DNA of 64,000 nt from Hafnia alvei (GTDB lineage Bacteria > Pseudomonadota > Gammaproteobacteria > Enterobacterales > Enterobacteriaceae). Within the stretch, counting starts at the first letter, position 1. Each line of letters starts with the position of its first letter. Location of the stretch: positions 1 to 64,000 of the forward strand of contig NZ_FMIQ01000014.1 of the NCBI RefSeq assembly GCF_900095695.1. Direction: 5' to 3'. The notes below the pieces were generated by a model. It saw only the letters and a list, made by a program, of their open reading frames with translations, did no database searches and was not told the DNA's origin. A program made the position numbers and the translations under genes. Positions 1-64,000 of the stretch are shown here, one piece after another.

Positions 1-364
1 TTTTATGCCTTTGTTCAACTCGCATACCTTGCTCATATTGGGATTGCTTAACGTCAAGCGTCCACACCACCTCCGCCGTATCGCCTGAAACGTCGCCACA
101 GCACGTCACACTACCGCCGCCGTGAGCAAAGGCGTTCGCCCCCGCGACTCCGTTAACGCTAAAGCCTAAAATCGGCCTATCCAGTTCGCTGTGAATAACC
201 AGCGAAACGCCGCCCGTTGGTGGGCCATAGGTCACCTGCCACGCCGTATACCCCACGTAGCCCACAGCCAAGGCGATTAAGGAACGCCAAAACCAGCGCC
301 CCCATATTTGGTAGCTCCGCGTTAAGGCCGCATCAAATTTTTCAAGCCGGGTGAAGAGTCCCAT
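1..364 (-). CDS. DUF3304-like membrane-anchored protein, 3' part missing
   Basis: The gene is cut by the window edge, leaving the first 121 codons. It starts with MGLFTRLEKF, then has one hydrophobic segment at about residues 25-44 (WRSLIALAVGYVGYTAWQV), so the rest is probably periplasmic. The downstream part has a Gly-rich stretch ending in GGGSVTCC and a later VVW. The spacing of the GGG, the CC pair and the tryptophan resembles the DUF3304 family, which is common in enterobacterial type VI secretion loci. Its ATG overlaps the stop of the DUF4123 gene by one base (TAATG), so the two are probably translationally coupled. A role as effector partner or immunity protein is only a guess from position. 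Confidence 0.6.
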   Translation of the reverse strand, partial: MGLFTRLEKFDAALTRSYQIWGRWFWRSLIALAVGYVGYTAWQVTYGPPTGGVSLVIHSELDRPILGFSVNGVAGANAFAHGGGSVTCCGDVSGDTAEVVWTLDVKQSQYEQGMRVEQRHK

Positions 365-1200
365 TATTCTTCTCCATATTTGAGTGCCTGAGAAAGAGCC
401 ACTTTATCTTGATGAACACGCTGTAAAGCATTATTCATCTGCTCGGACTCAAGGCCTTTTTTTCCGTACAGGAGATAGCACAGTGCAAAAATTCGCCGAT
501 CAGAAGATGTTTGGAGAAAATTCTGGGTTGCCAATTCAAGGGCATGAAACACGCGATCGCGTCGCACACAGCGAGGACAAGAGTGACTTTGAGGAAATTT
601 CTGCCACATTTTTAGTACCACGGTAACTTCTGTATCACCCGTCAATTCAGAGAATAGCGCCTCATCCAAATGAACTATTTTTACCAGAGTGGCATATTTA
701 GCAGACACTGGAGTAAAAGATAGCTGCTGCCATTCAGCTCCACGATGAGGAAACCACCACTGCTTAATTCCGGAGAATAGAGGATAATGCCACGGTAAAT
801 CAGAACGCCGAGCTAGTTTTGGTAAAGCAGATGGGTTATAAAAACGAAGCACAGTTCCTTTATTATTCGGCTGCTTTACTACGCATCCATAAGATAGCTG
901 ATCAGCTAGCTCCGTAAGAGTCAACGGCGAAAGCAACAAACCAAGAACTCCATCATGTTGAATTAAAACGTCTAGCGAAGGATCGTTATTTGACTCAATT
1001 TTTAGCAACCATGGTCCATAAGGAATCAAAGAATAAAGCTCTGGATGAGAATATAACGTTCTTAATGATGCTGAACTCATCTCATTAATTTGTCTAAATA
1101 CCCTTAAGGGCAAATTTCCACTTTCGAATAGTACAAACCATGATAAGCCATAGTGTTGATGTGTCTGACACTCAGAGAGTATTTTTCTTATAGCACTCAT
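364..1200 (-). CDS. DUF4123 T6SS effector adaptor/chaperone
   Basis: This 278-residue protein carries the DUF4123 pattern: an N-terminal region with YGLSWFVLFES, then YSLIPYGPWLLKI near residues 58-70, and VLRFYNPSALPKLA near 117-130. DUF4123 proteins load toxic effectors onto VgrG spikes and usually lie between vgrG and the effector gene. Here the start ATG overlaps the vgrG stop by four bases (ATGA) and sits behind a good AAGGAG site, so it is coupled to vgrG. The next gene is a DUF3304-like protein rather than an obvious toxin, so the cargo is either that protein or one encoded beyond the left edge. Four cysteines in the C-terminal half, including CPRC, are notable. Confidence 0.82.
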   Translation of the reverse strand: MSAIRKILSECQTHQHYGLSWFVLFESGNLPLRVFRQINEMSSASLRTLYSHPELYSLIPYGPWLLKIESNNDPSLDVLIQHDGVLGLLLSPLTLTELADQLSYGCVVKQPNNKGTVLRFYNPSALPKLARRSDLPWHYPLFSGIKQWWFPHRGAEWQQLSFTPVSAKYATLVKIVHLDEALFSELTGDTEVTVVLKMWQKFPQSHSCPRCVRRDRVFHALELATQNFLQTSSDRRIFALCYLLYGKKGLESEQMNNALQRVHQDKVALSQALKYGEE

Positions 1201-3215
1201 ACTGACTCTCCTTGTACCACACTAGCATCTGATTTAATGGCATTTAGTAGACATTCAATACAAAGACTATTCTCTAACTCAGGCCGAGCTTCAACCATAG
1301 GCGGTTGGAACTCGGCCTTATTTTTTCCCGGCTGTAAATCCTCAGGCAGCTTACCATCCCAATCAGTCCCTTTTCCCGGACTCCCTTCTCCCATAAATAC
1401 AATTTCGCTGGTTCGGATCCCACTAGGGTCTAAACAAATAAAGTTACCACCAGCCTTCAACGTTATTTCAGCCCCAGCATCTAAAAATATTTTACTCCCA
1501 GTCTTAAGATGAAATTCATCGCCATTAACGATAAGCAGATTTTCTCCTGTTTTTAAATGCATAGTTTGTTCAACATTTAATGAATAGTCTTTTTTTATAA
1601 GATCGCGCTTTTCATCTTCTACTCGCAAATGATGTTGCCCAAGCACATGCGATATTTTATCTTTACCAACCCAAAGTATATCTCTATTGAGAACCTCACT
1701 CTTCATATCATACTGAGCATGGATATATATTTCCTCTTTCCCTAAATTGTCATCAAAACGTAATTCATTAAATCCATCACCTTTATGCGTTTTCGTTTTA
1801 AATGTAGTTCGTGTTTTATCAGCAGGTAAATTTAGCGGAGGGCGGCTTCGCGGGTTATATACACAACCAGTAATGAGAGGTCGGTCTATATCCCCGTCTA
1901 AATAAGTGACAATAACTTCATGCCCAATACGGGGGATTGCCATAAACCCAAATCCCCCACCATTCCACCCCTGAGCTACTCTTATCCAGCAACTGGCACG
2001 GTCATCGGCGGGGTCATATCGGTTCCAATGAAAGGCAACTTTAACGCAACCATATTCGTTAGTATAAATCTCTTCACCTTTTGGACCGACTACCGTAGCA
2101 ACTTCAGGGCCATCTGAAAGAGGTTTATAGAAAAACGCCTTTTTCCATTCACAATCTTGCTCAACAAAGCTGATCTCATTACTCAGCGTATTAGCGCCAC
2201 CGTCACTTTCTTCCTCTGCCGACTGAGGCATAGACCCACGATGCCTCACAGAAATAACCTGCCAACCTGTATTCATGCTCTCTATAGGATGAGAGTTTAC
2301 GGTAAATATTTTCCCCGGCATCACATTAATGCAGTTGGAAACTGCCTGACCAATCAAACTATTAGATTGAATGGCTTGCATACGATAACGAGTGTTTTCT
2401 GTTCCAGAAGCATCGTATTGAAAACGACCATAGCTTTCAAAAATATTAAATCCGGATCTTTTCCCTGCGCCAGATTGTGAGTCTTCATGCCGTAAGCGAT
2501 ATTCAGGATTTAGCCAATTACGATCTTTCTGTATAACTTTGCTTGAGGTACTCATTGCTCTTATAGATATATCGCTAATGACACTTTCTTTGTACGGAAA
2601 AATAGGCTCAGGGTTATAAACTAAATCAGGACCTTGCAGGCAGGCTTGATAGCTATCAGCACATACAAGGCTTGCTCCAGACGATTCGTTCTCATCAAAC
2701 CAATAAATAATACCTTCCTGAGAGGCTAATCGGTTGAAGAATTCCCAGTTAGTTTCTCGTTTCTGTGTGACATATTCATGAGTTGGGTGGGATGTAAAAA
2801 ACTGTAGCTGACTGCGAACATTATCTTGTTTTAATAAAATAGATAGAATTTGCACAAACGACAGCTGATGAAAAATACGGCTATCTTGGGTAAGAGTCAG
2901 CACCCATGCTTCAGGTTTAATGCGTGCGCGCCAATAAGTTCGCCTAACACCTGTTTGACCTCGTTCAAAATGAATGATGATACCCGTTATCTTTCTCTGT
3001 AAAACACCACTATTCCAGATTTTTAACGTTGCCGATCTTAATAATTGTGAATTCAGATCTATGTTTTGCTCAAATGAAACAAGCTGTATTTGCAAATCAA
3101 ATAGTTCAGAGACGGCCTCATCGAAAGTAAAATCAACAACCCTCAGTGAGTCTGATGCCAATCCTTGAATATTAAAAGTAAAGAACATCCCATTTTTAAT
3201 CATATGAACATCCAT
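1197..3215 (-). CDS. vgrG: Type VI secretion spike protein VgrG (TssI)
   Basis: This 672-residue protein forms the trimeric tip of the contractile T6SS tail. The gp27-like base covers about residues 10-330. The gp5-like OB fold is at about 374-455 and contains GPKGEEIYTNEYG, WIRVAQGW and the IPRIGHEV motif. It is followed by a needle with repeated short beta strands. No enzymatic domain follows the needle. The tail instead ends in a short segment with Cys652-x-x-Cys655, of a kind seen in VgrGs that use a separate adaptor-loaded effector. This fits the DUF4123 gene directly downstream. The start could also be the ATG at 3203, which has GGATG in front. The gene begins six bases after tssF. Confidence 0.95.
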   Translation of the reverse strand: MDVHMIKNGMFFTFNIQGLASDSLRVVDFTFDEAVSELFDLQIQLVSFEQNIDLNSQLLRSATLKIWNSGVLQRKITGIIIHFERGQTGVRRTYWRARIKPEAWVLTLTQDSRIFHQLSFVQILSILLKQDNVRSQLQFFTSHPTHEYVTQKRETNWEFFNRLASQEGIIYWFDENESSGASLVCADSYQACLQGPDLVYNPEPIFPYKESVISDISIRAMSTSSKVIQKDRNWLNPEYRLRHEDSQSGAGKRSGFNIFESYGRFQYDASGTENTRYRMQAIQSNSLIGQAVSNCINVMPGKIFTVNSHPIESMNTGWQVISVRHRGSMPQSAEEESDGGANTLSNEISFVEQDCEWKKAFFYKPLSDGPEVATVVGPKGEEIYTNEYGCVKVAFHWNRYDPADDRASCWIRVAQGWNGGGFGFMAIPRIGHEVIVTYLDGDIDRPLITGCVYNPRSRPPLNLPADKTRTTFKTKTHKGDGFNELRFDDNLGKEEIYIHAQYDMKSEVLNRDILWVGKDKISHVLGQHHLRVEDEKRDLIKKDYSLNVEQTMHLKTGENLLIVNGDEFHLKTGSKIFLDAGAEITLKAGGNFICLDPSGIRTSEIVFMGEGSPGKGTDWDGKLPEDLQPGKNKAEFQPPMVEARPELENSLCIECLLNAIKSDASVVQGESV

Positions 3216-3221
3216 TATTCA

Positions 3222-4967
3222 TTAAAATTCTTCGTGACAACCAATGCTTATCGGAAATGACCATAAGCAAGAATCATTACCTGTTATATAAATATCTAAC
3301 TGTGTAAAACTTGCGGCGGTTACACTGTATGAAATTAACCTATTAATCATTAATGAAAAAATATACATTTCACCCATTGAGAGATACAAACTGTTATCTA
3401 AGGTTATTTTTGCACAAGATCCACGTCGAGAATGTCCTAGATACAAACGATCTGAGCTATAAGTTTCTATTTTAGTTATCCCAGATATTTTCCTCAGAGC
3501 ATCAGAGCGCAAATTAAAATCATTACTTGAGTAAAAAGAGAGTATTTTTAATATTTTTTTAAATTCATCATTTGATTTCAAATGAAAAAAAGAAAATGAG
3601 AGTAGAGATATAAGCTCTAAATATAAGCTGTCATTTTCTAGTGGGTAATAAGATGGTGATGGCAGTACTACATTTCGGCATACCACTTCACCGGGTATAT
3701 GTTCACTTTTATAAACAAGGCATCCGATATCGACACTATCTAATATTTCTTTGGTATTCATGCACTTCAAATGAAGCTGAAAATACTTATCGCCCCAAAT
3801 ACACACCTTTTCACCAAATGAATTATAAAATATTACCTGGTGATTTTTCATTGCAAAACTATGATGTTCAACTTCTATTTTCCAAAAAATAGTTCTTACT
3901 GTTCTATCTACAACAGAATAATTATATTTTGATTTTATATTGTTATATTTTATATACTGAGATTTAACTTTACCTTCTATCTTAGATGGAGATAGTTTTG
4001 ATGTTATTCCAAGTACTGAATGTATCACATTGTTTTTACCCTCAGAATTTATATAATATTTCTTTCCAACCTCACATAATATAGGCTCGTTCGTTCTGTA
4101 AAAAATATTTACTGCTGGAGAGCAATGAAGAAGCAAACTTTTTGATTGTAACTTCACAGGAAGTATAGAATCAAATATAATGTTTATATTGAAAAAAATA
4201 TCTTTACCTACGGTAATATCTATTTCATTCAGAAAAAAGAAATTATTTATTTTAGTTAAAGTAAAATATTCTATAGCCTGCTGAAGAGGCTCTTTAGATG
4301 AACTTCCAGTAGCACAAACTGTAGCAGTATTAGCTCCAGTTGTAACACAATTTAAAGGGAGTATTTTTATACTGTCATACTCTGAGGTAATTAACTCAAT
4401 ACGTTTGACATGCTGTTCCAGATAAAAACGTAATTGATCACAACATGCAATAGATTCATCTATAAACACAGGTAATCTAGATAAATGGAGGTTTTTCTTT
4501 TTTACATTACCACTCCAATTAAACTTAAGCGCTAGCACAGACCCCTCTTGCTCATCACTCTGGCCTACTTGTTCCAACGTAAGTGGAGTCAATACCAGTG
4601 GTGATAGCGTTCTAAATGTACATTCTTCACCATTTATATCACCATAGACCTCCACATCAGCCGGAATTGAAATGCCTTCAAGGCCTTTTGGTGCTGAAAA
4701 TTGAATAAGTGTTGTAGAAGGGAATGGGTATAACGATTCTGGCCAAACACTATCGAGTAGATCACGTGTCATTTCGGGAAAGGAGTCACTAATCTTAGAC
4801 TCTAGACCAGCAAACAAAAAAGCCGCACCTTCCAGCAACTTTTCAACATCTTGATCAATAGCATTTTCTGAAAGAAATGGCTCAAGGGCTGGTCTATTTT
4901 TTGCAATCAAGCGACCTAGTTCTTTTAGATAGCTATATTCATAACGAAATTTATCCTCGAATGCCAT
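3222..4967 (-). CDS. tssF: Type VI secretion baseplate subunit TssF
   Basis: TssF (VasA/ImpG) forms, with TssG, the wedge of the T6SS baseplate around the VgrG hub. The N-terminus has the family signature: a YEYSYLKELGRL start, DQDVEKLLEGAAFLFAGL near residues 38-57, and a later FPEMTRDLLDSVWPESLYPFPS block. The 581-residue length is normal. I chose the ATG at 4965-4967 because GGAG lies seven bases upstream; an in-frame extension of 18 residues lacks such a site. The middle and C-terminal parts diverge and the gene is visibly AT-rich compared with nrdD. It is the first gene of the minus-strand unit tssF-vgrG-DUF4123-DUF3304, and no tssG or tssE lies to its right. Confidence 0.88.
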   Translation of the reverse strand: MAFEDKFRYEYSYLKELGRLIAKNRPALEPFLSENAIDQDVEKLLEGAAFLFAGLESKISDSFPEMTRDLLDSVWPESLYPFPSTTLIQFSAPKGLEGISIPADVEVYGDINGEECTFRTLSPLVLTPLTLEQVGQSDEQEGSVLALKFNWSGNVKKKNLHLSRLPVFIDESIACCDQLRFYLEQHVKRIELITSEYDSIKILPLNCVTTGANTATVCATGSSSKEPLQQAIEYFTLTKINNFFFLNEIDITVGKDIFFNINIIFDSILPVKLQSKSLLLHCSPAVNIFYRTNEPILCEVGKKYYINSEGKNNVIHSVLGITSKLSPSKIEGKVKSQYIKYNNIKSKYNYSVVDRTVRTIFWKIEVEHHSFAMKNHQVIFYNSFGEKVCIWGDKYFQLHLKCMNTKEILDSVDIGCLVYKSEHIPGEVVCRNVVLPSPSYYPLENDSLYLELISLLSFSFFHLKSNDEFKKILKILSFYSSNDFNLRSDALRKISGITKIETYSSDRLYLGHSRRGSCAKITLDNSLYLSMGEMYIFSLMINRLISYSVTAASFTQLDIYITGNDSCLWSFPISIGCHEEF

Positions 4968-5322
4968 ACGCAGCTCCAAACAGAAAAACCAATATTCACT
5001 AAAAATCAAGGCACATTCCACTTAATAATAAATTAAATAGAAAGCAACTAAGTTAGCTCATTTAGTAACAGAACATTTGCGCCGCATCAAATTGTTCTAG
5101 CAGTCTAAAAAAATGCATATTAATTCTGCTGCTCCATCAATGAGTATCTCATCGTCGCTGATGTATTAAGTACAAATCAATATAATGAGCAGTTAAGGAA
5201 ACTTAATAATTCATGTTATTACAGTCTCTGGTTATTCCGATGGTTATCTGAATAATATGCCAACACTTATTGCTAATATCTAATATTGAACAATGGAAAC
5301 AGTTTATCAAAAGGACACTGAT
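4968..5322. other. AT-rich divergent intergenic region
   Basis: These 355 bases separate tssF (leftward) from the membrane protein at 5323 (rightward) and must hold both promoters. The sequence is AT-rich with several TATAAT-like stretches, so no single promoter can be assigned with confidence. I saw no RNA gene, repeat or terminator in it. Confidence 0.5.
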
Positions 5323-5907
5323 ATGAATAAGATAAAAACAAATAAAAACAGACACATCAAGAAAGACTACGAAATTATTATTTTAATTACTTTCTTCATT
5401 TTATTTATTTTTTATATATCGTGGGCATCCAGAATTTCAAACAATACCATTCTTATAAAATCAGATTCTGAAGCTAAACTGTCTTTAATTGTCATCGGCA
5501 TTATGGCTACAGCAGCAACAATCGGCGCCGCAAGACTGACGTCTGCACCTCGTACCAGAAATGACTGTATTTTTATCTCAAGTATGTTTATCGCTGGCGG
5601 GTTGGTCGGGCTAACCTTATCGCTGAATGCGTTTGATGCTTACGTTTATCTATTTCCAGATAAAACAATTTATTATATCAGCGAGTATGATGTTTCTATT
5701 CCCGGTCCTTACCGGGGGAGGTATCGTTGCGAGGCTGGTCTGCGGTTGAAAGACATTCATACTTCACGCTGGATTGAACTTTGTACTTCAAAAGAAGAAC
5801 TGAAAATCGGTAATAAACGACAACAAGGCATGGATGCCGTGTGGGTCACGGCGCGAGTTAATCACGTGGGCAGTTATATTGTTGATTACCAATTTATTTT
5901 CAAATAA
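5323..5907 (+). CDS. Unrecognised three-helix membrane protein beside the T6SS
   Basis: I do not recognise a named family. The 194-residue protein (MNKIKTNKN start) has three hydrophobic helices at about residues 18-37 (IIILITFFILFIFYISW), 53-72 and 82-104. They are followed by an extra-membrane C-terminal domain of about 90 residues with two cysteines (RYRCEAGLR and WIELCTSKEEL), which could form a disulfide outside the cytoplasm. The start at 5323 is preferred over 5293 because AAAGGA stands eight bases before it. The gene is divergent from tssF. Proteins of this shape often accompany T6SS loci as immunity or accessory proteins, but nothing in the sequence proves that role. Confidence 0.7.
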   Translation: MNKIKTNKNRHIKKDYEIIILITFFILFIFYISWASRISNNTILIKSDSEAKLSLIVIGIMATAATIGAARLTSAPRTRNDCIFISSMFIAGGLVGLTLSLNAFDAYVYLFPDKTIYYISEYDVSIPGPYRGRYRCEAGLRLKDIHTSRWIELCTSKEELKIGNKRQQGMDAVWVTARVNHVGSYIVDYQFIFK

Positions 5908-6080
5908 CCACTACAGTTTCCGCACTGCGAGTGCCATTTATGTAGAGATTGATCAAGCATTCTCCTCCCTGACTACACTCCATTAACCATCCTCTTACCG
6001 CCTGCAAACAACGCTTGTTGCATTAAGAAAAATGACCTCGCTCTCGGTTTGTATAACGTTTCTACCGAAAATAAAAATCT

Positions 6081-6119
6081 TTGCGCTATGTCAAACTACT
6101 GCGCTTTAACTTAAATCAA
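6081..6119 (+). promoter_or_regulatory. Two FNR-like boxes of the nrdD promoter
   Basis: TTAAC-TTAA-ATCAA at 6106-6119 matches eight of ten conserved positions of the FNR site (TTGAT-N4-ATCAA). A weaker copy, TTGCG-CTAT-GTCAA, lies at 6081-6094 with seven of ten. The stronger site is centred at 6112.5, about 41.5 bases before the inferred start at 6154. FNR activation of nrdDG is established in E. coli; its use here is inferred from the match and spacing. Confidence 0.5.
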
Positions 6120-6167
6120 ATACCATATATAGTGTGTCCCACTTTAGAACATACCCATATGTAGTAG
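6120..6167 (+). promoter_or_regulatory. Paired NrdR boxes upstream of nrdD
   Basis: Box 1, ATACCATATATAGTGT at 6120-6135, differs at two positions from the palindromic NrdR consensus (ACACTATATATAGTGT). Box 2 at 6152-6167 has the central ATAT-TAGT core but is weaker (nine of sixteen). The two start 32 bases apart, close to three helical turns, as usual for NrdR, and they flank the -10 candidate. NrdR represses all ribonucleotide reductase operons of enterobacteria when dATP is abundant. Confidence 0.65.
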
Positions 6168-6232
6168 TTATCCACAAAACATCCACAAGACTGCGTCAAG
6201 CCTTATGGCACGCGGATTGTGGCTGTGGATAA
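6168..6232. promoter_or_regulatory. Two perfect inverted DnaA boxes in the nrdD leader
   Basis: TTATCCACA, the consensus DnaA box, is present at 6168-6176, and its exact reverse complement TGTGGATAA at 6224-6232. A near copy, ACATCCACA, follows the first. They lie after the NrdR boxes and before the nrdD start at 6261. DnaA control is established for the aerobic nrdAB operon; for nrdD it is an inference from these two sites only. Confidence 0.5.
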
Positions 6233-6260
6233 CATGCAAAAGGGGAAAAGGAGCGACGCG

Positions 6261-8399
6261 GTGAAACCAATAGTGATTAAACGGGACGGTTGTCAGGTAC
6301 CATTTGACGAACAGCGAATCAAGGAAGCTGTGGTGCGTGCTGCCCGAGCGGCAGGCGTTGATGATACTGATTATTGTGCAACCGTAGCCCGCGTAGTCGC
6401 TATGCAGATGGCCGATCTCGAGCGTGTTGATATCCATTTGATTCAAAACGCAGTAGAAAACCAGCTGATGGCAGGCAACTATAAGCAGCTTGCGCGTGCA
6501 TACATTGAGTATCGTCACGACCGTGACGTATCTCGTGAACAACGTGGCCGTCTTAATCAGGAAATCCGTGGCCTGGTTGAGCAAAGCAATGCCGCTTTGC
6601 TGAACGAAAACGCTAACAAAGACAGTAAAGTCATCCCAACCCAGCGCGATCTGTTGGCGGGTATCGTGGCAAAACACTACGCGACACAGCACATTCTGCC
6701 GCGTGACGTGGTGCTAGCGCACGAACGTGGTGAAATTCACTACCACGATCTGGATTACTCTCCGTTCTTCCCAATGTTTAACTGCATGCTGATCGACCTT
6801 AAAGGCATGCTGACTAACGGCTTCAAGATGGGTAACGCAGAAATAGAGCGTCCTAAATCCATCTCGACCGCAACAGCCGTAACCGCACAAATTATCGCTC
6901 AGGTTGCTAGCCATATTTATGGCGGCACCACGATTAACCGTATAGATGAAGTTCTGGCGCCGTTTGTTACCTCAAGCTTCGAAAAACATCGTAAGACCGC
7001 TGACGAATGGAACATTCCAGACGCAGAAGGCTACGCAAAAACCCGCACCGAAAAAGAGTGCTACGACGCATTCCAATCTTTGGAATATGAAGTCAACACG
7101 CTGCATACCGCTAACGGTCAAACCCCGTTTGTAACCTTTGGTTTTGGCTTAGGAACCAGCTGGGAATCCCGTCTTATCCAGCAATCTATCCTGAAAAACC
7201 GCATCGCAGGCTTGGGCAAAAACCGTAAAACCGCCGTATTCCCTAAACTGGTCTTCGCCATTCGCGATGGTTTAAACCACAAATTCGGCGACGCTAACTA
7301 CGATATCAAACAGTTGGCGCTAGAGTGTGCCAGCAAGCGTATGTACCCAGATATTCTGAACTATGATCAAGTGGTTAAGGTTACCGGCTCGTTCAAAACA
7401 CCAATGGGCTGCCGCAGCTTCTTGGGTGTGTATGAAGAAAATGGCGAGATGATCCATGAAGGGCGTAACAACCTCGGCGTCATTAGCCTAAACCTGCCGC
7501 GTATCGCTTTAGAAGCCAAAGGTGACGAAGCCGCATTTTGGAAATTGCTGGATGAACGTTTAGAGCTTTCTAAGAAAGCGCTGATGACACGTATTGCTCG
7601 TCTGGAAGGCATCAAAGCACGCGTTGCACCAATCCTCTATATGGAAGGTGCCTGTGGTGTTCGCTTGAAAGCCGACGACAATATTGCTGATATTTTCAAA
7701 AATGGACGTGCGTCAATTTCACTGGGCTACATCGGTATTCATGAAACGATGAATGCGCTGTTCGGCAACCAAACTCACGTCTTCGACGATGAAACCCTGC
7801 GTGCGAAAGCCGTGGCGATTGTTGCACGTTTACAGCAGGCAACCGACAGCTGGAAAGAAGAAACCGGCTACGGCTTCAGCCTGTACAGTACACCAAGTGA
7901 AAACCTGTGTGACCGTTTCTGCCGTTTGGATACCGCTGAATTTGGCGTTGTACCGGGCGTAACCGATAAAGGTTATTACACCAACAGTTTCCACTTGGAC
8001 GTTGAGAAAAAAGTTAACCCGTACGACAAGCTGGATTTTGAAGCGCCATACCCACCATTGGCGAGCGGTGGCTTTATTTGCTACGGCGAATATCCAAACC
8101 TACAGCACAACTTGAAAGCGCTCGAAGACGTCTGGGATTATAGCTATAGCCGTGTCCCATACTACGGAACCAATACGCCGATTGATGAGTGTTACGAGTG
8201 CGGCTTCACCGGTGAGTTTGAGTGTACGAGTAAAGGCTTTACCTGCCCGAAATGTGGTAATCACGATTCGGCTAAGGTCTCCGTAATCCGCCGCGTATGT
8301 GGCTATCTGGGTAGCCCTGATGCACGTCCGTTCAACGCCGGTAAGCAAGAAGAAGTGAAACGCCGCGTTAAGCATTTGAACAACGGGCAGATTGGTTAA
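6261..8399 (+). CDS. nrdD: Anaerobic ribonucleoside-triphosphate reductase, large subunit
   Basis: NrdD is the oxygen-sensitive class III glycyl-radical enzyme that reduces ribonucleoside triphosphates to deoxy forms, using formate. The 712-residue protein has an N-terminal ATP-cone (about 3-95) and a central catalytic barrel. A C-terminal zinc site follows with CYECG and CPKCG pairs, and then the radical loop RVCGYLGS, where the glycine is residue 681. I chose the GTG at 6261 because AAAAGGAG stands seven bases upstream and the protein then aligns end to end with the E. coli enzyme. The earlier in-frame ATG falls inside a DnaA box and has no good ribosome site. nrdG follows after 176 bases. 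Confidence 0.98.
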   Translation: MKPIVIKRDGCQVPFDEQRIKEAVVRAARAAGVDDTDYCATVARVVAMQMADLERVDIHLIQNAVENQLMAGNYKQLARAYIEYRHDRDVSREQRGRLNQEIRGLVEQSNAALLNENANKDSKVIPTQRDLLAGIVAKHYATQHILPRDVVLAHERGEIHYHDLDYSPFFPMFNCMLIDLKGMLTNGFKMGNAEIERPKSISTATAVTAQIIAQVASHIYGGTTINRIDEVLAPFVTSSFEKHRKTADEWNIPDAEGYAKTRTEKECYDAFQSLEYEVNTLHTANGQTPFVTFGFGLGTSWESRLIQQSILKNRIAGLGKNRKTAVFPKLVFAIRDGLNHKFGDANYDIKQLALECASKRMYPDILNYDQVVKVTGSFKTPMGCRSFLGVYEENGEMIHEGRNNLGVISLNLPRIALEAKGDEAAFWKLLDERLELSKKALMTRIARLEGIKARVAPILYMEGACGVRLKADDNIADIFKNGRASISLGYIGIHETMNALFGNQTHVFDDETLRAKAVAIVARLQQATDSWKEETGYGFSLYSTPSENLCDRFCRLDTAEFGVVPGVTDKGYYTNSFHLDVEKKVNPYDKLDFEAPYPPLASGGFICYGEYPNLQHNLKALEDVWDYSYSRVPYYGTNTPIDECYECGFTGEFECTSKGFTCPKCGNHDSAKVSVIRRVCGYLGSPDARPFNAGKQEEVKRRVKHLNNGQIG

Positions 8400-8410
8400 T
8401 ATCGTTAACT

Positions 8411-8444
8411 TACTGAACAGGTTGCACTTTAAGCTTGTTCAGTA
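8411..8444 (+). repeat. Hairpin just downstream of nrdD
   Basis: TACTGAACA and TGTTCAGTA form a nine-base-pair stem around a 16-base loop. No T-run follows, so it is not a standard intrinsic terminator. It may protect the nrdD mRNA end or reduce read-through to nrdG. Confidence 0.5.
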
Positions 8445-8464
8445 GGCGTTATTGTCGCAGCCAA

Positions 8465-8540
8465 TTTGGATACGGCCAGCGCGGAAGAACCGGAGCGTAC
8501 ACGTAGTACGTGAGGATTCTGAGCACTGCCCGTATCCAAA
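8465..8540. repeat. 76-bp inverted-repeat element between nrdD and nrdG
   Basis: TTTGGATACGG at 8465 and CCGTATCCAAA at 8530 are perfect 11-base inverted ends of a 76-base element. Its inside has a further short palindrome (CACGTAGTACGTG). The motif GGAGCGTACACGTAGTACGT resembles, from memory, intergenic dispersed repeats of Serratia-like and Hafnia-like genomes. I cannot count genomic copies from this window. Confidence 0.55.
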
Positions 8541-8575
8541 GTGGCAAGTAAAATAGCCTAATGGGCAAGCTTTCA

Positions 8576-9040
8576 ATGAATTTCCATCAATATTACCCCG
8601 TAGACGTCGTCAACGGGCCGGGTACACGCTGCACGTTATTCGTTGCCGGTTGTGTGCATGAATGCCCCGGTTGCTATAACAAAAGCACATGGCGACTCAA
8701 TTCAGGCATGCCGTTTACGCAAGAAATGGAAGATCAGATTATTGCCGATCTGAATGACACACGCATTCCGCGTCAGGGTTTATCCCTTTCCGGTGGCGAT
8801 CCGCTGCATCCGCAAAATGTGCCGTTTATTCTAAAGCTAGTGCAACGCGTGCGTGCGGAATGTGAAGGCAAAGATATCTGGGTTTGGACAGGCTATAAGC
8901 TAGACGAACTCACTGATGCACAGCGTCAAGTGGTGGATTTGATCAACGTACTCATCGACGGAAAATTTGTACAAGACCTCAAGGATCCGATGCTCATCTG
9001 GCGCGGCAGTGCGAATCAGGTTATTCACAAGCTGCGCTGA
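8576..9040 (+). CDS. nrdG: Anaerobic ribonucleotide reductase activating enzyme
   Basis: NrdG is the radical SAM activase that uses reduced flavodoxin and S-adenosylmethionine to place the glycyl radical on NrdD. The iron-sulfur motif CVHECPGC gives Cys26, Cys30 and Cys33 when counted from the ATG at 8576, and SGGDPLHPQN is the SAM-binding glycine motif. This start yields 154 residues, exactly the usual length. An ATG at 8561 would add five residues, and neither has a strong ribosome site. The gene lies 176 bases after nrdD, separated by a hairpin and a repeat element, which suggests different yields of the two subunits from one transcript. Confidence 0.95.
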   Translation: MNFHQYYPVDVVNGPGTRCTLFVAGCVHECPGCYNKSTWRLNSGMPFTQEMEDQIIADLNDTRIPRQGLSLSGGDPLHPQNVPFILKLVQRVRAECEGKDIWVWTGYKLDELTDAQRQVVDLINVLIDGKFVQDLKDPMLIWRGSANQVIHKLR

Positions 9041-9045
9041 TCGCG

Positions 9046-9504
9046 TCATTTCAGCCGCTCATCAAAAGCATGCGGGACTTCAGCCACCGCGCTTAGATAG
9101 CGTTCAAATTTTGGATGCTGCGGATTCAACAGCAGATTATTTTCCTGTGGCACAATCACCGAAGGCACCCGTAGTCCTACGGATACCTTCGATGCTATCC
9201 ACTGTGAACCCATATCGGCGGTTACCGGCGAGATCTCATCCTGACGCCAGTGAGCAGGCAATACGCTGACGTCCAGCGAGCTAATATCGCGGTCATCAAT
9301 TTCTATCGAAAAAAGCGAGTAAAACTCGGTTAGCCGCGCGCTTTCGAGGTGAACCAAACATTCCAGCATTGCAAGCGAGATAGAACTGGCCAGATACACC
9401 ATTGGGCTACCCATGCGGTTCCAGCGCCCGCCAAACTGTTTTGCGCCCTGCCCCGTAAATGCGCTGTTGGCAAATTTGGTTTTAACAATGCGATAGCCCA
9501 TCAT
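9046..9504 (-). CDS. RES-domain toxin (NAD+ phosphorylase family)
   Basis: This 152-residue protein has the RES signature. YRIVKTKFANSAF opens the domain, with Arg5; GGRWN carries Arg27; MVYLASSISLAMLECLVHLE carries Tyr37 and Glu48. RES toxins (ParT, Res, MbcT) degrade or modify NAD+ and arrest growth unless bound by a cognate Xre antitoxin. The ATG overlaps the antitoxin stop by four bases, giving the antitoxin-first order normal for this family. It ends five bases from the convergent nrdG stop. Nothing looks broken. Confidence 0.9.
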   Translation of the reverse strand: MMGYRIVKTKFANSAFTGQGAKQFGGRWNRMGSPMVYLASSISLAMLECLVHLESARLTEFYSLFSIEIDDRDISSLDVSVLPAHWRQDEISPVTADMGSQWIASKVSVGLRVPSVIVPQENNLLLNPQHPKFERYLSAVAEVPHAFDERLK

Positions 9505-9947
9505 GAGAATACACCGTGCTCCAAGCGCCCAATCAGGTTCAATACCGCAATAGCTCCACTCTCCGTGCTGATAAGACTCGCGGGGGCAGTCTGCCCCAAA
9601 GCACGCACAGGATGTGTTAGCCAGTGGATTGCCTGCTCTTTATCATCCTCAAAAAGTGCAATCGCCGCGTTCATCACCCGCACCAAACGAGCAATGCTTT
9701 CACTCTGCTCGGGCGATAACGTTTTAGGCCCATTCTTTCTACGAGAAACCTGACGACCGCTGATCCCCGCGATCTGGACGATATCGGCCTTATTAATCCC
9801 CGTCCATTGGTGAATATTTTCAATCACGTCAGTAGGTAATCCCTGTTTAAGCAACTCAAGCAACTGAATACTACCTTCTGGTGGAAAACTCACTACGCGC
9901 CAAAGTGTGCTTTCATCCCGCTGCTGAGTTGGTGTGAACATACGCAT
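9501..9947 (-). CDS. Xre/MbcA/ParS-type antitoxin of the RES toxin
   Basis: This 148-residue protein has an N-terminal Xre-like helix-turn-helix region (GINKADIVQIAGISGRQVSRRK). It is followed by a DUF2384-type toxin-binding region with EQAIHWLTHPVRALG and a C-terminal ISTESGAIAVLNLIGRLEHG. It neutralises the RES toxin encoded next and probably represses its own promoter. I chose the ATG at 9947 because a perfect AGGAGG stands five bases upstream. The ATG at 9971 would begin only a few bases after the predicted transcription start. Confidence 0.88.
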   Translation of the reverse strand: MRMFTPTQQRDESTLWRVVSFPPEGSIQLLELLKQGLPTDVIENIHQWTGINKADIVQIAGISGRQVSRRKNGPKTLSPEQSESIARLVRVMNAAIALFEDDKEQAIHWLTHPVRALGQTAPASLISTESGAIAVLNLIGRLEHGVFS

Positions 9948-9973
9948 ACTTGCCTCCTGCCACTTAGCCATAC

Positions 9974-10012
9974 GTCTATGCTTAATATAGACCTATGACC
10001 CACAGTCGACAA
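9974..10012 (-). promoter_or_regulatory. Promoter and palindromic operator of the RES-Xre pair
   Basis: On the minus strand TTGTCG (10007-10012) and TATATT (9984-9989) are spaced by 17 bases, a good sigma-70 promoter. The palindrome GTCTAT-N7-ATAGAC at 9974-9992 covers the -10 element, the expected place for an autorepressor such as the Xre antitoxin. Confidence 0.65.
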
Positions 10013-10184
10013 TCCTATCGTGCAAATAACAACCACGCATCGTGTTATATAAAAATGCTCAACGCATGTCTTCATGAGTTTTCAATGCGTTGCCAAAACT
10101 GTATTACGCTGTCCAGAATGCGCTGTAGGACACGGCTCAATTACACGCTTTGTGCAATCTGCTTCGCATCCCTCCTTTTTACGG

Positions 10185-10231
10185 CTGTCATCCTAACGCC
10201 TTCAACTATTCATATTTCTGCAACATATAAA
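10185..10231 (+). promoter_or_regulatory. Candidate Pho box and -10 of the phn operon
   Basis: Three heptamers lie 11 bases apart, as in PhoB sites: CTGTCAT at 10185 (perfect), ACGCCTT at 10196 (poor) and TATTCAT at 10207 (fair). A -10-like TATAAA follows at 10226-10231 at the usual distance. PhoB control of phn operons is established in E. coli; the two weak heptamers keep this call tentative. Confidence 0.45.
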
Positions 10232-10306
10232 TAACCATTTTGTCATTTTCAATCGGCACCATGAGCGCAACTTAATTTTGACCACCTCACTAAAGAGGGT
10301 TACGCC

Positions 10307-11107
10307 ATGTCGATTATTCGAGTTAAGAACCTCAGTAAAACATTCGCCGGTCAGCAGGCGCTGCACAGCGTTGGCATGGAGATTCAACAAGGGCAGATGG
10401 TGGCTTTGCTCGGCCCTTCTGGCTCAGGCAAATCTACGCTGCTTCGCCATCTAAGCGGGCTTATCACCGGCGACCGTCATAATGATTCCCACATCGAATT
10501 ATTAGGCCGCACCATTCAAAAGCAGGGGCGTCTCGCGGCAGATATTCGCCGTAGCCGCAGCGATATTGGCTATATCTTTCAGCAGTTCAATTTAGTCAAT
10601 CGCCTGACGGTTCTCGAAAACGTGCTGATTGGCGCGCTAGGCGCAACGCCATTTTGGCGCACCTGTTGCGGTTGGTTCACTCAAGAACAAAAACAGCAGG
10701 CCATGCAGGCTCTCACTCGCGTGAGCATGGCCTCCTTCGCCCACCAGCGGGTATCCACGCTTTCCGGTGGCCAGCAGCAGCGCGTTGCCATTGCGCGTGC
10801 GCTGATGCAAAAAGCCAAAGTGATTCTCGCCGATGAACCCATTGCGTCACTGGATCCTGAATCCGCCCGCATCGTGATGGAAACCCTGCTCGATATTAAT
10901 CAAAAGGACGGCATCACCGTGGTGGTCACTCTGCATCAGGTGGATTACGCCCTGCGCTATTGCCAGCGCGTCATCGCGCTGCGTCAGGGGCATGTTTTCT
11001 ACGACGGTGAAAGCGCGCACTTAGCACGCGAGCAAATTGAACATCTCTATCGCGGCGTAAACCGCGTCAATGTTTCTAGCCCTGAAACCGAAGCCGTTGC
11101 GGCTTAA
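10307..11107 (+). CDS. phnC: Phosphonate ABC transporter ATP-binding protein
   Basis: PhnC is the cytoplasmic ATPase that drives phosphonate import through PhnE with the binding protein PhnD. The 266-residue protein has Walker [10 protein letters not shown] (36-44), the signature LSGGQQQ (152-158) and Walker B VILADEP (172-178), in the order of a complete ABC subunit. AAAGAGG stands before the ATG. It is the first gene of an unbroken phnC-to-phnP unit, 35 bases before phnD, and should respond to phosphate starvation through the Pho-box candidate upstream. Confidence 0.97.
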
Positions 11108-11142
11108 TTCGAACCTTCAACATGCTCATAGGGAGTCATCAC

Positions 11143-12159
11143 ATGACTTACAAAACGGTAGCCGCGCTGGCTTTCACCAGCATGTTCAGCGTCTGTACCC
11201 TGCTTGGCACAGCACACGCTGAAGAACAGGCTCCGGCGCTCAACTTCGGCATTATTTCGACGGAATCCCAACAAAACCTAAAACCGCAGTGGGACCCATT
11301 CCTCAAGGATATGGAGAAAAAACTGGGCATGAAGGTGAATGCCTTCTTCGCCCCAGACTATGCGGGCATCATCCAAGGAATGCGCTTTAACAAAGTCGAT
11401 ATCGCGTGGTACGGCAACCTCTCAGCAATGGAAGCCGTCGATCGTGCCAACGGGCAAGTCTTTGCACAAACCGTGGCCGCAGATGGTTCACCAGGCTACT
11501 GGAGCGTACTGATCGTGAATAAAGACAGCCCGATCAATAACGTTCAAGACATGCTGGCCAAGAAGAAAGATCTTACCTTCGGCAACGGCGATCCCAACTC
11601 TACCTCCGGTTATTTAGTCCCTGGTTATTACGTTTTTGCCAAGAACAATACCGCCGCCAGCGACTTTAAACGCACCGTTAACGCCAACCACGAAACCAAT
11701 GCGCTCGCCGTAGCGAACAAGCAGGTGGATGTGGCGACCAACAATACCGAAAACCTCGATCGTCTGAAGATCACGGCACCGGAGAAATTCAAAGATCTGA
11801 AAGTGATCTGGAAATCACCGTTGATCCCTGGCGACCCGATCGTGTGGCGTAAAAACCTGTCAGAAGATGCCAAACAAAAGATCTACGGCTTCTTTATGAA
11901 TTACGGCAAAACGCCGGAAGAACAACAGGTACTCAAAGGCTTGAGCTGGGCACCGTTCCGCCCATCCAGCGATCTTCAACTAGTCCCTATCCGCCAGCTC
12001 TCCCTGTTTAAACAAACTCAGACGATCAAAGCCAACGAAGGCTTAAGCCCAACCGACAAAGCCACAAAAACCGCGGCGCTACAGGCTCAAATGGACGATA
12101 TCGATCGTCTGAGCTCGGCGCTAAACGCCATGAACAGTTTGAAAACAGCCACTCAGTAA
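11143..12159 (+). CDS. phnD: Periplasmic phosphonate-binding protein
   Basis: PhnD binds phosphonates, including 2-aminoethylphosphonate, in the periplasm and delivers them to PhnE. The ATG at 11143, behind GGGAG, gives 338 residues, identical in length to the E. coli protein. Residues 1-26 form a Sec signal (MTYKTVAALAFTSMF start, cleavage after AHA). The mature part keeps the FGIISTESQQNLKPQW and DIAWYGNLSAMEAVD ligand-site blocks. A strong hairpin lies directly after the stop codon, which probably keeps this mRNA segment more abundant than the permease segment. Confidence 0.97.
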   Translation: MTYKTVAALAFTSMFSVCTLLGTAHAEEQAPALNFGIISTESQQNLKPQWDPFLKDMEKKLGMKVNAFFAPDYAGIIQGMRFNKVDIAWYGNLSAMEAVDRANGQVFAQTVAADGSPGYWSVLIVNKDSPINNVQDMLAKKKDLTFGNGDPNSTSGYLVPGYYVFAKNNTAASDFKRTVNANHETNALAVANKQVDVATNNTENLDRLKITAPEKFKDLKVIWKSPLIPGDPIVWRKNLSEDAKQKIYGFFMNYGKTPEEQQVLKGLSWAPFRPSSDLQLVPIRQLSLFKQTQTIKANEGLSPTDKATKTAALQAQMDDIDRLSSALNAMNSLKTATQ

Positions 12160-12224
12160 TTTGGCCGTCGCCTCCTAGCTCTGCATACAGAAAAGCTGAG
12201 CTAGGAGAAAAGCGACGCCAAATT
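12158..12224 (+). repeat. Long hairpin between phnD and phnE
   Basis: Nested inverted arms are visible: AATTTGG with CCAAATT at the base, GTCGC with GCGAC, and CCTAGCT with AGCTAGG near the loop. The structure spans the whole intergenic gap and stops just before the phnE ribosome site. It lacks a T-run. Such hairpins after binding-protein genes usually stabilise the upstream message. Confidence 0.75.
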
Positions 12225-12234
12225 GGAGATACAG

Positions 12235-13029
12235 ATGCAAACCACTCAATCCACCGCAGCCTTAGTGCCCGAGCAAAAGCGTAGCTGGTTTAGCCTTTTC
12301 ACCGGCGCCATTCTACTTGCGGTTCTCGCTTGGTCTTGGCACGGCGCGGAAATGGCCCCGCTCACGCTGTTTCGTGATGCTGGCAATATGGCGACCTTTG
12401 CCGCTGATTTCTTCCCGCCCGATTTTAGCCAATGGCAGCAATATCTTGGCGAAATGCTGGTAACGCTCCAGATAGCCGTTTGGGGAACCGCGCTTTCTAT
12501 CGTGCTTTCCATTCCTCTGGGGCTAATGAGCGCTGAAAACCTTGTGCCTTGGTGGATCTACCAACCGACTCGCCGACTGATGGACGCCTGCCGCGCGATT
12601 AACGAAATGGTATTCGCCATGCTGTTTGTGGTGGCTGTCGGTCTTGGCCCCTTTGCTGGCGTGCTGGCGTTATTTATTCACACCACCGGCGTTTTGGCGA
12701 AGCTGTTTTCTGAAGCCGTCGAAGCCATCGAGCCGGGCCCAATTGAAGGCGTTAAAGCCACTGGTGCCAACAAACTGGAAGAGATCATCTACGGCGTTCT
12801 TCCTCAGGTTATGCCGCTGTGGATCTCTTATTCACTCTACCGTTTTGAATCCAACGTTCGCTCCGCCACCGTGGTGGGCATGGTGGGTGCCGGTGGTATC
12901 GGCGTCACCCTGTGGGAAGCCATCCGCGGATTTCAGTTCCAGCAAACCTGTGCACTGATGGTGTTCATCATCGTCACGGTCAGCCTGCTGGATTTCATGT
13001 CTCAGCGTCTACGCAAGCACTTCATCTGA
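12235..13029 (+). CDS. phnE: Phosphonate ABC transporter permease
   Basis: PhnE is the inner-membrane channel of the PhnCDE importer. The ATG at 12235 follows TTGGAG by six bases and gives 264 residues; an in-frame TTG four codons earlier overlaps that ribosome site. Several hydrophobic helices are visible, including [13 protein letters not shown] and [19 protein letters not shown]. The [20 protein letters not shown] segment is the EAA coupling loop that contacts PhnC. The reading frame is intact, unlike the phnE of E. coli K-12, which carries an 8-bp duplication. Confidence 0.96.
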
Positions 13030-13049
13030 TTAAAGAGGCTTTGTTTGTT

Positions 13050-13775
13050 ATGCACTTATCTAGACATCCGACCAGTTTTCCAACCCGCTATCAAGAAATT
13101 GCGGCGTTATTGGAACAAGACCTTCGTCAGCATTATCAGTGCGGGGACTATCTTCCCGCAGAGCATCAGCTCGCTGAACGTTATGAGGTAAATCGCCACA
13201 CTCTGCGCCGCGCCATTGATGAATTAGTGGTTCGAGGCTGGGTACAACGTCGTCAAGGTGTGGGCGTTTTAGTGTTGATGCGTCCGTTTGATTATCCGCT
13301 GCACTCACAGGCTCGCTTTAGCCAGAATCTATTGGAACAGGGCAGCCATCCCACCAGCGAGCGGTTGATCTCGGTGCTTCGCCCTACCGTTAGCCATATT
13401 GCCGATGCGCTAGGAATGGAAGAAGGCCAGCAGGTTATTCATCTGCGCACTCTGCGCCGTGTAAACGGCGTTCCGGTATGCGTTATCGACCATTTCCTAC
13501 CGGATCTCAGCTGGTGGGGCACGTTGCAAAACTTCACCAGCGGTTCGCTGCACGGCTATATCCAGCAGCATCTTGGCCGTGAGCTCAGCCGCACTCAAAC
13601 CCGCATCAGCGCACGCCGCGCACAGGCCAAAGAGAGCCGACTGTTAGAAATCGCCACTCATGCACCGCTGATGTGTGTTCGTACCTTAAATCACTGTGAA
13701 GGCCAGCCACAGCCTGCGGAGTATTCCGTTAGCCTGACGCGTGCCGACATGATCGAACTGACCATGGAGCACTAA
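13050..13775 (+). CDS. phnF: GntR-family regulator of the phn operon
   Basis: PhnF is a GntR/HutC-type repressor-like regulator within phosphonate operons. The 241 residues match the E. coli length. The winged helix covers about residues 10-75 with HQLAERYEVNRHTLRRAIDEL as the helix-turn-helix and WVQRRQGVGVLVL as the wing. The C-terminal UTRA ligand domain includes ARFSQNLLEQGSHPTSE. The start at 13050 has AGAGG about eleven bases upstream, a long spacing that may keep the level low. It lies 20 bases after phnE and abuts phnG. Confidence 0.95.
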   Translation: MHLSRHPTSFPTRYQEIAALLEQDLRQHYQCGDYLPAEHQLAERYEVNRHTLRRAIDELVVRGWVQRRQGVGVLVLMRPFDYPLHSQARFSQNLLEQGSHPTSERLISVLRPTVSHIADALGMEEGQQVIHLRTLRRVNGVPVCVIDHFLPDLSWWGTLQNFTSGSLHGYIQQHLGRELSRTQTRISARRAQAKESRLLEIATHAPLMCVRTLNHCEGQPQPAEYSVSLTRADMIELTMEH

Positions 13776-14249
13776 ATGGACGCCATACCGTCTCACTCAC
13801 ATTTTTCAATCGCTGAGCGCCAGCGCTGGATGGCAACGCTGGCGCACAGCCAGCCCGACGACCTTAATCCGCTGTGGAATGCCCTACATCTCAACGTGCT
13901 GGAGTGGAAAAACATCCGCCCAGCAGAAACCGGCCTCACCCAAATACAGGCGCGTACCGGCGGAAGCGGCCAGCGCTTTTTCCTCGGCGACGCCACGCTC
14001 ACCCGCGCAGTCGTTCAGCTCAGCAGCGGCACCTATGGCTACAGCTATCAGCTTGGCCGCGACAAATCTCACGCCGAGCGCTGCGCGTTAATCGATGCCC
14101 TGCTGCAAGAACGCGAGCACAACATGACTTTGCTGGAAAACCTGATTAACCCACTCGCCGCGCTGCAACAAGAACGACACCAGCAGCGCGCCCAAGAAAT
14201 TGCAGCTAGCCGAGTGGACTTCTTCACTCTGGTTCGCGGAGATAACTAA
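13776..14249 (+). CDS. phnG: C-P lyase core subunit PhnG
   Basis: PhnG is part of the PhnGHIJ core and works with PhnI and PhnL in joining the phosphonate to the C1 position of ATP ribose. The protein has 157 residues. It shows the family blocks [37 protein letters not shown] and the C-terminal [14 protein letters not shown]. The ATG directly follows the phnF stop codon, so translation is coupled, and the stop overlaps phnH by one base. Confidence 0.95.
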
Positions 14250-14848
14250 TGACGTTAATGACCGCTTTTACATTGCCCGTGCATGATGCACAAAACCATT
14301 TTCGCCGCCTGCTGAAAGCCATGAGCGAACCCGGCGTGATCGTGAATTTGAATAACACGCCAGAAGGCTGGCTACCGCTCAACAGCGCCACCACCAGCGT
14401 GCTGTTAACCCTGAGTGACCAAGATACGCCAGTATGGCTCACGCCCGAGCTAAGCTCGGAAACCGCGCAGCAAAATCTGCGCTTTCATACCGGCGCGCCA
14501 CTGGCCATCGAACCTTCACGGGCAGCCTTTGCGGTCGTGAATGAACAGATTACCGCTGAACAGCTGATTGATTTTGCACAAGGTGAAGATGTCTCACCGG
14601 AAACCAGCGCCACGGTGATTGTGCAGGTAAAAAGCCTCAGCGGTGGCCATATGTTGCGCCTCACCGGCCCCGGTATTTTAGAAGAGCGCATGATTGCGCC
14701 CCAAATTTCAGACGTCGTGCTCAACGCTTTAACCGAACGTTCGCACAGCTTCCCGCTGGGCTGCGATTTCGTCTTTACCTGCGGCGAACGTCTGCTTGCC
14801 ATACCGCGCACCACGCTCGTGGAGGTGTTCGATGTACGTAGCCGTTAA
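14249..14848 (+). CDS. phnH: C-P lyase core subunit PhnH
   Basis: PhnH is a core component of C-P lyase, structurally related to PLP-dependent transferases but without the cofactor. The 199-residue protein begins [19 protein letters not shown] and contains AMSEPGVI near residue 31, a conserved family segment. The C-terminal [13 protein letters not shown] and AIPRTT blocks are also typical. It starts on the phnG stop (TAATG) and overlaps phnI by 17 bases, which argues for strict stoichiometric co-translation. Confidence 0.95.
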
Positions 14849-15917
14849 AGGAGGCGAAAAAGCCATTGCCGCCGCCCACCGTTTGCAAGAACAGAAGCGT
14901 CGCGGATCGCCTCAGTTCAATGAACTCAGCGTTGATCAAATCGATCAGCAGCTCGCGTTAGCCGTCGATCGCGTGATGACCGAAGGCGGGATCTACGATA
15001 GGCAGCTTGCCGCGCTGGCGATCAAACAGGCCAGCGGCGATCTGGTTGAAGCCATCTTTTTACTGCGCGCTTATCGCACCACATTACCGCGCCTGGCCGT
15101 CAGCGATGCCTTGAACACGCAGGATATGCGTTTAGAGCGCCGCATTTCGGCGGTGTATAAAGACCTGCCCGGTGGCCAAGTGCTCGGCCCCACCTACGAC
15201 TACACCCATCGGCTGTTAGATTTCACGCTGTTAGCCAACGGCGAAACGCCAGAAATCAACCGCGATGAGGCTATGAACGAATCGCATAGCCCACACGTCT
15301 TCAGCATGTTGGCGCAGCAAGGCTTGGCACGCGCGGAACACGACAGCGGCGCCGAGCCAGACGATATCACCCGCACGCCGCCGGTTTATCCCTGCTCTCG
15401 CTCTGCGCGTTTACAGCAGTTGGTGCGTGGCGATGAGGGCTATCTGCTGGCGCTGGGCTACTCCACCCAGCGCGGCTATGGGCGTAACCATCCGTTTGCG
15501 GGAGAAATTCGCAGCGGCTATGTCAGCCTGAGCATTACGCCTGAAGAGCTGGGCTTTTCCGTTGATATTGGCGAGCTGCTGCTGACCGAATGCGAAATGG
15601 TCAACGGGTTTGTTGCCCAGCCAGATGATGCCCCGCATTTCACTCGCGGCTACGGCTTAGTGTTTGGCATGAGCGAACGTAAAGCGATGGCGATGGCGCT
15701 GGTCGATCGCGCCCTTCAGGCACCCGATTACCAAGAGCAGATCAACGGCCCCGCTCAGGACGAAGAGTTCGTGCTGGCGCATGCCGATAGCGTAGAAGCC
15801 GCTGGTTTTGTCTCCCACCTTAAATTACCGCACTACGTTGATTTTCAAGCCGAGCTGGAATTACTCCACCGTTTACAACAGGAATTCAATGACCGTCAGG
15901 AGAATGCACATGACTAA
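14832..15917 (+). CDS. phnI: C-P lyase core subunit PhnI (nucleosidase)
   Basis: PhnI removes adenine from ATP and, with PhnG, PhnH and PhnL, forms ribose-1-methylphosphonate 5-triphosphate. The start at 14832 is fixed by GGAGG upstream and by the [13 protein letters not shown]-terminus typical of the family. The 361-residue protein keeps [30 protein letters not shown] and [13 protein letters not shown], as well as the C-terminal [19 protein letters not shown]. It overlaps phnH by 17 bases and phnJ by eight. Confidence 0.96.
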
Positions 15918-16773
15918 CGTGCTAACCGGTTACAGCTTAGCGGGCTATAACTACGGCTATCTCGATGAGCAGACCAAACGTATGATCCGCCGAGCGATCC
16001 TCAAAGCCGTGGCAATCCCCGGTTACCAAGTGCCCTTTGGCGGACGCGAAATGCCGATGCCCTATGGCTGGGGAACCGGCGGAATTCAGCTCACCGCCAG
16101 TGTGATTGGTGAAGCAGATACCTTAAAAGTGATCGATCAGGGCGCAGACGACACCACCAATGCGGTATCGATTCGCCGTTTCTTCCAGCGAGTTACCGGT
16201 GTTAACACCACAGAAGTGACCGCCGACGCCACGCTGATTCAAACTCGCCACCGCATACCTGAAACGCCGCTGCGCCAAGATCAAATCATCATCTATCAGG
16301 TTCCGATGCCTGAGCCGCTGCGTTTTATAGAACCACGTGAAACCGAAACGCGAAAAATGCATGCGCTGGAGGAGTATGGCGTTATGCAGGTAAAACTGTA
16401 TGAGGACATCGCGCGTTTTGGCCACATCGCGACCACCTATGATTACCCCGTGAAGGTGAATCATCGCTATGTGATGGCTCCCTCCCCCATCCCAAAATTT
16501 GATAATCCCAAGATGAACATGATGCCCGCGCTACAGCTGTTTGGTGCCGGACGCGAAAAAAGGATCTACGCCGTGCCCCCGTTCACCAAAGTGGAAAGCC
16601 TCGACTTTGACGATCATCCGTTCAGCGTGCAGCAATGGGATCAGCCCTGCGCGATTTGCGGATCGCCGCACAGCTATTTGGATGAAGTGGTACTCGACGA
16701 TCAAGGCTCCAGAATGTTCGTCTGCTCCGACACTGACTTTTGCCGCCAGCATAGCGAGGCCAACGCGCAATGA
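15910..16773 (+). CDS. phnJ: C-P lyase catalytic subunit PhnJ
   Basis: PhnJ is the radical SAM-type enzyme that cleaves the carbon-phosphorus bond to release the alkane and ribose cyclic phosphate. With the ATG at 15910 (AGGAG seven bases upstream) the protein has 287 residues, six more than in E. coli near the N-terminus. The four conserved cysteines are present at 247, 250, 272 and 278 (CAIC and CSDTDFC), corresponding to the cluster ligands and the catalytic thiol. VPFGGREMPMPYGWGTGG near residue 35 is another family block. phnK starts inside its stop (ATGA). Confidence 0.97.
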   Translation: MTNVLTGYSLAGYNYGYLDEQTKRMIRRAILKAVAIPGYQVPFGGREMPMPYGWGTGGIQLTASVIGEADTLKVIDQGADDTTNAVSIRRFFQRVTGVNTTEVTADATLIQTRHRIPETPLRQDQIIIYQVPMPEPLRFIEPRETETRKMHALEEYGVMQVKLYEDIARFGHIATTYDYPVKVNHRYVMAPSPIPKFDNPKMNMMPALQLFGAGREKRIYAVPPFTKVESLDFDDHPFSVQQWDQPCAICGSPHSYLDEVVLDDQGSRMFVCSDTDFCRQHSEANAQ

Positions 16774-17576
16774 ACGCCACAGACTCGATCTTCTCAGCGC
16801 CAGCCGCCGATCTGCCGCTGCTTTCCGTGAACAATCTGACCCACCTGTATGCGCCGGGCAAAGGCTTTAGCAATGTCTCTTTCGATCTCTATCCAGGAGA
16901 AGTGTTGGGGATCGTTGGTGAGTCGGGATCCGGTAAAACAACGTTGCTGAAATCCATCTCTGCGCGCCTCACCCCGCAGCAGGGAGAAATTCGCTATTTA
17001 AGCGCCCAAGGCATTCAGGATTTATACGCCATGAGCGAAAGCGACCGCCGCCGCCTGCTGCGCACCGAATGGGGCGTGGTGCATCAGCATCCGCTCGACG
17101 GGCTGCGCCCGCACGTTTCGGCCGGTGGCAATATCGGCGAGCGCTTAATGGCCATAGGCCAGCGTCATTACGGCAATATTCGCGCCGAAGCCATGCGTTG
17201 GCTGGAGGACGTGGAGATCCCAGCGACGCGCATCGACGATCTACCCACCACGTTTTCAGGCGGCATGCAGCAGCGACTGCAAATCGCCCGCAATCTGGTG
17301 ACTCATCCACGCGTCGTGTTTATGGATGAACCCACCGGCGGGCTCGATGTTTCAGTGCAGGCGCGCCTGCTCGATCTACTGCGTACGCTGGTGGTCGAGC
17401 TTCAATTAGCCGTGGTGATCGTGACTCACGATCTCGGCGTTGCTCGCCTGCTGGCGCATCGTTTGCTGGTGATGAAGCAAGGCAAAGTGGTTGAAAGCGG
17501 GCTGACGGATCGCGTATTGGACGATCCTCATCATCCGTATACCCAGTTGCTGGTTTCTTCTGTTTTACAAAACTGA
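16770..17576 (+). CDS. phnK: C-P lyase ATP-binding subunit PhnK
   Basis: PhnK is an ABC-type ATPase that docks on PhnJ in the C-P lyase complex rather than in a transporter. The 268-residue protein has Walker A GESGSGKTT, the signature FSGGMQQRL and Walker B VVFMDEPTGG, plus the HPYTQLLVSSVLQ tail also seen in oligopeptide-type ATPases. It overlaps phnJ by four bases and is followed directly by phnL. It is about 16 residues longer than in E. coli, with the extension at the N-terminus and around residue 75. Confidence 0.96.
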   Translation: MNATDSIFSAPAADLPLLSVNNLTHLYAPGKGFSNVSFDLYPGEVLGIVGESGSGKTTLLKSISARLTPQQGEIRYLSAQGIQDLYAMSESDRRRLLRTEWGVVHQHPLDGLRPHVSAGGNIGERLMAIGQRHYGNIRAEAMRWLEDVEIPATRIDDLPTTFSGGMQQRLQIARNLVTHPRVVFMDEPTGGLDVSVQARLLDLLRTLVVELQLAVVIVTHDLGVARLLAHRLLVMKQGKVVESGLTDRVLDDPHHPYTQLLVSSVLQN

Positions 17577-17585
17577 GTGAAAATC

Positions 17586-18275
17586 ATGACCATAACAACA
17601 CGCTTACGCGTAGAGAATCTGAGCAAAACCTTTGTGCTGCATCATCAAAACAGTATTCATCTGCCGGTACTTTCAGGCGCGTCATTGGAGGTTAGCGCCG
17701 GTGAATGCGTGGTTTTACACGGTCACTCGGGCAGCGGGAAATCAACGCTGTTGCGGTCGCTTTATGCTAACTATCTGCCCGATGAAGGCAGTATCTGGGT
17801 ACAGCATCAGGGTGAATGGCTGGATATGGTGCAGGCTCCCGCAAGGCAGATCCTCGCGGTACGCCGCAGAACTATTGGCTGGGTCAGTCAGTTTCTGCGC
17901 GTGATCCCACGCATTAGCGCATTAGACGTGGTAATGCAGCCGATGCTTGAGCTGGGCTACGAACGTCAGGCCTGCGAACAAAAAGCGGCGGCGTTATTAA
18001 CCCATCTCAACGTTCCCGAACGTCTCTGGCATTTGGCACCTTCCACCTTTTCCGGCGGCGAGCAGCAGCGCGTAAATATCGCTCGTGGATTCGTGGTCGA
18101 CTATCCGATTTTGTTGCTCGATGAACCTACGGCGTCGCTCGATACCGCCAACAGCGCTGCGGTAGTGAGTTTAATCGATCAAGCCAAAGCACGTGGTGCC
18201 GCTATCGTCGGGATCTTCCATGATGAAGCCGTACGCGACCATGTTGCAGATCGTCTGCATGTGATGACTGAATAG
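17586..18275 (+). CDS. phnL: C-P lyase ATP-binding subunit PhnL
   Basis: PhnL is the second ABC-type ATPase of the C-P lyase system and is needed for phosphonate transfer to ATP together with PhnGHI. The 229-residue protein has Walker [10 protein letters not shown], the signature [14 protein letters not shown] and Walker [14 protein letters not shown] use the ATG at 17586; the GTG at 17577 would add three residues and overlap the region needed for ribosome binding. Both options have weak ribosome sites, so translation probably depends on coupling to phnK. Confidence 0.95.
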
Positions 18276-18287
18276 CGGAGCAAAACC

Positions 18288-19424
18288 ATGATCGTGAACA
18301 ATGTAAAACTGGTGCTGGAAAATGAAGTGGTGGCAGGTTCGCTTGAAGTTCAAGACGGCGTGATCCGCGCCTTTGCCGACAGCGAGAGCCGCTTACCAGA
18401 AGCCATAGATGGCAACGGCGGCTGGCTACTGCCCGGTTTGATTGAGCTACACACCGATAATTTGGACAAGTTTTTCACTCCGCGTCCCAAGGTTAGTTGG
18501 CCTGCCCATTCAGCCATGAGCAGCCACGATGCGCTGATGATTGCCAGTGGGATCACCACGGTGCTTGATGCCGTAGCGTTGGGTGACGTGCGCGACGGCG
18601 GCGATCGCTTGGATAACTTGGAAAAAATGATTAATGCGGTGATCGACAGCCAGCAGCGCGGCGTGAATCGTGCCGAGCATCGTCTGCACCTACGCTGTGA
18701 ATTGCCCCATCACAGCACGCTTCCGCTGTTTCAACAGCTGGTGGAGAAACGCGGCGTGTCTCTGGTTTCATTGATGGATCATTCACCTGGGCAGCGCCAG
18801 TTCGTCAACCCGCAGAAATATCGCGAATACTTTCAGGGAAAATACCATCTCAGCGATGAGCAGATGGATGCCTATGAACGTGAACAGTTGGAGAATGCCG
18901 AACGCTGGTCACAGCCCAATCGCCATGCCATCGCTGAACTCTGCCGCACGCGCGGTATTGCGCTCGCCAGCCATGACGATGCCACCGAAGCACATGCCGA
19001 TGAATCACATCAGTTGGGCAGCGTGATTGCCGAATTCCCCACCACGGTAGAGGCGGCGCACGCGTCACATCAACGCGGCCTGCAGGTCATGATGGGCGCA
19101 CCCAATATTGTGCGGGGCGGCTCGCATTCCGGTAACGTTGCGGCTCATGAATTGGCGTCACTTGGCGTATTGGACATTCTGTCATCCGACTATTATCCCG
19201 CTAGCCTGCTGGACGCCGCGTTTTGCGTCGCCGCCAGCGAGAACAATACGTTTACGCTGCCTCAGGCGATGTCATTAGTGACGCGCAATCCGGCAAAAGC
19301 GCTGGGGCTGTCCGATCGCGGCGTGCTTGCGGAAGGCAAAAGAGCGGATTTGGTATTAGCTCAACGCCACGGCGAACATATTCATGTGAATCACGTCTGG
19401 CGTGAAGGGATGCGGGTGTTCTAA
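18288..19424 (+). CDS. phnM: Ribose-1-methylphosphonate 5-triphosphate diphosphatase
   Basis: PhnM removes pyrophosphate from ribose 1-phosphonate 5-triphosphate to give the 5-phosphate substrate of PhnJ. The 378-residue amidohydrolase-fold protein begins MIVNNVKLVLENEVV. It has the metal motif LIELHTDNLDKF near residues 47-58 and later SLMDHSPGQRQF and ALASHDDATEAHADES metal-site blocks. The ATG is 12 bases after phnL with CGGAG in front, and its stop overlaps the phnN start by one base. Confidence 0.96.
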   Translation: MIVNNVKLVLENEVVAGSLEVQDGVIRAFADSESRLPEAIDGNGGWLLPGLIELHTDNLDKFFTPRPKVSWPAHSAMSSHDALMIASGITTVLDAVALGDVRDGGDRLDNLEKMINAVIDSQQRGVNRAEHRLHLRCELPHHSTLPLFQQLVEKRGVSLVSLMDHSPGQRQFVNPQKYREYFQGKYHLSDEQMDAYEREQLENAERWSQPNRHAIAELCRTRGIALASHDDATEAHADESHQLGSVIAEFPTTVEAAHASHQRGLQVMMGAPNIVRGGSHSGNVAAHELASLGVLDILSSDYYPASLLDAAFCVAASENNTFTLPQAMSLVTRNPAKALGLSDRGVLAEGKRADLVLAQRHGEHIHVNHVWREGMRVF

Positions 19425-19981
19425 TGGCAAAATTAATTTATCTGGTTGGTGCGTCGGGCTCAGGTAAAGACAGCTTGCTTCAGGCGTTACGCGAACAGCA
19501 AACCGCTCCGCTGCTCGTCGCCCATCGCTATATTACTCGGGCCTGTCATGCAGGCTCGGAAAATCACATCGAGCTCAGTGAGAACGAATTTATGCAGCGG
19601 CGCAGCCAAGGACTTTTTGCGCTGCACTGGCAGGCTAATCAGCATCATTATGGGTTAGGTATAGAAATAGATCAGTGGTTGGCTCAGGGGATAAACGTGG
19701 TGGTCAACGGTTCTCGCGCCCATCTGCCCACCGCCCGCGAGCGCTACGGCGATCGAATGCAGGCTGTGTGTTTACAGGTTTCTCAAGCCGCCTTACGCCA
19801 GCGATTATTGGCGCGTGGACGCGAAACACCGCTGCAAATAGAGCAACGTTTACAACGTGCGCAGGAGTACCAATTACCGGAAAGCGTGCGCTGTGATTAT
19901 CTGAATAATAATGATGAGTTGCAGCATACGCTGCGGGAGTTTTTGCGCCTCGTAGAGCGCACTATTGCTGTTTCCGTTTAA
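19424..19981 (+). CDS. phnN: Ribose 1,5-bisphosphate phosphokinase
   Basis: PhnN phosphorylates ribose 1,5-bisphosphate to PRPP, returning the ribose released by C-P lyase to nucleotide synthesis. The 185-residue guanylate-kinase-like protein has the P-loop GASGSGKDSLL at about residues 9-19. RYITRACHAGSENHIELSENEF and HYGLGIEIDQWL form the acceptor part. It starts on the phnM stop (TAATG). A 39-base gap, the largest after the phnD-phnE spacer, separates it from phnO. Confidence 0.95.
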   Translation: MAKLIYLVGASGSGKDSLLQALREQQTAPLLVAHRYITRACHAGSENHIELSENEFMQRRSQGLFALHWQANQHHYGLGIEIDQWLAQGINVVVNGSRAHLPTARERYGDRMQAVCLQVSQAALRQRLLARGRETPLQIEQRLQRAQEYQLPESVRCDYLNNNDELQHTLREFLRLVERTIAVSV

Positions 19982-20020
19982 TTTTCGTTTTTTTGTTTAG
20001 CCATCGCACAGAGGTTCTGT

Positions 20021-20479
20021 ATGCCAGAGACAACTTCTCCCAATATCCTATTACGCCCCGCCACCGCGCTGGATGAAGGCACGGTGTATCACCTGATGTG
20101 TGAGCTTGAGCAATGTAAGTTCGACCGCCTCGCTTTCGCCAAAGGCTATGCGCTCAATTTGGCCAATCCGAATATGCACTATGCGTTAGCCACCCAAGAC
20201 GCCGAGGTGCTGGGATTTATTAGCCTTCATCTGCAATATCATCTGCATCACGTCAACTGGATTGCCGAAATTCAGGAGCTGATTATTACGCCGCAGGCAC
20301 GTGGGGCTGGCGTGGGTAAGCGGCTGTTGCGTTGGGCGGAAGATACGGCGCGTGAATTAGGGGCGGAGCAGACCGAGCTGTCCACGCGTGCAACGCGTTA
20401 TGACGCACATCGTTTTTATCAGCGTGAAGGCTATCTTCACACGCATTTTCGCTTCGTCAAGCCACTGTCGGATCAGTAA
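20021..20479 (+). CDS. phnO: Aminoalkylphosphonate N-acetyltransferase
   Basis: PhnO is a GNAT enzyme that acetylates aminoalkylphosphonates such as aminomethylphosphonate, which protects the cell and aids their breakdown. The 152-residue protein has the acetyl-CoA loop [19 protein letters not shown] at about residues 90-110 and the final [17 protein letters not shown] strand pair. AGAGG lies upstream of the ATG. The phnP start overlaps its stop (TAATG). Confidence 0.93.
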
Positions 20480-21297
20480 TGATGTCTACGCTTACTTTCA
20501 CATTTTTAGGCACCGGCGGAGCACAGCAGGTGCCCGCTTTTGGCTGCCAGTGTGTTGTTTGCCAGCGAGCCAGAGAACAGCCGCAGTATCGGCGAAAACC
20601 CTGTAGCGCCATGCTGGAATATCACGGCAGCCGAACGCTGATTGACGCAGGTTTGCACGACCTAACCGAACAGTTTACACCTGAGCAAATTAGCCAGTTT
20701 CTGCTGACGCATTACCATATGGACCACGTTCAGGGATTATTTCCGCTGCGCTGGGGCGTGGGTGAGTCCATTCCCGTCTATGGGCCGCCGGATGAAATGG
20801 GCTGTGACGATCTGTTTAAGCACCCCGGCATACTCGATTTCAACCATACGCTCACGGCGTTTGAAACCATCTGGCTGCAAGGACTGAGCATCACACCGCT
20901 TCCGCTTAATCATTCGAAACTCACTTTTGGCTATCTATTCACAACGCCCCATCATCGAATCGCCTATCTGACGGATACCGCAGGTTTGCCAGAAGCTACC
21001 GCAGATTTTTTGTGCCAGCAGCCGCCTGAAATCATGATTATCGACTGTAGCCATGAGCCACGCCCAAGCACGCCGAAAAACCACAGCGATCTCAATACGG
21101 TGATAGCGTTAAAACAGCGGATAGGCTGCGAGAAAATTTGGCTGACCCACATTAGCCATCAGTTTGACCTGTGGATGCGAGAGAATTCACTCCCCGAAGG
21201 TATTGAAGCGGCCAGAGATGGATTAACGCTGACCGCAGATGAGAGTGACTATGATTGTAATGTCGATCGTTTAGAAGACCGAGATACACGGGTCTAG
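20479..21297 (+). CDS. phnP: Phosphoribosyl 1,2-cyclic phosphate phosphodiesterase
   Basis: PhnP opens the cyclic phosphate produced by PhnJ, giving ribose 1,5-bisphosphate for PhnN. The 272-residue metallo-beta-lactamase-fold protein has the metal motif [10 protein letters not shown] at about residues 75-84 and SKLTFGYLF further on. Three cysteines near the N-terminus ([11 protein letters not shown]) match the known structural zinc site of the family. The C-terminus is about 20 residues longer than in E. coli. It is the last gene of the operon; a multi-hairpin segment follows. Confidence 0.95.
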
Positions 21298-21316
21298 CAT
21301 ACCGCGGGGCGGTTAC

Positions 21317-21405
21317 GGAACACATCCATGTGTTCCTCCCTAAAGGGCAACGCTGAAGCGTTGTTCAACTTTGCTCCAGGCAAAGTTGTCGGCGGCTTAC
21401 GCCGC
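21317..21405. repeat. Four consecutive hairpins between phnP and yraR
   Basis: Four palindromes stand head to tail: GGAACACATCCATGTGTTCC at 21317-21336, CAACGCTGAAGCGTTG at 21348-21363, AACTTTGC-N5-GCAAAGTT at 21367-21387 and GCGGC-TTAC-GCCGC at 21392-21405. They fill the gap between two converging genes. No clear T-run is present. The composition recalls intergenic dispersed repeats of related enterobacteria, but the copy number cannot be judged here. Confidence 0.7.
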
Positions 21406-21448
21406 TACGACCCCATCGGCATGCTCCCCCTAAAATCGGGCTTAAGCT

Positions 21449-22081
21449 CTATTGAGAATATTTTTGAATCTGTTCTGATTCGATGATCTGCAAACGATAC
21501 GGTGCTGGGTGACGTGCAGATTTCAGCATCGCCATCGCCACAGCTGAAGCTTCGACGGCTTTCCATTTCTCAGGCAGCAGCTTAAAGATAGGTTCTGAAA
21601 TTTGCTCTAGCAATCGTGGTTTTGGCCGGTCGCCTTGTAGCATTGATGGCCGCACTATTGTGAGATGCGGCCATGCTTGCAGCTCTAACGCTTTCTCCAT
21701 TTCCCCTTTGGTCCGGCTGTAGAGGAATGAAGACTGTGGATTCGCGCCAAGCGCACTCACCACTGAATAGTGCTGGCAGCCATTTTTTAGCGCCACCGAC
21801 CCACACTCAACCACCAGCGTGTAGTCTACATAGCGAAATGCGGCATCGCTGCCGGCATCTTTGCGCGTGGTACCCAAGCAACAAAATGCGATATCAATAG
21901 GGGTCGTCCATGTTGCCATCGTCGCGCACAGATCGTCTGCGACCGGATTCACCAGTTTTTCTGACGGCGGTAAGGGCTTACGCGTTGGGGCATAGATTTT
22001 GCTGATGCCCGGATCCTGTTCTAGAAGTTTGAGTAATTCACTTCCAACTAAACCCGTCGCGCCTAACAATAAAATTTTCAT
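21449..22081 (-). CDS. yraR: NAD(P)-binding epimerase-like protein YraR
   Basis: This 210-residue short-chain-dehydrogenase-like protein begins with the Rossmann nucleotide loop MKILLLGATGLVGSELL. It has the blocks IDIAFCCLGTTRKDAGS, VVSALGANPQSSFLYSRTKGEME and WPHLTIVRPSMLQGDR. These are all close to E. coli YraR, a putative nucleoside-sugar epimerase with no proven substrate. I chose the ATG at 22081 because GGGAGG lies six to seven bases upstream. Its neighbours yhbP and yhbQ keep the E. coli order, but yhbO is missing between them. Confidence 0.9.
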   Translation of the reverse strand: MKILLLGATGLVGSELLKLLEQDPGISKIYAPTRKPLPPSEKLVNPVADDLCATMATWTTPIDIAFCCLGTTRKDAGSDAAFRYVDYTLVVECGSVALKNGCQHYSVVSALGANPQSSFLYSRTKGEMEKALELQAWPHLTIVRPSMLQGDRPKPRLLEQISEPIFKLLPEKWKAVEASAVAMAMLKSARHPAPYRLQIIESEQIQKYSQ

Positions 22082-22197
22082 CCGTTTTCCTCCCTGTTTT
22101 GAGTATAACGCGAGAAAAGCGACAGGTAAGGACTTCAAGCAATTAGTTTCAGTGATATATATCTAACTTCTCTATTGTAGTCATGATCATGTTGCCG

Positions 22198-22638
22198 TTA
22201 TTCCTGCTCAGAAGTTCGCTCCCAGCGAATTTTCTTCGCAAAGCCTAATTTATTGTCCGTCATTTTTATCTGGTTGAGCACAAGCTGCCAGATAGGCGCT
22301 GACATTAAACGAGCCGCGGGGAAGTGTTGATAATAGCGGCTACGCGCCAGACGATCGTTTTCACCTTCTAATATCATGGCCTCGCCAGAAAATTGCAGCC
22401 CACGGATCAGCGCAATGGTTTTGGTTTGATGCGCTATTGTTCCTGCGACCTGAGGATTTTTGAGCAGCATCCCACCGTGGCGGGTACGCGTTTCCGTCAT
22501 GAAATTGAGCGCCATACGATCTTCATCAAAGACATAGAAACAGTTGGCGCACCACATTTCCCCTTCCCAACAGGTTCCGAGTGTTAACACATGCTGGGCG
22601 CGCAGAAAGCGGCAAATATGCTCTTTATCAGTCGTCAT
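22198..22638 (-). CDS. yhbP: YhbP family (UPF0306) protein
   Basis: This 146-residue protein belongs to the pyridoxamine-phosphate-oxidase-like flavin-binding split-barrel group. LRAQHVLTLGTCWEGEMWCANCFYVFD opens the domain, and LNFMTETRTRHGGMLLKNPQVAGTI follows. The length and sequence match E. coli YhbP, whose biochemical role is not established. It is divergent from yhbQ with only 68 bases between them. Confidence 0.9.
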   Translation of the reverse strand: MTTDKEHICRFLRAQHVLTLGTCWEGEMWCANCFYVFDEDRMALNFMTETRTRHGGMLLKNPQVAGTIAHQTKTIALIRGLQFSGEAMILEGENDRLARSRYYQHFPAARLMSAPIWQLVLNQIKMTDNKLGFAKKIRWERTSEQE

Positions 22639-22670
22639 GGGTTGGTCTCACAGGCCATGGTAGATGAGGG

Positions 22671-22676
22671 TATAAT
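22671..22676 (+). promoter_or_regulatory. -10 element of yhbQ
   Basis: A perfect TATAAT stands 31 bases before the yhbQ ATG. No matching -35 is obvious at 16-18 bases, so the promoter strength is uncertain. Confidence 0.45.
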
Positions 22677-22706
22677 GTCATGAAACGGCTAACTGATTAA
22701 ATCCTA

Positions 22707-23006
22707 ATGACCACCGAACCTCATGAAACTCACTGGCATCTTTACCTCATACGCACCGCATCAGGCGCACTTTATACCGGTGTAACTACCGATGTAGAAC
22801 GCCGCTACCAGCAGCATCAGCGCGGAACAGGTGCGAAGGCATTGCGCGGTAAGGGGCCATTACAGCTGGCATTTTCGTGCATCGTGGGCGAGAGAGGGCA
22901 AGCTTTGCGGTTGGAGTATCGTATCAAGCAGCTAAATAAAGCACAGAAAGAGAAATTGGTGACGGAAAACCCAGAAATGCTAGAGGAATGGTTTGAAAAA
23001 GTGTAA
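22707..23006 (+). CDS. yhbQ: GIY-YIG domain protein YhbQ
   Basis: This 99-residue single-domain GIY-YIG protein has [28 protein letters not shown], which carries the tyrosines and the catalytic arginine of the UvrC/I-TevI nuclease fold. [16 protein letters not shown] follows, with the metal-binding glutamate. E. coli YhbQ is linked to DNA repair and has nuclease activity. A terminator hairpin at 23082 ends this transcript. Confidence 0.93.
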
Positions 23007-23081
23007 TTGAACAACGAAGTTTATTAATGTTGAAAAAATATGCGGCTCCCCTTTGGCAATTTATTGTTGCTCTATCGGTGG

Positions 23082-23107
23082 AGCCGTAAAGAACGGCTGG
23101 TTTTTCT
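23082..23107 (+). terminator. Terminator after yhbQ
   Basis: AGCCGT-AAAGA-ACGGCT forms a six-base-pair stem followed by GGTTTTTCT, a weak intrinsic terminator 76 bases after the yhbQ stop. Confidence 0.55.
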
Positions 23108-23348
23108 ATATAGTGCCCTGGTGAGGCGAAATCAGCATCTTCAGACAGAGCGCAACAAACAGCGAATGTTTACGAGGCACGTTGTTATTTGTTTAGCTCT
23201 GTCACGTTCAATATAAACATTACGCATCAGTCCGGGAACGGGTGAAAACCACCCTTGTAACACTTTAATAAAAGTGATACTAAAAGTGGTTTAGCCCAAT
23301 TTCTTTAATTACACCCCTAATTATTTACATGCAAAGGTATCTTTCACA
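23108..23348 (+). promoter_or_regulatory. Leader of the GNAT-regulator-permease cassette with CACTTT repeats
   Basis: This stretch before the acetyltransferase gene holds a hairpin GGGTG-N5-CACCC at 23240-23254. Three copies of one half-site follow: CACTTT at 23261, AAAAGTG at 23270 and AAAAGTG at 23282. The first two form a palindrome. The spacing suggests an operator for the regulator encoded two genes later, but this is inference. I recognise no riboswitch consensus. Confidence 0.4.
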
Positions 23349-23759
23349 ATGAACATCAATATTACGGATGAGCCAAACCCACAGGATGAAGAGTTTGTCA
23401 TTGACAGTCTCTGGGCCCACAATAGCAAAACCGAAGCCGTCGATATTCATCCGTTATTTTTGACCGTTACTGACGACAAGGGAAAAATCGTTGCGGGTTT
23501 GGTTGCAAGAACTTGGTGGGGAGGTCTCGAGGTTCAATATCTGTGGGTCAGCGACGAATACCGTAAAAGTGGGTATGGCCGCCAACTGATGGAAAATGCT
23601 GAAAAAGAAGCGCTGAAGCGCGGCTGCCATATGGCTTATGTCGATACCTTCGATTTTCAGGCCAGAGGTTTCTATGAGAAATTAGGCTATCGTGTATATG
23701 GTGATTTAGGCGGATATGCCCATAGATTTACTCGGCACTATCTGGCGAAAGAAATCTGA
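23349..23759 (+). CDS. GNAT-family N-acetyltransferase of unknown substrate
   Basis: This 136-residue GNAT protein has a typical acetyl-CoA site, VSDEYRKSGYGRQLMENAEKEA at about residues 73-95. It ends with the paired strands DFQARGFYEKLGYRVYGDL. AAAGG lies eleven bases before the ATG. It heads a three-gene unit with a PAS-LuxR regulator and an NCS1 permease, so it probably acetylates the compound that the permease imports or a product of it. The substrate cannot be read from the sequence. Confidence 0.85.
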   Translation: MNINITDEPNPQDEEFVIDSLWAHNSKTEAVDIHPLFLTVTDDKGKIVAGLVARTWWGGLEVQYLWVSDEYRKSGYGRQLMENAEKEALKRGCHMAYVDTFDFQARGFYEKLGYRVYGDLGGYAHRFTRHYLAKEI

Positions 23760-23784
23760 TACATTCTTGAGCGAAGAGGTGGTC

Positions 23785-24474
23785 ATGGATTTGCCCGATA
23801 AAAATAATGAAATTTATTTCAAGGGCCTGATTGCCATGATGGAACACTTGAGTGAACCGTGGGGCATCAAAGATCTGCACTCCCGCCATGTCTATATGAA
23901 TCAGGCAGCTTATCTCTATACCAATACCCCCCTTGATTTCGATATCGAAGGTAAAAGGGACGATGAATTCCCCGCCCATTGGGCCGAGCTCTCTCCTGAA
24001 TTTATAGAGCACGATAAAAGAACTGAAGAATCTCAGGATCGCGTCACAGTAATAGAAACACATTACTGGTACGGGAAAGAATTCCTCATGCCTTATATCA
24101 GTGAAAAGCTGCCTATTTTCAATGAAAAAAAAGAACTAATTGGCGTGATGTGGAATGCCAAACCGCTTAATAGCTTGTCTCCTTTCAAATATATAAATCA
24201 GCAGAAGCCCAGTGTTCTCACCACTGAAATTATTAATACGACGTTCACTCGTTCTGAATTAGACGTCATATTTTTAATGTTGCAACGGCGCTCGGTTAAA
24301 GAAATCGCAAAAATATATAACATTAGTACCAAAACAATAGAAAACAGAATATATACCATTTACCAAAAATCTGATGTCCATACGCAGCAACAATTTGAGG
24401 AATTTTGCAAAGTTGCGCATTTGGATAATTATATTCCCGACCGGCTAGTGGCAAAAGGGATTCAGTTTATCTAA
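23785..24474 (+). CDS. PAS-LuxR type transcriptional regulator
   Basis: This 229-residue protein has an N-terminal PAS-like sensory part (LSEPWGIKDLHSRHVYMNQAAYLYTNT, then VIETHYWYGKEFLMPYISEKLPIF). The C-terminal helix-turn-helix is FTRSELDVIFLMLQRRSVKEIAKIYNISTKTIENRIYTIY, where KEIAKIYNISTKTIENR is the DNA-reading part of the LuxR/NarL fold. The ATG at 23785 follows AGAGG by six bases; an earlier in-frame start overlaps the acetyltransferase gene. It lies between that gene and the permease and probably controls both. I do not recognise a named family member. Confidence 0.85.
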   Translation: MDLPDKNNEIYFKGLIAMMEHLSEPWGIKDLHSRHVYMNQAAYLYTNTPLDFDIEGKRDDEFPAHWAELSPEFIEHDKRTEESQDRVTVIETHYWYGKEFLMPYISEKLPIFNEKKELIGVMWNAKPLNSLSPFKYINQQKPSVLTTEIINTTFTRSELDVIFLMLQRRSVKEIAKIYNISTKTIENRIYTIYQKSDVHTQQQFEEFCKVAHLDNYIPDRLVAKGIQFI

Positions 24475-24495
24475 ATAACAAGGGTATACCTTATC

Positions 24496-25800
24496 GTGAT
24501 CAAAATTGAAGATTATCCATTGAGCAGAGTGCCTCAGGATAAAAGGGTTTCATTTTTAAGCGTTGCTATGGTTCATATGGGTATGTTGACCGCGCTAGAT
24601 CAGTTCATGCTTGGCGCGGTATTGGGTAATTCCATGTCGCTAACTGATGCATTTACGGCAATCCTGATCGGCAGCGTCATATTTGGCGTTGTCACCTACG
24701 GTCTCGGCTTGGCGGGGATGCGCGAAGGAATATCCGGCAGCCTGCTGGCGCGCTGGTGTGGTTTTGGCCGTTTGGGTTCGGTGCTGATCGGCGTGGTGGT
24801 CGCCGTCAGTTTGCTCGGCTGGTTTGGGATCCAAAACGCCATTTTTGCTAAATCCTTGGACTTTGCACTCGGCCACAAGCTGGGCTTTGGCTGGGCTGCG
24901 GCCTTATCCGGCAGTTTCCTCACCATCTTGGTCGCATTTGGTTTCAAGGCATTGCGCATTGCAGCCAGAATCGCCGTACCGATGTTTATTCTGCTGGTCG
25001 CCTATATTTCCATTAATGTTTTATCTGGCCATAATTTGCCTGAAATTATGCAATTGGCTCCGCATGGCGAACCGCTATCTATCAGCGCCGGTATTACGAT
25101 CGTCGTTGGTGGCGCGATTGTTGCCAGTCTGATGACGCCTGATTTAACGCGTTACTCTAAAAACAAAAAACATGTGTTGGGCGTCACTATCGCCACCATC
25201 GTGGCCGGGGAGTTTATTATCAATGGTTTGGCGATTCTGATAGCCAAGACCTTAGGCACCGCGGACGTCGTGACGATCATGGCTCAAGCTGCCGGTGGTG
25301 CAGGTTTGCTGGTCGTCGTGTTCTCAACGCTAAGAGTTAACGATCTCAACCTCTATTCGTCTTCACTCGGTATCGTGAATGCGGTCGAAGGGCTCACCGG
25401 CAAGAGGCTGAAATACATCTCTACCACGCTGGTGATTGGCGTATTGGGGACCACGCTTTCGGTGCTGGGTATTTTGGATCGGTTTGTGGATTTTCTGACC
25501 GTGCTGGGCGTAGTTTTCCCACCGATTATCGGCATTATGCTGGTGGATTATTTTATCCTGCGCTCGCATCGTAACATTTTGGATAAGACTCGCGCAGAGG
25601 GAAAACTGCCAGATGACACCCAAACACCGGTTATTGGTTGGGCTGCCATTATCGCCAGCATTGTCGGGAGTATTGTCGGGCTGGTCACCGAATGGGGCAT
25701 TCCAACGATCAATTCGTTGCTTGCCGCCAGCTTGATATATTGGCTGTTTAAAATCGCCGTCAATCGCAATCAAAAGCCTGTTGAGACAGAAACCGCCTAG
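24496..25800 (+). CDS. NCS1-family nucleobase/cytosine permease
   Basis: This 434-residue inner-membrane protein has about twelve hydrophobic helices and belongs to the nucleobase-cation-symport-1 group. The N-terminus LSRVPQDKRVSFLSVAMVHMG and the MTPDLTRYSKNKKHVL block near residue 215 are characteristic of CodB-like members. E. coli CodB takes up cytosine, but no cytosine deaminase lies nearby, so the substrate may differ. Translation starts at GTG 24496, 21 bases after the regulator stop; the ribosome site AAGGG is far (about 12 bases), suggesting coupled or low expression. Confidence 0.88.
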   Translation: MIKIEDYPLSRVPQDKRVSFLSVAMVHMGMLTALDQFMLGAVLGNSMSLTDAFTAILIGSVIFGVVTYGLGLAGMREGISGSLLARWCGFGRLGSVLIGVVVAVSLLGWFGIQNAIFAKSLDFALGHKLGFGWAAALSGSFLTILVAFGFKALRIAARIAVPMFILLVAYISINVLSGHNLPEIMQLAPHGEPLSISAGITIVVGGAIVASLMTPDLTRYSKNKKHVLGVTIATIVAGEFIINGLAILIAKTLGTADVVTIMAQAAGGAGLLVVVFSTLRVNDLNLYSSSLGIVNAVEGLTGKRLKYISTTLVIGVLGTTLSVLGILDRFVDFLTVLGVVFPPIIGIMLVDYFILRSHRNILDKTRAEGKLPDDTQTPVIGWAAIIASIVGSIVGLVTEWGIPTINSLLAASLIYWLFKIAVNRNQKPVETETA

Positions 25801-25818
25801 TTTTGCCTCATAAACTCT

Positions 25819-25846
25819 GGATACTCCCTGAAAATGGGGAGTATCC
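25819..25846. terminator. Hairpin between the permease and yhbS
   Basis: GGATACTCCC and GGGAGTATCC form a ten-base-pair stem with an eight-base loop between two converging genes. No strong T-run follows on either strand, so it may act mainly as an RNA end-protecting structure or a Rho-assisted terminator. Confidence 0.55.
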
Positions 25847-25859
25847 ATAGGTTTCAAAC

Positions 25860-26363
25860 TCAGCCGCGTCCAAACGGGGCAGAATACTCAACTACCCCTT
25901 TGCAGTTTTCCATTTCACCATCGGCTAATGGGTAAACCTGAAACGACGCTTCTGTGCCCGGAAGACGGCTACGCAGGCCATGTTCTGCGGCATTCTGAAA
26001 ACCAAAAAGACTGAAATAGGCCGGTTCACCGAGCACAACAACGGCGGAATAACCAAATTCATTCAGGGAGTCTAAACCTTCATAAATGATTTTTTCTGCC
26101 AGCCCCTGACGGCGGTGGGCTTCATCCACCACCACCGGCGCCAGACCTACGCATTGGCGGTCTTCACCATCAACATAAACCGGGCTGAAAGCCGCGTATC
26201 CAACCACGCCGCCCTCTTCATCGGTGGCAACAACGCCTAGCGTTAACAGGCCATCCTCACGCAGACGCTGTACAAGCTCCGCTTCTTCACTGGTTGGGAA
26301 CGCGTTGCGTAGCAGCTGATCGATACCAGCAGCATCAACAGGAATTTCAACGCGAATTAGCAT
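25860..26363 (-). CDS. yhbS: GNAT-family acetyltransferase YhbS
   Basis: This 167-residue protein, the same length as E. coli YhbS, has the start MLIRVEIPVDAAGIDQLLRNAFP. The acetyl-CoA motif is VDEAHRRQGLAEKIIYEGLD at about residues 76-95, and LGEPAYFSLFGFQNA ends the fold. E. coli YhbS is associated with stationary-phase RNA-level control of growth, but its acetyl acceptor is unknown. Its start lies inside the end of ubiT (seven-base overlap), so the two are co-translated. Confidence 0.92.
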   Translation of the reverse strand: MLIRVEIPVDAAGIDQLLRNAFPTSEEAELVQRLREDGLLTLGVVATDEEGGVVGYAAFSPVYVDGEDRQCVGLAPVVVDEAHRRQGLAEKIIYEGLDSLNEFGYSAVVVLGEPAYFSLFGFQNAAEHGLRSRLPGTEASFQVYPLADGEMENCKGVVEYSAPFGRG

Positions 26364-26878
26364 GGTGAAACCTCTTGGGTAGCGGGCGGTGATGCTTCTT
26401 TCATGCCTGCATCAACGAATTCAGCCAACTGTAACAGACCAAAACGCAGCGGCTTAGGCATAGCATCTAAATCTATCGCATCCATCAAATTTTTGACATA
26501 TAAGCCAAGCTCAGTATCACCTTCAATACGTAAGCGGCGTTGGAAAAACAGCGTATCAGGATCTTCTTTGCGGGCTGCAATCAGAATCAAATCGTTGGCA
26601 TCCGCGCTGAAGCTTACGTCGGCCTCTTGATGCTGGCTGACCTGCAATTTGCCTTGGTTAACGGTGACAAACCACTTTAAGCCAAGATCGCGTACCTCAA
26701 CCTTCAGCCAACGATCTTCCAGAAACTCAAGCTCATCATCCTCAAGCGCCTGACGAAATTGCCAGCCCAGCAGTTGTTCCAGCACTTGTCGTTGCAAAGC
26801 AAACGGCGTGAATTTTAACGGGACGCTTAAAAACGCCGGGCCTTGACGCACTAAACGTGCTCGTAATTTTTCCAACAC
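26357..26878 (-). CDS. ubiT: Oxygen-independent ubiquinone synthesis accessory protein UbiT
   Basis: UbiT (YhbT) is a lipid-binding SCP2-domain protein that works with UbiU and UbiV to make ubiquinone without oxygen. The GTG at 26878 gives 173 residues and the family start VLEKLRARL, with AAAAGGAG eight bases upstream. An earlier GTG at 26920 would add 14 residues without support. The SCP2 fold includes FAL-QRQVLEQLLGWQFRQAL, ADVSFSADANDLILIAARKEDPDTLFFQRRL and GDTELGLYVKNLMDA. It is divergent from ubiUV. Confidence 0.92.
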   Translation of the reverse strand: MLEKLRARLVRQGPAFLSVPLKFTPFALQRQVLEQLLGWQFRQALEDDELEFLEDRWLKVEVRDLGLKWFVTVNQGKLQVSQHQEADVSFSADANDLILIAARKEDPDTLFFQRRLRIEGDTELGLYVKNLMDAIDLDAMPKPLRFGLLQLAEFVDAGMKEASPPATQEVSPC

Positions 26879-27180
26879 TGGAGTGACTCCTTTTGACACG
26901 GGGTGCGGGTATTTTGCCACATTAACAGCGTAAGACAGCGCGCTATATCAACAAAACGAACCCTTATTAGTTTGGCACACATAGAGAGCGAAAATAATTT
27001 GGGTAAAGAATAACCGCCATGTTGCTGCTGTCAACACGCGAGAAACTGCCTCAAATCAAAACGGCTGATGAATGGGTTATCTAGAATGATCGCCATTAAA
27101 ATTATCACTCAGGGTTCAATCGATCACCTGTTGTCATTAATTGCCACTCATCGCTAACGTGGCTTGTTCAGGAATGATAT
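26879..27180. other. Divergent ubiT/ubiUV control region
   Basis: This 302-base gap separates ubiT from ubiU. Besides the FNR-like promoter candidate listed next, I see no gene or repeat in it. It is moderately AT-rich. Confidence 0.5.
27046..27087 (+). promoter_or_regulatory. Candidate FNR-dependent promoter of ubiUV
   Basis: CTGCC-TCAA-ATCAA at 27046-27059 has one perfect FNR half-site (ATCAA) and one poor one. A good -10, TAGAAT at 27082-27087, lies so that the FNR-like site is centred about 41.5 bases before the expected start near 27094, the class II position. FNR induction of ubiUV is established in E. coli; this site is inferred. Confidence 0.45.
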
Positions 27181-28176
27181 ATGGAGTTGCTTTGCCCCGC
27201 CGGAAACTTACCTGCCCTGAAGGCAGCGATCGATAACGGCGCAGACGCCGTTTATATCGGTTTAAAAGATGATACCAATGCACGGCATTTCGCTGGCTTG
27301 AACTTCACCGAGAAAAAACTTCAGGAAGCTGTTAGCTATGTGCACCGCCACAACCGCAAATTGCACATCGCGATTAATACTTTTGCCCATCCTGACGGCT
27401 ATGCCCGCTGGGAGCGTGCTGTCGATATGGCGGCGCAGCTGGGAGCCGACGCGCTCATTTTAGCCGATCTTGCCATGCTCGAATATGCCGCCGAGCGCTA
27501 TCCCCACGTGGAACGTCACGTGTCCGTTCAGGCATCGGCAACCAATGACGAAGCTATCCGTTTCTATAAACAGCACTTTGACGTAGCTCGTGTGGTGCTA
27601 CCGCGCGTGCTGTCGATTCATCAGGTGAAACAGCTGGCCCGCACCAGCGAAGTTCCACTGGAAGTCTTTGCGTTTGGCAGCCTGTGCATTATGGCTGAAG
27701 GGCGCTGTTATCTGTCCTCTTACCTCACAGGTGAGTCACCAAACACCGTTGGGGCCTGCTCTCCGGCTCGCTATGTTCGCTGGCAGCAAACTCCTCAAGG
27801 CATGGAATCACGCCTGAATGACGTGCTTATCGATCGCTATGAAGATGGCGAGAACGCCGGTTATCCAACGCTGTGTAAGGGTCGCTATATGGTGGACGGC
27901 GAGAAATATCATGCGCTTGAAGAACCTACCAGCCTAAATACCCTTGAGCTTCTGCCTGATTTGCTCGGGGCAAATATCGCCTCGGTGAAAATTGAAGGCC
28001 GCCAACGTAGCCCTGCCTATGTGAGCCAAGTGGCGAAAGTATGGCGTCAGGCTATCGATCGCTGCCAAAAAGATCCGGAAGGCTATAAAGCAGAACAAAG
28101 CTGGATGGATAGCCTTGGCGCAATGGCAGAAGGAACTCAAACCACGTTGGGTGCCTATCACCGGAAATGGCAGTAA
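27181..28176 (+). CDS. ubiU: Oxygen-independent ubiquinone hydroxylation protein UbiU
   Basis: UbiU (YhbU) forms with UbiV the iron-sulfur heterodimer that hydroxylates ubiquinone precursors without oxygen, using prephenate as oxygen donor. The 331-residue U32-peptidase-family protein begins MELLCPAGNLPALKAAIDNGADAVY. It has the four cluster cysteines at 169, 176, 193 and 232, the same positions as in E. coli. AGGA stands before the ATG. ubiV follows after 12 bases. Confidence 0.97.
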   Translation: MELLCPAGNLPALKAAIDNGADAVYIGLKDDTNARHFAGLNFTEKKLQEAVSYVHRHNRKLHIAINTFAHPDGYARWERAVDMAAQLGADALILADLAMLEYAAERYPHVERHVSVQASATNDEAIRFYKQHFDVARVVLPRVLSIHQVKQLARTSEVPLEVFAFGSLCIMAEGRCYLSSYLTGESPNTVGACSPARYVRWQQTPQGMESRLNDVLIDRYEDGENAGYPTLCKGRYMVDGEKYHALEEPTSLNTLELLPDLLGANIASVKIEGRQRSPAYVSQVAKVWRQAIDRCQKDPEGYKAEQSWMDSLGAMAEGTQTTLGAYHRKWQ

Positions 28177-28188
28177 GGAGCTGAAAGC

Positions 28189-29067
28189 ATGAAATATTCT
28201 CTAGGAGCCGTGCTCTATTACTGGCCAAAAGCCGAAATTGAACGTTTTTACCAAGCCGCGACGCAAAGCGAAGCCGATATTATCTACCTCGGTGAAACCG
28301 TTTGTTCTAAGCGCCGTGAAATGAAAGTGGCAGATTGGCTGGACGTTGCCAAACAGGTGGCACAGTCGGGCAAACAGGTTGTTATCTCTACGCTTGCACT
28401 GCTGCAGGCGCCCTCCGAGCTTAATGAGCTAAAGCGCTATGTTGAAAACGGTGATTTCCTGATTGAGGCCAACGATTTGGGCACGGTAAACATGGCCGCC
28501 GAGCGCAAATTACCGTTTGTGGCAGGGCATGCGTTGAACTGCTACAACGCCGTCACGCTGCGCTTGTTGCACAAACAGGGCATGATGCGTTGGTGTATGC
28601 CGGTTGAGCTTTCTCATGACTGGCTTAAAAACGTGATGACGCAGTGCGAAGATCTGGGTATCCGCAATAAGTTTGAAGTGGAAGTGCTGAGCTATGGTCA
28701 TCTCCCTCTGGCCTATTCTGCCCGCTGCTTTACCGCACGTTCGGAAGATTTGCCTAAAGATCAGTGCGAAACTTGCTGTATCAAATACCCTCAAGGTCGC
28801 CGCGTGTTATCGCAGGAAAATCAGCAGGTATTCGTGCTGAATGGTATTCAGACGCAGAGTGGATATTGCTATAACCTTGGCAATAACCAACTGGAAATGC
28901 AGGGATTAGTCGACATCGTTCGTCTATCGCCAGAAAGTATGGATACGCTCAGCGTGCTGAGTCAGTTCCGCGCTAATGAACAAGGTGCTCAGCCATTAAC
29001 CTTGGAAAATCGCGCCGACTGCAACGGCTATTGGCAGCGCGTTGCCGGGCTCGAATTAGTTCAGTAA
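28189..29067 (+). CDS. ubiV: Oxygen-independent ubiquinone hydroxylation protein UbiV
   Basis: UbiV (YhbV) is the second U32-family partner of the UbiUV complex. The 292-residue protein starts MKYSLGAVLYYWPK. It has cysteines at 39, 180, 193 and 197 that match the known 4Fe-4S ligands (ETVCSKRR, SARCF and DQCETCC). AAGGAG lies before the ATG. A strong bidirectional terminator follows, so ubiUV form a two-gene transcript. Confidence 0.97.
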   Translation: MKYSLGAVLYYWPKAEIERFYQAATQSEADIIYLGETVCSKRREMKVADWLDVAKQVAQSGKQVVISTLALLQAPSELNELKRYVENGDFLIEANDLGTVNMAAERKLPFVAGHALNCYNAVTLRLLHKQGMMRWCMPVELSHDWLKNVMTQCEDLGIRNKFEVEVLSYGHLPLAYSARCFTARSEDLPKDQCETCCIKYPQGRRVLSQENQQVFVLNGIQTQSGYCYNLGNNQLEMQGLVDIVRLSPESMDTLSVLSQFRANEQGAQPLTLENRADCNGYWQRVAGLELVQ

Positions 29068-29085
29068 CCCTCTGTTTATAAAAAA

Positions 29086-29108
29086 ATGGGAGCCAAGGCT
29101 CCCATTTT
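29086..29108. terminator. Bidirectional terminator between ubiV and cyuA
   Basis: ATGGGAGCC-AA-GGCTCCCAT forms a tight stem with a run of A before it and TTTT after it. It can therefore end both the rightward ubiUV and the leftward cyuPA transcripts. Confidence 0.85.
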
Positions 29109-29132
29109 CATACTGGCCATTCTCACTCGTTA

Positions 29133-30476
29133 TTACGATGCTTTCTTAGCCATAATCTCAATAATCTGCGTATCCGTTTGCTGCATCGAGTGGCAGGCTA
29201 ACGCGCAGAGATTAGCGATCGAGCGATCGACATCGTCGGTCACAATGCCTTCGTTACCCGTTACACAGCTATTGTCCAGCGCCATCAGCACGGCTTTATA
29301 GGCGGCTGACACGCTGGTTGATACTTTCATCGCACAGCTATTCGATGCGCCATCGCAAATCATACCGCTCACATCACCAATCATGCTGCTGATTGCCATG
29401 GCTACCGTTTCATAGCGCCCTTCAATCAACCATGCGATCCCTGCCGCCGCCCCCATTGACGCCGTTGTCGCGGCACAGAGCGCCGAAAGCGTTGGCAGCT
29501 GGCTATGGATATAGATTGCCGTGAGATGTGACAACATTAACGCACGGGTTAGCTGCTCTTCGCTGGCACCGAGGTACTCAGCCACCACCACCACTGGCAT
29601 GGTAGCTGCAATGCCCTGATTCCCCGAGCCTGAATTACTCATAGCCGGCATTACCGCGCCGCCCATACGTGCATCAGAGGCTGAAGAAGTGCGGATCATG
29701 ATATCGGTGAGTAAATCACGCGCCAATAACCCACGTTCGCGCTGGCGCTGAAGCGTCGCACCGATATGCAAACCATATTGGTGGCTGAGACCTTCTAACG
29801 ACAGCGCCTTGTTCAACGTGGCGGCTTCTAGAATAAAATGGATCCGCGCCAACGGCACGTTAACCGCAAAATCAAATACCTGTTTTAGCGACGCTTTTTT
29901 CAGGCAATAACCTTCTTGGCAAGTCTCTTCGCCGCTGTTATCTGCGTTATGGCAAGCATCAAACAGTACATCACCGTTTTTGACGATTTTGATGACGTTG
30001 GTATGACCATCGGCAATCGTGACACAGACTGACTCCGTTGGGCCAAACACAGTAACTTGAGAGAATAAAATGTGCTCACACGGTTGTTGGATACCCACGG
30101 TGACGGCCCCACTCGCCAGAAGCGACTTCCCTGCCGCTATCGACTCTGGCGTTGCATGCTTGAGCACTTCCAACCCTGCGCTGGCATCGCCACCCATCGC
30201 CCCCACGGCCGCGGCGATCGGCAACCCAACCATCCCCGTACCGGGCACGGTGACTCCCATACCATTTTTCATTAGGTTAGGCGAAACACGTGCTTCGATA
30301 CGTTCAACGGATTCTGGAAGATATGAAGCGGCAACGGCAGCAGCCAACGCCAAAGAAACTGGCTCTGTGCAGCCTACTGCGGGCTTAACTTCTTGCTGTA
30401 CCGCACGGATAAACTCACTCCACAATTCATCACGTGATTCGGTACACAACAGATTTTCGCTTTCATACTTGCTCAT
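29133..30476 (-). CDS. cyuA: L-cysteine desulfidase CyuA
   Basis: CyuA (YhaM, UPF0597) is an iron-sulfur enzyme that breaks L-cysteine into pyruvate, sulfide and ammonia in anaerobic cysteine use. The 447-residue protein has the family blocks [20 protein letters not shown] near residue 30, [21 protein letters not shown] and [20 protein letters not shown]. The last one carries cysteines likely to hold the cluster. It is downstream of the cysteine transporter gene cyuP in a two-gene unit. In E. coli the pair lies elsewhere on the chromosome, near tdc. Confidence 0.93.
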
Positions 30477-30526
30477 AATTCAGACCTTAATAACAAGACT
30501 ACAAAAAATATTCAGTTTTTAATTTA

Positions 30527-31852
30527 TTAGGAGAAGGCTAGGAATGGAGAAACACATAACAGCAACCCGGTAATGATAATAATGGTCAACGAAGTTCCTT
30601 TATATTTATGCAATGCAGGCACCTTGTAGACCAAATAAGCGGGAATTAAGCAGCCAACCATCCCAAATATCGGGCTACAGATGGAGGTAAAGCTTAAAAC
30701 TGGTGCGTTAAGAATGATGGCACTCCAAGCCAGTAGAATGGCGAACAGCATAATTCCGTTCTGAACCCATTTTTCATTGATCTTCTCCGCAGGCATACGA
30801 CGACGTAGAATGTTCATCACAATACCCTGCGTTGCCTCACGGAAGCCTAAATAAACGCCAAAGAAGGCGGTCATTACCGCAAAGATATTCAGGATAACGC
30901 TGACTACCGTTGCCCAGCTGCCAGGGAAGAATTGCGCAGCAATAGCGAGAGCCGAGATATTTTGCTCGTAGGCTTTAACCGCTTCATCGTGCCCCATCGC
31001 CAAGGTGAAAGAGACCGCATAGAAGAATACCGTGACGAATAAAACGCCAAAGGCAATGTTCATTGCTCGCAGCGCTTTATGGCGAGCAACCTCGCGTGAT
31101 TTTTCTTTAGAGCGGTAAGAAATCACCATCGGGCTAAGAGTTTGAATAAACAGAATAGACGTTAGAGTAAACGGCAACGTAATGATGGCATTTTTAATCA
31201 GCAGCCCCATCGGCGGTAGCGCCCCTGAATTGTGCAGATGCCACATACCCACCATCGAGACGCCTAATGCGGCTACTACTAAAAGCTTTGTAAGAACCAT
31301 AAAGCTGGAGAGCTTAAATAATAGTTTTTCACCACGAGATGAAATGGCAACCAAAATACAAATCAGCACCAAACCATAAAACGGATTCTCAGAAAGAAGC
31401 CCGTCCGTTACGCCAAAAGTATGTAAATAGGATGCACTATCATTAGTAATCGCCGTTGAATAAACGAACATCCAAATAACTAACATAACGAAATATAATG
31501 CACCTAACAAAATACCCCAGTTTTTACCCAAGTATCCGCTGATTACACTCGGATAATCTTTACACTCTGGAGATTCAGCCAGCGTATTAATAAATAGACG
31601 CTGGAATAAATACATCGCAGGGTAACCGATAATGGAAGAGAGTAAGAAAACCCATAGCCCCATTAGCCCAACCTGAACCGGTAAAAAGACAATGCCGGCA
31701 CCAATTGCCATGCCGATACTCATAATGATCCAGCCGGCATCCGTACTATCAAACTTAATAGCCTCACGCCATTCGCTTTCGGACATGCCTCCACGACTAT
31801 TGGCAGAAAGATCGTTCACAACGATACTGCTATTCTCTGATGCTGTTTCCAT
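30527..31852 (-). CDS. cyuP: Cysteine/serine transporter CyuP
   Basis: CyuP (YhaO) is a hydroxy/aromatic amino acid permease-family importer that supplies cysteine to CyuA. The 441-residue protein has about eleven membrane helices and is very close to E. coli YhaO (MSESEWREAIKFDSTDAGW, then MSIGMAIGAGIVFLPVQVG). I chose the ATG at 31852 for the GAG seven bases upstream and the METASE start; an upstream extension of ten residues lacks support. cyuA follows after 50 bases. Confidence 0.93.
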   Translation of the reverse strand: METASENSSIVVNDLSANSRGGMSESEWREAIKFDSTDAGWIIMSIGMAIGAGIVFLPVQVGLMGLWVFLLSSIIGYPAMYLFQRLFINTLAESPECKDYPSVISGYLGKNWGILLGALYFVMLVIWMFVYSTAITNDSASYLHTFGVTDGLLSENPFYGLVLICILVAISSRGEKLLFKLSSFMVLTKLLVVAALGVSMVGMWHLHNSGALPPMGLLIKNAIITLPFTLTSILFIQTLSPMVISYRSKEKSREVARHKALRAMNIAFGVLFVTVFFYAVSFTLAMGHDEAVKAYEQNISALAIAAQFFPGSWATVVSVILNIFAVMTAFFGVYLGFREATQGIVMNILRRRMPAEKINEKWVQNGIMLFAILLAWSAIILNAPVLSFTSICSPIFGMVGCLIPAYLVYKVPALHKYKGTSLTIIIITGLLLCVSPFLAFS

Positions 31853-32564
31853 AATAATTCTCGCTCGCCATATTCCCGCCATACTTCAAACTGCATTACT
31901 GCTAAGTGCGGTAGTTCACTGCAGTCTCAACGCAGTTCTAATTATTTTGGGTATTTTTATGTGTAGGTTTTATTTTCTTTTTAATGTACAGACGTAATAT
32001 GCAGGCTTTTTATTATGCAGAAATGATACGCCGGTAAATGGAGAATATTTTTTCAACTATGTCCCTCATAATGGCGATTCATGAGAAAAACATTCTCCAA
32101 AAAGAGAATAAAACTAAAAATTTAACTCTAAAAATCCAGTTTTATACAAGCACTGACCTAAGTGCAAATACGAAAACCCCTAATCATATGAATAATAATG
32201 AAATTTTATTTTATGCGTCTTAACTCAAGATGTAACGTCTTAACGGCATAGGAAATTTTTGTGATATGCAGCAAGTTGATGTGAGTAGAAAATCAAAGAA
32301 CAAAGCCTTACTAACATGATGGGTATCACACAATAAACGATAAGAACTCTCGCATCAGCCATTTACTCTGTAGTTTGTTGAATAAATGAAAACAGTTGGA
32401 ATATTAAACTAGATTTTCTGCATAAGCGGTTCAGGCTTCGATTTTGGCTCAAACTCATCCATTGGAATAGTACGCTAATCCACAGCCAGCTATTGATTAA
32501 TTATTACATATGATTAACATCAACCTAAAACCAGACCGATTGGTCTATTTATAGGAATAATGTT
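31853..32564. other. 712-base AT-rich gap between cyuP and the YhbW-type gene
   Basis: This is the longest stretch without a supported gene. It is clearly AT-rich. It must hold the promoter of cyuPA on the left and that of the flavin oxidoreductase on the right. A 61-codon open frame at 32038-32223 has no ribosome site and a composition unlike coding DNA here, so I do not call it. A regulator-like palindrome stands at 32533. Confidence 0.5.
32533..32546 (+). promoter_or_regulatory. NemR-like palindromic operator
   Basis: AGACC-GATT-GGTCT is a perfect five-base inverted repeat, flanked by C and A, 19 bases before the oxidoreductase ATG. It closely resembles the operator of the TetR-family repressor NemR (AGACC-N4-GGTCT), which controls electrophile-responsive flavin oxidoreductases. 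A -10-like TATTTA overlaps its right end. Confidence 0.6.
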
Positions 32565-33587
32565 ATGACTTCTCGTTCCGTACCTTTTTCAGTTCTCGAC
32601 CTGTCTCCAATCCCCACGGGAGCAACGGCCCGTGATGCATTTCATCGCTCGCTGAGTCTGGCCCAGCATGCTGAGAATTGGGGTTTTCATCGCTACTGGT
32701 TGGCTGAACATCACAACATGACCGGCATAGCGAGCGCCGCCACGTCGGTGCTGATTGGGTACATCGCTGGTGGAACCAAAACTATTCGCGTCGGCTCTGG
32801 GGGCGTGATGCTACCCAACCATGCCCCATTGGTGATTGCCGAACAGTTTGGCACGCTTGAGTCACTCTATCCGGGACGCATTGATTTGGGGCTAGGCCGT
32901 GCGCCCGGTTCCGACCAGAGAACCATGATGGCTCTACGTCGTAGCCTACACGGAGAAATTGACGATTTCCCTCAAGACGTGCTCGAACTACAGCGCTACT
33001 TTGCCGAAGTCACCGAGGATCAGCATGTACAAGCCGTGCCTGGGCAAGGTTTGCATATCCCTATCTGGCTATTGGGCTCAAGCCTTTACAGTGCACAGCT
33101 CGCCGCTAAGCTCGGATTACCTTTTGCCTTTGCATCACATTTCGCTCCCGATATGCTGCATCAGGCACTGGCGCTTTACCGTAGCCAGTTCCAACCATCG
33201 GCGGCTTTGGCTAAGCCATACGCGATTGTTTGCATCAACGTGGTCGCCGCCGATAGCGAACGCGACGCACGCTTCCTGTTTACCTCAATGCAGCAGCAGT
33301 TTATTAATCTTCGTCGTGGCAAACCGGGGCCTTTACCAGCCCCAGTACTAAACATTTCCGACTATTGGAGCGGCGGCGAACAATACGGCGTTGAACAGGC
33401 GCTTAGAATGTCTGTGGTGGGCGACCCCGCCCAAGTGAAGAGCGGTTTGGAAGCGTTACTAAGAGAAACTCAGGCGGATGAAATTATGGTTAACGGGCAG
33501 ATTTTTGATCATCAGGCGCGGCTGAGATCTTTTGAGATTGTTGCCGACATAAAACCTCATCTGAGCATTCCTGAACTGATTTGCTAA
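32565..33587 (+). CDS. yhbW: LLM-class flavin-dependent oxidoreductase (YhbW type)
   Basis: This 340-residue luciferase-like monooxygenase-family protein is close to E. coli YhbW. The N-terminus [17 protein letters not shown] is typical of the group. [24 protein letters not shown] and [17 protein letters not shown] line the flavin site, and [13 protein letters not shown] is typical too. AGGAATA stands before the ATG. The natural substrate is not established. A NemR-like operator upstream suggests induction by reactive electrophiles or oxidants. It is separated from yedF by only 30 bases and converges on it. Confidence 0.92.
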
Positions 33588-33617
33588 GGCACCTAGTGCG
33601 CCTTAGCCAGCGCAGGT

Positions 33618-33857
33618 TTATCGCTGAATGAGATAGCGAATAGTTGGACCATCTTGTTGGATGTCGAGCACGGTGTAACCGTGATTCTTGGCATCCAGCG
33701 GGATATTATTAATAGACTGAGGGCAATCGCTCACCACTTCTAAAATCTCGCCCGGTTTAAGATTGGGCATCGCTTCCAATGTAGCGACCGCAGGGTACGG
33801 GCACGGTTCACCGACCATATCTAAACGGTAGTCTGGAATAATCTCTGCGTGTTTCAT
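33618..33857 (-). CDS. yedF: TusA/SirA-like sulfurtransferase YedF
   Basis: This 79-residue protein has the TusA fold signature LDMVGEPCPYPAVATLEAM, where the cysteine of CPYP is the sulfur- or selenium-carrying thiol. It pairs with the membrane protein YedE, and this pair is associated with sulfur or selenium handling in bacteria. The start overlaps the yedE stop by four bases, so the two are coupled. In E. coli yedEF is in another part of the genome. Confidence 0.93.
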   Translation of the reverse strand: MKHAEIIPDYRLDMVGEPCPYPAVATLEAMPNLKPGEILEVVSDCPQSINNIPLDAKNHGYTVLDIQQDGPTIRYLIQR

Positions 33858-35065
33858 GCGATCTCCTTAACAACGCTGTTCACCTGAGTTTTAGTGCGGA
33901 AGAAACGTTTTTCCCACGCTACAACCAACAAAAATGCCGCCAGCAGCATAAGGTAAGTCACCAGCAATCCACCCAGCGGGCCAAAGGTTTGCAGCAGATT
34001 TACTTTGTCGTATGACGTTGCTAAAGATGGCGCCAAATCGTCCCAGTAATAAGCCAAAATGGTCGCGCCCAGAATGTTACCAAAACCAACCCACCAGAAA
34101 TGGACTTGCCCTTCAACGGCGCGATACATCCAGCCGGTTTCGCAGCCGCCAGCCAGTACAATACCGAAGCCAAACAGCAGGCCACCCAGTACCGCATTTG
34201 GCCCTGCCCACATAATTTTTGGTGGTAGACCCATTTGTACATAGCTAAAAATACCGATAGCGCTCACCGCCATACCAATGATGATGGCCTTGGCCATGTG
34301 AGTGCGGCCAGTGATCCACAAGTCACGGAATGCTGAGGTAAAACAGATTTGGGCACGCTCAATCAACAAGCCAAAGCCTACGCCAAATAGCATGGCTAAA
34401 CCTAGCTTAGGCGCATTCATTGCGGTTAAACCGCCCCATAGGATCACAGCAAAGAAAATGATCATGCCCAAACGAAAACGACGCTTAGCCTGAGCTGGTT
34501 TCTGTGTTAACGGAGACGCCGCACTGACTTTCTGCAGCTTAACCGGAATACGGAACATCGGCAGCAAAGTGAAACGAGCACCGAAATAGGAACCCACCGC
34601 CGTTGCTAATGCAAAGAACCATGCATGAAGAGAGAACTGAGGAATTCCAGTAAAGAACGCCGCAAGGTTACAGCCCATTGCCAAACGAGCGCCAAAACCG
34701 GCAATCATTCCACCGAGTACGGCCTGAAAGATACGGATGCGATGCTGCGGCATACGTAGTTTCACGTTATTAGCCCACAGCGCGGCTGCGAAACAGCCAC
34801 CGAACATGCCGATAACCATCATGCCATCAATGCGATCCAGCGGTGAGCCATCAAGCCCAATCACTTTAAAATAGCCCCATTGCTCGGGATGAGCACCGAA
34901 TAGCTGTAATACGTGACCGCCCCAGCGGGTAAACTCCCCCGTCACAGCCCAGAACGTACCGGTGATACCAAAGTAGTAAGTCGATAAAACGCCTGCGGCA
35001 ATAACCGCAGGGAGCGGTGCCCAAAATTTTATGAGGTATTGCTGTTTGAAGTTTAGCCAAGACAT
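33854..35065 (-). CDS. yedE: YeeE/YedE-family sulfur-compound transporter YedE
   Basis: This 403-residue inner-membrane protein has about ten helices and two copies of the YeeE/YedE repeat, with small-residue cysteine motifs GARLAMGCNLAAF and LAGGCETGWMY. Related proteins import thiosulfate through such cysteines; YedE itself is linked to selenium use. The ATG at 35065 follows AGGGG by seven bases and gives the MSWLNFKQQYLIKFW start. It occupies the place next to deaD that mtr holds in E. coli. Confidence 0.92.
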   Translation of the reverse strand: MSWLNFKQQYLIKFWAPLPAVIAAGVLSTYYFGITGTFWAVTGEFTRWGGHVLQLFGAHPEQWGYFKVIGLDGSPLDRIDGMMVIGMFGGCFAAALWANNVKLRMPQHRIRIFQAVLGGMIAGFGARLAMGCNLAAFFTGIPQFSLHAWFFALATAVGSYFGARFTLLPMFRIPVKLQKVSAASPLTQKPAQAKRRFRLGMIIFFAVILWGGLTAMNAPKLGLAMLFGVGFGLLIERAQICFTSAFRDLWITGRTHMAKAIIIGMAVSAIGIFSYVQMGLPPKIMWAGPNAVLGGLLFGFGIVLAGGCETGWMYRAVEGQVHFWWVGFGNILGATILAYYWDDLAPSLATSYDKVNLLQTFGPLGGLLVTYLMLLAAFLLVVAWEKRFFRTKTQVNSVVKEIA

Positions 35066-35236
35066 GAAGTATCCCCTTGTTATAGCAGCCCCCGACCGGG
35101 GAACTGTCTTGAGGTTGTCACCCTCAATCGCCAAGCATGATACGCCGATAAAACGTATTTCAAAGGCAAGAAATAAACTTATGGGAATAACTACACAGAA
35201 AGCAGCCAGATAGAGAAAAGCCGATAAGTAAAAAGC

Positions 35237-35263
35237 AAAAAAAAAGCCAACCCGAGGGTTGGC
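35237..35263 (-). terminator. Terminator of deaD
   Basis: On the minus strand GCCAACCC-TC-GGGTTGGC is followed by nine T residues, a strong intrinsic terminator 30 bases after the deaD stop. Confidence 0.9.
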
Positions 35264-35292
35264 TTGATATGTTCTAGTTTAGAACAGCGCGA

Positions 35293-37233
35293 TTACGCGT
35301 CGTTGCTAGGAGTACGACGGCGTGGCGGCTGTGCTGCATCATCACGACGTGGGCCGCGTGGTGCTGCGCTACGATCGCTGCTACCGCGACGGTCATCACG
35401 ACGAGGTGCACCATCACGTCCGCCGAAGTTACGACGCTCACCACCTTCACGACCACCACCGAAGTTGCGGCCACCGCGATCGCCTGCAGGGCGCTCACGA
35501 CGTGGTTCGCGTGCCGGAGCATCACCCATCAGCTGCATGTTCAGCGGCTTGTTGAGGATACGGGTACGGGTGAAATGAGACAGCAGATCACCAGGCATAC
35601 CTTTAGGCAGCTCGATAGTTGAGTGGGAAGCAAACAGCTTGATGTTACCAATGTAACGGCTGCTGATATCACCTTCGTTAGCGATAGCGCCAACGATATG
35701 ACGAACTTCAACACCATCATCACGGCCAACTTCAATACGGTACAGTTCCATATCACCAGCTTCACGACGTTCACGACGTGGGGCTGCGCCTTCGCGGGCT
35801 TCACGTGGTTCACGTGGCTCACGGTCGCCACGACGAGCGAAACGATCACCGCCGCGTTCGTTGCGATCGTCACGGTCACGGAATTCGCGACGTGGACGAC
35901 GTTCCATAACTGGATCTGGTGGCAGGATCAGTGGACGTTCGCCCTGTGCCATTTTCAGCAATGCTGCGGCCAGAGTTTCCATATCCAGCTCATCTTCCGG
36001 CTGCAGTTTAGTCAGCAGATCGCGGTATTTGTCCAGATCGCTGCTTTCCAGCTGCTGCTGAACTTTAGCGGCAAACTTAGCCAGACGACGTTGACCCAGC
36101 AATTCAGCATTCGGGATTTCAACTTCTGGAATAGTCAGCTTCATGATGCGTTCAATGTTGCGCAGCAGACGACGTTCGCGGTTCTCAACGAACAGCAATG
36201 CGCGACCAGCACGGCCAGCACGACCGGTACGGCCGATACGGTGAACGTAAGACTCTGAGTCCATCGGGATGTCATAGTTAACAACCAGACTGATACGGTC
36301 AACATCCAGACCACGTGCAGCAACGTCAGTTGCAATCAGGATATCCAAACGACCGTCTTTCAGACGCTCCAGAGTCTGCTCACGCAGAGCCTGATTCATA
36401 TCGCCGTTCAATGCAGCGCTGCTGTAACCGCTACGTTCCAACGCTTCTGCAACTTCCAGAGTGGCATTTTTGGTACGTACGAAGATGATTGCAGCATCAA
36501 AATCTTCAGCTTCAAGGAAGCGAACCAGCGCTTCGTTTTTACGCATACCGAACACAGTCCAGTAGCTCTGGCTGATGTCTGGACGTGTAGTGATGCTTGA
36601 CTGAATGCGTACTTCCTGTGGCTCTTTCATGAAGCGACGGGTAATACGACGAATAGCTTCTGGCATGGTTGCCGAGAACAGCGCCGTTTGGTGCTGTGCT
36701 GGGATCTGCGCCATGATGGTTTCAACGTCTTCGATGAAGCCCATACGCAGCATTTCATCAGCTTCATCCAGAACCAAACCGCTCAGGTTAGACAGGTTCA
36801 GGGTGCCACGTTTCAGGTGGTCAAGCAGACGACCAGGAGTACCCACAACAATTTGTGGTCCCTGACGCAGAGCGCGCAGCTGTACGTCGTAGCGTTGGCC
36901 ACCGTACAGAGCAACAACGTTTACGCCGTTCATGTGTTTAGCGAAGTCAGCCATCGCTTCAGAAACCTGAACTGCCAGCTCACGAGTTGGAGCCAGAACC
37001 AGCACCTGTGGTGCTTTCAAGCTTGGATCAATATTGTGCAGCAGCGGTAAAGAGAACGCCGCTGTTTTACCGGAACCAGTCTGAGCCATACCCAGAACGT
37101 CACGGCCATTTAAAAGGTGAGGAATACATTCCGCCTGGATAGGAGACGGTTTTTCGTAGCCCAGATCTGTCAGGGCTTGGATAATTGGTGCAGCTAACCC
37201 TAGGTCAGCAAAAGAAGTTTCGAACTCAGCCAT
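35293..37233 (-). CDS. deaD: DEAD-box ATP-dependent RNA helicase DeaD (CsdA)
   Basis: DeaD unwinds RNA structures at low temperature and helps 50S ribosome assembly and mRNA decay. The 646-residue protein has motif I AQTGSGKT near residue 50, motif II LDEADEM, motif III SAT and motif [17 protein letters not shown]. An RNA-binding domain near 480-560 follows, and then an Arg/Gly-rich tail (for example [19 protein letters not shown]). I chose the ATG at 37233, which overlaps the stop of the short yrbN frame. In E. coli deaD is cold-induced and coupled to yrbN. Confidence 0.97.
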
Positions 37234-37300
37234 GTACACGTGCCTCATTGATGGCGGCCAGTCTACATAACTCGTCTAGAAAATGGACAATGATTTTCAT
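37226..37300 (-). CDS. yrbN: 24-residue leader protein YrbN overlapping deaD
   Basis: The frame reads [20 protein letters not shown] plus RVHG and stops at TGA inside the first codons of deaD (8-base overlap). The [10 protein letters not shown] core is, as far as I recall, the same as in E. coli YrbN, a small expressed protein just before deaD. Its ribosome site is weak. The overlap suggests that ribosomes finishing yrbN reinitiate at deaD. Confidence 0.75.
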
Positions 37301-37342
37301 TGAAAAGTGTGAACCGGCTCAAATTAGATTAAATAACGAACA

Positions 37343-37367
37343 AAAAGCCCTCACCTCAAGGAGGTGA
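37343..37367 (-). terminator. Terminator between nlpI and yrbN-deaD
   Basis: On the minus strand TCACCTC-CTT-GAGGTGA forms a seven-base-pair stem followed by GGGCTTTTTG. The RNA reads AUCACCUCCUU, identical to eleven bases of the 16S rRNA 3' tail, which is probably a by-product of the palindrome. Confidence 0.7.
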
Positions 37368-37405
37368 TAAAGCAATTAAAAAGTATAGGCGTAGTTGTTC
37401 GTCAG

Positions 37406-38290
37406 CTATTGCTGGTCCGATTCTGATAGGTCGTCTTGCTCTTGGCCCAAAAGCGCCAATTCCAACAGTGCATAGCGGTGCTCAACAAAGTTATGTACGT
37501 TGTTGGCAACCGTCAGTTTGAACAGCGCAGAGGCACTGCTCTTGTCCCCCAGACTCAGGTAATATTTACCTAAATAGAAGTCAGTTTCACTGAGATGCTC
37601 AGCGAGCGAAGTGTTATCCGTTGCATCTTCCTGTAAGCGTGTCATCAATGTTTTCTGATTGATGGTGCCCAGGTAGAATTCGACAATATTCCATCCCCAT
37701 TGATTCCTGTTCGCCTTGTTATATCGCTGTTCCAGCGAGGCAGTGGCTTTCTTTGGATCGATTTCACGTTCCACAAGGTAAAGCCATAACGAACGGAATG
37801 GATCATTGGGATCGTCTTGATAAAACGCCTGCAGATCATCCTGCGCTAACGGGTATCGACCACCATAATACAGTGCGATGCCTCGGTTTAAACGCGCGTA
37901 GTTATAAGTTGGATCAAGCTCTAGTACAGAATCAAACGCTTCATAGGCGGCATCAAAATTGCCAGCCTGCGTTAAGTAAATCCCCAGATAGTTAAAAACT
38001 TCTGGCATATCAGGACGAATAGCCAGCGCTTGCGAAAAATCGTTACGCGCTAAAGCCCTCAGTCCGAGACTATCATACAGTACTCCGCGCTCATATAAAA
38101 GCTGTGCGCGTTCATCATCTGTCAATGCACGGCTGGCAAGGATTTGTTCCATGCGCGCCAGCATGACTTCCTGTTGCAGCGAAGGCTGTAACGGAATTGC
38201 TAGTACTTCGTCTTTACGCCAATCAAGGTTGCTGCATCCTGCCAGCAGAATTGCTGTCGCAACGTAACACCAGCGCAAGATAGGCTTCAT
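37406..38290 (-). CDS. nlpI: Lipoprotein NlpI
   Basis: NlpI is an outer-membrane TPR lipoprotein that recruits the protease Prc to degrade MepS and coordinates peptidoglycan hydrolases. The 294 residues match E. coli. The signal [20 protein letters not shown] has the lipobox LAGC with Cys19. TPR units are visible, for example [22 protein letters not shown] and [23 protein letters not shown] chose the ATG at 38290 after GGGAG. It lies between pnp and deaD as in E. coli. Confidence 0.96.
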
Positions 38291-38369
38291 TTCCCAACTC
38301 CCGAAGACCAACATCGGATTGATTTCCTATCATCCATATAAGCAAATACATCCTGTATTTGCGTAACAA

Positions 38370-38397
38370 ACGGCTTCCCACCTATGTAGGAAGCCGT
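38370..38397 (-). terminator. Hairpin after pnp
   Basis: ACGGCTTCC and GGAAGCCGT form a nine-base-pair stem with a ten-base loop, followed on the minus strand by only TTTG. It is probably a leaky terminator allowing some read-through into nlpI. Confidence 0.6.
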
Positions 38398-38413
38398 AAT
38401 ACTGAACGGCTTG

Positions 38414-40528
38414 TTATTCAGCAGCTGGAGCAGCAGCCTGTTCTGGCGCGCTTGCTTCTTTGATGCTCAGGCGGACGCGACCCTGACGGTCAACTTCCAA
38501 TACCTTAACCGGAACATCTTGACCCATCTGCAGATAGTCAGTCACTTTCTCAACACGCTTGTCAGCGATCTGAGAAATATGAACCAGACCTTCTTTACCG
38601 CCACCGATAGCAACAAATGCACCGAAATCAACGATACGGGTTACTTTACCCTGATAGATGCGGCCAACTTCGATTTCAGCAGTAATTTCTTCGATGCGAC
38701 GAATAGCATGTTTCGCTTTTTCGTTGTCGGTTGCTGCAATTTTAATCGTACCATCATCTTCGATTTCGATAGTTGTTCCAGTTTCGTCAGTCAGTGCACG
38801 AATCACAGAACCACCTTTACCGATGACATCTTTGATCTTCTCAGGATTGATCTTGATGGTATGGATACGTGGAGCGAATTCAGAAATATCGCCACGCGGC
38901 GCATTAATCGCCTGTTCCATTACACCCAGAATGTGCAGACGTGCACCTTTAGCCTGATTCAGAGCCACCTGCATGATTTCGCGGGTGATGCCTTCGATTT
39001 TAATATCCATCTGCAGTGCAGTGATACCTTCGCGGCTACCTGCAACTTTGAAGTCCATGTCGCCCAGATGATCTTCGTCACCCAGAATATCAGACAGAAC
39101 AACGAAGTTTTCGTCTTCTTTAACCAGACCCATAGCGATACCAGCAACGGCCGCTTTGATCGGTACGCCTGCGTCCATCAGTGCCAGTGAAGCACCACAA
39201 ACAGAGGCCATAGAAGAAGAACCGTTAGATTCGGTGATTTCTGAAACCACACGAACGGTGTACGGGAATTCGTCTTGCTTAGGCATTACTGCGAGCACGC
39301 CGCGCTTCGCCAAACGACCGTGACCAATTTCACGACGCTTAGGTGAGCCCATCATGCCAGTTTCCCCTACGGAGTACGGAGGGAAGTTATAGTGTAGCAG
39401 GAAGCGGTCAGTCTGCTCGCCGGTCAGGCCATCAATGTTCTGAGCATCACGTTCTGTACCCAGAGTTGCGGTAACCAGAGCCTGAGTTTCACCACGAGTG
39501 AACAGTGCAGAACCATGGGTGCGAGGCAGTACGCCAGTGCGAACGTCCAAACCACGGATCATGTCTTTTTCACGGCCATCGATACGTGGCTCGCCACGCA
39601 GCACACGGCTACGTACGACATTTTTCTCCAGTGAACCCAGAACATCAGCAATTTCGCCAGCGCTCAGAGATTCGTCTTCAGCCTGCAGAGCAGCGATAAC
39701 GTCAGCTTTGATCTGATCAACCTGAGCGTAACGAGCCTGTTTTTCAGTGATGTGGTATGCATCGCCGATACGGGTTTCAGCCAGAGCAACAACGCGCGCG
39801 TGCAGCGCTTCGTTAACAGCTGGAGCAGCCCATTCCCAACGTGGCTTGCCAGCTTCAGCAACCAACGCCTTGATGTTTTCAATAACAACCTGCTGCTGAT
39901 CGTGACCGAATACAACGGCACCCAGCATCTGGTCTTCGCTCAGCAGTTGAGCTTCAGATTCAACCATCAGCACTGCGCCTTCGGTACCTGCAACAACCAG
40001 ATCCAGCTTGCTTTCTTGCAGCTCATCTGTTGTTGGGTTCAGCACATACTGGTCGTTGATGTAACCAACGCGGGCTGCACCGATTGGGCCATTGAATGGA
40101 ATACCAGACAGGCTCAGGGCAGCAGAAGCACCGATCATCGCAACGATGTCTGGGCTAACCTGCGGGTTTACAGAAACAACGGTAGCAACTACCTGAACTT
40201 CGTTCAGGAAGCCTTCTGGGAACAGTGGGCGAACTGGGCGGTCAATCAGACGCGCAATCAGAGTTTCGCCTTCACCAGGACGGCCTTCACGACGGAAGAA
40301 ACCACCCGGAAAACGACCAGCAGCGTAAGTACGCTCCTGATAGTTAACGGTCAGAGGGAAGAAGCTCTGGCCTTCTTTAGCTTTTTTAGCACCAACAACG
40401 GTAACGAATACCGCGGTATCATCCATGGTAACCATTACAGCAGCAGTGGCTTGGCGAGCCATCATGCCAGTTTCCAGCGTTACGGTATTCTGACCGTATT
40501 GGAATTTGCGAACGATAGGATTCAGCAA
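38414..40528 (-). CDS. pnp: Polyribonucleotide nucleotidyltransferase (PNPase)
   Basis: PNPase degrades RNA from the 3' end by phosphorolysis and belongs to the RNA degradosome. The 704-residue protein has two RNase PH domains (first one starting [19 protein letters not shown], second with [14 protein letters not shown]). A KH domain follows ([21 protein letters not shown]), and then an S1 domain ([19 protein letters not shown]). Translation begins at TTG 40526-40528 behind AAGGA, a rare start also used by E. coli pnp. It is preceded by a long leader after rpsO. Confidence 0.97.
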
Positions 40529-40860
40529 AGTATTTTCCTTATCTTTATAAGTTTAATGGCGCCATCAAAGCACCATCACGCTTTTGCCTTCGATCACTTT
40601 GTTGCATTCTCGCGACTAATGGAAATCACTGGTCATCCAGAGACTTGCATTAGCCGCGCGAACATCTGCAAAAAGGATCGTCACTCGGCATGCGTTATCA
40701 GCAACAGTCTAACCGACTCAAGTTTTAACGCTTATTTCTTTAACAGCAACGATTTTAACAACCGAATTTGAGTTAACTACAATACATTAACCTGATTCGC
40801 AATTGCTTCCTAGAAGAAAGGGGCCAATCTAGGCCCCTTTACTTCAGAAAATCGTTTGGA
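40529..40860. other. pnp leader and rpsO-pnp spacer
   Basis: These 332 bases lie between rpsO and pnp, both on the minus strand. In E. coli the pnp leader is cut by RNase III and bound by PNPase for self-control, and an antisense small RNA (SraG) is made on the other strand. I see the shared terminator at 40811-40840 and a TACAAT -10 candidate on the plus strand near 40780, but no clear promoter pair. SraG is therefore not called. Confidence 0.45.
40811..40840 (-). terminator. Terminator of rpsO
   Basis: AAAGGGGCC and GGCCCCTTT form a nine-base-pair stem, with TTTCTTCT after it on the minus strand. It lies 20 bases after the rpsO stop. Confidence 0.8.
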
Positions 40861-41145
<285 letters not shown>

Positions 41146-41267
41146 TCATAAAACGATTAAAAAGGCGGGCGCCGATCTCTAATTCAGCTGCCCAATACAT
41201 AAGCCGCGCTATTCTACTCTGAGCGCAATAAGATCGCAACAAAGCACCTTATCGTCTTCAGAGCACC

Positions 41268-42221
41268 TTACTCTTCAGGAACGCGTTCTTCTACTACTAG
41301 GCGACGTGGTGCCAAGCGTCCTTGGTCATCCACTTCGCCAACGCCGATAAATCGACGTTTCTCACCCACATTGATGCGCACCATACCTTCAGCAGGCAAA
41401 CCTTGCACCTGCACTGGCTGTCCTTGAAGAACATAGGCGGCAACCACATCGGTTAGATTAATTTCCGGCAAATGAGACGCAGCGGTATCCATCGGCAACA
41501 GCAGCGGATCGAGAACCGTTCTAGGTTCAATGCCAGCCTCTTCGGCAGCGGCGACCATTTGCTGCAATTGCTCCAGAGAAACCATGCGCTCCGACGGATA
41601 ATTAGAAACCTGTACACGACGCAAATAGATGACGTGTGCACCACAACCTAAAACCTCACCCAAATCATCAATGATGGTTCGGATATAAGTACCTTTCGAG
41701 CAGTGGATTTCTAACTCTAACTCATCGCCTTCCCAGCGGATAAACTGCAACTCATACACCGTAATGTCGCGAGCTTCACGTGGGACATCAATGCCCTGAC
41801 GCGCATACTCATACAGCGGCTTACCTTGGTGTTTAAGCGCAGAGTACATCGATGGAATTTGTTGGCTATCACCACGGAACTGCTCCAGCGCCGCATCCAG
41901 TTGTTCCTGAGTAAACTCCACAGGACGTTCCTGAACCACTTCGCCATCAGCATCCGAGGTATTCGTTCTTTGCCCTAAACGCGCAATCACGCGGTAGCGT
42001 TTATCGGCATCCAGCAAGAACTGAGAAAATTTGGTCGATTCGCCTAAACAAATAGGCAGCATACCGGTTGCTAAAGGATCTAGTGCACCGGTATGGCCTG
42101 CTTTATTGGCGTTATAGATGCGTTTTACTTTCTGCAAAACGTCATTTGAGGATAGACCTTGGTGTTTGTCTAATAACAGAACGCCGTTAATATCACGGCC
42201 GCGACGGCGAGGTCGTGACAT
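41268..42221 (-). CDS. truB: tRNA pseudouridine(55) synthase
   Basis: TruB converts U55 of all tRNAs to pseudouridine and acts as a tRNA-folding chaperone. The 317-residue protein has the catalytic motif [13 protein letters not shown] with Asp48, the [21 protein letters not shown] block and a C-terminal PUA domain. Its ATG overlaps the rbfA stop (TAATG), so it is translated together with rbfA as part of the nusA-infB operon. Confidence 0.97.
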
Positions 42222-42631
42222 TATTCCTCCTCAGCGTTACCTGAAGTATCACCTGACGCAGAGCGACGCTCTTCGTCATTTTTCACAACGCTAGTCACCA
42301 AGTTAGACATACGCATACCTTCAACTAAAGAGTTGTCGTATGCGAAAGTCAGCTCAGGTACAACACGCAGACGCATTGCTTTACCAATCAGCATGCGGAT
42401 AAAGCCAGAGGCTTCATGCAGCGCTTTAAGGCCGACTCGAACAGCGTTTGGATCGCTATCATTCAAGAAAGTGACAAACACTTTGGCATAAGCCAAATCG
42501 CGGGATACTTCAACGCCAGATACCGTCACCATGCCGATGCGGGGATCTTTAACTTCACGTTGCAAAATGATCGCAATCTCTTTCTGCATCTCTTGAGATA
42601 CACGCTGAGTACGGCTGAATTCTTTTGCCAT
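42221..42631 (-). CDS. rbfA: 30S ribosome-binding factor RbfA
   Basis: RbfA is a KH-like protein that binds the 5' helix region of 16S rRNA during late 30S maturation and is needed in the cold. The 136-residue protein begins [20 protein letters not shown]. It contains [27 protein letters not shown], the core of the fold. Its C-terminal tail after residue 110 is polar and probably flexible. It lies 72 bases after infB. Confidence 0.96.
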
Positions 42632-42703
42632 TATGGATTCCTCCCAGACGAATCGGGGGGCATTAAGCCCCCCAAAGATATTATAAGCTGAGCGCTTACC
42701 TAA

Positions 42704-45406
42704 TTACTCAATGGTACGCTTAACTTCGATGATTTCGAATACTTCGATCATATCGCCAGTGCGAACGTCGTTGTAGTTCTTAACACCGATACCACATTCC
42801 ATACCGTTACGGACTTCGTTAACGTCATCTTTGAAGCGGCGCAGAGATTCCAGCTCGCCTTCATAGATAACCACGTTGTCACGCAGAACGCGGATTGGGT
42901 TGTGACGTTTAACGACGCCTTCAGTAACCATACAGCCTGCGATAGCACCAAACTTAGGTGATTTGAATACGTCACGAACTTCGGCCAAGCCGATGATTTC
43001 TTGACGATATTCAGGCGCTAACATACCGCTCATCGCCTGCTTAACTTCGTCAATCAGGTTATAGATGACGGAGTAGTAACGCAGATCCAGGCTTTCAGTT
43101 TCAATCACGCGGCGCGCAGAAGCGTCGGCACGAACGTTGAAGCCAAGGATGATAGCGTTAGATGCAGCGGCCAGAGTCGCGTCAGTTTCAGTGATGCCGC
43201 CCACGCCGGAGCCAACAATTTTCACTTTCACTTCATCGGTAGACAGACCTAACAATGCATCGGAAATCGCTTCGCAAGAACCCTGTACGTCAGATTTCAG
43301 TACGATGTTCAGTTCAGAAACTTCACCTTCGCTCATGTTCGCAAACATGTTTTCCAGTTTAGATTTCTGCTGACGAGCCAGTTTAACTTCGCGGAATTTA
43401 CCCTGACGATACAGAGCAACTTCACGGGCTTTTTTCTCGTCACGAACAACGGTCGCTTCGTCACCGGCAGCAGGAACGCTGGACAGACCCAGAATTTCTA
43501 CAGGGATAGAAGGACCCGCAGAGGTCACTTCGCGGCCCATTTCGTCGCGCATCGCACGCACACGGCCATACTCGAAGCCACACAGAACGATATCGCCTTT
43601 GTTCAGCGTACCTTCTTGAACCAGAACAGTTGCAACCGGACCGCGACCTTTATCCAGGAAGGATTCGATAACAACGCCGCTCGCCATACCGCTGCGAACT
43701 GCTTTCAATTCCAGAACTTCTGCCTGCAGCAGGATAGCATCCAGCAGATCATCAATACCGGTACCCGCTTTAGCCGATACTGGGATGAACTGAGACTCGC
43801 CGCCCCACTCTTCTGGCATTACGCCGTACTGGGACAGTTCGTTTTTAACGCGATCCATATCCGCTTCAGGCTTATCGATTTTGTTCACAGCAACAACAAC
43901 CGGCACTTTTGCCGCTTTAGCATGCTGGATTGCTTCGATAGTCTGTGGCATTACGCCATCGTCGGCAGCAACAACCAGAACAACGATGTCTGTAGCCTGA
44001 GCACCACGAGCACGCATAGAAGTAAATGCGGCGTGACCTGGGGTATCCAGGAAGGTGATCATACCATTGTCGGTTTCTACGTGGTAAGCACCGATGTGCT
44101 GAGTAATACCACCTGCTTCGCCCGATGCCACTTTCGTGGAGCGGATGTAGTCCAGCAGGGAAGTTTTACCGTGGTCAACGTGGCCCATGATGGTTACAAC
44201 TGGAGCACGTGGCTCAGCGGCTGCACCGGTATCACGGTCGCTCATTACTGCTTCTTCCAGCTCGTTTTCACGACGCAGGATAACTTTATGGCCCATTTCT
44301 TCAGCAACCATCTGAGCAGTTTCCTGATCGATGACCTGATTGATGGTAGCCATAGCGCCCATCTTCATCATTGCTTTGATGACTTGGGAGCCTTTAACAG
44401 CCATTTTGTTAGCCAGTTCTGCAACGGTAATGGTTTCGCCAATGATGACGTCACGGTTAACCGCTTGAGCAGGCTTGTTGAAGCCTTGCTGCAGAGTGCT
44501 TGGTTTACGTTTGCCTTTACCACCACGAGTCTGAGCACGCGCTTCTTCACGATCGGCTTTAGATTCAGACAGTTTATTGCCTTTCTTCTGCTTAGTCGCT
44601 TTGGTTGCGGTACGTGCACGAGCGCGACCAGCTTCAACCTGACGGTCATTTTCATCTTCTGCTTCACGAGCATGATGAGAAGTGGTTACGTGGTAGTCAG
44701 AAGTATCTTCTGCGGTCTCTGCTTCTGGCGCTTTGCCTTCGTTAGCTTCAGCCATTTTGCGAGCTTCTTCAGAAACACGCTTAGCGTCTTCTTCAAGCTT
44801 ACGCAGTGCTTCTTCTTCAGCTTTGCGTTTCAGTACAGCAGCTTCGGCTTCACGGCGCGCTTTCTCAGCATGCGCAGCTTTGGTTTTTTCGTCGGTATTT
44901 TGATTCGTCACTTTTTCACTTTCCGCTGCGCCACGCTTAGCTTTATCAGCGGCCTCACGTTTGGCTTGCTCTTCCAGGTTACGTTTCGCCTGATCTTCAG
45001 CAATACGCTTCGCTTTTTCTTCTGCTTCACGTTTTGCTTTCTCTTCAGTCTCACGACGAGCCTGCTCTTCCGCTTCACGCTGTGCCTGTGCTTCTGCTTC
45101 AGCCTGTTCAGCTGCAGCATCGCCTTTTACATAAGTGCGCTTTTTGCGGACCTCAATTTGCACGGCTTTGCTTTTTCCGCCGGTGCTTGGAACATTCAAT
45201 GTGCTGCGTGTTTTACGCTGCAGCGTCAGTTTACCTGATGCGCTGCCATGCTCACGATTTAAATGAGCTAATAATGTTTCTCTTTCCTGTGGGCTCACAG
45301 AATCATTTTCTGACTTCTTAATCCCTGCATCAGCTAACTGCTGTACCAGGCGATCAACGGAAGTCTGTATCTCTGCTGCCAGTGATTTTACGGTTACTTC
45401 TGTCAT
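42704..45406 (-). CDS. infB: Translation initiation factor IF-2
   Basis: IF-2 is the GTPase that brings initiator tRNA to the 30S subunit and promotes subunit joining. The 900-residue protein has an N-terminal domain, a long Ala/Glu/Lys/Arg-rich coiled linker (about 90-220), and the G domain with G1 [10 protein letters not shown]3 DTPGH and G4 NKID. Domains II-IV follow. GTG Val166 at 44911 corresponds to the start of the shorter IF2-beta form of E. coli. The methionine used for the gamma form is replaced by glutamate. nusA is directly upstream. Confidence 0.98.
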
Positions 45407-45430
45407 GCTGTTCCTTCCCGCTACAGTTCA

Positions 45431-46918
45431 TTATTCACTATCGCCAAACCAGCAAATATTGCGCGCAGCCATAATCAGCTCGCCAGCCTTTTCACTATTC
45501 AGGCCTTCAATATCGGCTAGATCGTCGATGCCCTGCTCGGCAAGATCTTCCAGCGTACAAACCCCACGAGCGGCCATTTTAAAGGCGATACCACGGTCTA
45601 AACCTTCCAGACCCAACAGGTCGTCGGCTGGCTTTTGATCACCCAGGCTTTCTTCCTGAGCCAAAGCCAGAGTGGTTAACGCATTTTTTGCGCGCTCGCG
45701 CAAAGCGTCTACCGTATCTTCATCCAGACCGTCAATGGCCAACAGTTCCTGTTCAGGAACGTAAGCCAGTTCTTCCAGAGTAGAGAAGCCTTCTTCAACC
45801 AGCAGGGTTGCGAAGTCTTCATCAATATCGAGATATTTGGTGAATGTATCGATAGCTGCGTGAGCTTCGGCCTGATGTTTGGCCTGAAGATCATCAACGG
45901 TCATTACGTTCAGTTCCCAGCCGCTCAGTTGAGCTGCCAGACGAACGTTTTGGCCATTACGCCCAATTGCCTGAGCCAGATTGCTTGCTTCAACCGCGAT
46001 GTCCATTGTGTGTTTATCTTCATCCACAACAATAGAAGCCACGTCGGCTGGCGCCATAGCATTGATAACGAACTGTGCTGGATTGTCATCCCACAATACG
46101 ATGTCGATACGTTCGCCACCCAGTTCGCTAGAAACGGCCTGAACACGCGCACCGCGCATACCCACACACGCCCCTACCGGGTCAATACGTTTATCGTTGG
46201 TTTTCACCGCAATTTTCGCACGAGAACCCGGATCGCGGGCTGCGGCTTTAATTTCGATGACTTCTTCGCCGATTTCCGGCACTTCAATGCGGAACAGCTC
46301 GATCAGCATTTCTGGACGTGAACGGCTCACAAACAGCTGAGCGCCACGTGCTTCTGGACGCACGTCATACAGCACACCGCGGATACGGTCGCCTGGACGG
46401 AAGTTTTCACGCGGAAGCATGTCTTCACGGCCAATAACGGCTTCGGCATTGCTGCCCAGATCTAATGAGATGTTGTCGCGATTTACTTTTTTAACCACGC
46501 CGGTGACGATCTCACCTTGGTGCTGACGGAATGCATCAACCACCATCGCGCGTTCAGCTTCACGTACTTTTTGTACGATAACCTGTTTTGCGGTTTGAGT
46601 CGTAATACGGTCGAAGGTTACAGATTCAATCTGGTCTTCTACATACTCACCCAGCTGTAGTGCTGGATCTTCAAACTGAGCCGCATCAAGAGTAATTTCG
46701 CGGGTTGGTTGAGTAACTTCATCAACGATAACCCAGCGACGGAAAGTATCGAAATCGCCAGTTTTGCGATCGATGCAAACACGAACGTCGATTTCTTGTT
46801 CGTATTTTTTCTTGGTGGCAGTCGCCAGTGCAGTTTCCAGTGCTTCAAAAATTTTTTCGCGAGGAAGCGATTTTTCGTTGGAAACTGCCTCAACAACAGC
46901 CAGAATTTCTTTGTTCAT
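45431..46918 (-). CDS. nusA: Transcription termination/antitermination factor NusA
   Basis: NusA binds RNA polymerase and controls pausing, termination and antitermination. The 495-residue protein has the N-terminal polymerase-binding domain and an S1 domain ([22 protein letters not shown] in pattern, with GEIVTGVV near residue 140). Two KH domains with [12 protein letters not shown] and [12 protein letters not shown] follow, and then two acidic repeats ending in CWFGDSE. I chose the ATG at 46918 behind GAGG; an upstream in-frame extension overlaps the rimP spacer. It is followed by infB after 24 bases. Confidence 0.97.
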
Positions 46919-46939
46919 CCTAGTGGCCTCATCCAAACT

Positions 46940-47392
46940 TTAAAAGTGGGGTACCAGGTTCGCTTTCTGGATGTTGCTCAGCGCGAACACTTCGTCTTTT
47001 CCATCTACAGTAACCGTGATCATCTCGCCTTCGACAGCTTTAATAATACCCTGCCATTTGCGACGATTCTGCACCGCCATACGCAATACCAAAGAAACTT
47101 CTTCGCCCATAAAACGGACGTAGTGTTCAGCGGTAAACATCGGACGATCAAGGCCAGGAGACGAAACTTCCAGGTTATATGCAACCGTAATTGGATCTTC
47201 GACGTCAAGAACGGCACTGACCTGGTGGCTGACATCAGCACAATCATCAACATTGATCCCTTCGTCACTATCAATATAGATGCGTAGCGTTGAATGGTGA
47301 CTGCGGATAAACTCAATACCAACCAATTCGAAGCCTAATGCCTCAACCGGCGCCGAAATCATCTCTGTCAATTTTTGCTCTAATGTGGACAA
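46940..47392 (-). CDS. rimP: Ribosome maturation factor RimP
   Basis: RimP assists 30S assembly around the S19 region. The 150-residue protein begins, from the TTG at 47392, with [24 protein letters not shown]. It contains [11 protein letters not shown] and [20 protein letters not shown]-rich ribosome site (GGGGGT) stands before this TTG; another TTG four codons upstream is less likely. It is the first protein gene of the metY-rimP-nusA-infB unit and lies behind two tandem terminator hairpins. Confidence 0.93.
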
Positions 47393-47409
47393 GCCCACCC
47401 CCAAGACAT

Positions 47410-47474
47410 AAAAAAAGGGCTAAATAGCCCAGTGATTCTGTTGTCAGATAACAAAAAACCCCGAAAAATCGGGG
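47410..47474 (-). terminator. Tandem terminators between metY and rimP
   Basis: Read on the minus strand, CCCCG-ATTTTT-CGGGG followed by TTTTTT (47453-47474) is a first hairpin. GGGC-TATTTA-GCCC followed by seven T (47410-47430) is a second. They lie in series and probably separate abundant tRNA transcription from limited read-through into rimP-nusA-infB. Confidence 0.8.
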
Positions 47475-47607
47475 CTTTATGCAACTGGACCCTATATACT
47501 GCCGAACGAATTCAGTGCCGCTTTCTGACAATATTTTTTTCAAAACACCCGTTTGAGTCGTTGGCTGAACGTAAACAGTATATTTGAAAAAAGATACTTT
47601 AGGAAAG

Positions 47608-47684
<77 letters not shown>

Positions 47685-47740
47685 TCCGAATCGTGGCGAA
47701 TACTACTCTAATAACGTTGAAAAAACAAGTTATCAAGGAT

Positions 47741-47827
47741 TGGTACCGAGGACGGGACTTGAACCCGTAAGCCCTATTGGGCACTACCACCTCAAGGTAG
47801 CGTGTCTACCAATTCCACCACCTCGGC
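47741..47827 (-). tRNA. leuU: tRNA-Leu (GAG)
   Basis: The 87-base gene begins GCCGAGGTGGTGGAATTGGT, has anticodon GAG (47791-47793) and a long variable arm, and ends with encoded CCA. It lies between secG and metY, 56 bases from the initiator tRNA. In E. coli argG stands between the two tRNA genes. Confidence 0.97.
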
Positions 47828-47954
47828 ATTACGAAAGTGATAAGCCGTATTCAAAACTTATCACCTTTTACTTCAGTCTCTAAAAGGTAGCTTTTAAAAA
47901 CTTTACTGCTAAATTCAGTACTTCTTGGTTACTGCTGGCTTCAAGCTAGTGCGA

Positions 47955-48290
47955 TTAGTGAGGAATATCGCTACTTGGGGTTACCGGAGCTGCTGGTGCA
48001 GCAGGTTGCTCAGTTTTCACTGGCGCACCCAGATTTTCCCACTCACTGCCTTTCTTGCCTTGCTGACCGCTCAGGTTACCCAGAACCAGACTCAGTACGA
48101 AGAACAACGTCGCGAGGACAGCTGTTGTACGGGTCATGAAGTTACCAGAGCCGTTGGAACCGAACAAAGTTGCAGATGCGCCAGCGCCGAATGAAGCGCC
48201 CATATCAGCACCTTTACCTTGCTGCAGCATAACCATGGCAACTAAGCCAATTGATACCAGCAGGAAAATTACTAAAAGAGCTTCATACAT
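47955..48290 (-). CDS. secG: Protein translocase subunit SecG
   Basis: SecG is the small partner of SecYE that stimulates protein export. The 111-residue protein has two membrane helices (MYEALLVIFLLVSIGLVAMVML and TAVLATLFFVLSLVLGNL) separated by the conserved GKGADMGASFGAGASATLFGS loop. The C-terminal tail is rich in Pro, Ala and Ser. It precedes the leuU and metY genes. Confidence 0.96.
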   Translation of the reverse strand: MYEALLVIFLLVSIGLVAMVMLQQGKGADMGASFGAGASATLFGSNGSGNFMTRTTAVLATLFFVLSLVLGNLSGQQGKKGSEWENLGAPVKTEQPAAPAAPVTPSSDIPH

Positions 48291-48535
48291 AGTCGTACCT
48301 GTTTCCTTGCGGGATTTCCGCAGCCAAAAGCTTCAACCATTAAAGCAGACGAAAATAAGTCTACTGAAGCGGGTGTGAATACTACCCAATGCCGCCAAGC
48401 CGTGCAAGAGCAATTTATGATGTGTCGCGCGATTGCAGAAAAAACCAGCAAAACATCAAGATTCACTGGTTTTTCATCACATAACTACCCATAACTACAC
48501 TGACCAACATGCTGACAAAATTGCTCGGCAGTTAG

Positions 48536-49873
48536 TTAACCTGCTGCTTTCACGGCGTCAGCGATGCGGTTAGCCATTTCTGTTACTTGCGCATCATCTT
48601 CGCCTTCCACCATCACACGGATCAGTGGCTCGGTACCTGATTTACGTAACAGCACGCGGCCACGGCCGTTAAGCTGTGCTTCGACTTCTGCCGTCACGGC
48701 TTTTACGCTATCCGTTTGCAGTGGATCATGGTTCCCTGCAAAGCGCACGTTGACCAGAACCTGTGGCAATAACTTCATGCCGCTGCACAGATCGTGCAAG
48801 GTCATGTGGTTACGTACGATCGCAGCCAATACTTGCAGACCGGCCACAATACCGTCACCGGTAGTTGTTTTGTCGAGAATAATCACATGGCCGGAGTTTT
48901 CCGCACCTAAACGCCAGCCTTTAGCGGCCATCATTTCCAGCACGTAACGGTCGCCGACTTTCGCGCGGGCAAATGGAATACCCAGCTGTTTCAGTGCCAG
49001 TTCTAAGCCCATATTGCTCATCAGCGTTCCTACCGCACCGCCACGCAGGTTACCCTGACGCAGGTTTTCACGGGCGGTAAGATAAAGGATCTGGTCACCG
49101 TCAACTTTATGGCCTAAATGGTCAACCATCATGACGCGGTCACCATCGCCATCAAATGCCAAACCGACATCTGCTTTCTCGGCTAAAACACGCGCCTGCA
49201 GTTGGCGTACGTCAGTTGCGCCACACTCTTTGTTGATATTCATGCCATCAGGATCGCAACCGATCGCAATTACCGTTGCACCGAGCTCACGTAGCACGCT
49301 AGGCGCAATGTGATAAGTCGCACCGTTAGCACAGTCGACAACAATTTTAAGCCCGCTAAGGCTTAATTCAGTTGGGAAAGTACTTTTACAGAATTCGATA
49401 TAGCGACCAGCAGCGTCAACAATACGGTTTGCTTTGCCCAGCTCAGCCGATTCCACGCAGGTCAGTGGCTTGTCCATTTCGGCTTCAATCGCTTCTTCGA
49501 CTTCATCTGGCAATTTAGTGCCGTCGATTGAGAAAAACTTAATCCCGTTATCGTAATAAGGGTTATGTGACGCAGAAATAACAATGCCCGCTTCGGCACG
49601 GAAAGTACGCGTGAGATAAGCAACAGCAGGCGTTGGCATTGGCCCCGTGAAAGAAGCCGATAGGCCCGCCGCTGCCAGACCTGCTTCTAAAGCAGACTCC
49701 AGCATATAGCCAGAAATACGGGTATCTTTACCGATGATAATTTTACGCGAACCGTGACGCGCCAAAACCTTACCCGCAGCCCAGCCGAGCTTTAACACAA
49801 AATCAGGAGTAATCGGGCAGTCACCCACTTTTCCGCGAATCCCGTCCGTACCAAAATATTTGCGCTCGCTCAT
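48536..49873 (-). CDS. glmM: Phosphoglucosamine mutase
   Basis: GlmM converts glucosamine 6-phosphate to glucosamine 1-phosphate for UDP-GlcNAc synthesis. The 445-residue protein has the phosphoserine motif [15 protein letters not shown] with Ser102, the metal loop FDGDGDRV and the sugar-binding GAENSGHV. The phosphate-binding [12 protein letters not shown] segment near the end completes the set. It lies six bases after folP, so the two share a transcript. Confidence 0.97.
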
Positions 49874-49879
49874 AAATCT

Positions 49880-50713
49880 TTATCCCTTCGCTGAAAGTGT
49901 AGCTTCGACGACACGCATCGCCTCAACTGTCTCTTTAACATCATGAACCCGAATAATATGGGCTCCTTGCATTGCGGCAATCACTGCACATGCCACACTT
50001 CCCGTCACGCGTTGTGTCGGACCAACTTTAAGAAGCTGACCAATCATTGATTTACGAGACATACCAACAAGAAGCGGTAAGCCAAAATGATGGAAATGCG
50101 CTAGGTGAGCCAGAAGTTGGTAATTATGCTCCAGATTCTTGCCAAAACCAAAACCGGGATCAATCAATAAGCGGCTTTTATCAATGCCTGCCACGGTGCA
50201 GCGCTCAATTTGTGAAGTGAGATAGCTATCTACCTCGGCAACCACATCGGTATAGACAGGTTTGTGCTGCATGGTTTTTGGATCGCCCTGCATATGCATC
50301 AGACACACCGGTAAACCAGATTGCGCTGCCGCCTCCAGCGCACCGGGCTCACTCAGAGAGCGGATGTCATTAATCAATGTAGCTCCCGCCTGTGCGCTGG
50401 CGGTAATCACGTCGGCTTTTGACGTATCTACTGAAATCCATACATCGAAATAGCGAGCAATCAGTTCAACGATAGGCACCACACGTTCAAGTTCTTCTTC
50501 GGTGCTCACTTCTGCGGCACCCGGGCGAGTCGATTCACCACCAACGTCAATGATGGTTGCGCCTGCGCTGATCATCGCTTCCGCATGGCGTAAAGCGGCA
50601 TCCAATCCATTATGTTTACCGCCGTCGGAAAAAGAATCTGGCGTGACATTCAGAATCCCCATCACTTGAGGGTAAGTCAGGTCCAGAGTTAACCCTTGCG
50701 CTTTCAGCTGCAT
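49880..50713 (-). CDS. folP: Dihydropteroate synthase
   Basis: FolP joins 4-aminobenzoate to dihydropterin pyrophosphate in folate synthesis and is the target of sulfonamides. With the ATG at 50713 (GGAG seven bases upstream) the protein has 277 residues. It has the pterin motif GILNVTPDSFSDGG, IIDVGGESTRPGA and DPGFGFGKNLEHN. It lies after the ftsH terminator and directly before glmM. Confidence 0.96.
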   Translation of the reverse strand: MQLKAQGLTLDLTYPQVMGILNVTPDSFSDGGKHNGLDAALRHAEAMISAGATIIDVGGESTRPGAAEVSTEEELERVVPIVELIARYFDVWISVDTSKADVITASAQAGATLINDIRSLSEPGALEAAAQSGLPVCLMHMQGDPKTMQHKPVYTDVVAEVDSYLTSQIERCTVAGIDKSRLLIDPGFGFGKNLEHNYQLLAHLAHFHHFGLPLLVGMSRKSMIGQLLKVGPTQRVTGSVACAVIAAMQGAHIIRVHDVKETVEAMRVVEATLSAKG

Positions 50714-50760
50714 GCAGTCTCCATATTTCATTTTTATTTTTGAGGTGGGTATTTGAACGC

Positions 50761-50788
50761 AAAAAAAAACCCCGAGCAAGTCGGGGTT
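50761..50788 (-). terminator. Terminator of ftsH
   Basis: On the minus strand AACCCCGA-CTTGC-TCGGGGTT is followed by a run of T residues. It lies about 40 bases after the ftsH stop and before folP. Confidence 0.85.
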
Positions 50789-50829
50789 TGTCTGTCAGCA
50801 CACCATATTGGCCACATCAGCCAGCGCGA

Positions 50830-52782
50830 TTACTTCTCGCCGGTGTTGCCAGTTGTGATGTTGTCATCAGAAGATGGCGTATTCAGCTGCTCTTCCGCAG
50901 GCTTGTTCACTGGAGCTTGGGGAGCGCCACCGTTGTCTGAACGGTTATTTTGCTCTTCTTCCCAACCAGCCGGTGGACGAACTTCGCGGCGAGCCATCAA
51001 ATCATCAACCTGTGGAGCATCAATAGTTTCATATTTCATCAATGCATCTTTCATCGCGTGCATGATATCCATATTGTCTTCCAGCAACTGGCGCGTACGT
51101 GCGTAGTTACGTTCAATCAATGCTTTCACTTCTTGGTCGATGATGCGTGCAGTTTCGTCAGACATGTGTTTTGTCTTAGAAACCGAACGACCCAAGAACA
51201 CTTCACCTTCTTCTTCCGCATACAGCAATGGACCCAGTTTTTCTGAGAAGCCCCATTGGGTCACCATGTTACGAGCGATTGTGGTCGCCTGTTTGATGTC
51301 CTGTGATGCGCCAGTAGAAACATTTTCAACGCCGTAAATCAGTTCTTCAGCCAAACGACCACCGTAGGCAACGGAAATCATACTTTCCAGCTTCTGACGA
51401 CTGTAGCTGATGGCATCGCCCTGTGGCAGGAAGAAGGTCACACCTAACGCACGACCGCGCGGAATAATAGTGACTTTGTGTACCGGGTCATGTTCAGGAA
51501 CCAGACGACCGATGATCGCATGGCCTGCTTCATGATACGCGGTAGATTCTTTCTGCTCTTCGGTCATGACCATAGAACGGCGCTCTGCGCCCATCATGAT
51601 CTTATCTTTGGCTTTTTCAAACTCAACCATCGATACAACACGTTTGTTAGTACGGGCAGCAAACAAGGCAGCTTCGTTGACTAAGTTAGCCAAATCAGCA
51701 CCGGAGAAGCCCGGGGTACCACGTGCAATAACGGATGCATCAATGTCTGTTGACAGTGGCACACGACGCATATGAACTTTCAGGATCTGCTCACGGCCAC
51801 GTACGTCTGGCAAACCAACCACAACCTGACGGTCGAAACGACCTGGACGCAGTAACGCTGGGTCCAGTACGTCTGGGCGGTTAGTTGCGGCAATAACGAT
51901 GATACCTTCGTTACCTTCAAAACCATCCATCTCAACCAGCATCTGGTTCAGGGTTTGTTCACGTTCATCGTGACCACCGCCCAAACCCGCACCACGTTGA
52001 CGGCCTACGGCGTCAATTTCATCGATGAAGATGATACATGGGGCTGCTTTCTTCGCCTGTTCAAACATGTCACGGACACGGGATGCACCCACACCGACAA
52101 ACATTTCAACAAAGTCAGAACCGGAAATAGTAAAGAACGGAACCTTAGCTTCACCCGCGATGGCTTTAGCCAGCAAGGTTTTACCGGTACCTGGGGGACC
52201 AACCATCAAGATACCTTTCGGGATCTTACCGCCCAGTTTCTGGAAGCGGCTTGGGTCACGCAGGTATTCCACTAATTCGGCAACTTCTTCTTTTGCTTCG
52301 TCACAACCGGCGACGTCTGCAAAAGTGGTTTTGATCTGATCTTCGGTCAGCATGCGAGCCTTGCTCTTACCAAACGACATGGCACCTTTGCCACCGCCGC
52401 CCTGCATCTGACGCATAAAGAAGATCCAAACCCCAATAAGCAATAGCATTGGGAACCAAGAGATAAAGATAGAAGCCAGCAAGCTTGGCTCTTCCGGCGG
52501 TTCACCAACCACTTTTACATTCTTCGTTAACAGAGAATCCAGCAGCTTAGGATCGTTAACAGGAATGTAGGTGGTGTATTTACCGCTGTCTTTCTTGATT
52601 ACGTTAATTTCACGTCCATTAATACGGACCTCACGTACCTGATCCTGATTAACCTCAGTTAGGAACGTAGAGTAATCCACCCTACGGCTGTTCGATTCGC
52701 TGGGCCCAAAGCTCTGGAACACAGACATCAGCACTACTGCGATGACCAGCCAGAGGATTAGGTTTTTCGCCATGTCACTCAA
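50830..52782 (-). CDS. ftsH: ATP-dependent zinc metalloprotease FtsH
   Basis: FtsH is the membrane-bound AAA+ protease that degrades LpxC, sigma-32, YfgM and misassembled membrane proteins. The 650-residue form has two N-terminal membrane helices (about 7-24 and 100-120). It also has Walker A GPPGTGKT, Walker B IIFIDEID, the arginine-finger SRH-type [10 protein letters not shown] and the zinc motif HEAGH near residue 417. The TTG at 52782 has GAGG eight bases upstream; an ATG nine bases later (52773) gives the alternative MAKNLILW start. rlmE lies directly upstream. Confidence 0.97.
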
Positions 52783-52829
52783 GGGATTAACCTCATATTA
52801 CAACTGTGTTAACAATAAGCATCAGGGTA

Positions 52830-53456
52830 CTATAGTTTCCGCCCTGTCGCTACGATGTATACTTCCCGCGAACGTGCTCGGGATGCATCAGGCTTACGAA
52901 TCTTAACCTTCGTAAACAGGGAGCGGATCTGCGTAAGGTACTCATCAAAGCCCTCTCCCTGGAACACTTTCACCAAAAAACTACCGCCAGGAGCTAAAAC
53001 ATCCTTGGCCATTTCCAGCGCTAATTCAACCAGATACATTGAACGCGGAATATCTACCGACGGCGTACCACTCATGTTGGGAGCCATATCTGACATCACA
53101 ACCTGTACTTTATCCTCACCCACGCGTTCGGTCAGCGCTTTGAGAACTAATTCATCACGAAAATCGCCCTGAAGGAAATCGACACCAACGATAGGATCCA
53201 TAGGCAGAATATCGCAGGCAATCACTCGCCCGCTGTTTCCGATTTGTGTGACCACATACTGTGACCACCCTCCCGGCGCGGCACCCAAGTCGACAACGGT
53301 CATCCCTGGTTTAAATAGTTTGTCAGTGCTTTGTATTTCATCAAGTTTAAACCAAGCACGAGAGCGAAGTCCCTTTTTCTGTGCCTGAATTACGTATTTG
53401 TCACTAAAGTGTTCGTGCATCCAGCGGTTTGAGCTGGCGGAACGTTTTTTACCCAT
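52830..53456 (-). CDS. rlmE: 23S rRNA 2'-O-methyltransferase RlmE
   Basis: RlmE (RrmJ/FtsJ) methylates U2552 in the A-loop of 23S rRNA using S-adenosylmethionine. The 208-residue Rossmann methyltransferase has [15 protein letters not shown] as the SAM motif, [14 protein letters not shown] around the catalytic aspartate, and [17 protein letters not shown] around the catalytic lysine. Its partner ftsH follows after 48 bases, the same pair as the heat-shock ftsJ-ftsH unit of E. coli. yhbY is divergent from it. Confidence 0.97.
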
Positions 53457-53596
53457 CTGATATTAACTCTCTAAACAACAGTTTCATCCACTCAGTTGCT
53501 TCGGAGTGTCCATGACCATGTAAGACCGATTTGGTGATACACTGGAGATGGCGGTAGAATGTACCGTTTTCAATCCCAACCTAAGCAAAAAAGACG

Positions 53597-53890
53597 ATGA
53601 ATCTGAATAACAAGCAAAAACAGCACCTAAAAAGCTTGGCCCATCCGCTCAAACCTGTTGTGCAATTAGGCAACAATGGTTTGACTGAAGGTGTTCTCGC
53701 TGAAATTGAACAGGCGCTAACGCATCATGAACTCATCAAGGTGAAAATTGCCGCTGAAGAGCGCGATACCAAAACCTTGATTGCTGACGCCATCGTCCGA
53801 GAAACTGGTGCGTGTCAAGTGCAGCTGATCGGTAACGTATTAGTCATTTACCGCCCAAGCCAAGAACGCAAGATCAGTTTACCGCGTTAA
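53597..53890 (+). CDS. yhbY: RNA-binding ribosome assembly protein YhbY
   Basis: This 97-residue CRM-domain protein associates with pre-50S particles. It begins MNLNNKQKQHLKSLAHPLKP. It carries the GNNGLTEGVLAEIEQALTHHELIKVK loop with the GxxG-like motif of the family and ends VIYRPSQERKISLPR. Its length equals that of E. coli YhbY. It is divergent from rlmE and ends at a clear terminator before greA. Confidence 0.95.
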   Translation: MNLNNKQKQHLKSLAHPLKPVVQLGNNGLTEGVLAEIEQALTHHELIKVKIAAEERDTKTLIADAIVRETGACQVQLIGNVLVIYRPSQERKISLPR

Positions 53891-53949
53891 TACCTTTTCG
53901 TATAAAGAAAAGATATAGCACAAACTGAGATGCTTTCTCACCCTAATAG

Positions 53950-53975
53950 AAAGGCCGCATTGCGGCCTTTTTCTT
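53950..53975 (+). terminator. Terminator of yhbY
   Basis: AAAGGCCGCA and TGCGGCCTTT form a perfect ten-base-pair stem followed by TTTTTC-like residues on the plus strand, 60 bases after the yhbY stop. Confidence 0.85.
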
Positions 53976-54029
53976 ATCTTTACAAAACTTATTGCCGATT
54001 GTACAAACTCTCAGCAATATTCAAAAAAA

Positions 54030-54506
54030 TCAGATGTATTCGACTTTCAAAATTTCGAATTCAACTTCGCCGCCAGGAGTTTTGATCACCACAATATCGC
54101 CTTGCTCTTTACCGATGAGGCCACGTGCAATCGGTGAGTTCACAGAGATGCGGTTATGTTTAAAATCAGCCTCATCATCGCCAACAATCGAATAAGCCAC
54201 CTTATCTTCGGTGTCGAGATTCTCAACGCTTACCGTACAACCAAAAATCACGCGGCCAGTGTTTGGGATTTTGGTAACATCAATCACGTTAGCGTTTGAA
54301 AGCTTCGCTTCGATTTCCTGAATACGGCCCTCACAGAAACCCTGCTGTTCACGAGCTGCGTGGTATTCGGCATTCTCTTTCAAGTCGCCATGCTCGCGCG
54401 CATCGGCGATGTCGGCAATGATTTGCGGACGGCGAGTACCTTTCAAATACTCTAGCTCTTCACGCAGCTTCTCTGCGCCACGCAACGTCATAGGAATCTG
54501 GTTCAT
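54030..54506 (-). CDS. greA: Transcription elongation factor GreA
   Basis: GreA enters the RNA polymerase secondary channel and triggers cleavage of backtracked RNA. The 158-residue protein has the N-terminal coiled coil with the [20 protein letters not shown] tip, which carries the acidic pair. The C-terminal globular domain includes [17 protein letters not shown] long leader with a possible terminator precedes it. dacB is divergent from greA. Confidence 0.97.
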
Positions 54507-54624
54507 AATTTAGTCACCTTAAAATCTATTCTGCTTAAGTCGCCCTCATCCTGACGCCATCGATGGATGGCCGGAAGCGATCGGCTGAAGGTTCGAAAAT
54601 GTCCCCTCAGACCTTGGCGTTGAA

Positions 54625-54661
54625 TAAAAAAATATTAACTCGGGGCCAAAAAACCCAAGTT
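54625..54661 (-). terminator. Leader terminator upstream of greA (GraL-like)
   Basis: Read on the minus strand, AACTTGGG and CCGAGTT pair around a T-rich loop and are followed by AATA and seven T. The hairpin is about 120 bases before the greA start and close to the likely promoter. In E. coli early termination in the greA leader yields the GraL small RNAs. Confidence 0.55.
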
Positions 54662-54782
54662 AAAATCGATTTTGCATTTTGACGGCTATTTTAACGTAGA
54701 GTTCAGCAAGTATCATCGTTTACTTTAACCCTAGATGCACCGTAGTATGACAGGCACGTTACTCTGTAGTTATCCCGGGATT

Positions 54783-56216
54783 ATGCAATTTTCACGAATT
54801 ATCAGTGGATTGGCTTGTGCCTTAGCTTTTAGTACTCAAGCTGCGTCCGTCCAAGATTACACCCAATATTTGCCAGACGGGGCCAACTTAGCCCTTTTAG
54901 TGCAAAAAATAGGTTCTCCGACCCCTGCCATTGATTTTCATGGGCAGCAAATGGCGCTGCCTGCTAGTACGCAAAAAGTGATCACGGCGCTGGCTGCAAT
55001 GCTTCAGCTCGGGCCTGACTATCGTTTTTCAACCACCATGGAAACCCGTGGTTCAATTAGCGACGGGAAACTGAAAGGCGATTTGATCGTCCGTTTTGGT
55101 GGCGATCCAACGCTGCGACGCCAGCATATTCGCAATATGGTGACAGCGCTGAAAAAGCAGGGCATCAATGAAATTACGGGAGATATTTTGATCGATACCT
55201 CCGTATTCGCCAGCCATGACAAAGCCCCCGGATGGCCATGGAATGATATGACCCAGTGCTTTAGCGCACCGCCTGCGGCGGCCATTGTCGATCGCAACTG
55301 TTTCTCGATTTCACTTTATAGTGCGCCGAAGGCAGGCGATACCGCATTTATCCGAGTCGCGTCGTATTATCCGGTCCATATGTTTAGCGAAGTACGCACC
55401 TTAGCCAAGGGCTCACCTGACGCGCAATACTGCGAGTTAGACGTTGTGCCGGGAGAGCTAAACCGCTTTACCGTTACCGGCTGCCTGACTCAGCGTTCTG
55501 AGCCCCTACCGCTGGCATTTGCGGTCCAAGATGGCGCAAGCTACGCCGGTGCTATTGTGAAAGATGAGCTCCGTCAGTCTGAAATCCAAATTGATGGCAA
55601 CCTGCGCCGCCAAACAACGCCTAACGCTGCTGCGACTATTTTGGCTCAGACTCAATCGGCCCCGCTGAGCAGCTTGCTGCATACGATGCTGAAAAAGTCT
55701 GACAACATGATTGCCGATACCGTATTCCGCACTATAGGCCATGAACGCTTAGGGGTTCCAGGCACATGGCGTGCAGGCGCCGACTCCGTACGGCAGATCC
55801 TGCGCCAAAAAGCGGGGATCAATTTAGGCAACACGATTTTGGTCGATGGCTCTGGTTTGTCTCGCCACAATCTGATTTCACCTGCGACCATGATGCAAGT
55901 TCTGCAATACATTGCGCAAAACGATCAGCAACTAAACATTATCTCAATGCTGCCTTTGGCTGGTCATGACGGAACCTTACAATACCGTGGCGGTCTTCAT
56001 GAGGCAGGGGTCGATGGGAAAGTCTCAGCGAAAACAGGCTCTCTGCAAGGGGTATATAATTTAGCCGGCTTTATTACTACGGCAAGCGGTCAGCGAATGG
56101 CATTTGTACAATATCTTTCGGGTTATGCTGTTCCACCACAGGATCAAAAAATCCGCCGCGCACCGCTGGTTCGCTTTGAAAGTCGGCTTTATCGAGATAT
56201 ATACCAAAACAATTAG
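54783..56216 (+). CDS. dacB: D-alanyl-D-alanine carboxypeptidase/endopeptidase PBP4
   Basis: DacB trims and cuts peptidoglycan peptides in the periplasm. The 477-residue protein has a signal peptide (MQFSRIISGLACALAFSTQA), the SxxK motif ASTQKVITALAA near residue 62 with the catalytic serine, SDN in KKSDNMIAD, and KTG in SAKTGSLQG near the C-terminus. I chose the ATG at 54783; an upstream extension of 16 residues breaks the signal peptide pattern. It is followed after 37 bases by pmrA, a neighbour it does not have in E. coli. Confidence 0.96.
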   Translation: MQFSRIISGLACALAFSTQAASVQDYTQYLPDGANLALLVQKIGSPTPAIDFHGQQMALPASTQKVITALAAMLQLGPDYRFSTTMETRGSISDGKLKGDLIVRFGGDPTLRRQHIRNMVTALKKQGINEITGDILIDTSVFASHDKAPGWPWNDMTQCFSAPPAAAIVDRNCFSISLYSAPKAGDTAFIRVASYYPVHMFSEVRTLAKGSPDAQYCELDVVPGELNRFTVTGCLTQRSEPLPLAFAVQDGASYAGAIVKDELRQSEIQIDGNLRRQTTPNAAATILAQTQSAPLSSLLHTMLKKSDNMIADTVFRTIGHERLGVPGTWRAGADSVRQILRQKAGINLGNTILVDGSGLSRHNLISPATMMQVLQYIAQNDQQLNIISMLPLAGHDGTLQYRGGLHEAGVDGKVSAKTGSLQGVYNLAGFITTASGQRMAFVQYLSGYAVPPQDQKIRRAPLVRFESRLYRDIYQNN

Positions 56217-56253
56217 TGAAATCTAAATAACAGGCTATTTGAAGCTAAGTGCT

Positions 56254-56916
56254 ATGAAAATACTGATTGTTGAAGATGACGAACTCATCCAGCAGGGGCT
56301 TGCAAAAGCCCTCGCTAACGAAAGTTACGCCTGTGATTGTGCCGCTACGGCGGCTCAAGCAAAAAGCCTGGTGCAAGTTGGACAATATAGCTTAATCATT
56401 CTTGATCTTGGATTGCCCGATCAAGACGGTGCATCCCTGCTCCGCCAATGGCGACGCAGCGGTGTAGACGTACCGGTTCTGATACTCACCGCACGCGATG
56501 CTATTGAAGATCGTGTTGACGGATTAGACGCCGGAGCTGATGACTATCTGGTAAAACCTTTCGCTCTAGTGGAGCTTCAAGCCCGCGTCCGCGCATTAAT
56601 TCGTCGCTTTCAAGGACATAGCGATAACCTACTGCAGGTTGAGAACATTATTCTTAACCTCTCAACACAGCAGGTAACTTTCGAAGGTCAGCAAATTGAG
56701 CTCACACCTAAAGAGTTCGCCCTGTTATCACGCCTCATGATGCGTGCAGGCCAAACGGTGAACCGTGAGATCTTACAGCAGGATCTTTATTCTTGGCAGG
56801 ACGATTTAAGTTCAAACACGCTAGAAGTCCATATCCATAATCTTCGCCGTAAACTGGGTAAAGAACGGATTAAAACAGTTCGCAGCGTAGGCTATCGGCT
56901 GGAAAGTCAATTATGA
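56254..56916 (+). CDS. pmrA: Response regulator PmrA (BasR)
   Basis: PmrA is the OmpR-family regulator that, when phosphorylated by PmrB, turns on lipid A modification genes for resistance to cationic peptides. The 220-residue protein has the receiver start MKILIVEDDELIQQG with the acidic pocket, phosphoacceptor Asp51 (LIILDLGLPDQDG), the switch Thr in ILTAR, and Lys in DYLVKPFA. The winged-helix output domain ends NTLEVHIHNLRRKLG and VRSVGYRL. I chose the ATG at 56254 over an upstream TTG. It overlaps pmrB by four bases. Confidence 0.9.
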   Translation: MKILIVEDDELIQQGLAKALANESYACDCAATAAQAKSLVQVGQYSLIILDLGLPDQDGASLLRQWRRSGVDVPVLILTARDAIEDRVDGLDAGADDYLVKPFALVELQARVRALIRRFQGHSDNLLQVENIILNLSTQQVTFEGQQIELTPKEFALLSRLMMRAGQTVNREILQQDLYSWQDDLSSNTLEVHIHNLRRKLGKERIKTVRSVGYRLESQL

Positions 56917-57977
56917 TTAGCATGCGGCGCAGTCTGTTAATTATGCTGGCGCTGATTTTACTGGTAACCCAGCTCGCAAGCGCACTCTGGCTTTGGCACG
57001 AAAGCCGCGAGCAAATCGGTTTTCTGGTCAATGAAACGCTAAGTGCAAAAGCACGTGATGCACATGTAGAAAAAGAGATCAGAGAAGCAATCGCTTCGCT
57101 GCTGGTTCCCTCACTGGTCATGATGTCTTTCACGTTAATTCTATCTGCTATTGCCATCAGTTGGATAATTCGCCCCCTCAATAAGCTGCAACGGAGGCTC
57201 GACAAACGCTCCGCAGACAATCTCACACCGATTATTATTGATAGTAATATGCAAGAGATTGCCGCGGTTACCGGCACGTTGAATCAGTTATTTGCCCGTC
57301 TTAGTCACACTATTCAGCAAGAGCGGTTATTTACCGCTGATGCGGCGCATGAACTACGCACGCCTTTAGCCGGTATTCGTTTGCACTTAGAGCTGCTAGA
57401 GCAAGGCGGTGTGCCTGAAGCACGCGCTTTAGTGACTCGCATTGACCAGCTAATACACACCGTTGAGCAGTTACTGATGCTGTCGCGCGCGGGGCAAAAT
57501 TTTGCTAGCGGTCATTATCAAACCATAGATCTAACACAGGATGTGATTCCACCGCTCAAGAGCGAAATCACCGAAATGCTGGCATTGAGGCATCAGACCT
57601 TAGAAATCGACGCGCCAGAGCCTGCACAGGTTCTTGGCGATGCGGTTCTAATACGATTGATGCTACGCAACCTCGTTGAGAACGCCCATCGCTATAGCCC
57701 TGAACATTCAACGATTCGAATCAAAACGGTCAGCAATGAGAAAGGCGTTGAACTCAAGGTTATCGATCAGGGATGTGGGATTGATGAATCTAAAGCTGGC
57801 GAACTGACACAGGCATTTCGTCGTATGGATCAACGCTACGGCGGCAGTGGGTTAGGCTTAAACATTGTGATTAGAATCGTTCAGTTGCATCAAGGGAAAC
57901 TGACGCTCAAAAATGTTGAAACCGGCACAGGGCTTATCGCTAACTGCTGGCTACCTCATGACATTCTTGCCCGCTAG
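56913..57977 (+). CDS. pmrB: Sensor kinase PmrB (BasS)
   Basis: PmrB senses ferric iron, acid and cationic peptides and phosphorylates PmrA. The 354-residue protein has two membrane helices (about 8-26 and 63-85) and a short periplasmic loop with two ExxE motifs (Glu30-Glu33 and Glu55-Glu58). These motifs match the iron-binding sites of Salmonella PmrB. The HAMP linker is IIRPLNKL. The H-box is FTADAAHELRTPLAG with His146. The N box is NLVENAHRYSP and the G box is GSGLGLNI. The ATG overlaps pmrA by four bases and a terminator follows. Confidence 0.92.
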   Translation: MISMRRSLLIMLALILLVTQLASALWLWHESREQIGFLVNETLSAKARDAHVEKEIREAIASLLVPSLVMMSFTLILSAIAISWIIRPLNKLQRRLDKRSADNLTPIIIDSNMQEIAAVTGTLNQLFARLSHTIQQERLFTADAAHELRTPLAGIRLHLELLEQGGVPEARALVTRIDQLIHTVEQLLMLSRAGQNFASGHYQTIDLTQDVIPPLKSEITEMLALRHQTLEIDAPEPAQVLGDAVLIRLMLRNLVENAHRYSPEHSTIRIKTVSNEKGVELKVIDQGCGIDESKAGELTQAFRRMDQRYGGSGLGLNIVIRIVQLHQGKLTLKNVETGTGLIANCWLPHDILAR

Positions 57978-57996
57978 TATTTAGGTTTAATACATG

Positions 57997-58024
57997 AAAA
58001 AGGCTGCCATTGGCAGCCTTTTGC
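57997..58024. terminator. Bidirectional terminator between pmrB and obgE
   Basis: AAAGGCTGCC-ATT-GGCAGCCTTT is a perfect ten-base-pair stem with A and T runs at its ends. It can end both the pmrAB and the obgE transcripts, which converge here. Confidence 0.85.
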
Positions 58025-58046
58025 TTAACAAGCAGACGAAGCAGGA

Positions 58047-59225
<1,179 letters not shown>

Positions 59226-59291
59226 TTACTGTCTCCGTAAATCATTTACCGGGCTGCTTAAGCTGAGCAACCTAGCTGTGTAAGCTGTTAG

Positions 59292-60233
59292 CTAGTTTTG
59301 TTCGGCCCGACGCGGCCACCAACGGTGACCCACCGCGGAAAACATTGCTCCGGCTACCACCACAAATGCTCCGATGTACCCCACCGTATTTAACAAAGGA
59401 GGAAGGAACATATCTGGCCATACCAAAGCTAACAAGTCAGAGAACATCAGGGTAAACAGCGGGGTTAACGTCACCACCGCACTGACCTGAGCTGCCTGCC
59501 AGCGCGCCATAGCTTCTGCTAGCGCGCCATAACCAATCAACGTGTTGGCACCACAAAATATGAGGCAGGCTAACTGCCAGCCATCCAGCTGAAAAATAAC
59601 CGCTGGCTTCGCCAACGGAAATAAACATATCGCACATAAAGTGTACAACAGCCAAATGATCTGTTGTGAAGCTAATCGCCGTAACAGCACTTTCTGAGCG
59701 ACACCATAGCTTACCCAAACGATCGCAGCACCGACGCCGAGAATAACGCCAAGCGTATAAGCCGTGAGTTGGGTAAAGATTTCTTTCAAGCTGACGTTAA
59801 AAAACAACAGCAGCCCGCTAATCAACATACATGCGCCGATCACCTGCGTGATGCGCATCTTCTCTTTCAAAATCAGAACACTGGCAAACATCATCCCAAC
59901 GGGAGATAGCTGACCTATGACCTGAGATGCCGTAGGACTTAAATACTGCAACGAACTGCTGAACAGAACGAAGTTACCCAGTAAGCCGCAGGTCGCAATA
60001 ATGAGCAGAACCAGCCAGCGTCGATGCTTAAAAACACGCATCGGCGGCAGTTGCTTACGTGAGTAAAGAATGAAAAACAATCCAACTGAAGCAATCAAAA
60101 AGCGATACCAGACAATGGTGTAAGGCTCCATCACCTGTAAAACCTGCTTCATCGCGATTGGCAATGCGCCCCAGAAAACCGCCGTAGTGAGAGCAAGACA
60201 TATGCCCACCTTGACGTTCTGATTGCTTTCCAT
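59292..60233 (-). CDS. yhbE: EamA/DMT-family inner-membrane transporter YhbE
   Basis: YhbE is a ten-helix drug/metabolite transporter-type protein with unknown substrate. The 313-residue protein has two EamA repeats, with FWGALPIAMKQVLQVMEPYTIVWYRF in the first and WVSYGVAQKVLLRRL at the start of the second. I chose the ATG at 60233, which has AAGG nine bases upstream; the ATG three codons earlier is too close to that site. It lies between rpmA and obgE as in E. coli. Confidence 0.92.
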   Translation of the reverse strand: MESNQNVKVGICLALTTAVFWGALPIAMKQVLQVMEPYTIVWYRFLIASVGLFFILYSRKQLPPMRVFKHRRWLVLLIIATCGLLGNFVLFSSSLQYLSPTASQVIGQLSPVGMMFASVLILKEKMRITQVIGACMLISGLLLFFNVSLKEIFTQLTAYTLGVILGVGAAIVWVSYGVAQKVLLRRLASQQIIWLLYTLCAICLFPLAKPAVIFQLDGWQLACLIFCGANTLIGYGALAEAMARWQAAQVSAVVTLTPLFTLMFSDLLALVWPDMFLPPLLNTVGYIGAFVVVAGAMFSAVGHRWWPRRAEQN

Positions 60234-60268
60234 ACTCAGCATCCTTGGCCTGATGTGGCCCTAAACGT

Positions 60269-60297
60269 AAAAAAGCCCCGCAAGATTATTGCGGGGC
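60269..60297 (-). terminator. Terminator of rplU-rpmA
   Basis: GCCCCGCAA and TTGCGGGGC pair around a five-base loop and are followed on the minus strand by six T residues. It lies 27 bases after the rpmA stop. Confidence 0.88.
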
Positions 60298-60323
60298 CTT
60301 ACATCTATTTAGACGCGAAAAAC

Positions 60324-60593
<270 letters not shown>

Positions 60594-60599
60594 CTAGAA

Positions 60600-60911
60600 T
60601 TAAGCGCTGATACCAGTGATCTTAACATCAGTGAACCACTGACGGTGACCCTGCTGCTTACGATGATGCTTACGACGACGGAACTTAACGATAGTTACTT
60701 TCTCGCCACGACCGTGAGCAACGATTTCAGCCTTAACTTTGCCACCAGAAACAAATGGAACGCCAATCTTGATGTCTTCGCCATTGGCGACCATCAGGAT
60801 CTGGTCAAACTCAACAGTTTCACCAGTTGCGATGTCCAGCTTTTCCAGGCGAATAGTCTGACCTTCGCTTACTCGGTGTTGTTTACCACCACTTTGGAAA
60901 ACCGCGTACAT
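60600..60911 (-). CDS. rplU: 50S ribosomal protein L21
   Basis: L21 binds 23S rRNA in the large subunit. The 103-residue protein begins [20 protein letters not shown] and ends [20 protein letters not shown] plus VKITGISA. I chose the ATG at 60911 because GGAG stands six bases upstream and the length equals that of E. coli; an upstream extension of 13 residues is not supported. It is divergent from ispB; both promoters lie in the 259-base gap to the right. Confidence 0.97.
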
Positions 60912-61170
60912 ATAAACTCCGCATTTCCGCACGCATGGTTCGTTGCCCAATACGCGCTATAAATATTCACAATAGGGCGCGAATTCTACGCAAAAATCAT
61001 TCAGAAGACAAGGGTAGAATCAGGAGAAAAGAAGAAAAAAAACACAGTTCTCTTCGCGCCGTTTATCTAATACGTTTTTCAAGTACAATCATACTATAGT
61101 TGGTGGCTTGTGACAGCCTACATGCGGGCTTTCGCCTGGCGGAAAATGGAAACACAGTTGAATTAATACA

Positions 61171-62142
61171 ATGAACCTAGAACAAATTACTGAGTTAACC
61201 GCGCAGGACATGGCGGATGTAAACGCAACAATTCTTCAGCAACTAAACTCTGAAGTTAGTCTAATCAACCAGTTAGGCTACTACATTATCAGCGGTGGAG
61301 GTAAACGGATTCGCCCGATGATCGCAGTATTGTCGGCTAGAGCATTAAATTACGAAGGGGATAAACACATCACCGTCGCGGCGTTAATTGAATTTATTCA
61401 TACCGCAACGCTGCTGCACGACGATGTGGTCGATGAATCCGATATGCGACGTGGCAAAGCCACGGCAAATGCGGCTTTCGGCAACGCCGCCAGCGTTTTG
61501 GTCGGTGATTTTATCTATACCCGTTCGTTCCAGATGATGACAAGCCTACAGTCTTTGCGCGTTTTGGAGCTGATGTCCGAAGCAACTAACGTTATTGCTG
61601 AAGGTGAAGTTTTACAGTTGATGAACGTTAACGATCCGAACATCACTGAAGAAAACTACATGCGCGTTATCTACAGCAAAACGGCTCGTTTGTTTGAAGC
61701 AGCAGCGCAATCTTCGGCGATCCTTGCTGGAGCCACGCACGAGCAGGAAATCGCCTTACAAGACTATGGTCGCTATCTTGGCACCGCATTCCAATTGATC
61801 GACGATCTCTTGGATTACGATGCAGATGGGAAAACACTGGGTAAAAATACCGGTGATGACCTCAACGAAGGAAAGCCAACATTGCCTCTGCTGCATGCGA
61901 TGAAGCATGGCTCACCTGAGCGTTCTGCGATGATCCGTAAAGCCATCGAAGAAGGCAATGGGCGCCATTTGCTTGAGCCAGTGCTTGAAACAATGCATGA
62001 AGTGGGTTCACTCACCTATACCCGCCAACGTGCCGAAGAAGAAGCTGATAAAGCGATCTTAGCGCTACAAGCATTACCAGAATCAAGCTACAAGAATGCG
62101 CTGATTGGGCTCGCTAATATGGCAGTAGATCGAAAATTCTAA
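61171..62142 (+). CDS. ispB: Octaprenyl diphosphate synthase
   Basis: IspB makes the C40 side chain of ubiquinone and menaquinone from farnesyl diphosphate and isopentenyl diphosphate. The 323-residue protein has the first aspartate-rich motif HDDVVDESDMRRG near residue 84 and the second QLIDDLLDYDADG near 208, with GGGKRIRP near 43. The length equals that of E. coli. sfsB follows after 214 bases. Confidence 0.97.
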   Translation: MNLEQITELTAQDMADVNATILQQLNSEVSLINQLGYYIISGGGKRIRPMIAVLSARALNYEGDKHITVAALIEFIHTATLLHDDVVDESDMRRGKATANAAFGNAASVLVGDFIYTRSFQMMTSLQSLRVLELMSEATNVIAEGEVLQLMNVNDPNITEENYMRVIYSKTARLFEAAAQSSAILAGATHEQEIALQDYGRYLGTAFQLIDDLLDYDADGKTLGKNTGDDLNEGKPTLPLLHAMKHGSPERSAMIRKAIEEGNGRHLLEPVLETMHEVGSLTYTRQRAEEEADKAILALQALPESSYKNALIGLANMAVDRKF

Positions 62143-62161
62143 TTTTCTTTTTTTAGAAACA

Positions 62162-62190
62162 AAAGAAGAGCCGAAAGGCTCTTTTTTTTT
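62162..62190 (+). terminator. Terminator of ispB
   Basis: AAGAGCC-GAAA-GGCTCTT forms a seven-base-pair stem followed by a long T-run (TTTTTTT), 24 bases after the ispB stop. Confidence 0.88.
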
Positions 62191-62356
62191 ATTGAAAAAC
62201 CTTATAAAACATAAAAATAGAATAAATATAACGAGTTTCTTATTATTGAAATAATTGGAAATTAATTGAAATTTATAGAGTGTTTTTAGATAGTAGCAAT
62301 ACACGCAAACCTTATTTCTCTCCCCCTGTTTATGTGTCATTGCAAAGGAATGAATT

Positions 62357-62668
62357 ATGGCAGAGAGTCAATGCCTAGAAGATTGGCATCATGCAGATAT
62401 TATTGCTGCATTACATAAAAGAAATATTACGCTCAGTGGGTTATCAAGAGCCTCAGGGCTCTCAAGTACTACGTTATCGAACGCATTGACTCGCCCTTGG
62501 CCAAAAGGCGAATTAATTATTGCTCACGCCTTAGGGATACACCCTTCTGAAATATGGCCGAGTCGCTATTTTGATATCAGAACGCATCAGCTTATTGATA
62601 GACAACAACTCATGCGTCAACGAAAGCCAAAAAAAATAAAACCGCCAGCAATAAAGCCCGGCGGTTAA
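62357..62668 (+). CDS. sfsB: Ner-like DNA-binding protein SfsB (Nlp)
   Basis: SfsB is a small helix-turn-helix protein related to the Mu phage Ner repressor; in E. coli it affects maltose use as an activator. The 103-residue protein begins MAESQCLEDWHHADIIAALH. It has the helix-turn-helix LSGLSRASGLSSTTLSNAL and the family block RPWPKGELIIAHALGIHPSEIWPSRYFD. The C-terminal tail is basic. AAAGGAATG precedes the ATG. In E. coli murA follows, whereas here mdh converges on it, so this end is a break in gene order. Confidence 0.92.
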   Translation: MAESQCLEDWHHADIIAALHKRNITLSGLSRASGLSSTTLSNALTRPWPKGELIIAHALGIHPSEIWPSRYFDIRTHQLIDRQQLMRQRKPKKIKPPAIKPGG

Positions 62669-62687
62669 ATTCAGATAGAACAGGCAA

Positions 62688-62712
62688 ACGGGTGTATTGA
62701 CCACCCGTATTT
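62688..62712. terminator. Hairpin between sfsB and mdh
   Basis: ACGGGTG-TATTGAC-CACCCGT forms a seven-base-pair stem between converging genes, with ATTTC on one side and TTTGCC on the other strand. It is a moderate bidirectional terminator candidate. A second inverted pair, CCGCC and GGCGG, overlaps the end of sfsB. Confidence 0.55.
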
Positions 62713-62721
62713 CATCAACAA

Positions 62722-64000
<1,279 letters not shown>

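Follow-up and report, generated by a model that had tools for sequence, protein, structure and literature searches.

A GNAT, PAS-LuxR regulator and NCS1 permease cassette of enterobacteria and its predicted operator-promoter element

Layout and distribution of the cassette

In the 64,000-nucleotide stretch of Hafnia alvei DNA analyzed here (the window), genes for a GNAT acetyltransferase, a PAS-LuxR regulator and an NCS1 permease are adjacent and co-oriented between yhbQ and yhbS, and their ORFs and Pfam domains confirm the positions given in the first-pass annotation. The gene content of the unit stands as first described, but its start does not, since the predicted promoter-operator (23235-23283) precedes the start then given. 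The features of the locus are as follows.

23235-23254, + strand: predicted regulator operator, palindrome GGGTG-AAAAC-CACCC (23240-23254) with GGAAC on its 5' side (from conservation)
23255-23283, + strand: predicted promoter, -35 TTGTAA (23255-23260), 17-nt spacer, extended -10 TGaTACTAA (23275-23283) (from conservation)
23349-23759, + strand: GNAT acetyltransferase, 136 aa (Pfam PF00583/PF13508)
23785-24474, + strand: PAS-LuxR regulator, 229 aa, VqmA-like (GerE PF00196; VqmA chains by phmmer)
24496-25800, + strand: NCS1 permease, 434 aa (Transp_cyt_pur PF02133)
25812-25853, no strand assigned: inverted repeat 3' of the permease, possible terminator common to the convergent yhbS (from repeat arms)

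Stop-to-start gaps of 25 nt (GNAT/regulator) and 21 nt (regulator/permease) separate the genes. The arms of the terminator candidate at 25812-25853 are 88% complementary by inverted-repeat search, and the hairpin within 25805-25860 folds at -22.9 kcal/mol (z = -5.63 against shuffles); a simple terminator scan did not include this repeat among its sites. Some match to the locus query was returned by 5,374 of 5,426 E. coli genomes, none of which held 80% of the query, and in the 10 matches listed coverage amounted to 18% and fell under yhbQ, yhbS and ubiT only, which bears out the earlier claim that E. coli lacks the cassette between yhbQ and yhbS. The absence of an accompanying catabolic gene likewise holds for the window cassette, as no hydrolase or deaminase gene adjoins it among the ORFs of the window.

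Conservation of the neighborhood was assessed in the 55 enterobacterial loci in which the permease was located. All three genes are present in 45 of the 55 loci (the GNAT gene partial or split in two: L033, L038), regulator and permease without GNAT in 8, and regulator and permease together in 53; the permease stands alone in two, one of which (L049) starts at a contig end. This survey had been set beforehand as the refuting test for the proposal that the three genes form one unit, and the co-occurrence found supports it. Spacing, counted from the last sense base to the next start and hence with the stop codon, was compared across 49 unique three-gene loci: in 48 of them each, it is 16-41 nt at one junction and 17-56 nt at the other. 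The protein distance matrices of the cassette genes correlate with r of 0.85-0.89, a value reached in none of 999 permutations. The flanks, compared by scanning one locus per genus, with the same clusters recurring in further loci, differ from the yhbQ/yhbS of the window: the Yersinia locus has lsr genes, the Xenorhabdus locus iol genes, the Erwinia locus wzz, and the Serratia locus a queuosine-precursor-transporter-like gene together with one for a phospholipase C. Two plasmids also carry the cassette, a conjugative one in Erwinia amylovora and another in Pantoea stewartii, and its carriers include plant- or insect-associated genera. Several Xenorhabdus-type loci lack the GNAT gene or keep it in eroded form, and remnants of it were seen in one of nine GNAT-less leaders. 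The regulator-permease pair is thus the conserved core and acetylation an optional module, not essential, since some loci lack the GNAT gene and still keep the pair.

No description of the cassette was found in a literature search covering few subscription journals, nor in the available portions of PMC9379551, PMC8284805, PMC7387800, PMC12802170 and PMC4235431, and none was found joining an NCS1 permease, a LuxR/PAS regulator and an acetyltransferase. The available portion of PMC11480411 was not relevant to the cassette.

The permease, its enzyme partners and the acetyltransferase

The permease matches PF02133 with an E-value of 1.3e-25 (90.6 bits against a cut-off of 23.5). Residues were compared in 89 permeases deduplicated at <93% identity, proteins under 380 aa being excluded; this set comprises 57 Arg278-type and 32 Lys278-type proteins. 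The permease tree was a quick one, with long branches flagged and 28 of 88 inner branches drawn open. The conserved TM3 Trp (CodB Trp108) occurs in 89/89 and, together with the Pfam match, upholds the original assignment as a nucleobase-type permease. Public records label relatives of this family as "cytosine permease", and the best NCBIfam model is indeed the cytosine permease PRK11017, albeit at 198.3 bits against an equivalog cut-off of 326. The sequence search for solved relatives gave CodB (7qoa) alone and no Mhp1 chain. Like CodB, the window permease belongs to NCS1 and keeps Trp108, but CodB Gln105 and Phe204 are replaced by Leu106 and Ala207, the sodium-site pair Thr278/Thr279 by Arg280/Val281, and no cytosine deaminase lies alongside. 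The Gln is replaced by Leu in 57/57 Arg278-type permeases. According to the available portion of PMC9379551, Gln105 of CodB serves cytosine and Thr278/Thr279 sodium. Judged by its sequence, the permease is not a cytosine permease of the CodB type, and because of these family residues both cytosine as substrate and CodB-type sodium coupling are argued against; the widespread family labelled "cytosine permease" is probably misnamed.

A further Gln lies four residues after the TM3 Trp in 87/89 permeases (Gln113 in the window), and it fits Gln121 of the hydantoin permease Mhp1, likewise of the NCS1 family, provided that Mhp1 Trp117 is, as we assume, the equivalent Trp. Gln121 and Asn318 are the main hash-domain substrate contacts of Mhp1 in the accessible part of the CodB paper (PMC9379551). 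Unlike Mhp1, the window permease has Ala in place of the second aromatic and has lost the sodium site.

Enzyme partners, counted only for recurring clusters (CN-hydrolase, S-Me-THD, hydantoinase; Pfam on representatives), divide along the two permease types. Neighbors were located by tblastn, since ORF calling missed the GNAT gene in several loci where longer antisense ORFs were called. A GNAT neighbor accompanies 39 of 57 Arg278-type versus 1 of 32 Lys278-type permeases, and the 15 permeases of the deduplicated set with a CN-hydrolase or S-Me-THD/hydantoinase neighbor are all Lys278-type; no regulator lies nearby in 11 of 34 Lys278-type permeases from a 119-permease set that contains near-duplicates. 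S-Me-THD (DUF917)/hydantoinase pairs adjoin the same "cytosine permease" family in six enterobacterial loci, all Lys278-type, as well as in Actinophytocola (L056) and on a Parageobacillus plasmid, where the regulator is of sigma-54 type; these loci resemble the cassette in their permease and differ from it in carrying those enzymes in place of GNAT. A sensor dedicated to it and an exchangeable enzyme often accompany the permease family. Because sister permeases adjoin S-Me-THD/hydantoinase or CN-hydrolase genes, cyclic amides or N-heterocycles are suggested as substrates, although hydrolase neighbors of the sister group may fail to predict the substrate in the window. The uptake of a small ring compound first proposed for the cassette hence probably stands as regards the ring class, on the strength of these partners, while the family residues speak against cytosine; acetylation may follow where a GNAT is present, but would not be a fixed part of the unit, given the 8 of 55 loci that lack it and the sister pairs with other enzymes.

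The GNAT protein matches PF00583 with an E-value of 2.7e-16 (60.3 bits against a cut-off of 20.7). The CoA loop of GNAT enzymes has the motif R-x-x-G-x-G, and its residues R72, G75 and G77 are present in 42/42 cassette GNAT rows. Among solved structures, the AlphaFold model of the protein (pLDDT 96.7) comes closest to 1y9w (135 aligned, Z 18.3, rmsd 3.0) and 2g3a (136 aligned, Z 18.1, rmsd 1.7), the titles of which name no substrate; fold neighbors include tabtoxin, putative streptothricin and nourseothricin acetyltransferases, and also N-terminal acetyltransferases. The best NCBIfam model, TIGR01575 rimI, scores 36 bits against an equivalog cut-off of 86.4. The aromatic residues W22, W56, Y97 and Y117 are common to cassette GNATs and mostly absent in relatives outside the cassette.

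The regulator and its predicted operator

The regulator matches GerE PF00196 at 29.7 bits (cut-off 23.5), and PAS_4 at 22.1 bits falls just under its cut-off of 23.1, which three relatives exceed. In the model of the protein (pLDDT 90.3), the PAS and HTH regions match solved PAS and HTH domains, in agreement with the PAS sensor-type regulator first described. VqmA is its nearest solved relative by sequence and fold: the chains 7dwm, 6ide, 6ugl and 6kju match at E-values from 9e-11 to 2e-9 (phmmer), and the model superposes on 7dwm_A (Z 19.5, rmsd 4.3, 212 aligned) and 6ide_B (Z 18.0, rmsd 2.9, 200 aligned). The VqmA proteins of Vibrio cholerae and phage VP882 are receptors for the pyrazinone DPO, the contacts of which we take to be F67, F99 and K101. 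These align with F73, S106 and K108 of the window regulator; across 46 cassette-type regulators the position of K101 is Lys in all, that of F99 Ser or Cys in all and never Phe, and that of F67 Phe in only 16. With the contact residues kept in part only, DPO itself was not retained as the presumed ligand. The two proteins share the PAS plus LuxR-type HTH architecture over their full length, the Lys aligned to K101 and a palindromic operator (predicted for the cassette) with GG...CC ends, but they are only 20-25% identical and the residues aligned to F99, and often F67, are changed. The accessible text of PMC8284805 gives vqmR as the target of VqmA and the qtip promoter as that of phage VqmA, for which the operator spacing is GG-N9-CC, a spacing also contained in the window palindrome; the cassette regulator, unlike VqmA, shares its operon with a permease and a GNAT. 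The same domain architecture occurs in the Photorhabdus PAS4-LuxR regulators, described in the available part of PMC4235431 as solos with unknown ligands, many of them in gene clusters, whereas the cassette regulator is tied to a permease, a GNAT and a predicted operator. The cassette could serve as a genetic handle for the ligands of PAS4-LuxR regulators, the signals of which are unknown in that survey (PMC4235431, as available).

Upstream of the cassette, a conserved element is composed of the palindrome GGGTG-N5-CACCC, TTG, 17 nt and an extended -10. The 23-mer of this element was found with at most 7 mismatches in 44 of 56 deduplicated GNAT upstream regions, versus a single match at 7 mismatches, and none lower, in 2,800 shuffled sequences preserving base composition only. 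The motif model was built from these 44 regions, the 12 with more than 7 mismatches being left out. The TTG present in 44/44 sites is partly a product of selection, since it forms part of the searched consensus, but TGnTA lies outside that consensus and occurs at a fixed position in 41 of 44 sites (300 spacer shuffles: mean 0.24, highest 2). Of 75 regulators with at least 55% identity, 72 have the element in the 1 kb preceding them, a count that includes near-duplicates; the three loci with no match are L209, L210 and L220, the last with about 240 nt of upstream sequence available. The element is kept in 8/8 GNAT-less Xenorhabdus-type loci, all outside the motif-building set, preceding the regulator where the GNAT is lost, and is present in L128, a genome that yielded no GNAT and no permease. 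The more divergent Arg278-type loci show a weaker element (L118, L182, L207, L213) or none found (L119, L129, L171, L177, L181, L200, L201), and no element scored above threshold at Lys278-type loci. A second promoter may lie in a less strongly conserved block 19-25 nt ahead of the element.

The core GRGTGNNNNNCACYCTTG occurs without mismatch at exactly one site in the host draft genome. Because the element stays before the regulator when the GNAT is absent and its core is found once in the host, the cassette is probably one autoregulated unit; co-occurrence and position suggest that its own regulator binds the predicted operator, which would be centered about 43 nt before the putative transcription start. 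A wider regulon was considered and rejected: at 2 mismatches the core motif has 174 matches in the host genome versus 222 for a reversed control pattern, and hence there is no sign of further operator sites. This conserved single-site promoter offers a ready-made reporter for ligand screening. A general sigma-70 scan returned 8 promoter-like sites (5.1 in shuffles); the proposed promoter at 23255-23283, the -10 of which falls outside the scan rule, was not among them. The "leader repeats" first suggested as the binding site correspond to an 11-nt direct repeat at 23266/23278, within the -35/-10 spacer and over the -10, and were not retained, since other genera show little conservation over most of the spacer. 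A riboswitch or RNA leader was also discarded: Rfam gave no leader match up to E 1 and only one sub-threshold snoRNA match over 20400-29200, the hairpin of the element is no more stable than those of shuffles (z 0.00), and the TGnTA spacing fits a promoter. The whole leader may carry weak structure (z -1.86; 10 of 200 shuffles as stable).

Possible functions of the cassette

The best explanation, to which we give about an even chance, is a mobile self-regulated unit for the ligand-induced uptake of an N-heterocycle followed by its acetylation, in which substrate, ligand and acetylated product are all inferred. The PAS-LuxR protein, judging by its VqmA-like fold, would bind a small heterocyclic ligand and then the palindrome abutting the -35, a position consistent with activation of a single operon, thereby raising regulator, permease and acetyltransferase. 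The permease would import a small planar ring, probably a cyclic amide or other N-heterocycle and not cytosine, and its residues suggest that it is probably not sodium-coupled in the manner of CodB. The GNAT may acetylate the imported compound or its product, trapping it, detoxifying it or committing it to use, and would be one of several alternative enzyme modules in the wider family, with regulator and permease as the core.

A role in detoxification or resistance, with the GNAT inactivating a plant, insect or microbial antimetabolite and the permease exchanging or exporting it, is unlikely: the antibiotic and tabtoxin acetyltransferases among the GNAT fold neighbors, plasmid carriage and plant- or insect-associated hosts would suit it, and loss of the CodB sodium residues leaves either transport direction possible, but the eight loci retaining regulator and permease without GNAT would be odd if the GNAT conferred resistance, the uninformative titles of its nearest structures lend no help, and NCS1 members are, to our knowledge, importers. 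We consider it quite improbable that a pyrazinone or related autoinducer is sensed, imported and acetylated, in the way that Lsr handles AI-2 by phosphorylation. The regulator's kinship to VqmA, the invariant Lys at the K101 position and the palindrome spacing of phage VqmA (PMC8284805, as available) favor this possibility; the changes at F99 and F67 do not, the hydantoinase and CN-hydrolase genes beside sister permeases point to nutrients, and literature naming both VqmA and a permease mentions no such system in the abstract openings. More specifically, that a VqmA-like receptor, a sodium-independent NCS1 importer and an acetyltransferase jointly sense, import and inactivate a heterocyclic signal (a pyrazinone or kindred ring) is a long shot; if true, it would constitute an Lsr-like uptake unit for a second autoinducer class, one that travels among plant- and insect-associated enterobacteria on both chromosomes and plasmids.

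It is very unlikely that the GNAT acts on a protein, in RimI-like fashion, or on the regulator, tuning the unit without modifying its cargo; rimI is its best, if low-scoring, NCBIfam match and N-terminal acetyltransferases are among its fold neighbors, but regulator, operator and permease are kept in GNAT-less loci and the cassette-specific aromatics would better fit a small-molecule pocket. Plain nucleobase salvage, by a second cytosine or purine permease lying beside unrelated genes by chance, would accord with the public names of the relatives and with CodB as the only solved one, yet we regard it as highly improbable in view of the Leu at the cytosine-binding Gln and the conserved gene order, distances and operator. 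Moreover, the host genome already encodes CodB, with all compared pocket residues kept save a conservative change at 205, next to a 432-aa protein that by eye appears to be CodA.

A three-gene unit at variable genomic sites

The first-pass annotation had described three genes, missing at the corresponding place in E. coli, as a single unit between yhbQ and yhbS.

23235-23283, forward strand: candidate operator-promoter
23349-23759, forward strand: GNAT acetyltransferase, 136 aa, between yhbQ and yhbS and co-oriented with the other two ORFs
23785-24474, forward strand: PAS-LuxR regulator, 229 aa, start set at ATG 23785 (the ORF lister starts further upstream, at 23716)
24496-25800, forward strand: NCS1 permease, 434 aa, third of the three co-oriented ORFs between yhbQ and yhbS

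The absence from E. coli was borne out: 5,374 of 5,426 genomes match the query, none over 80% of its length, the ten matches listed cover only yhbQ, yhbS and ubiT, and the flanking genes are thus present without the cassette. A neighbourhood survey using one genome per species likewise upheld the single unit. It returned 59 loci with a permease relative, 55 of them enterobacterial, and among the latter 45 have the full set of genes, counting two in which GNAT is partial or split, eight lack GNAT and two have the permease only. Across 49 unique three-gene loci, the two intergenic intervals, measured from the final sense base of one gene to the start of the following one and so counting the stop codon, are 16-41 nt and 17-56 nt, each in 48 of 49, and the pairwise distances of the three proteins are correlated (r 0.85-0.89; reached by 0 of 999 permutations). 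Regulator and leader are distinct in composition, since their GC contents are 39% and 39.5% against 48.7% for the window (GNAT 46%, permease 51%). Genomic sites vary among the loci scanned, with lsr genes downstream in Yersinia, iol genes downstream in Xenorhabdus and other genes following the cassette in Serratia and Erwinia; such gene neighbourhoods turn up again at other loci. Two plasmids carry all three genes as well, one from Erwinia amylovora, which is conjugative, and one from Pantoea stewartii. At the sequence level, comparison establishes the location, unity and mobility of the cassette and the conservation of its switch.

A conserved candidate operator-promoter

A recurrent block, GGAAC-GGGTG-AAAAC-CACCC-TTG, precedes the GNAT gene: after deduplication, 44 of 56 upstream regions differ from this 23-mer at no more than 7 positions, as compared with one sequence at 7 mismatches and none lower in 2,800 shuffles. 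Its TTG opens a -35 hexamer, followed after 17 bases by a -10 hexamer with a preceding TGn; TGnTA stands at a fixed place in 41 of the 44 sites (shuffle mean 0.24). Read as a promoter, the palindrome would adjoin the -35 element with its centre near -43, the usual place of a LuxR-type activator (the lux-box position). The full 5-bp palindrome is found in 17 of the 44 sites, the arms being imperfect, with variation in pairs two and four. A search with a model of the element, covering up to 1 kb ahead of 75 regulators with at least 55% identity, recovered it for 72, missing L209, L210 and L220 (the last searched over only about 240 nt), and gave zero matches in a 433 kb shuffled control. The element is present at all eight loci with a regulator-permease pair but no GNAT, and in L128, a genome without detectable GNAT or permease. 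When permease relatives are grouped by the residue at the place of Thr278 in the cytosine permease CodB, the element is weak or not found at the more divergent Arg278-type loci, and the model search found none at Lys278-type loci. In the host draft genome its core has a single exact match. Since the element lies upstream of the regulators, is kept without GNAT and has this single core, the regulator most probably controls the operon that encodes it and little beyond.

Among the nine GNAT-less leaders, one (L029 4951-5279, Xenorhabdus szentirmaii) retains GNAT remnants, residues 1-16 and 86-124, between element and regulator, a trace of GNAT erosion. A weaker conserved block (A...ATAA; 23210-23216 in the window) stands at a fixed distance, 19-25 nt before the operator, in 42 aligned upstream regions and could serve as an additional promoter or another binding site.

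Predicted ligand, cargo and acceptor

The closest solved relatives of the regulator are VqmA proteins; its AlphaFold model (pLDDT 90.3) aligns with 7dwm_A (Z 19.5, rmsd 4.3, 212 aligned) and 6ide_B (Z 18.0, rmsd 2.9, 200 aligned), the top non-VqmA structure being a BvgS PAS domain (Z 13.7). Titles of VqmA structure entries give DPO as bound ligand; DPO is a dimethylpyrazinone, and its contacts, which we take to be F67, F99 and K101, align with F73, S106 and K108 of the window regulator. Among 46 cassette-type regulators the Lys is kept in all, whereas the F99 place holds Ser (42) or Cys (4) and the F67 place mostly Leu (27; Phe 16, Met 3). This kinship and these contact residues make a small planar ligand likely, while DPO itself is not favoured.

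In CodB (7qoa), the residues with described roles include a stacking Trp, a cytosine-binding Gln105 and the sodium ligands Thr278 and Thr279 (PMC9379551). Measured against these roles, the stacking Trp is conserved in all 89 deduplicated permease relatives, whereas the Gln105 place holds Leu in 81 and Gln in none, Thr278 is replaced by Arg (57) or Lys (32), and Thr279 by Val, Ile, Met or Asn; coupling would accordingly be predicted to be sodium-independent. Four residues past the Trp, 87 of 89 relatives carry a Gln, matching the hydantoin-binding Gln121 of the hydantoin permease Mhp1 if Mhp1 Trp117 is the equivalent Trp. The host encodes a separate CodB beside a 432-aa protein that we take, by eye, to be CodA.

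The GNAT model (pLDDT 96.7) is closest to 1y9w and 2g3a, with tabtoxin, streptothricin-type and N-terminal acetyltransferases ranking lower. W22, W56, Y97 and Y117 are common to cassette GNATs (40-42 of 42) and mostly replaced in 21 non-cassette relatives, a pattern that would fit residues facing a common aromatic acceptor. In the likeliest mechanism, to which we give about an even chance, a ligand would induce the cassette through the regulator, the permease would import an N-heterocycle, and GNAT would then acetylate it.

An exchangeable enzyme slot and its distribution

The arrangement would be an NCS1 permease under the local control of a PAS-LuxR regulator, combined with an enzyme that can be exchanged. 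A regulator lies no more than 4.5 kb from 23 of the 34 Lys278-type relatives, which are 40-56% identical apart from a pair of tandem Yersinia copies at around 80%. Their enzyme partner is a different one, either a CN-hydrolase (PF00795) or an S-Me-THD protein (PF06032/PF20906) with hydantoinase A (PF05378/PF01968); a Parageobacillus permease is likewise flanked by the latter pair, with a sigma-54-type regulator. In the 89-row set, these hydrolase neighbours accompany Lys278-type permeases in 15 of 15 cases and GNAT neighbours accompany Arg278-type permeases in 39 of 40, with a single tandem Yersinia copy as the exception. The other 16 Lys278-type and 18 Arg278-type permeases lack any such enzyme in their neighbourhood. 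A quick tree places the Arg-type permeases in one supported group (SH-aLRT 100; 58 rows, one a tandem copy with Lys). The hydrolases tested fell below NCBIfam equivalog cut-offs, and their common theme would be the opening or trimming of cyclic amides. The tandem second permeases, in Yersinia artesiana (L009 7912-9219) and Y. aldovae (L026 7597-8904), share about 80% identity with the window permease and carry Lys where it has Arg, at the former sodium site.

Among 392 genomes of the host's family, 75 encode the permease (E <= 1e-60) and 74 encode the regulator (E <= 1e-40). Outside that family the cassette is rare within the phylum: a class sample gave one genome of 124, the host itself, and a phylum sample two of 145, both from the host's family. 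Remoter relatives occur in Actinophytocola and on plasmids of Geobacillus type. In PLSDB, 52 plasmids encode a permease relative at E <= 1e-60, among them 21 from Arsenophonus, 9 from Sodalis and 5 each from Pantoea and Parageobacillus; of the 40 matches listed, 37 are annotated as cytosine permease, a label that is probably wrong. Six genomes (G347, G400, G434, G437, G474 and G646; loci L164-L186 and L201-L202) have four permease matches each, many adjoining different PAS-LuxR genes; some of these loci are tentatively matched to Sodalis and Fukatsuia plasmids, which suggests expansion in insect symbionts. Within the window's genus the cassette looks dispensable, as judged from sequence, because two of three close relatives (L204-L206) each have one disrupted gene of the cassette: in L205 (4353-6803) the permease is split into two ORFs, and in L206 (6163-6921) an internal stop interrupts the regulator.
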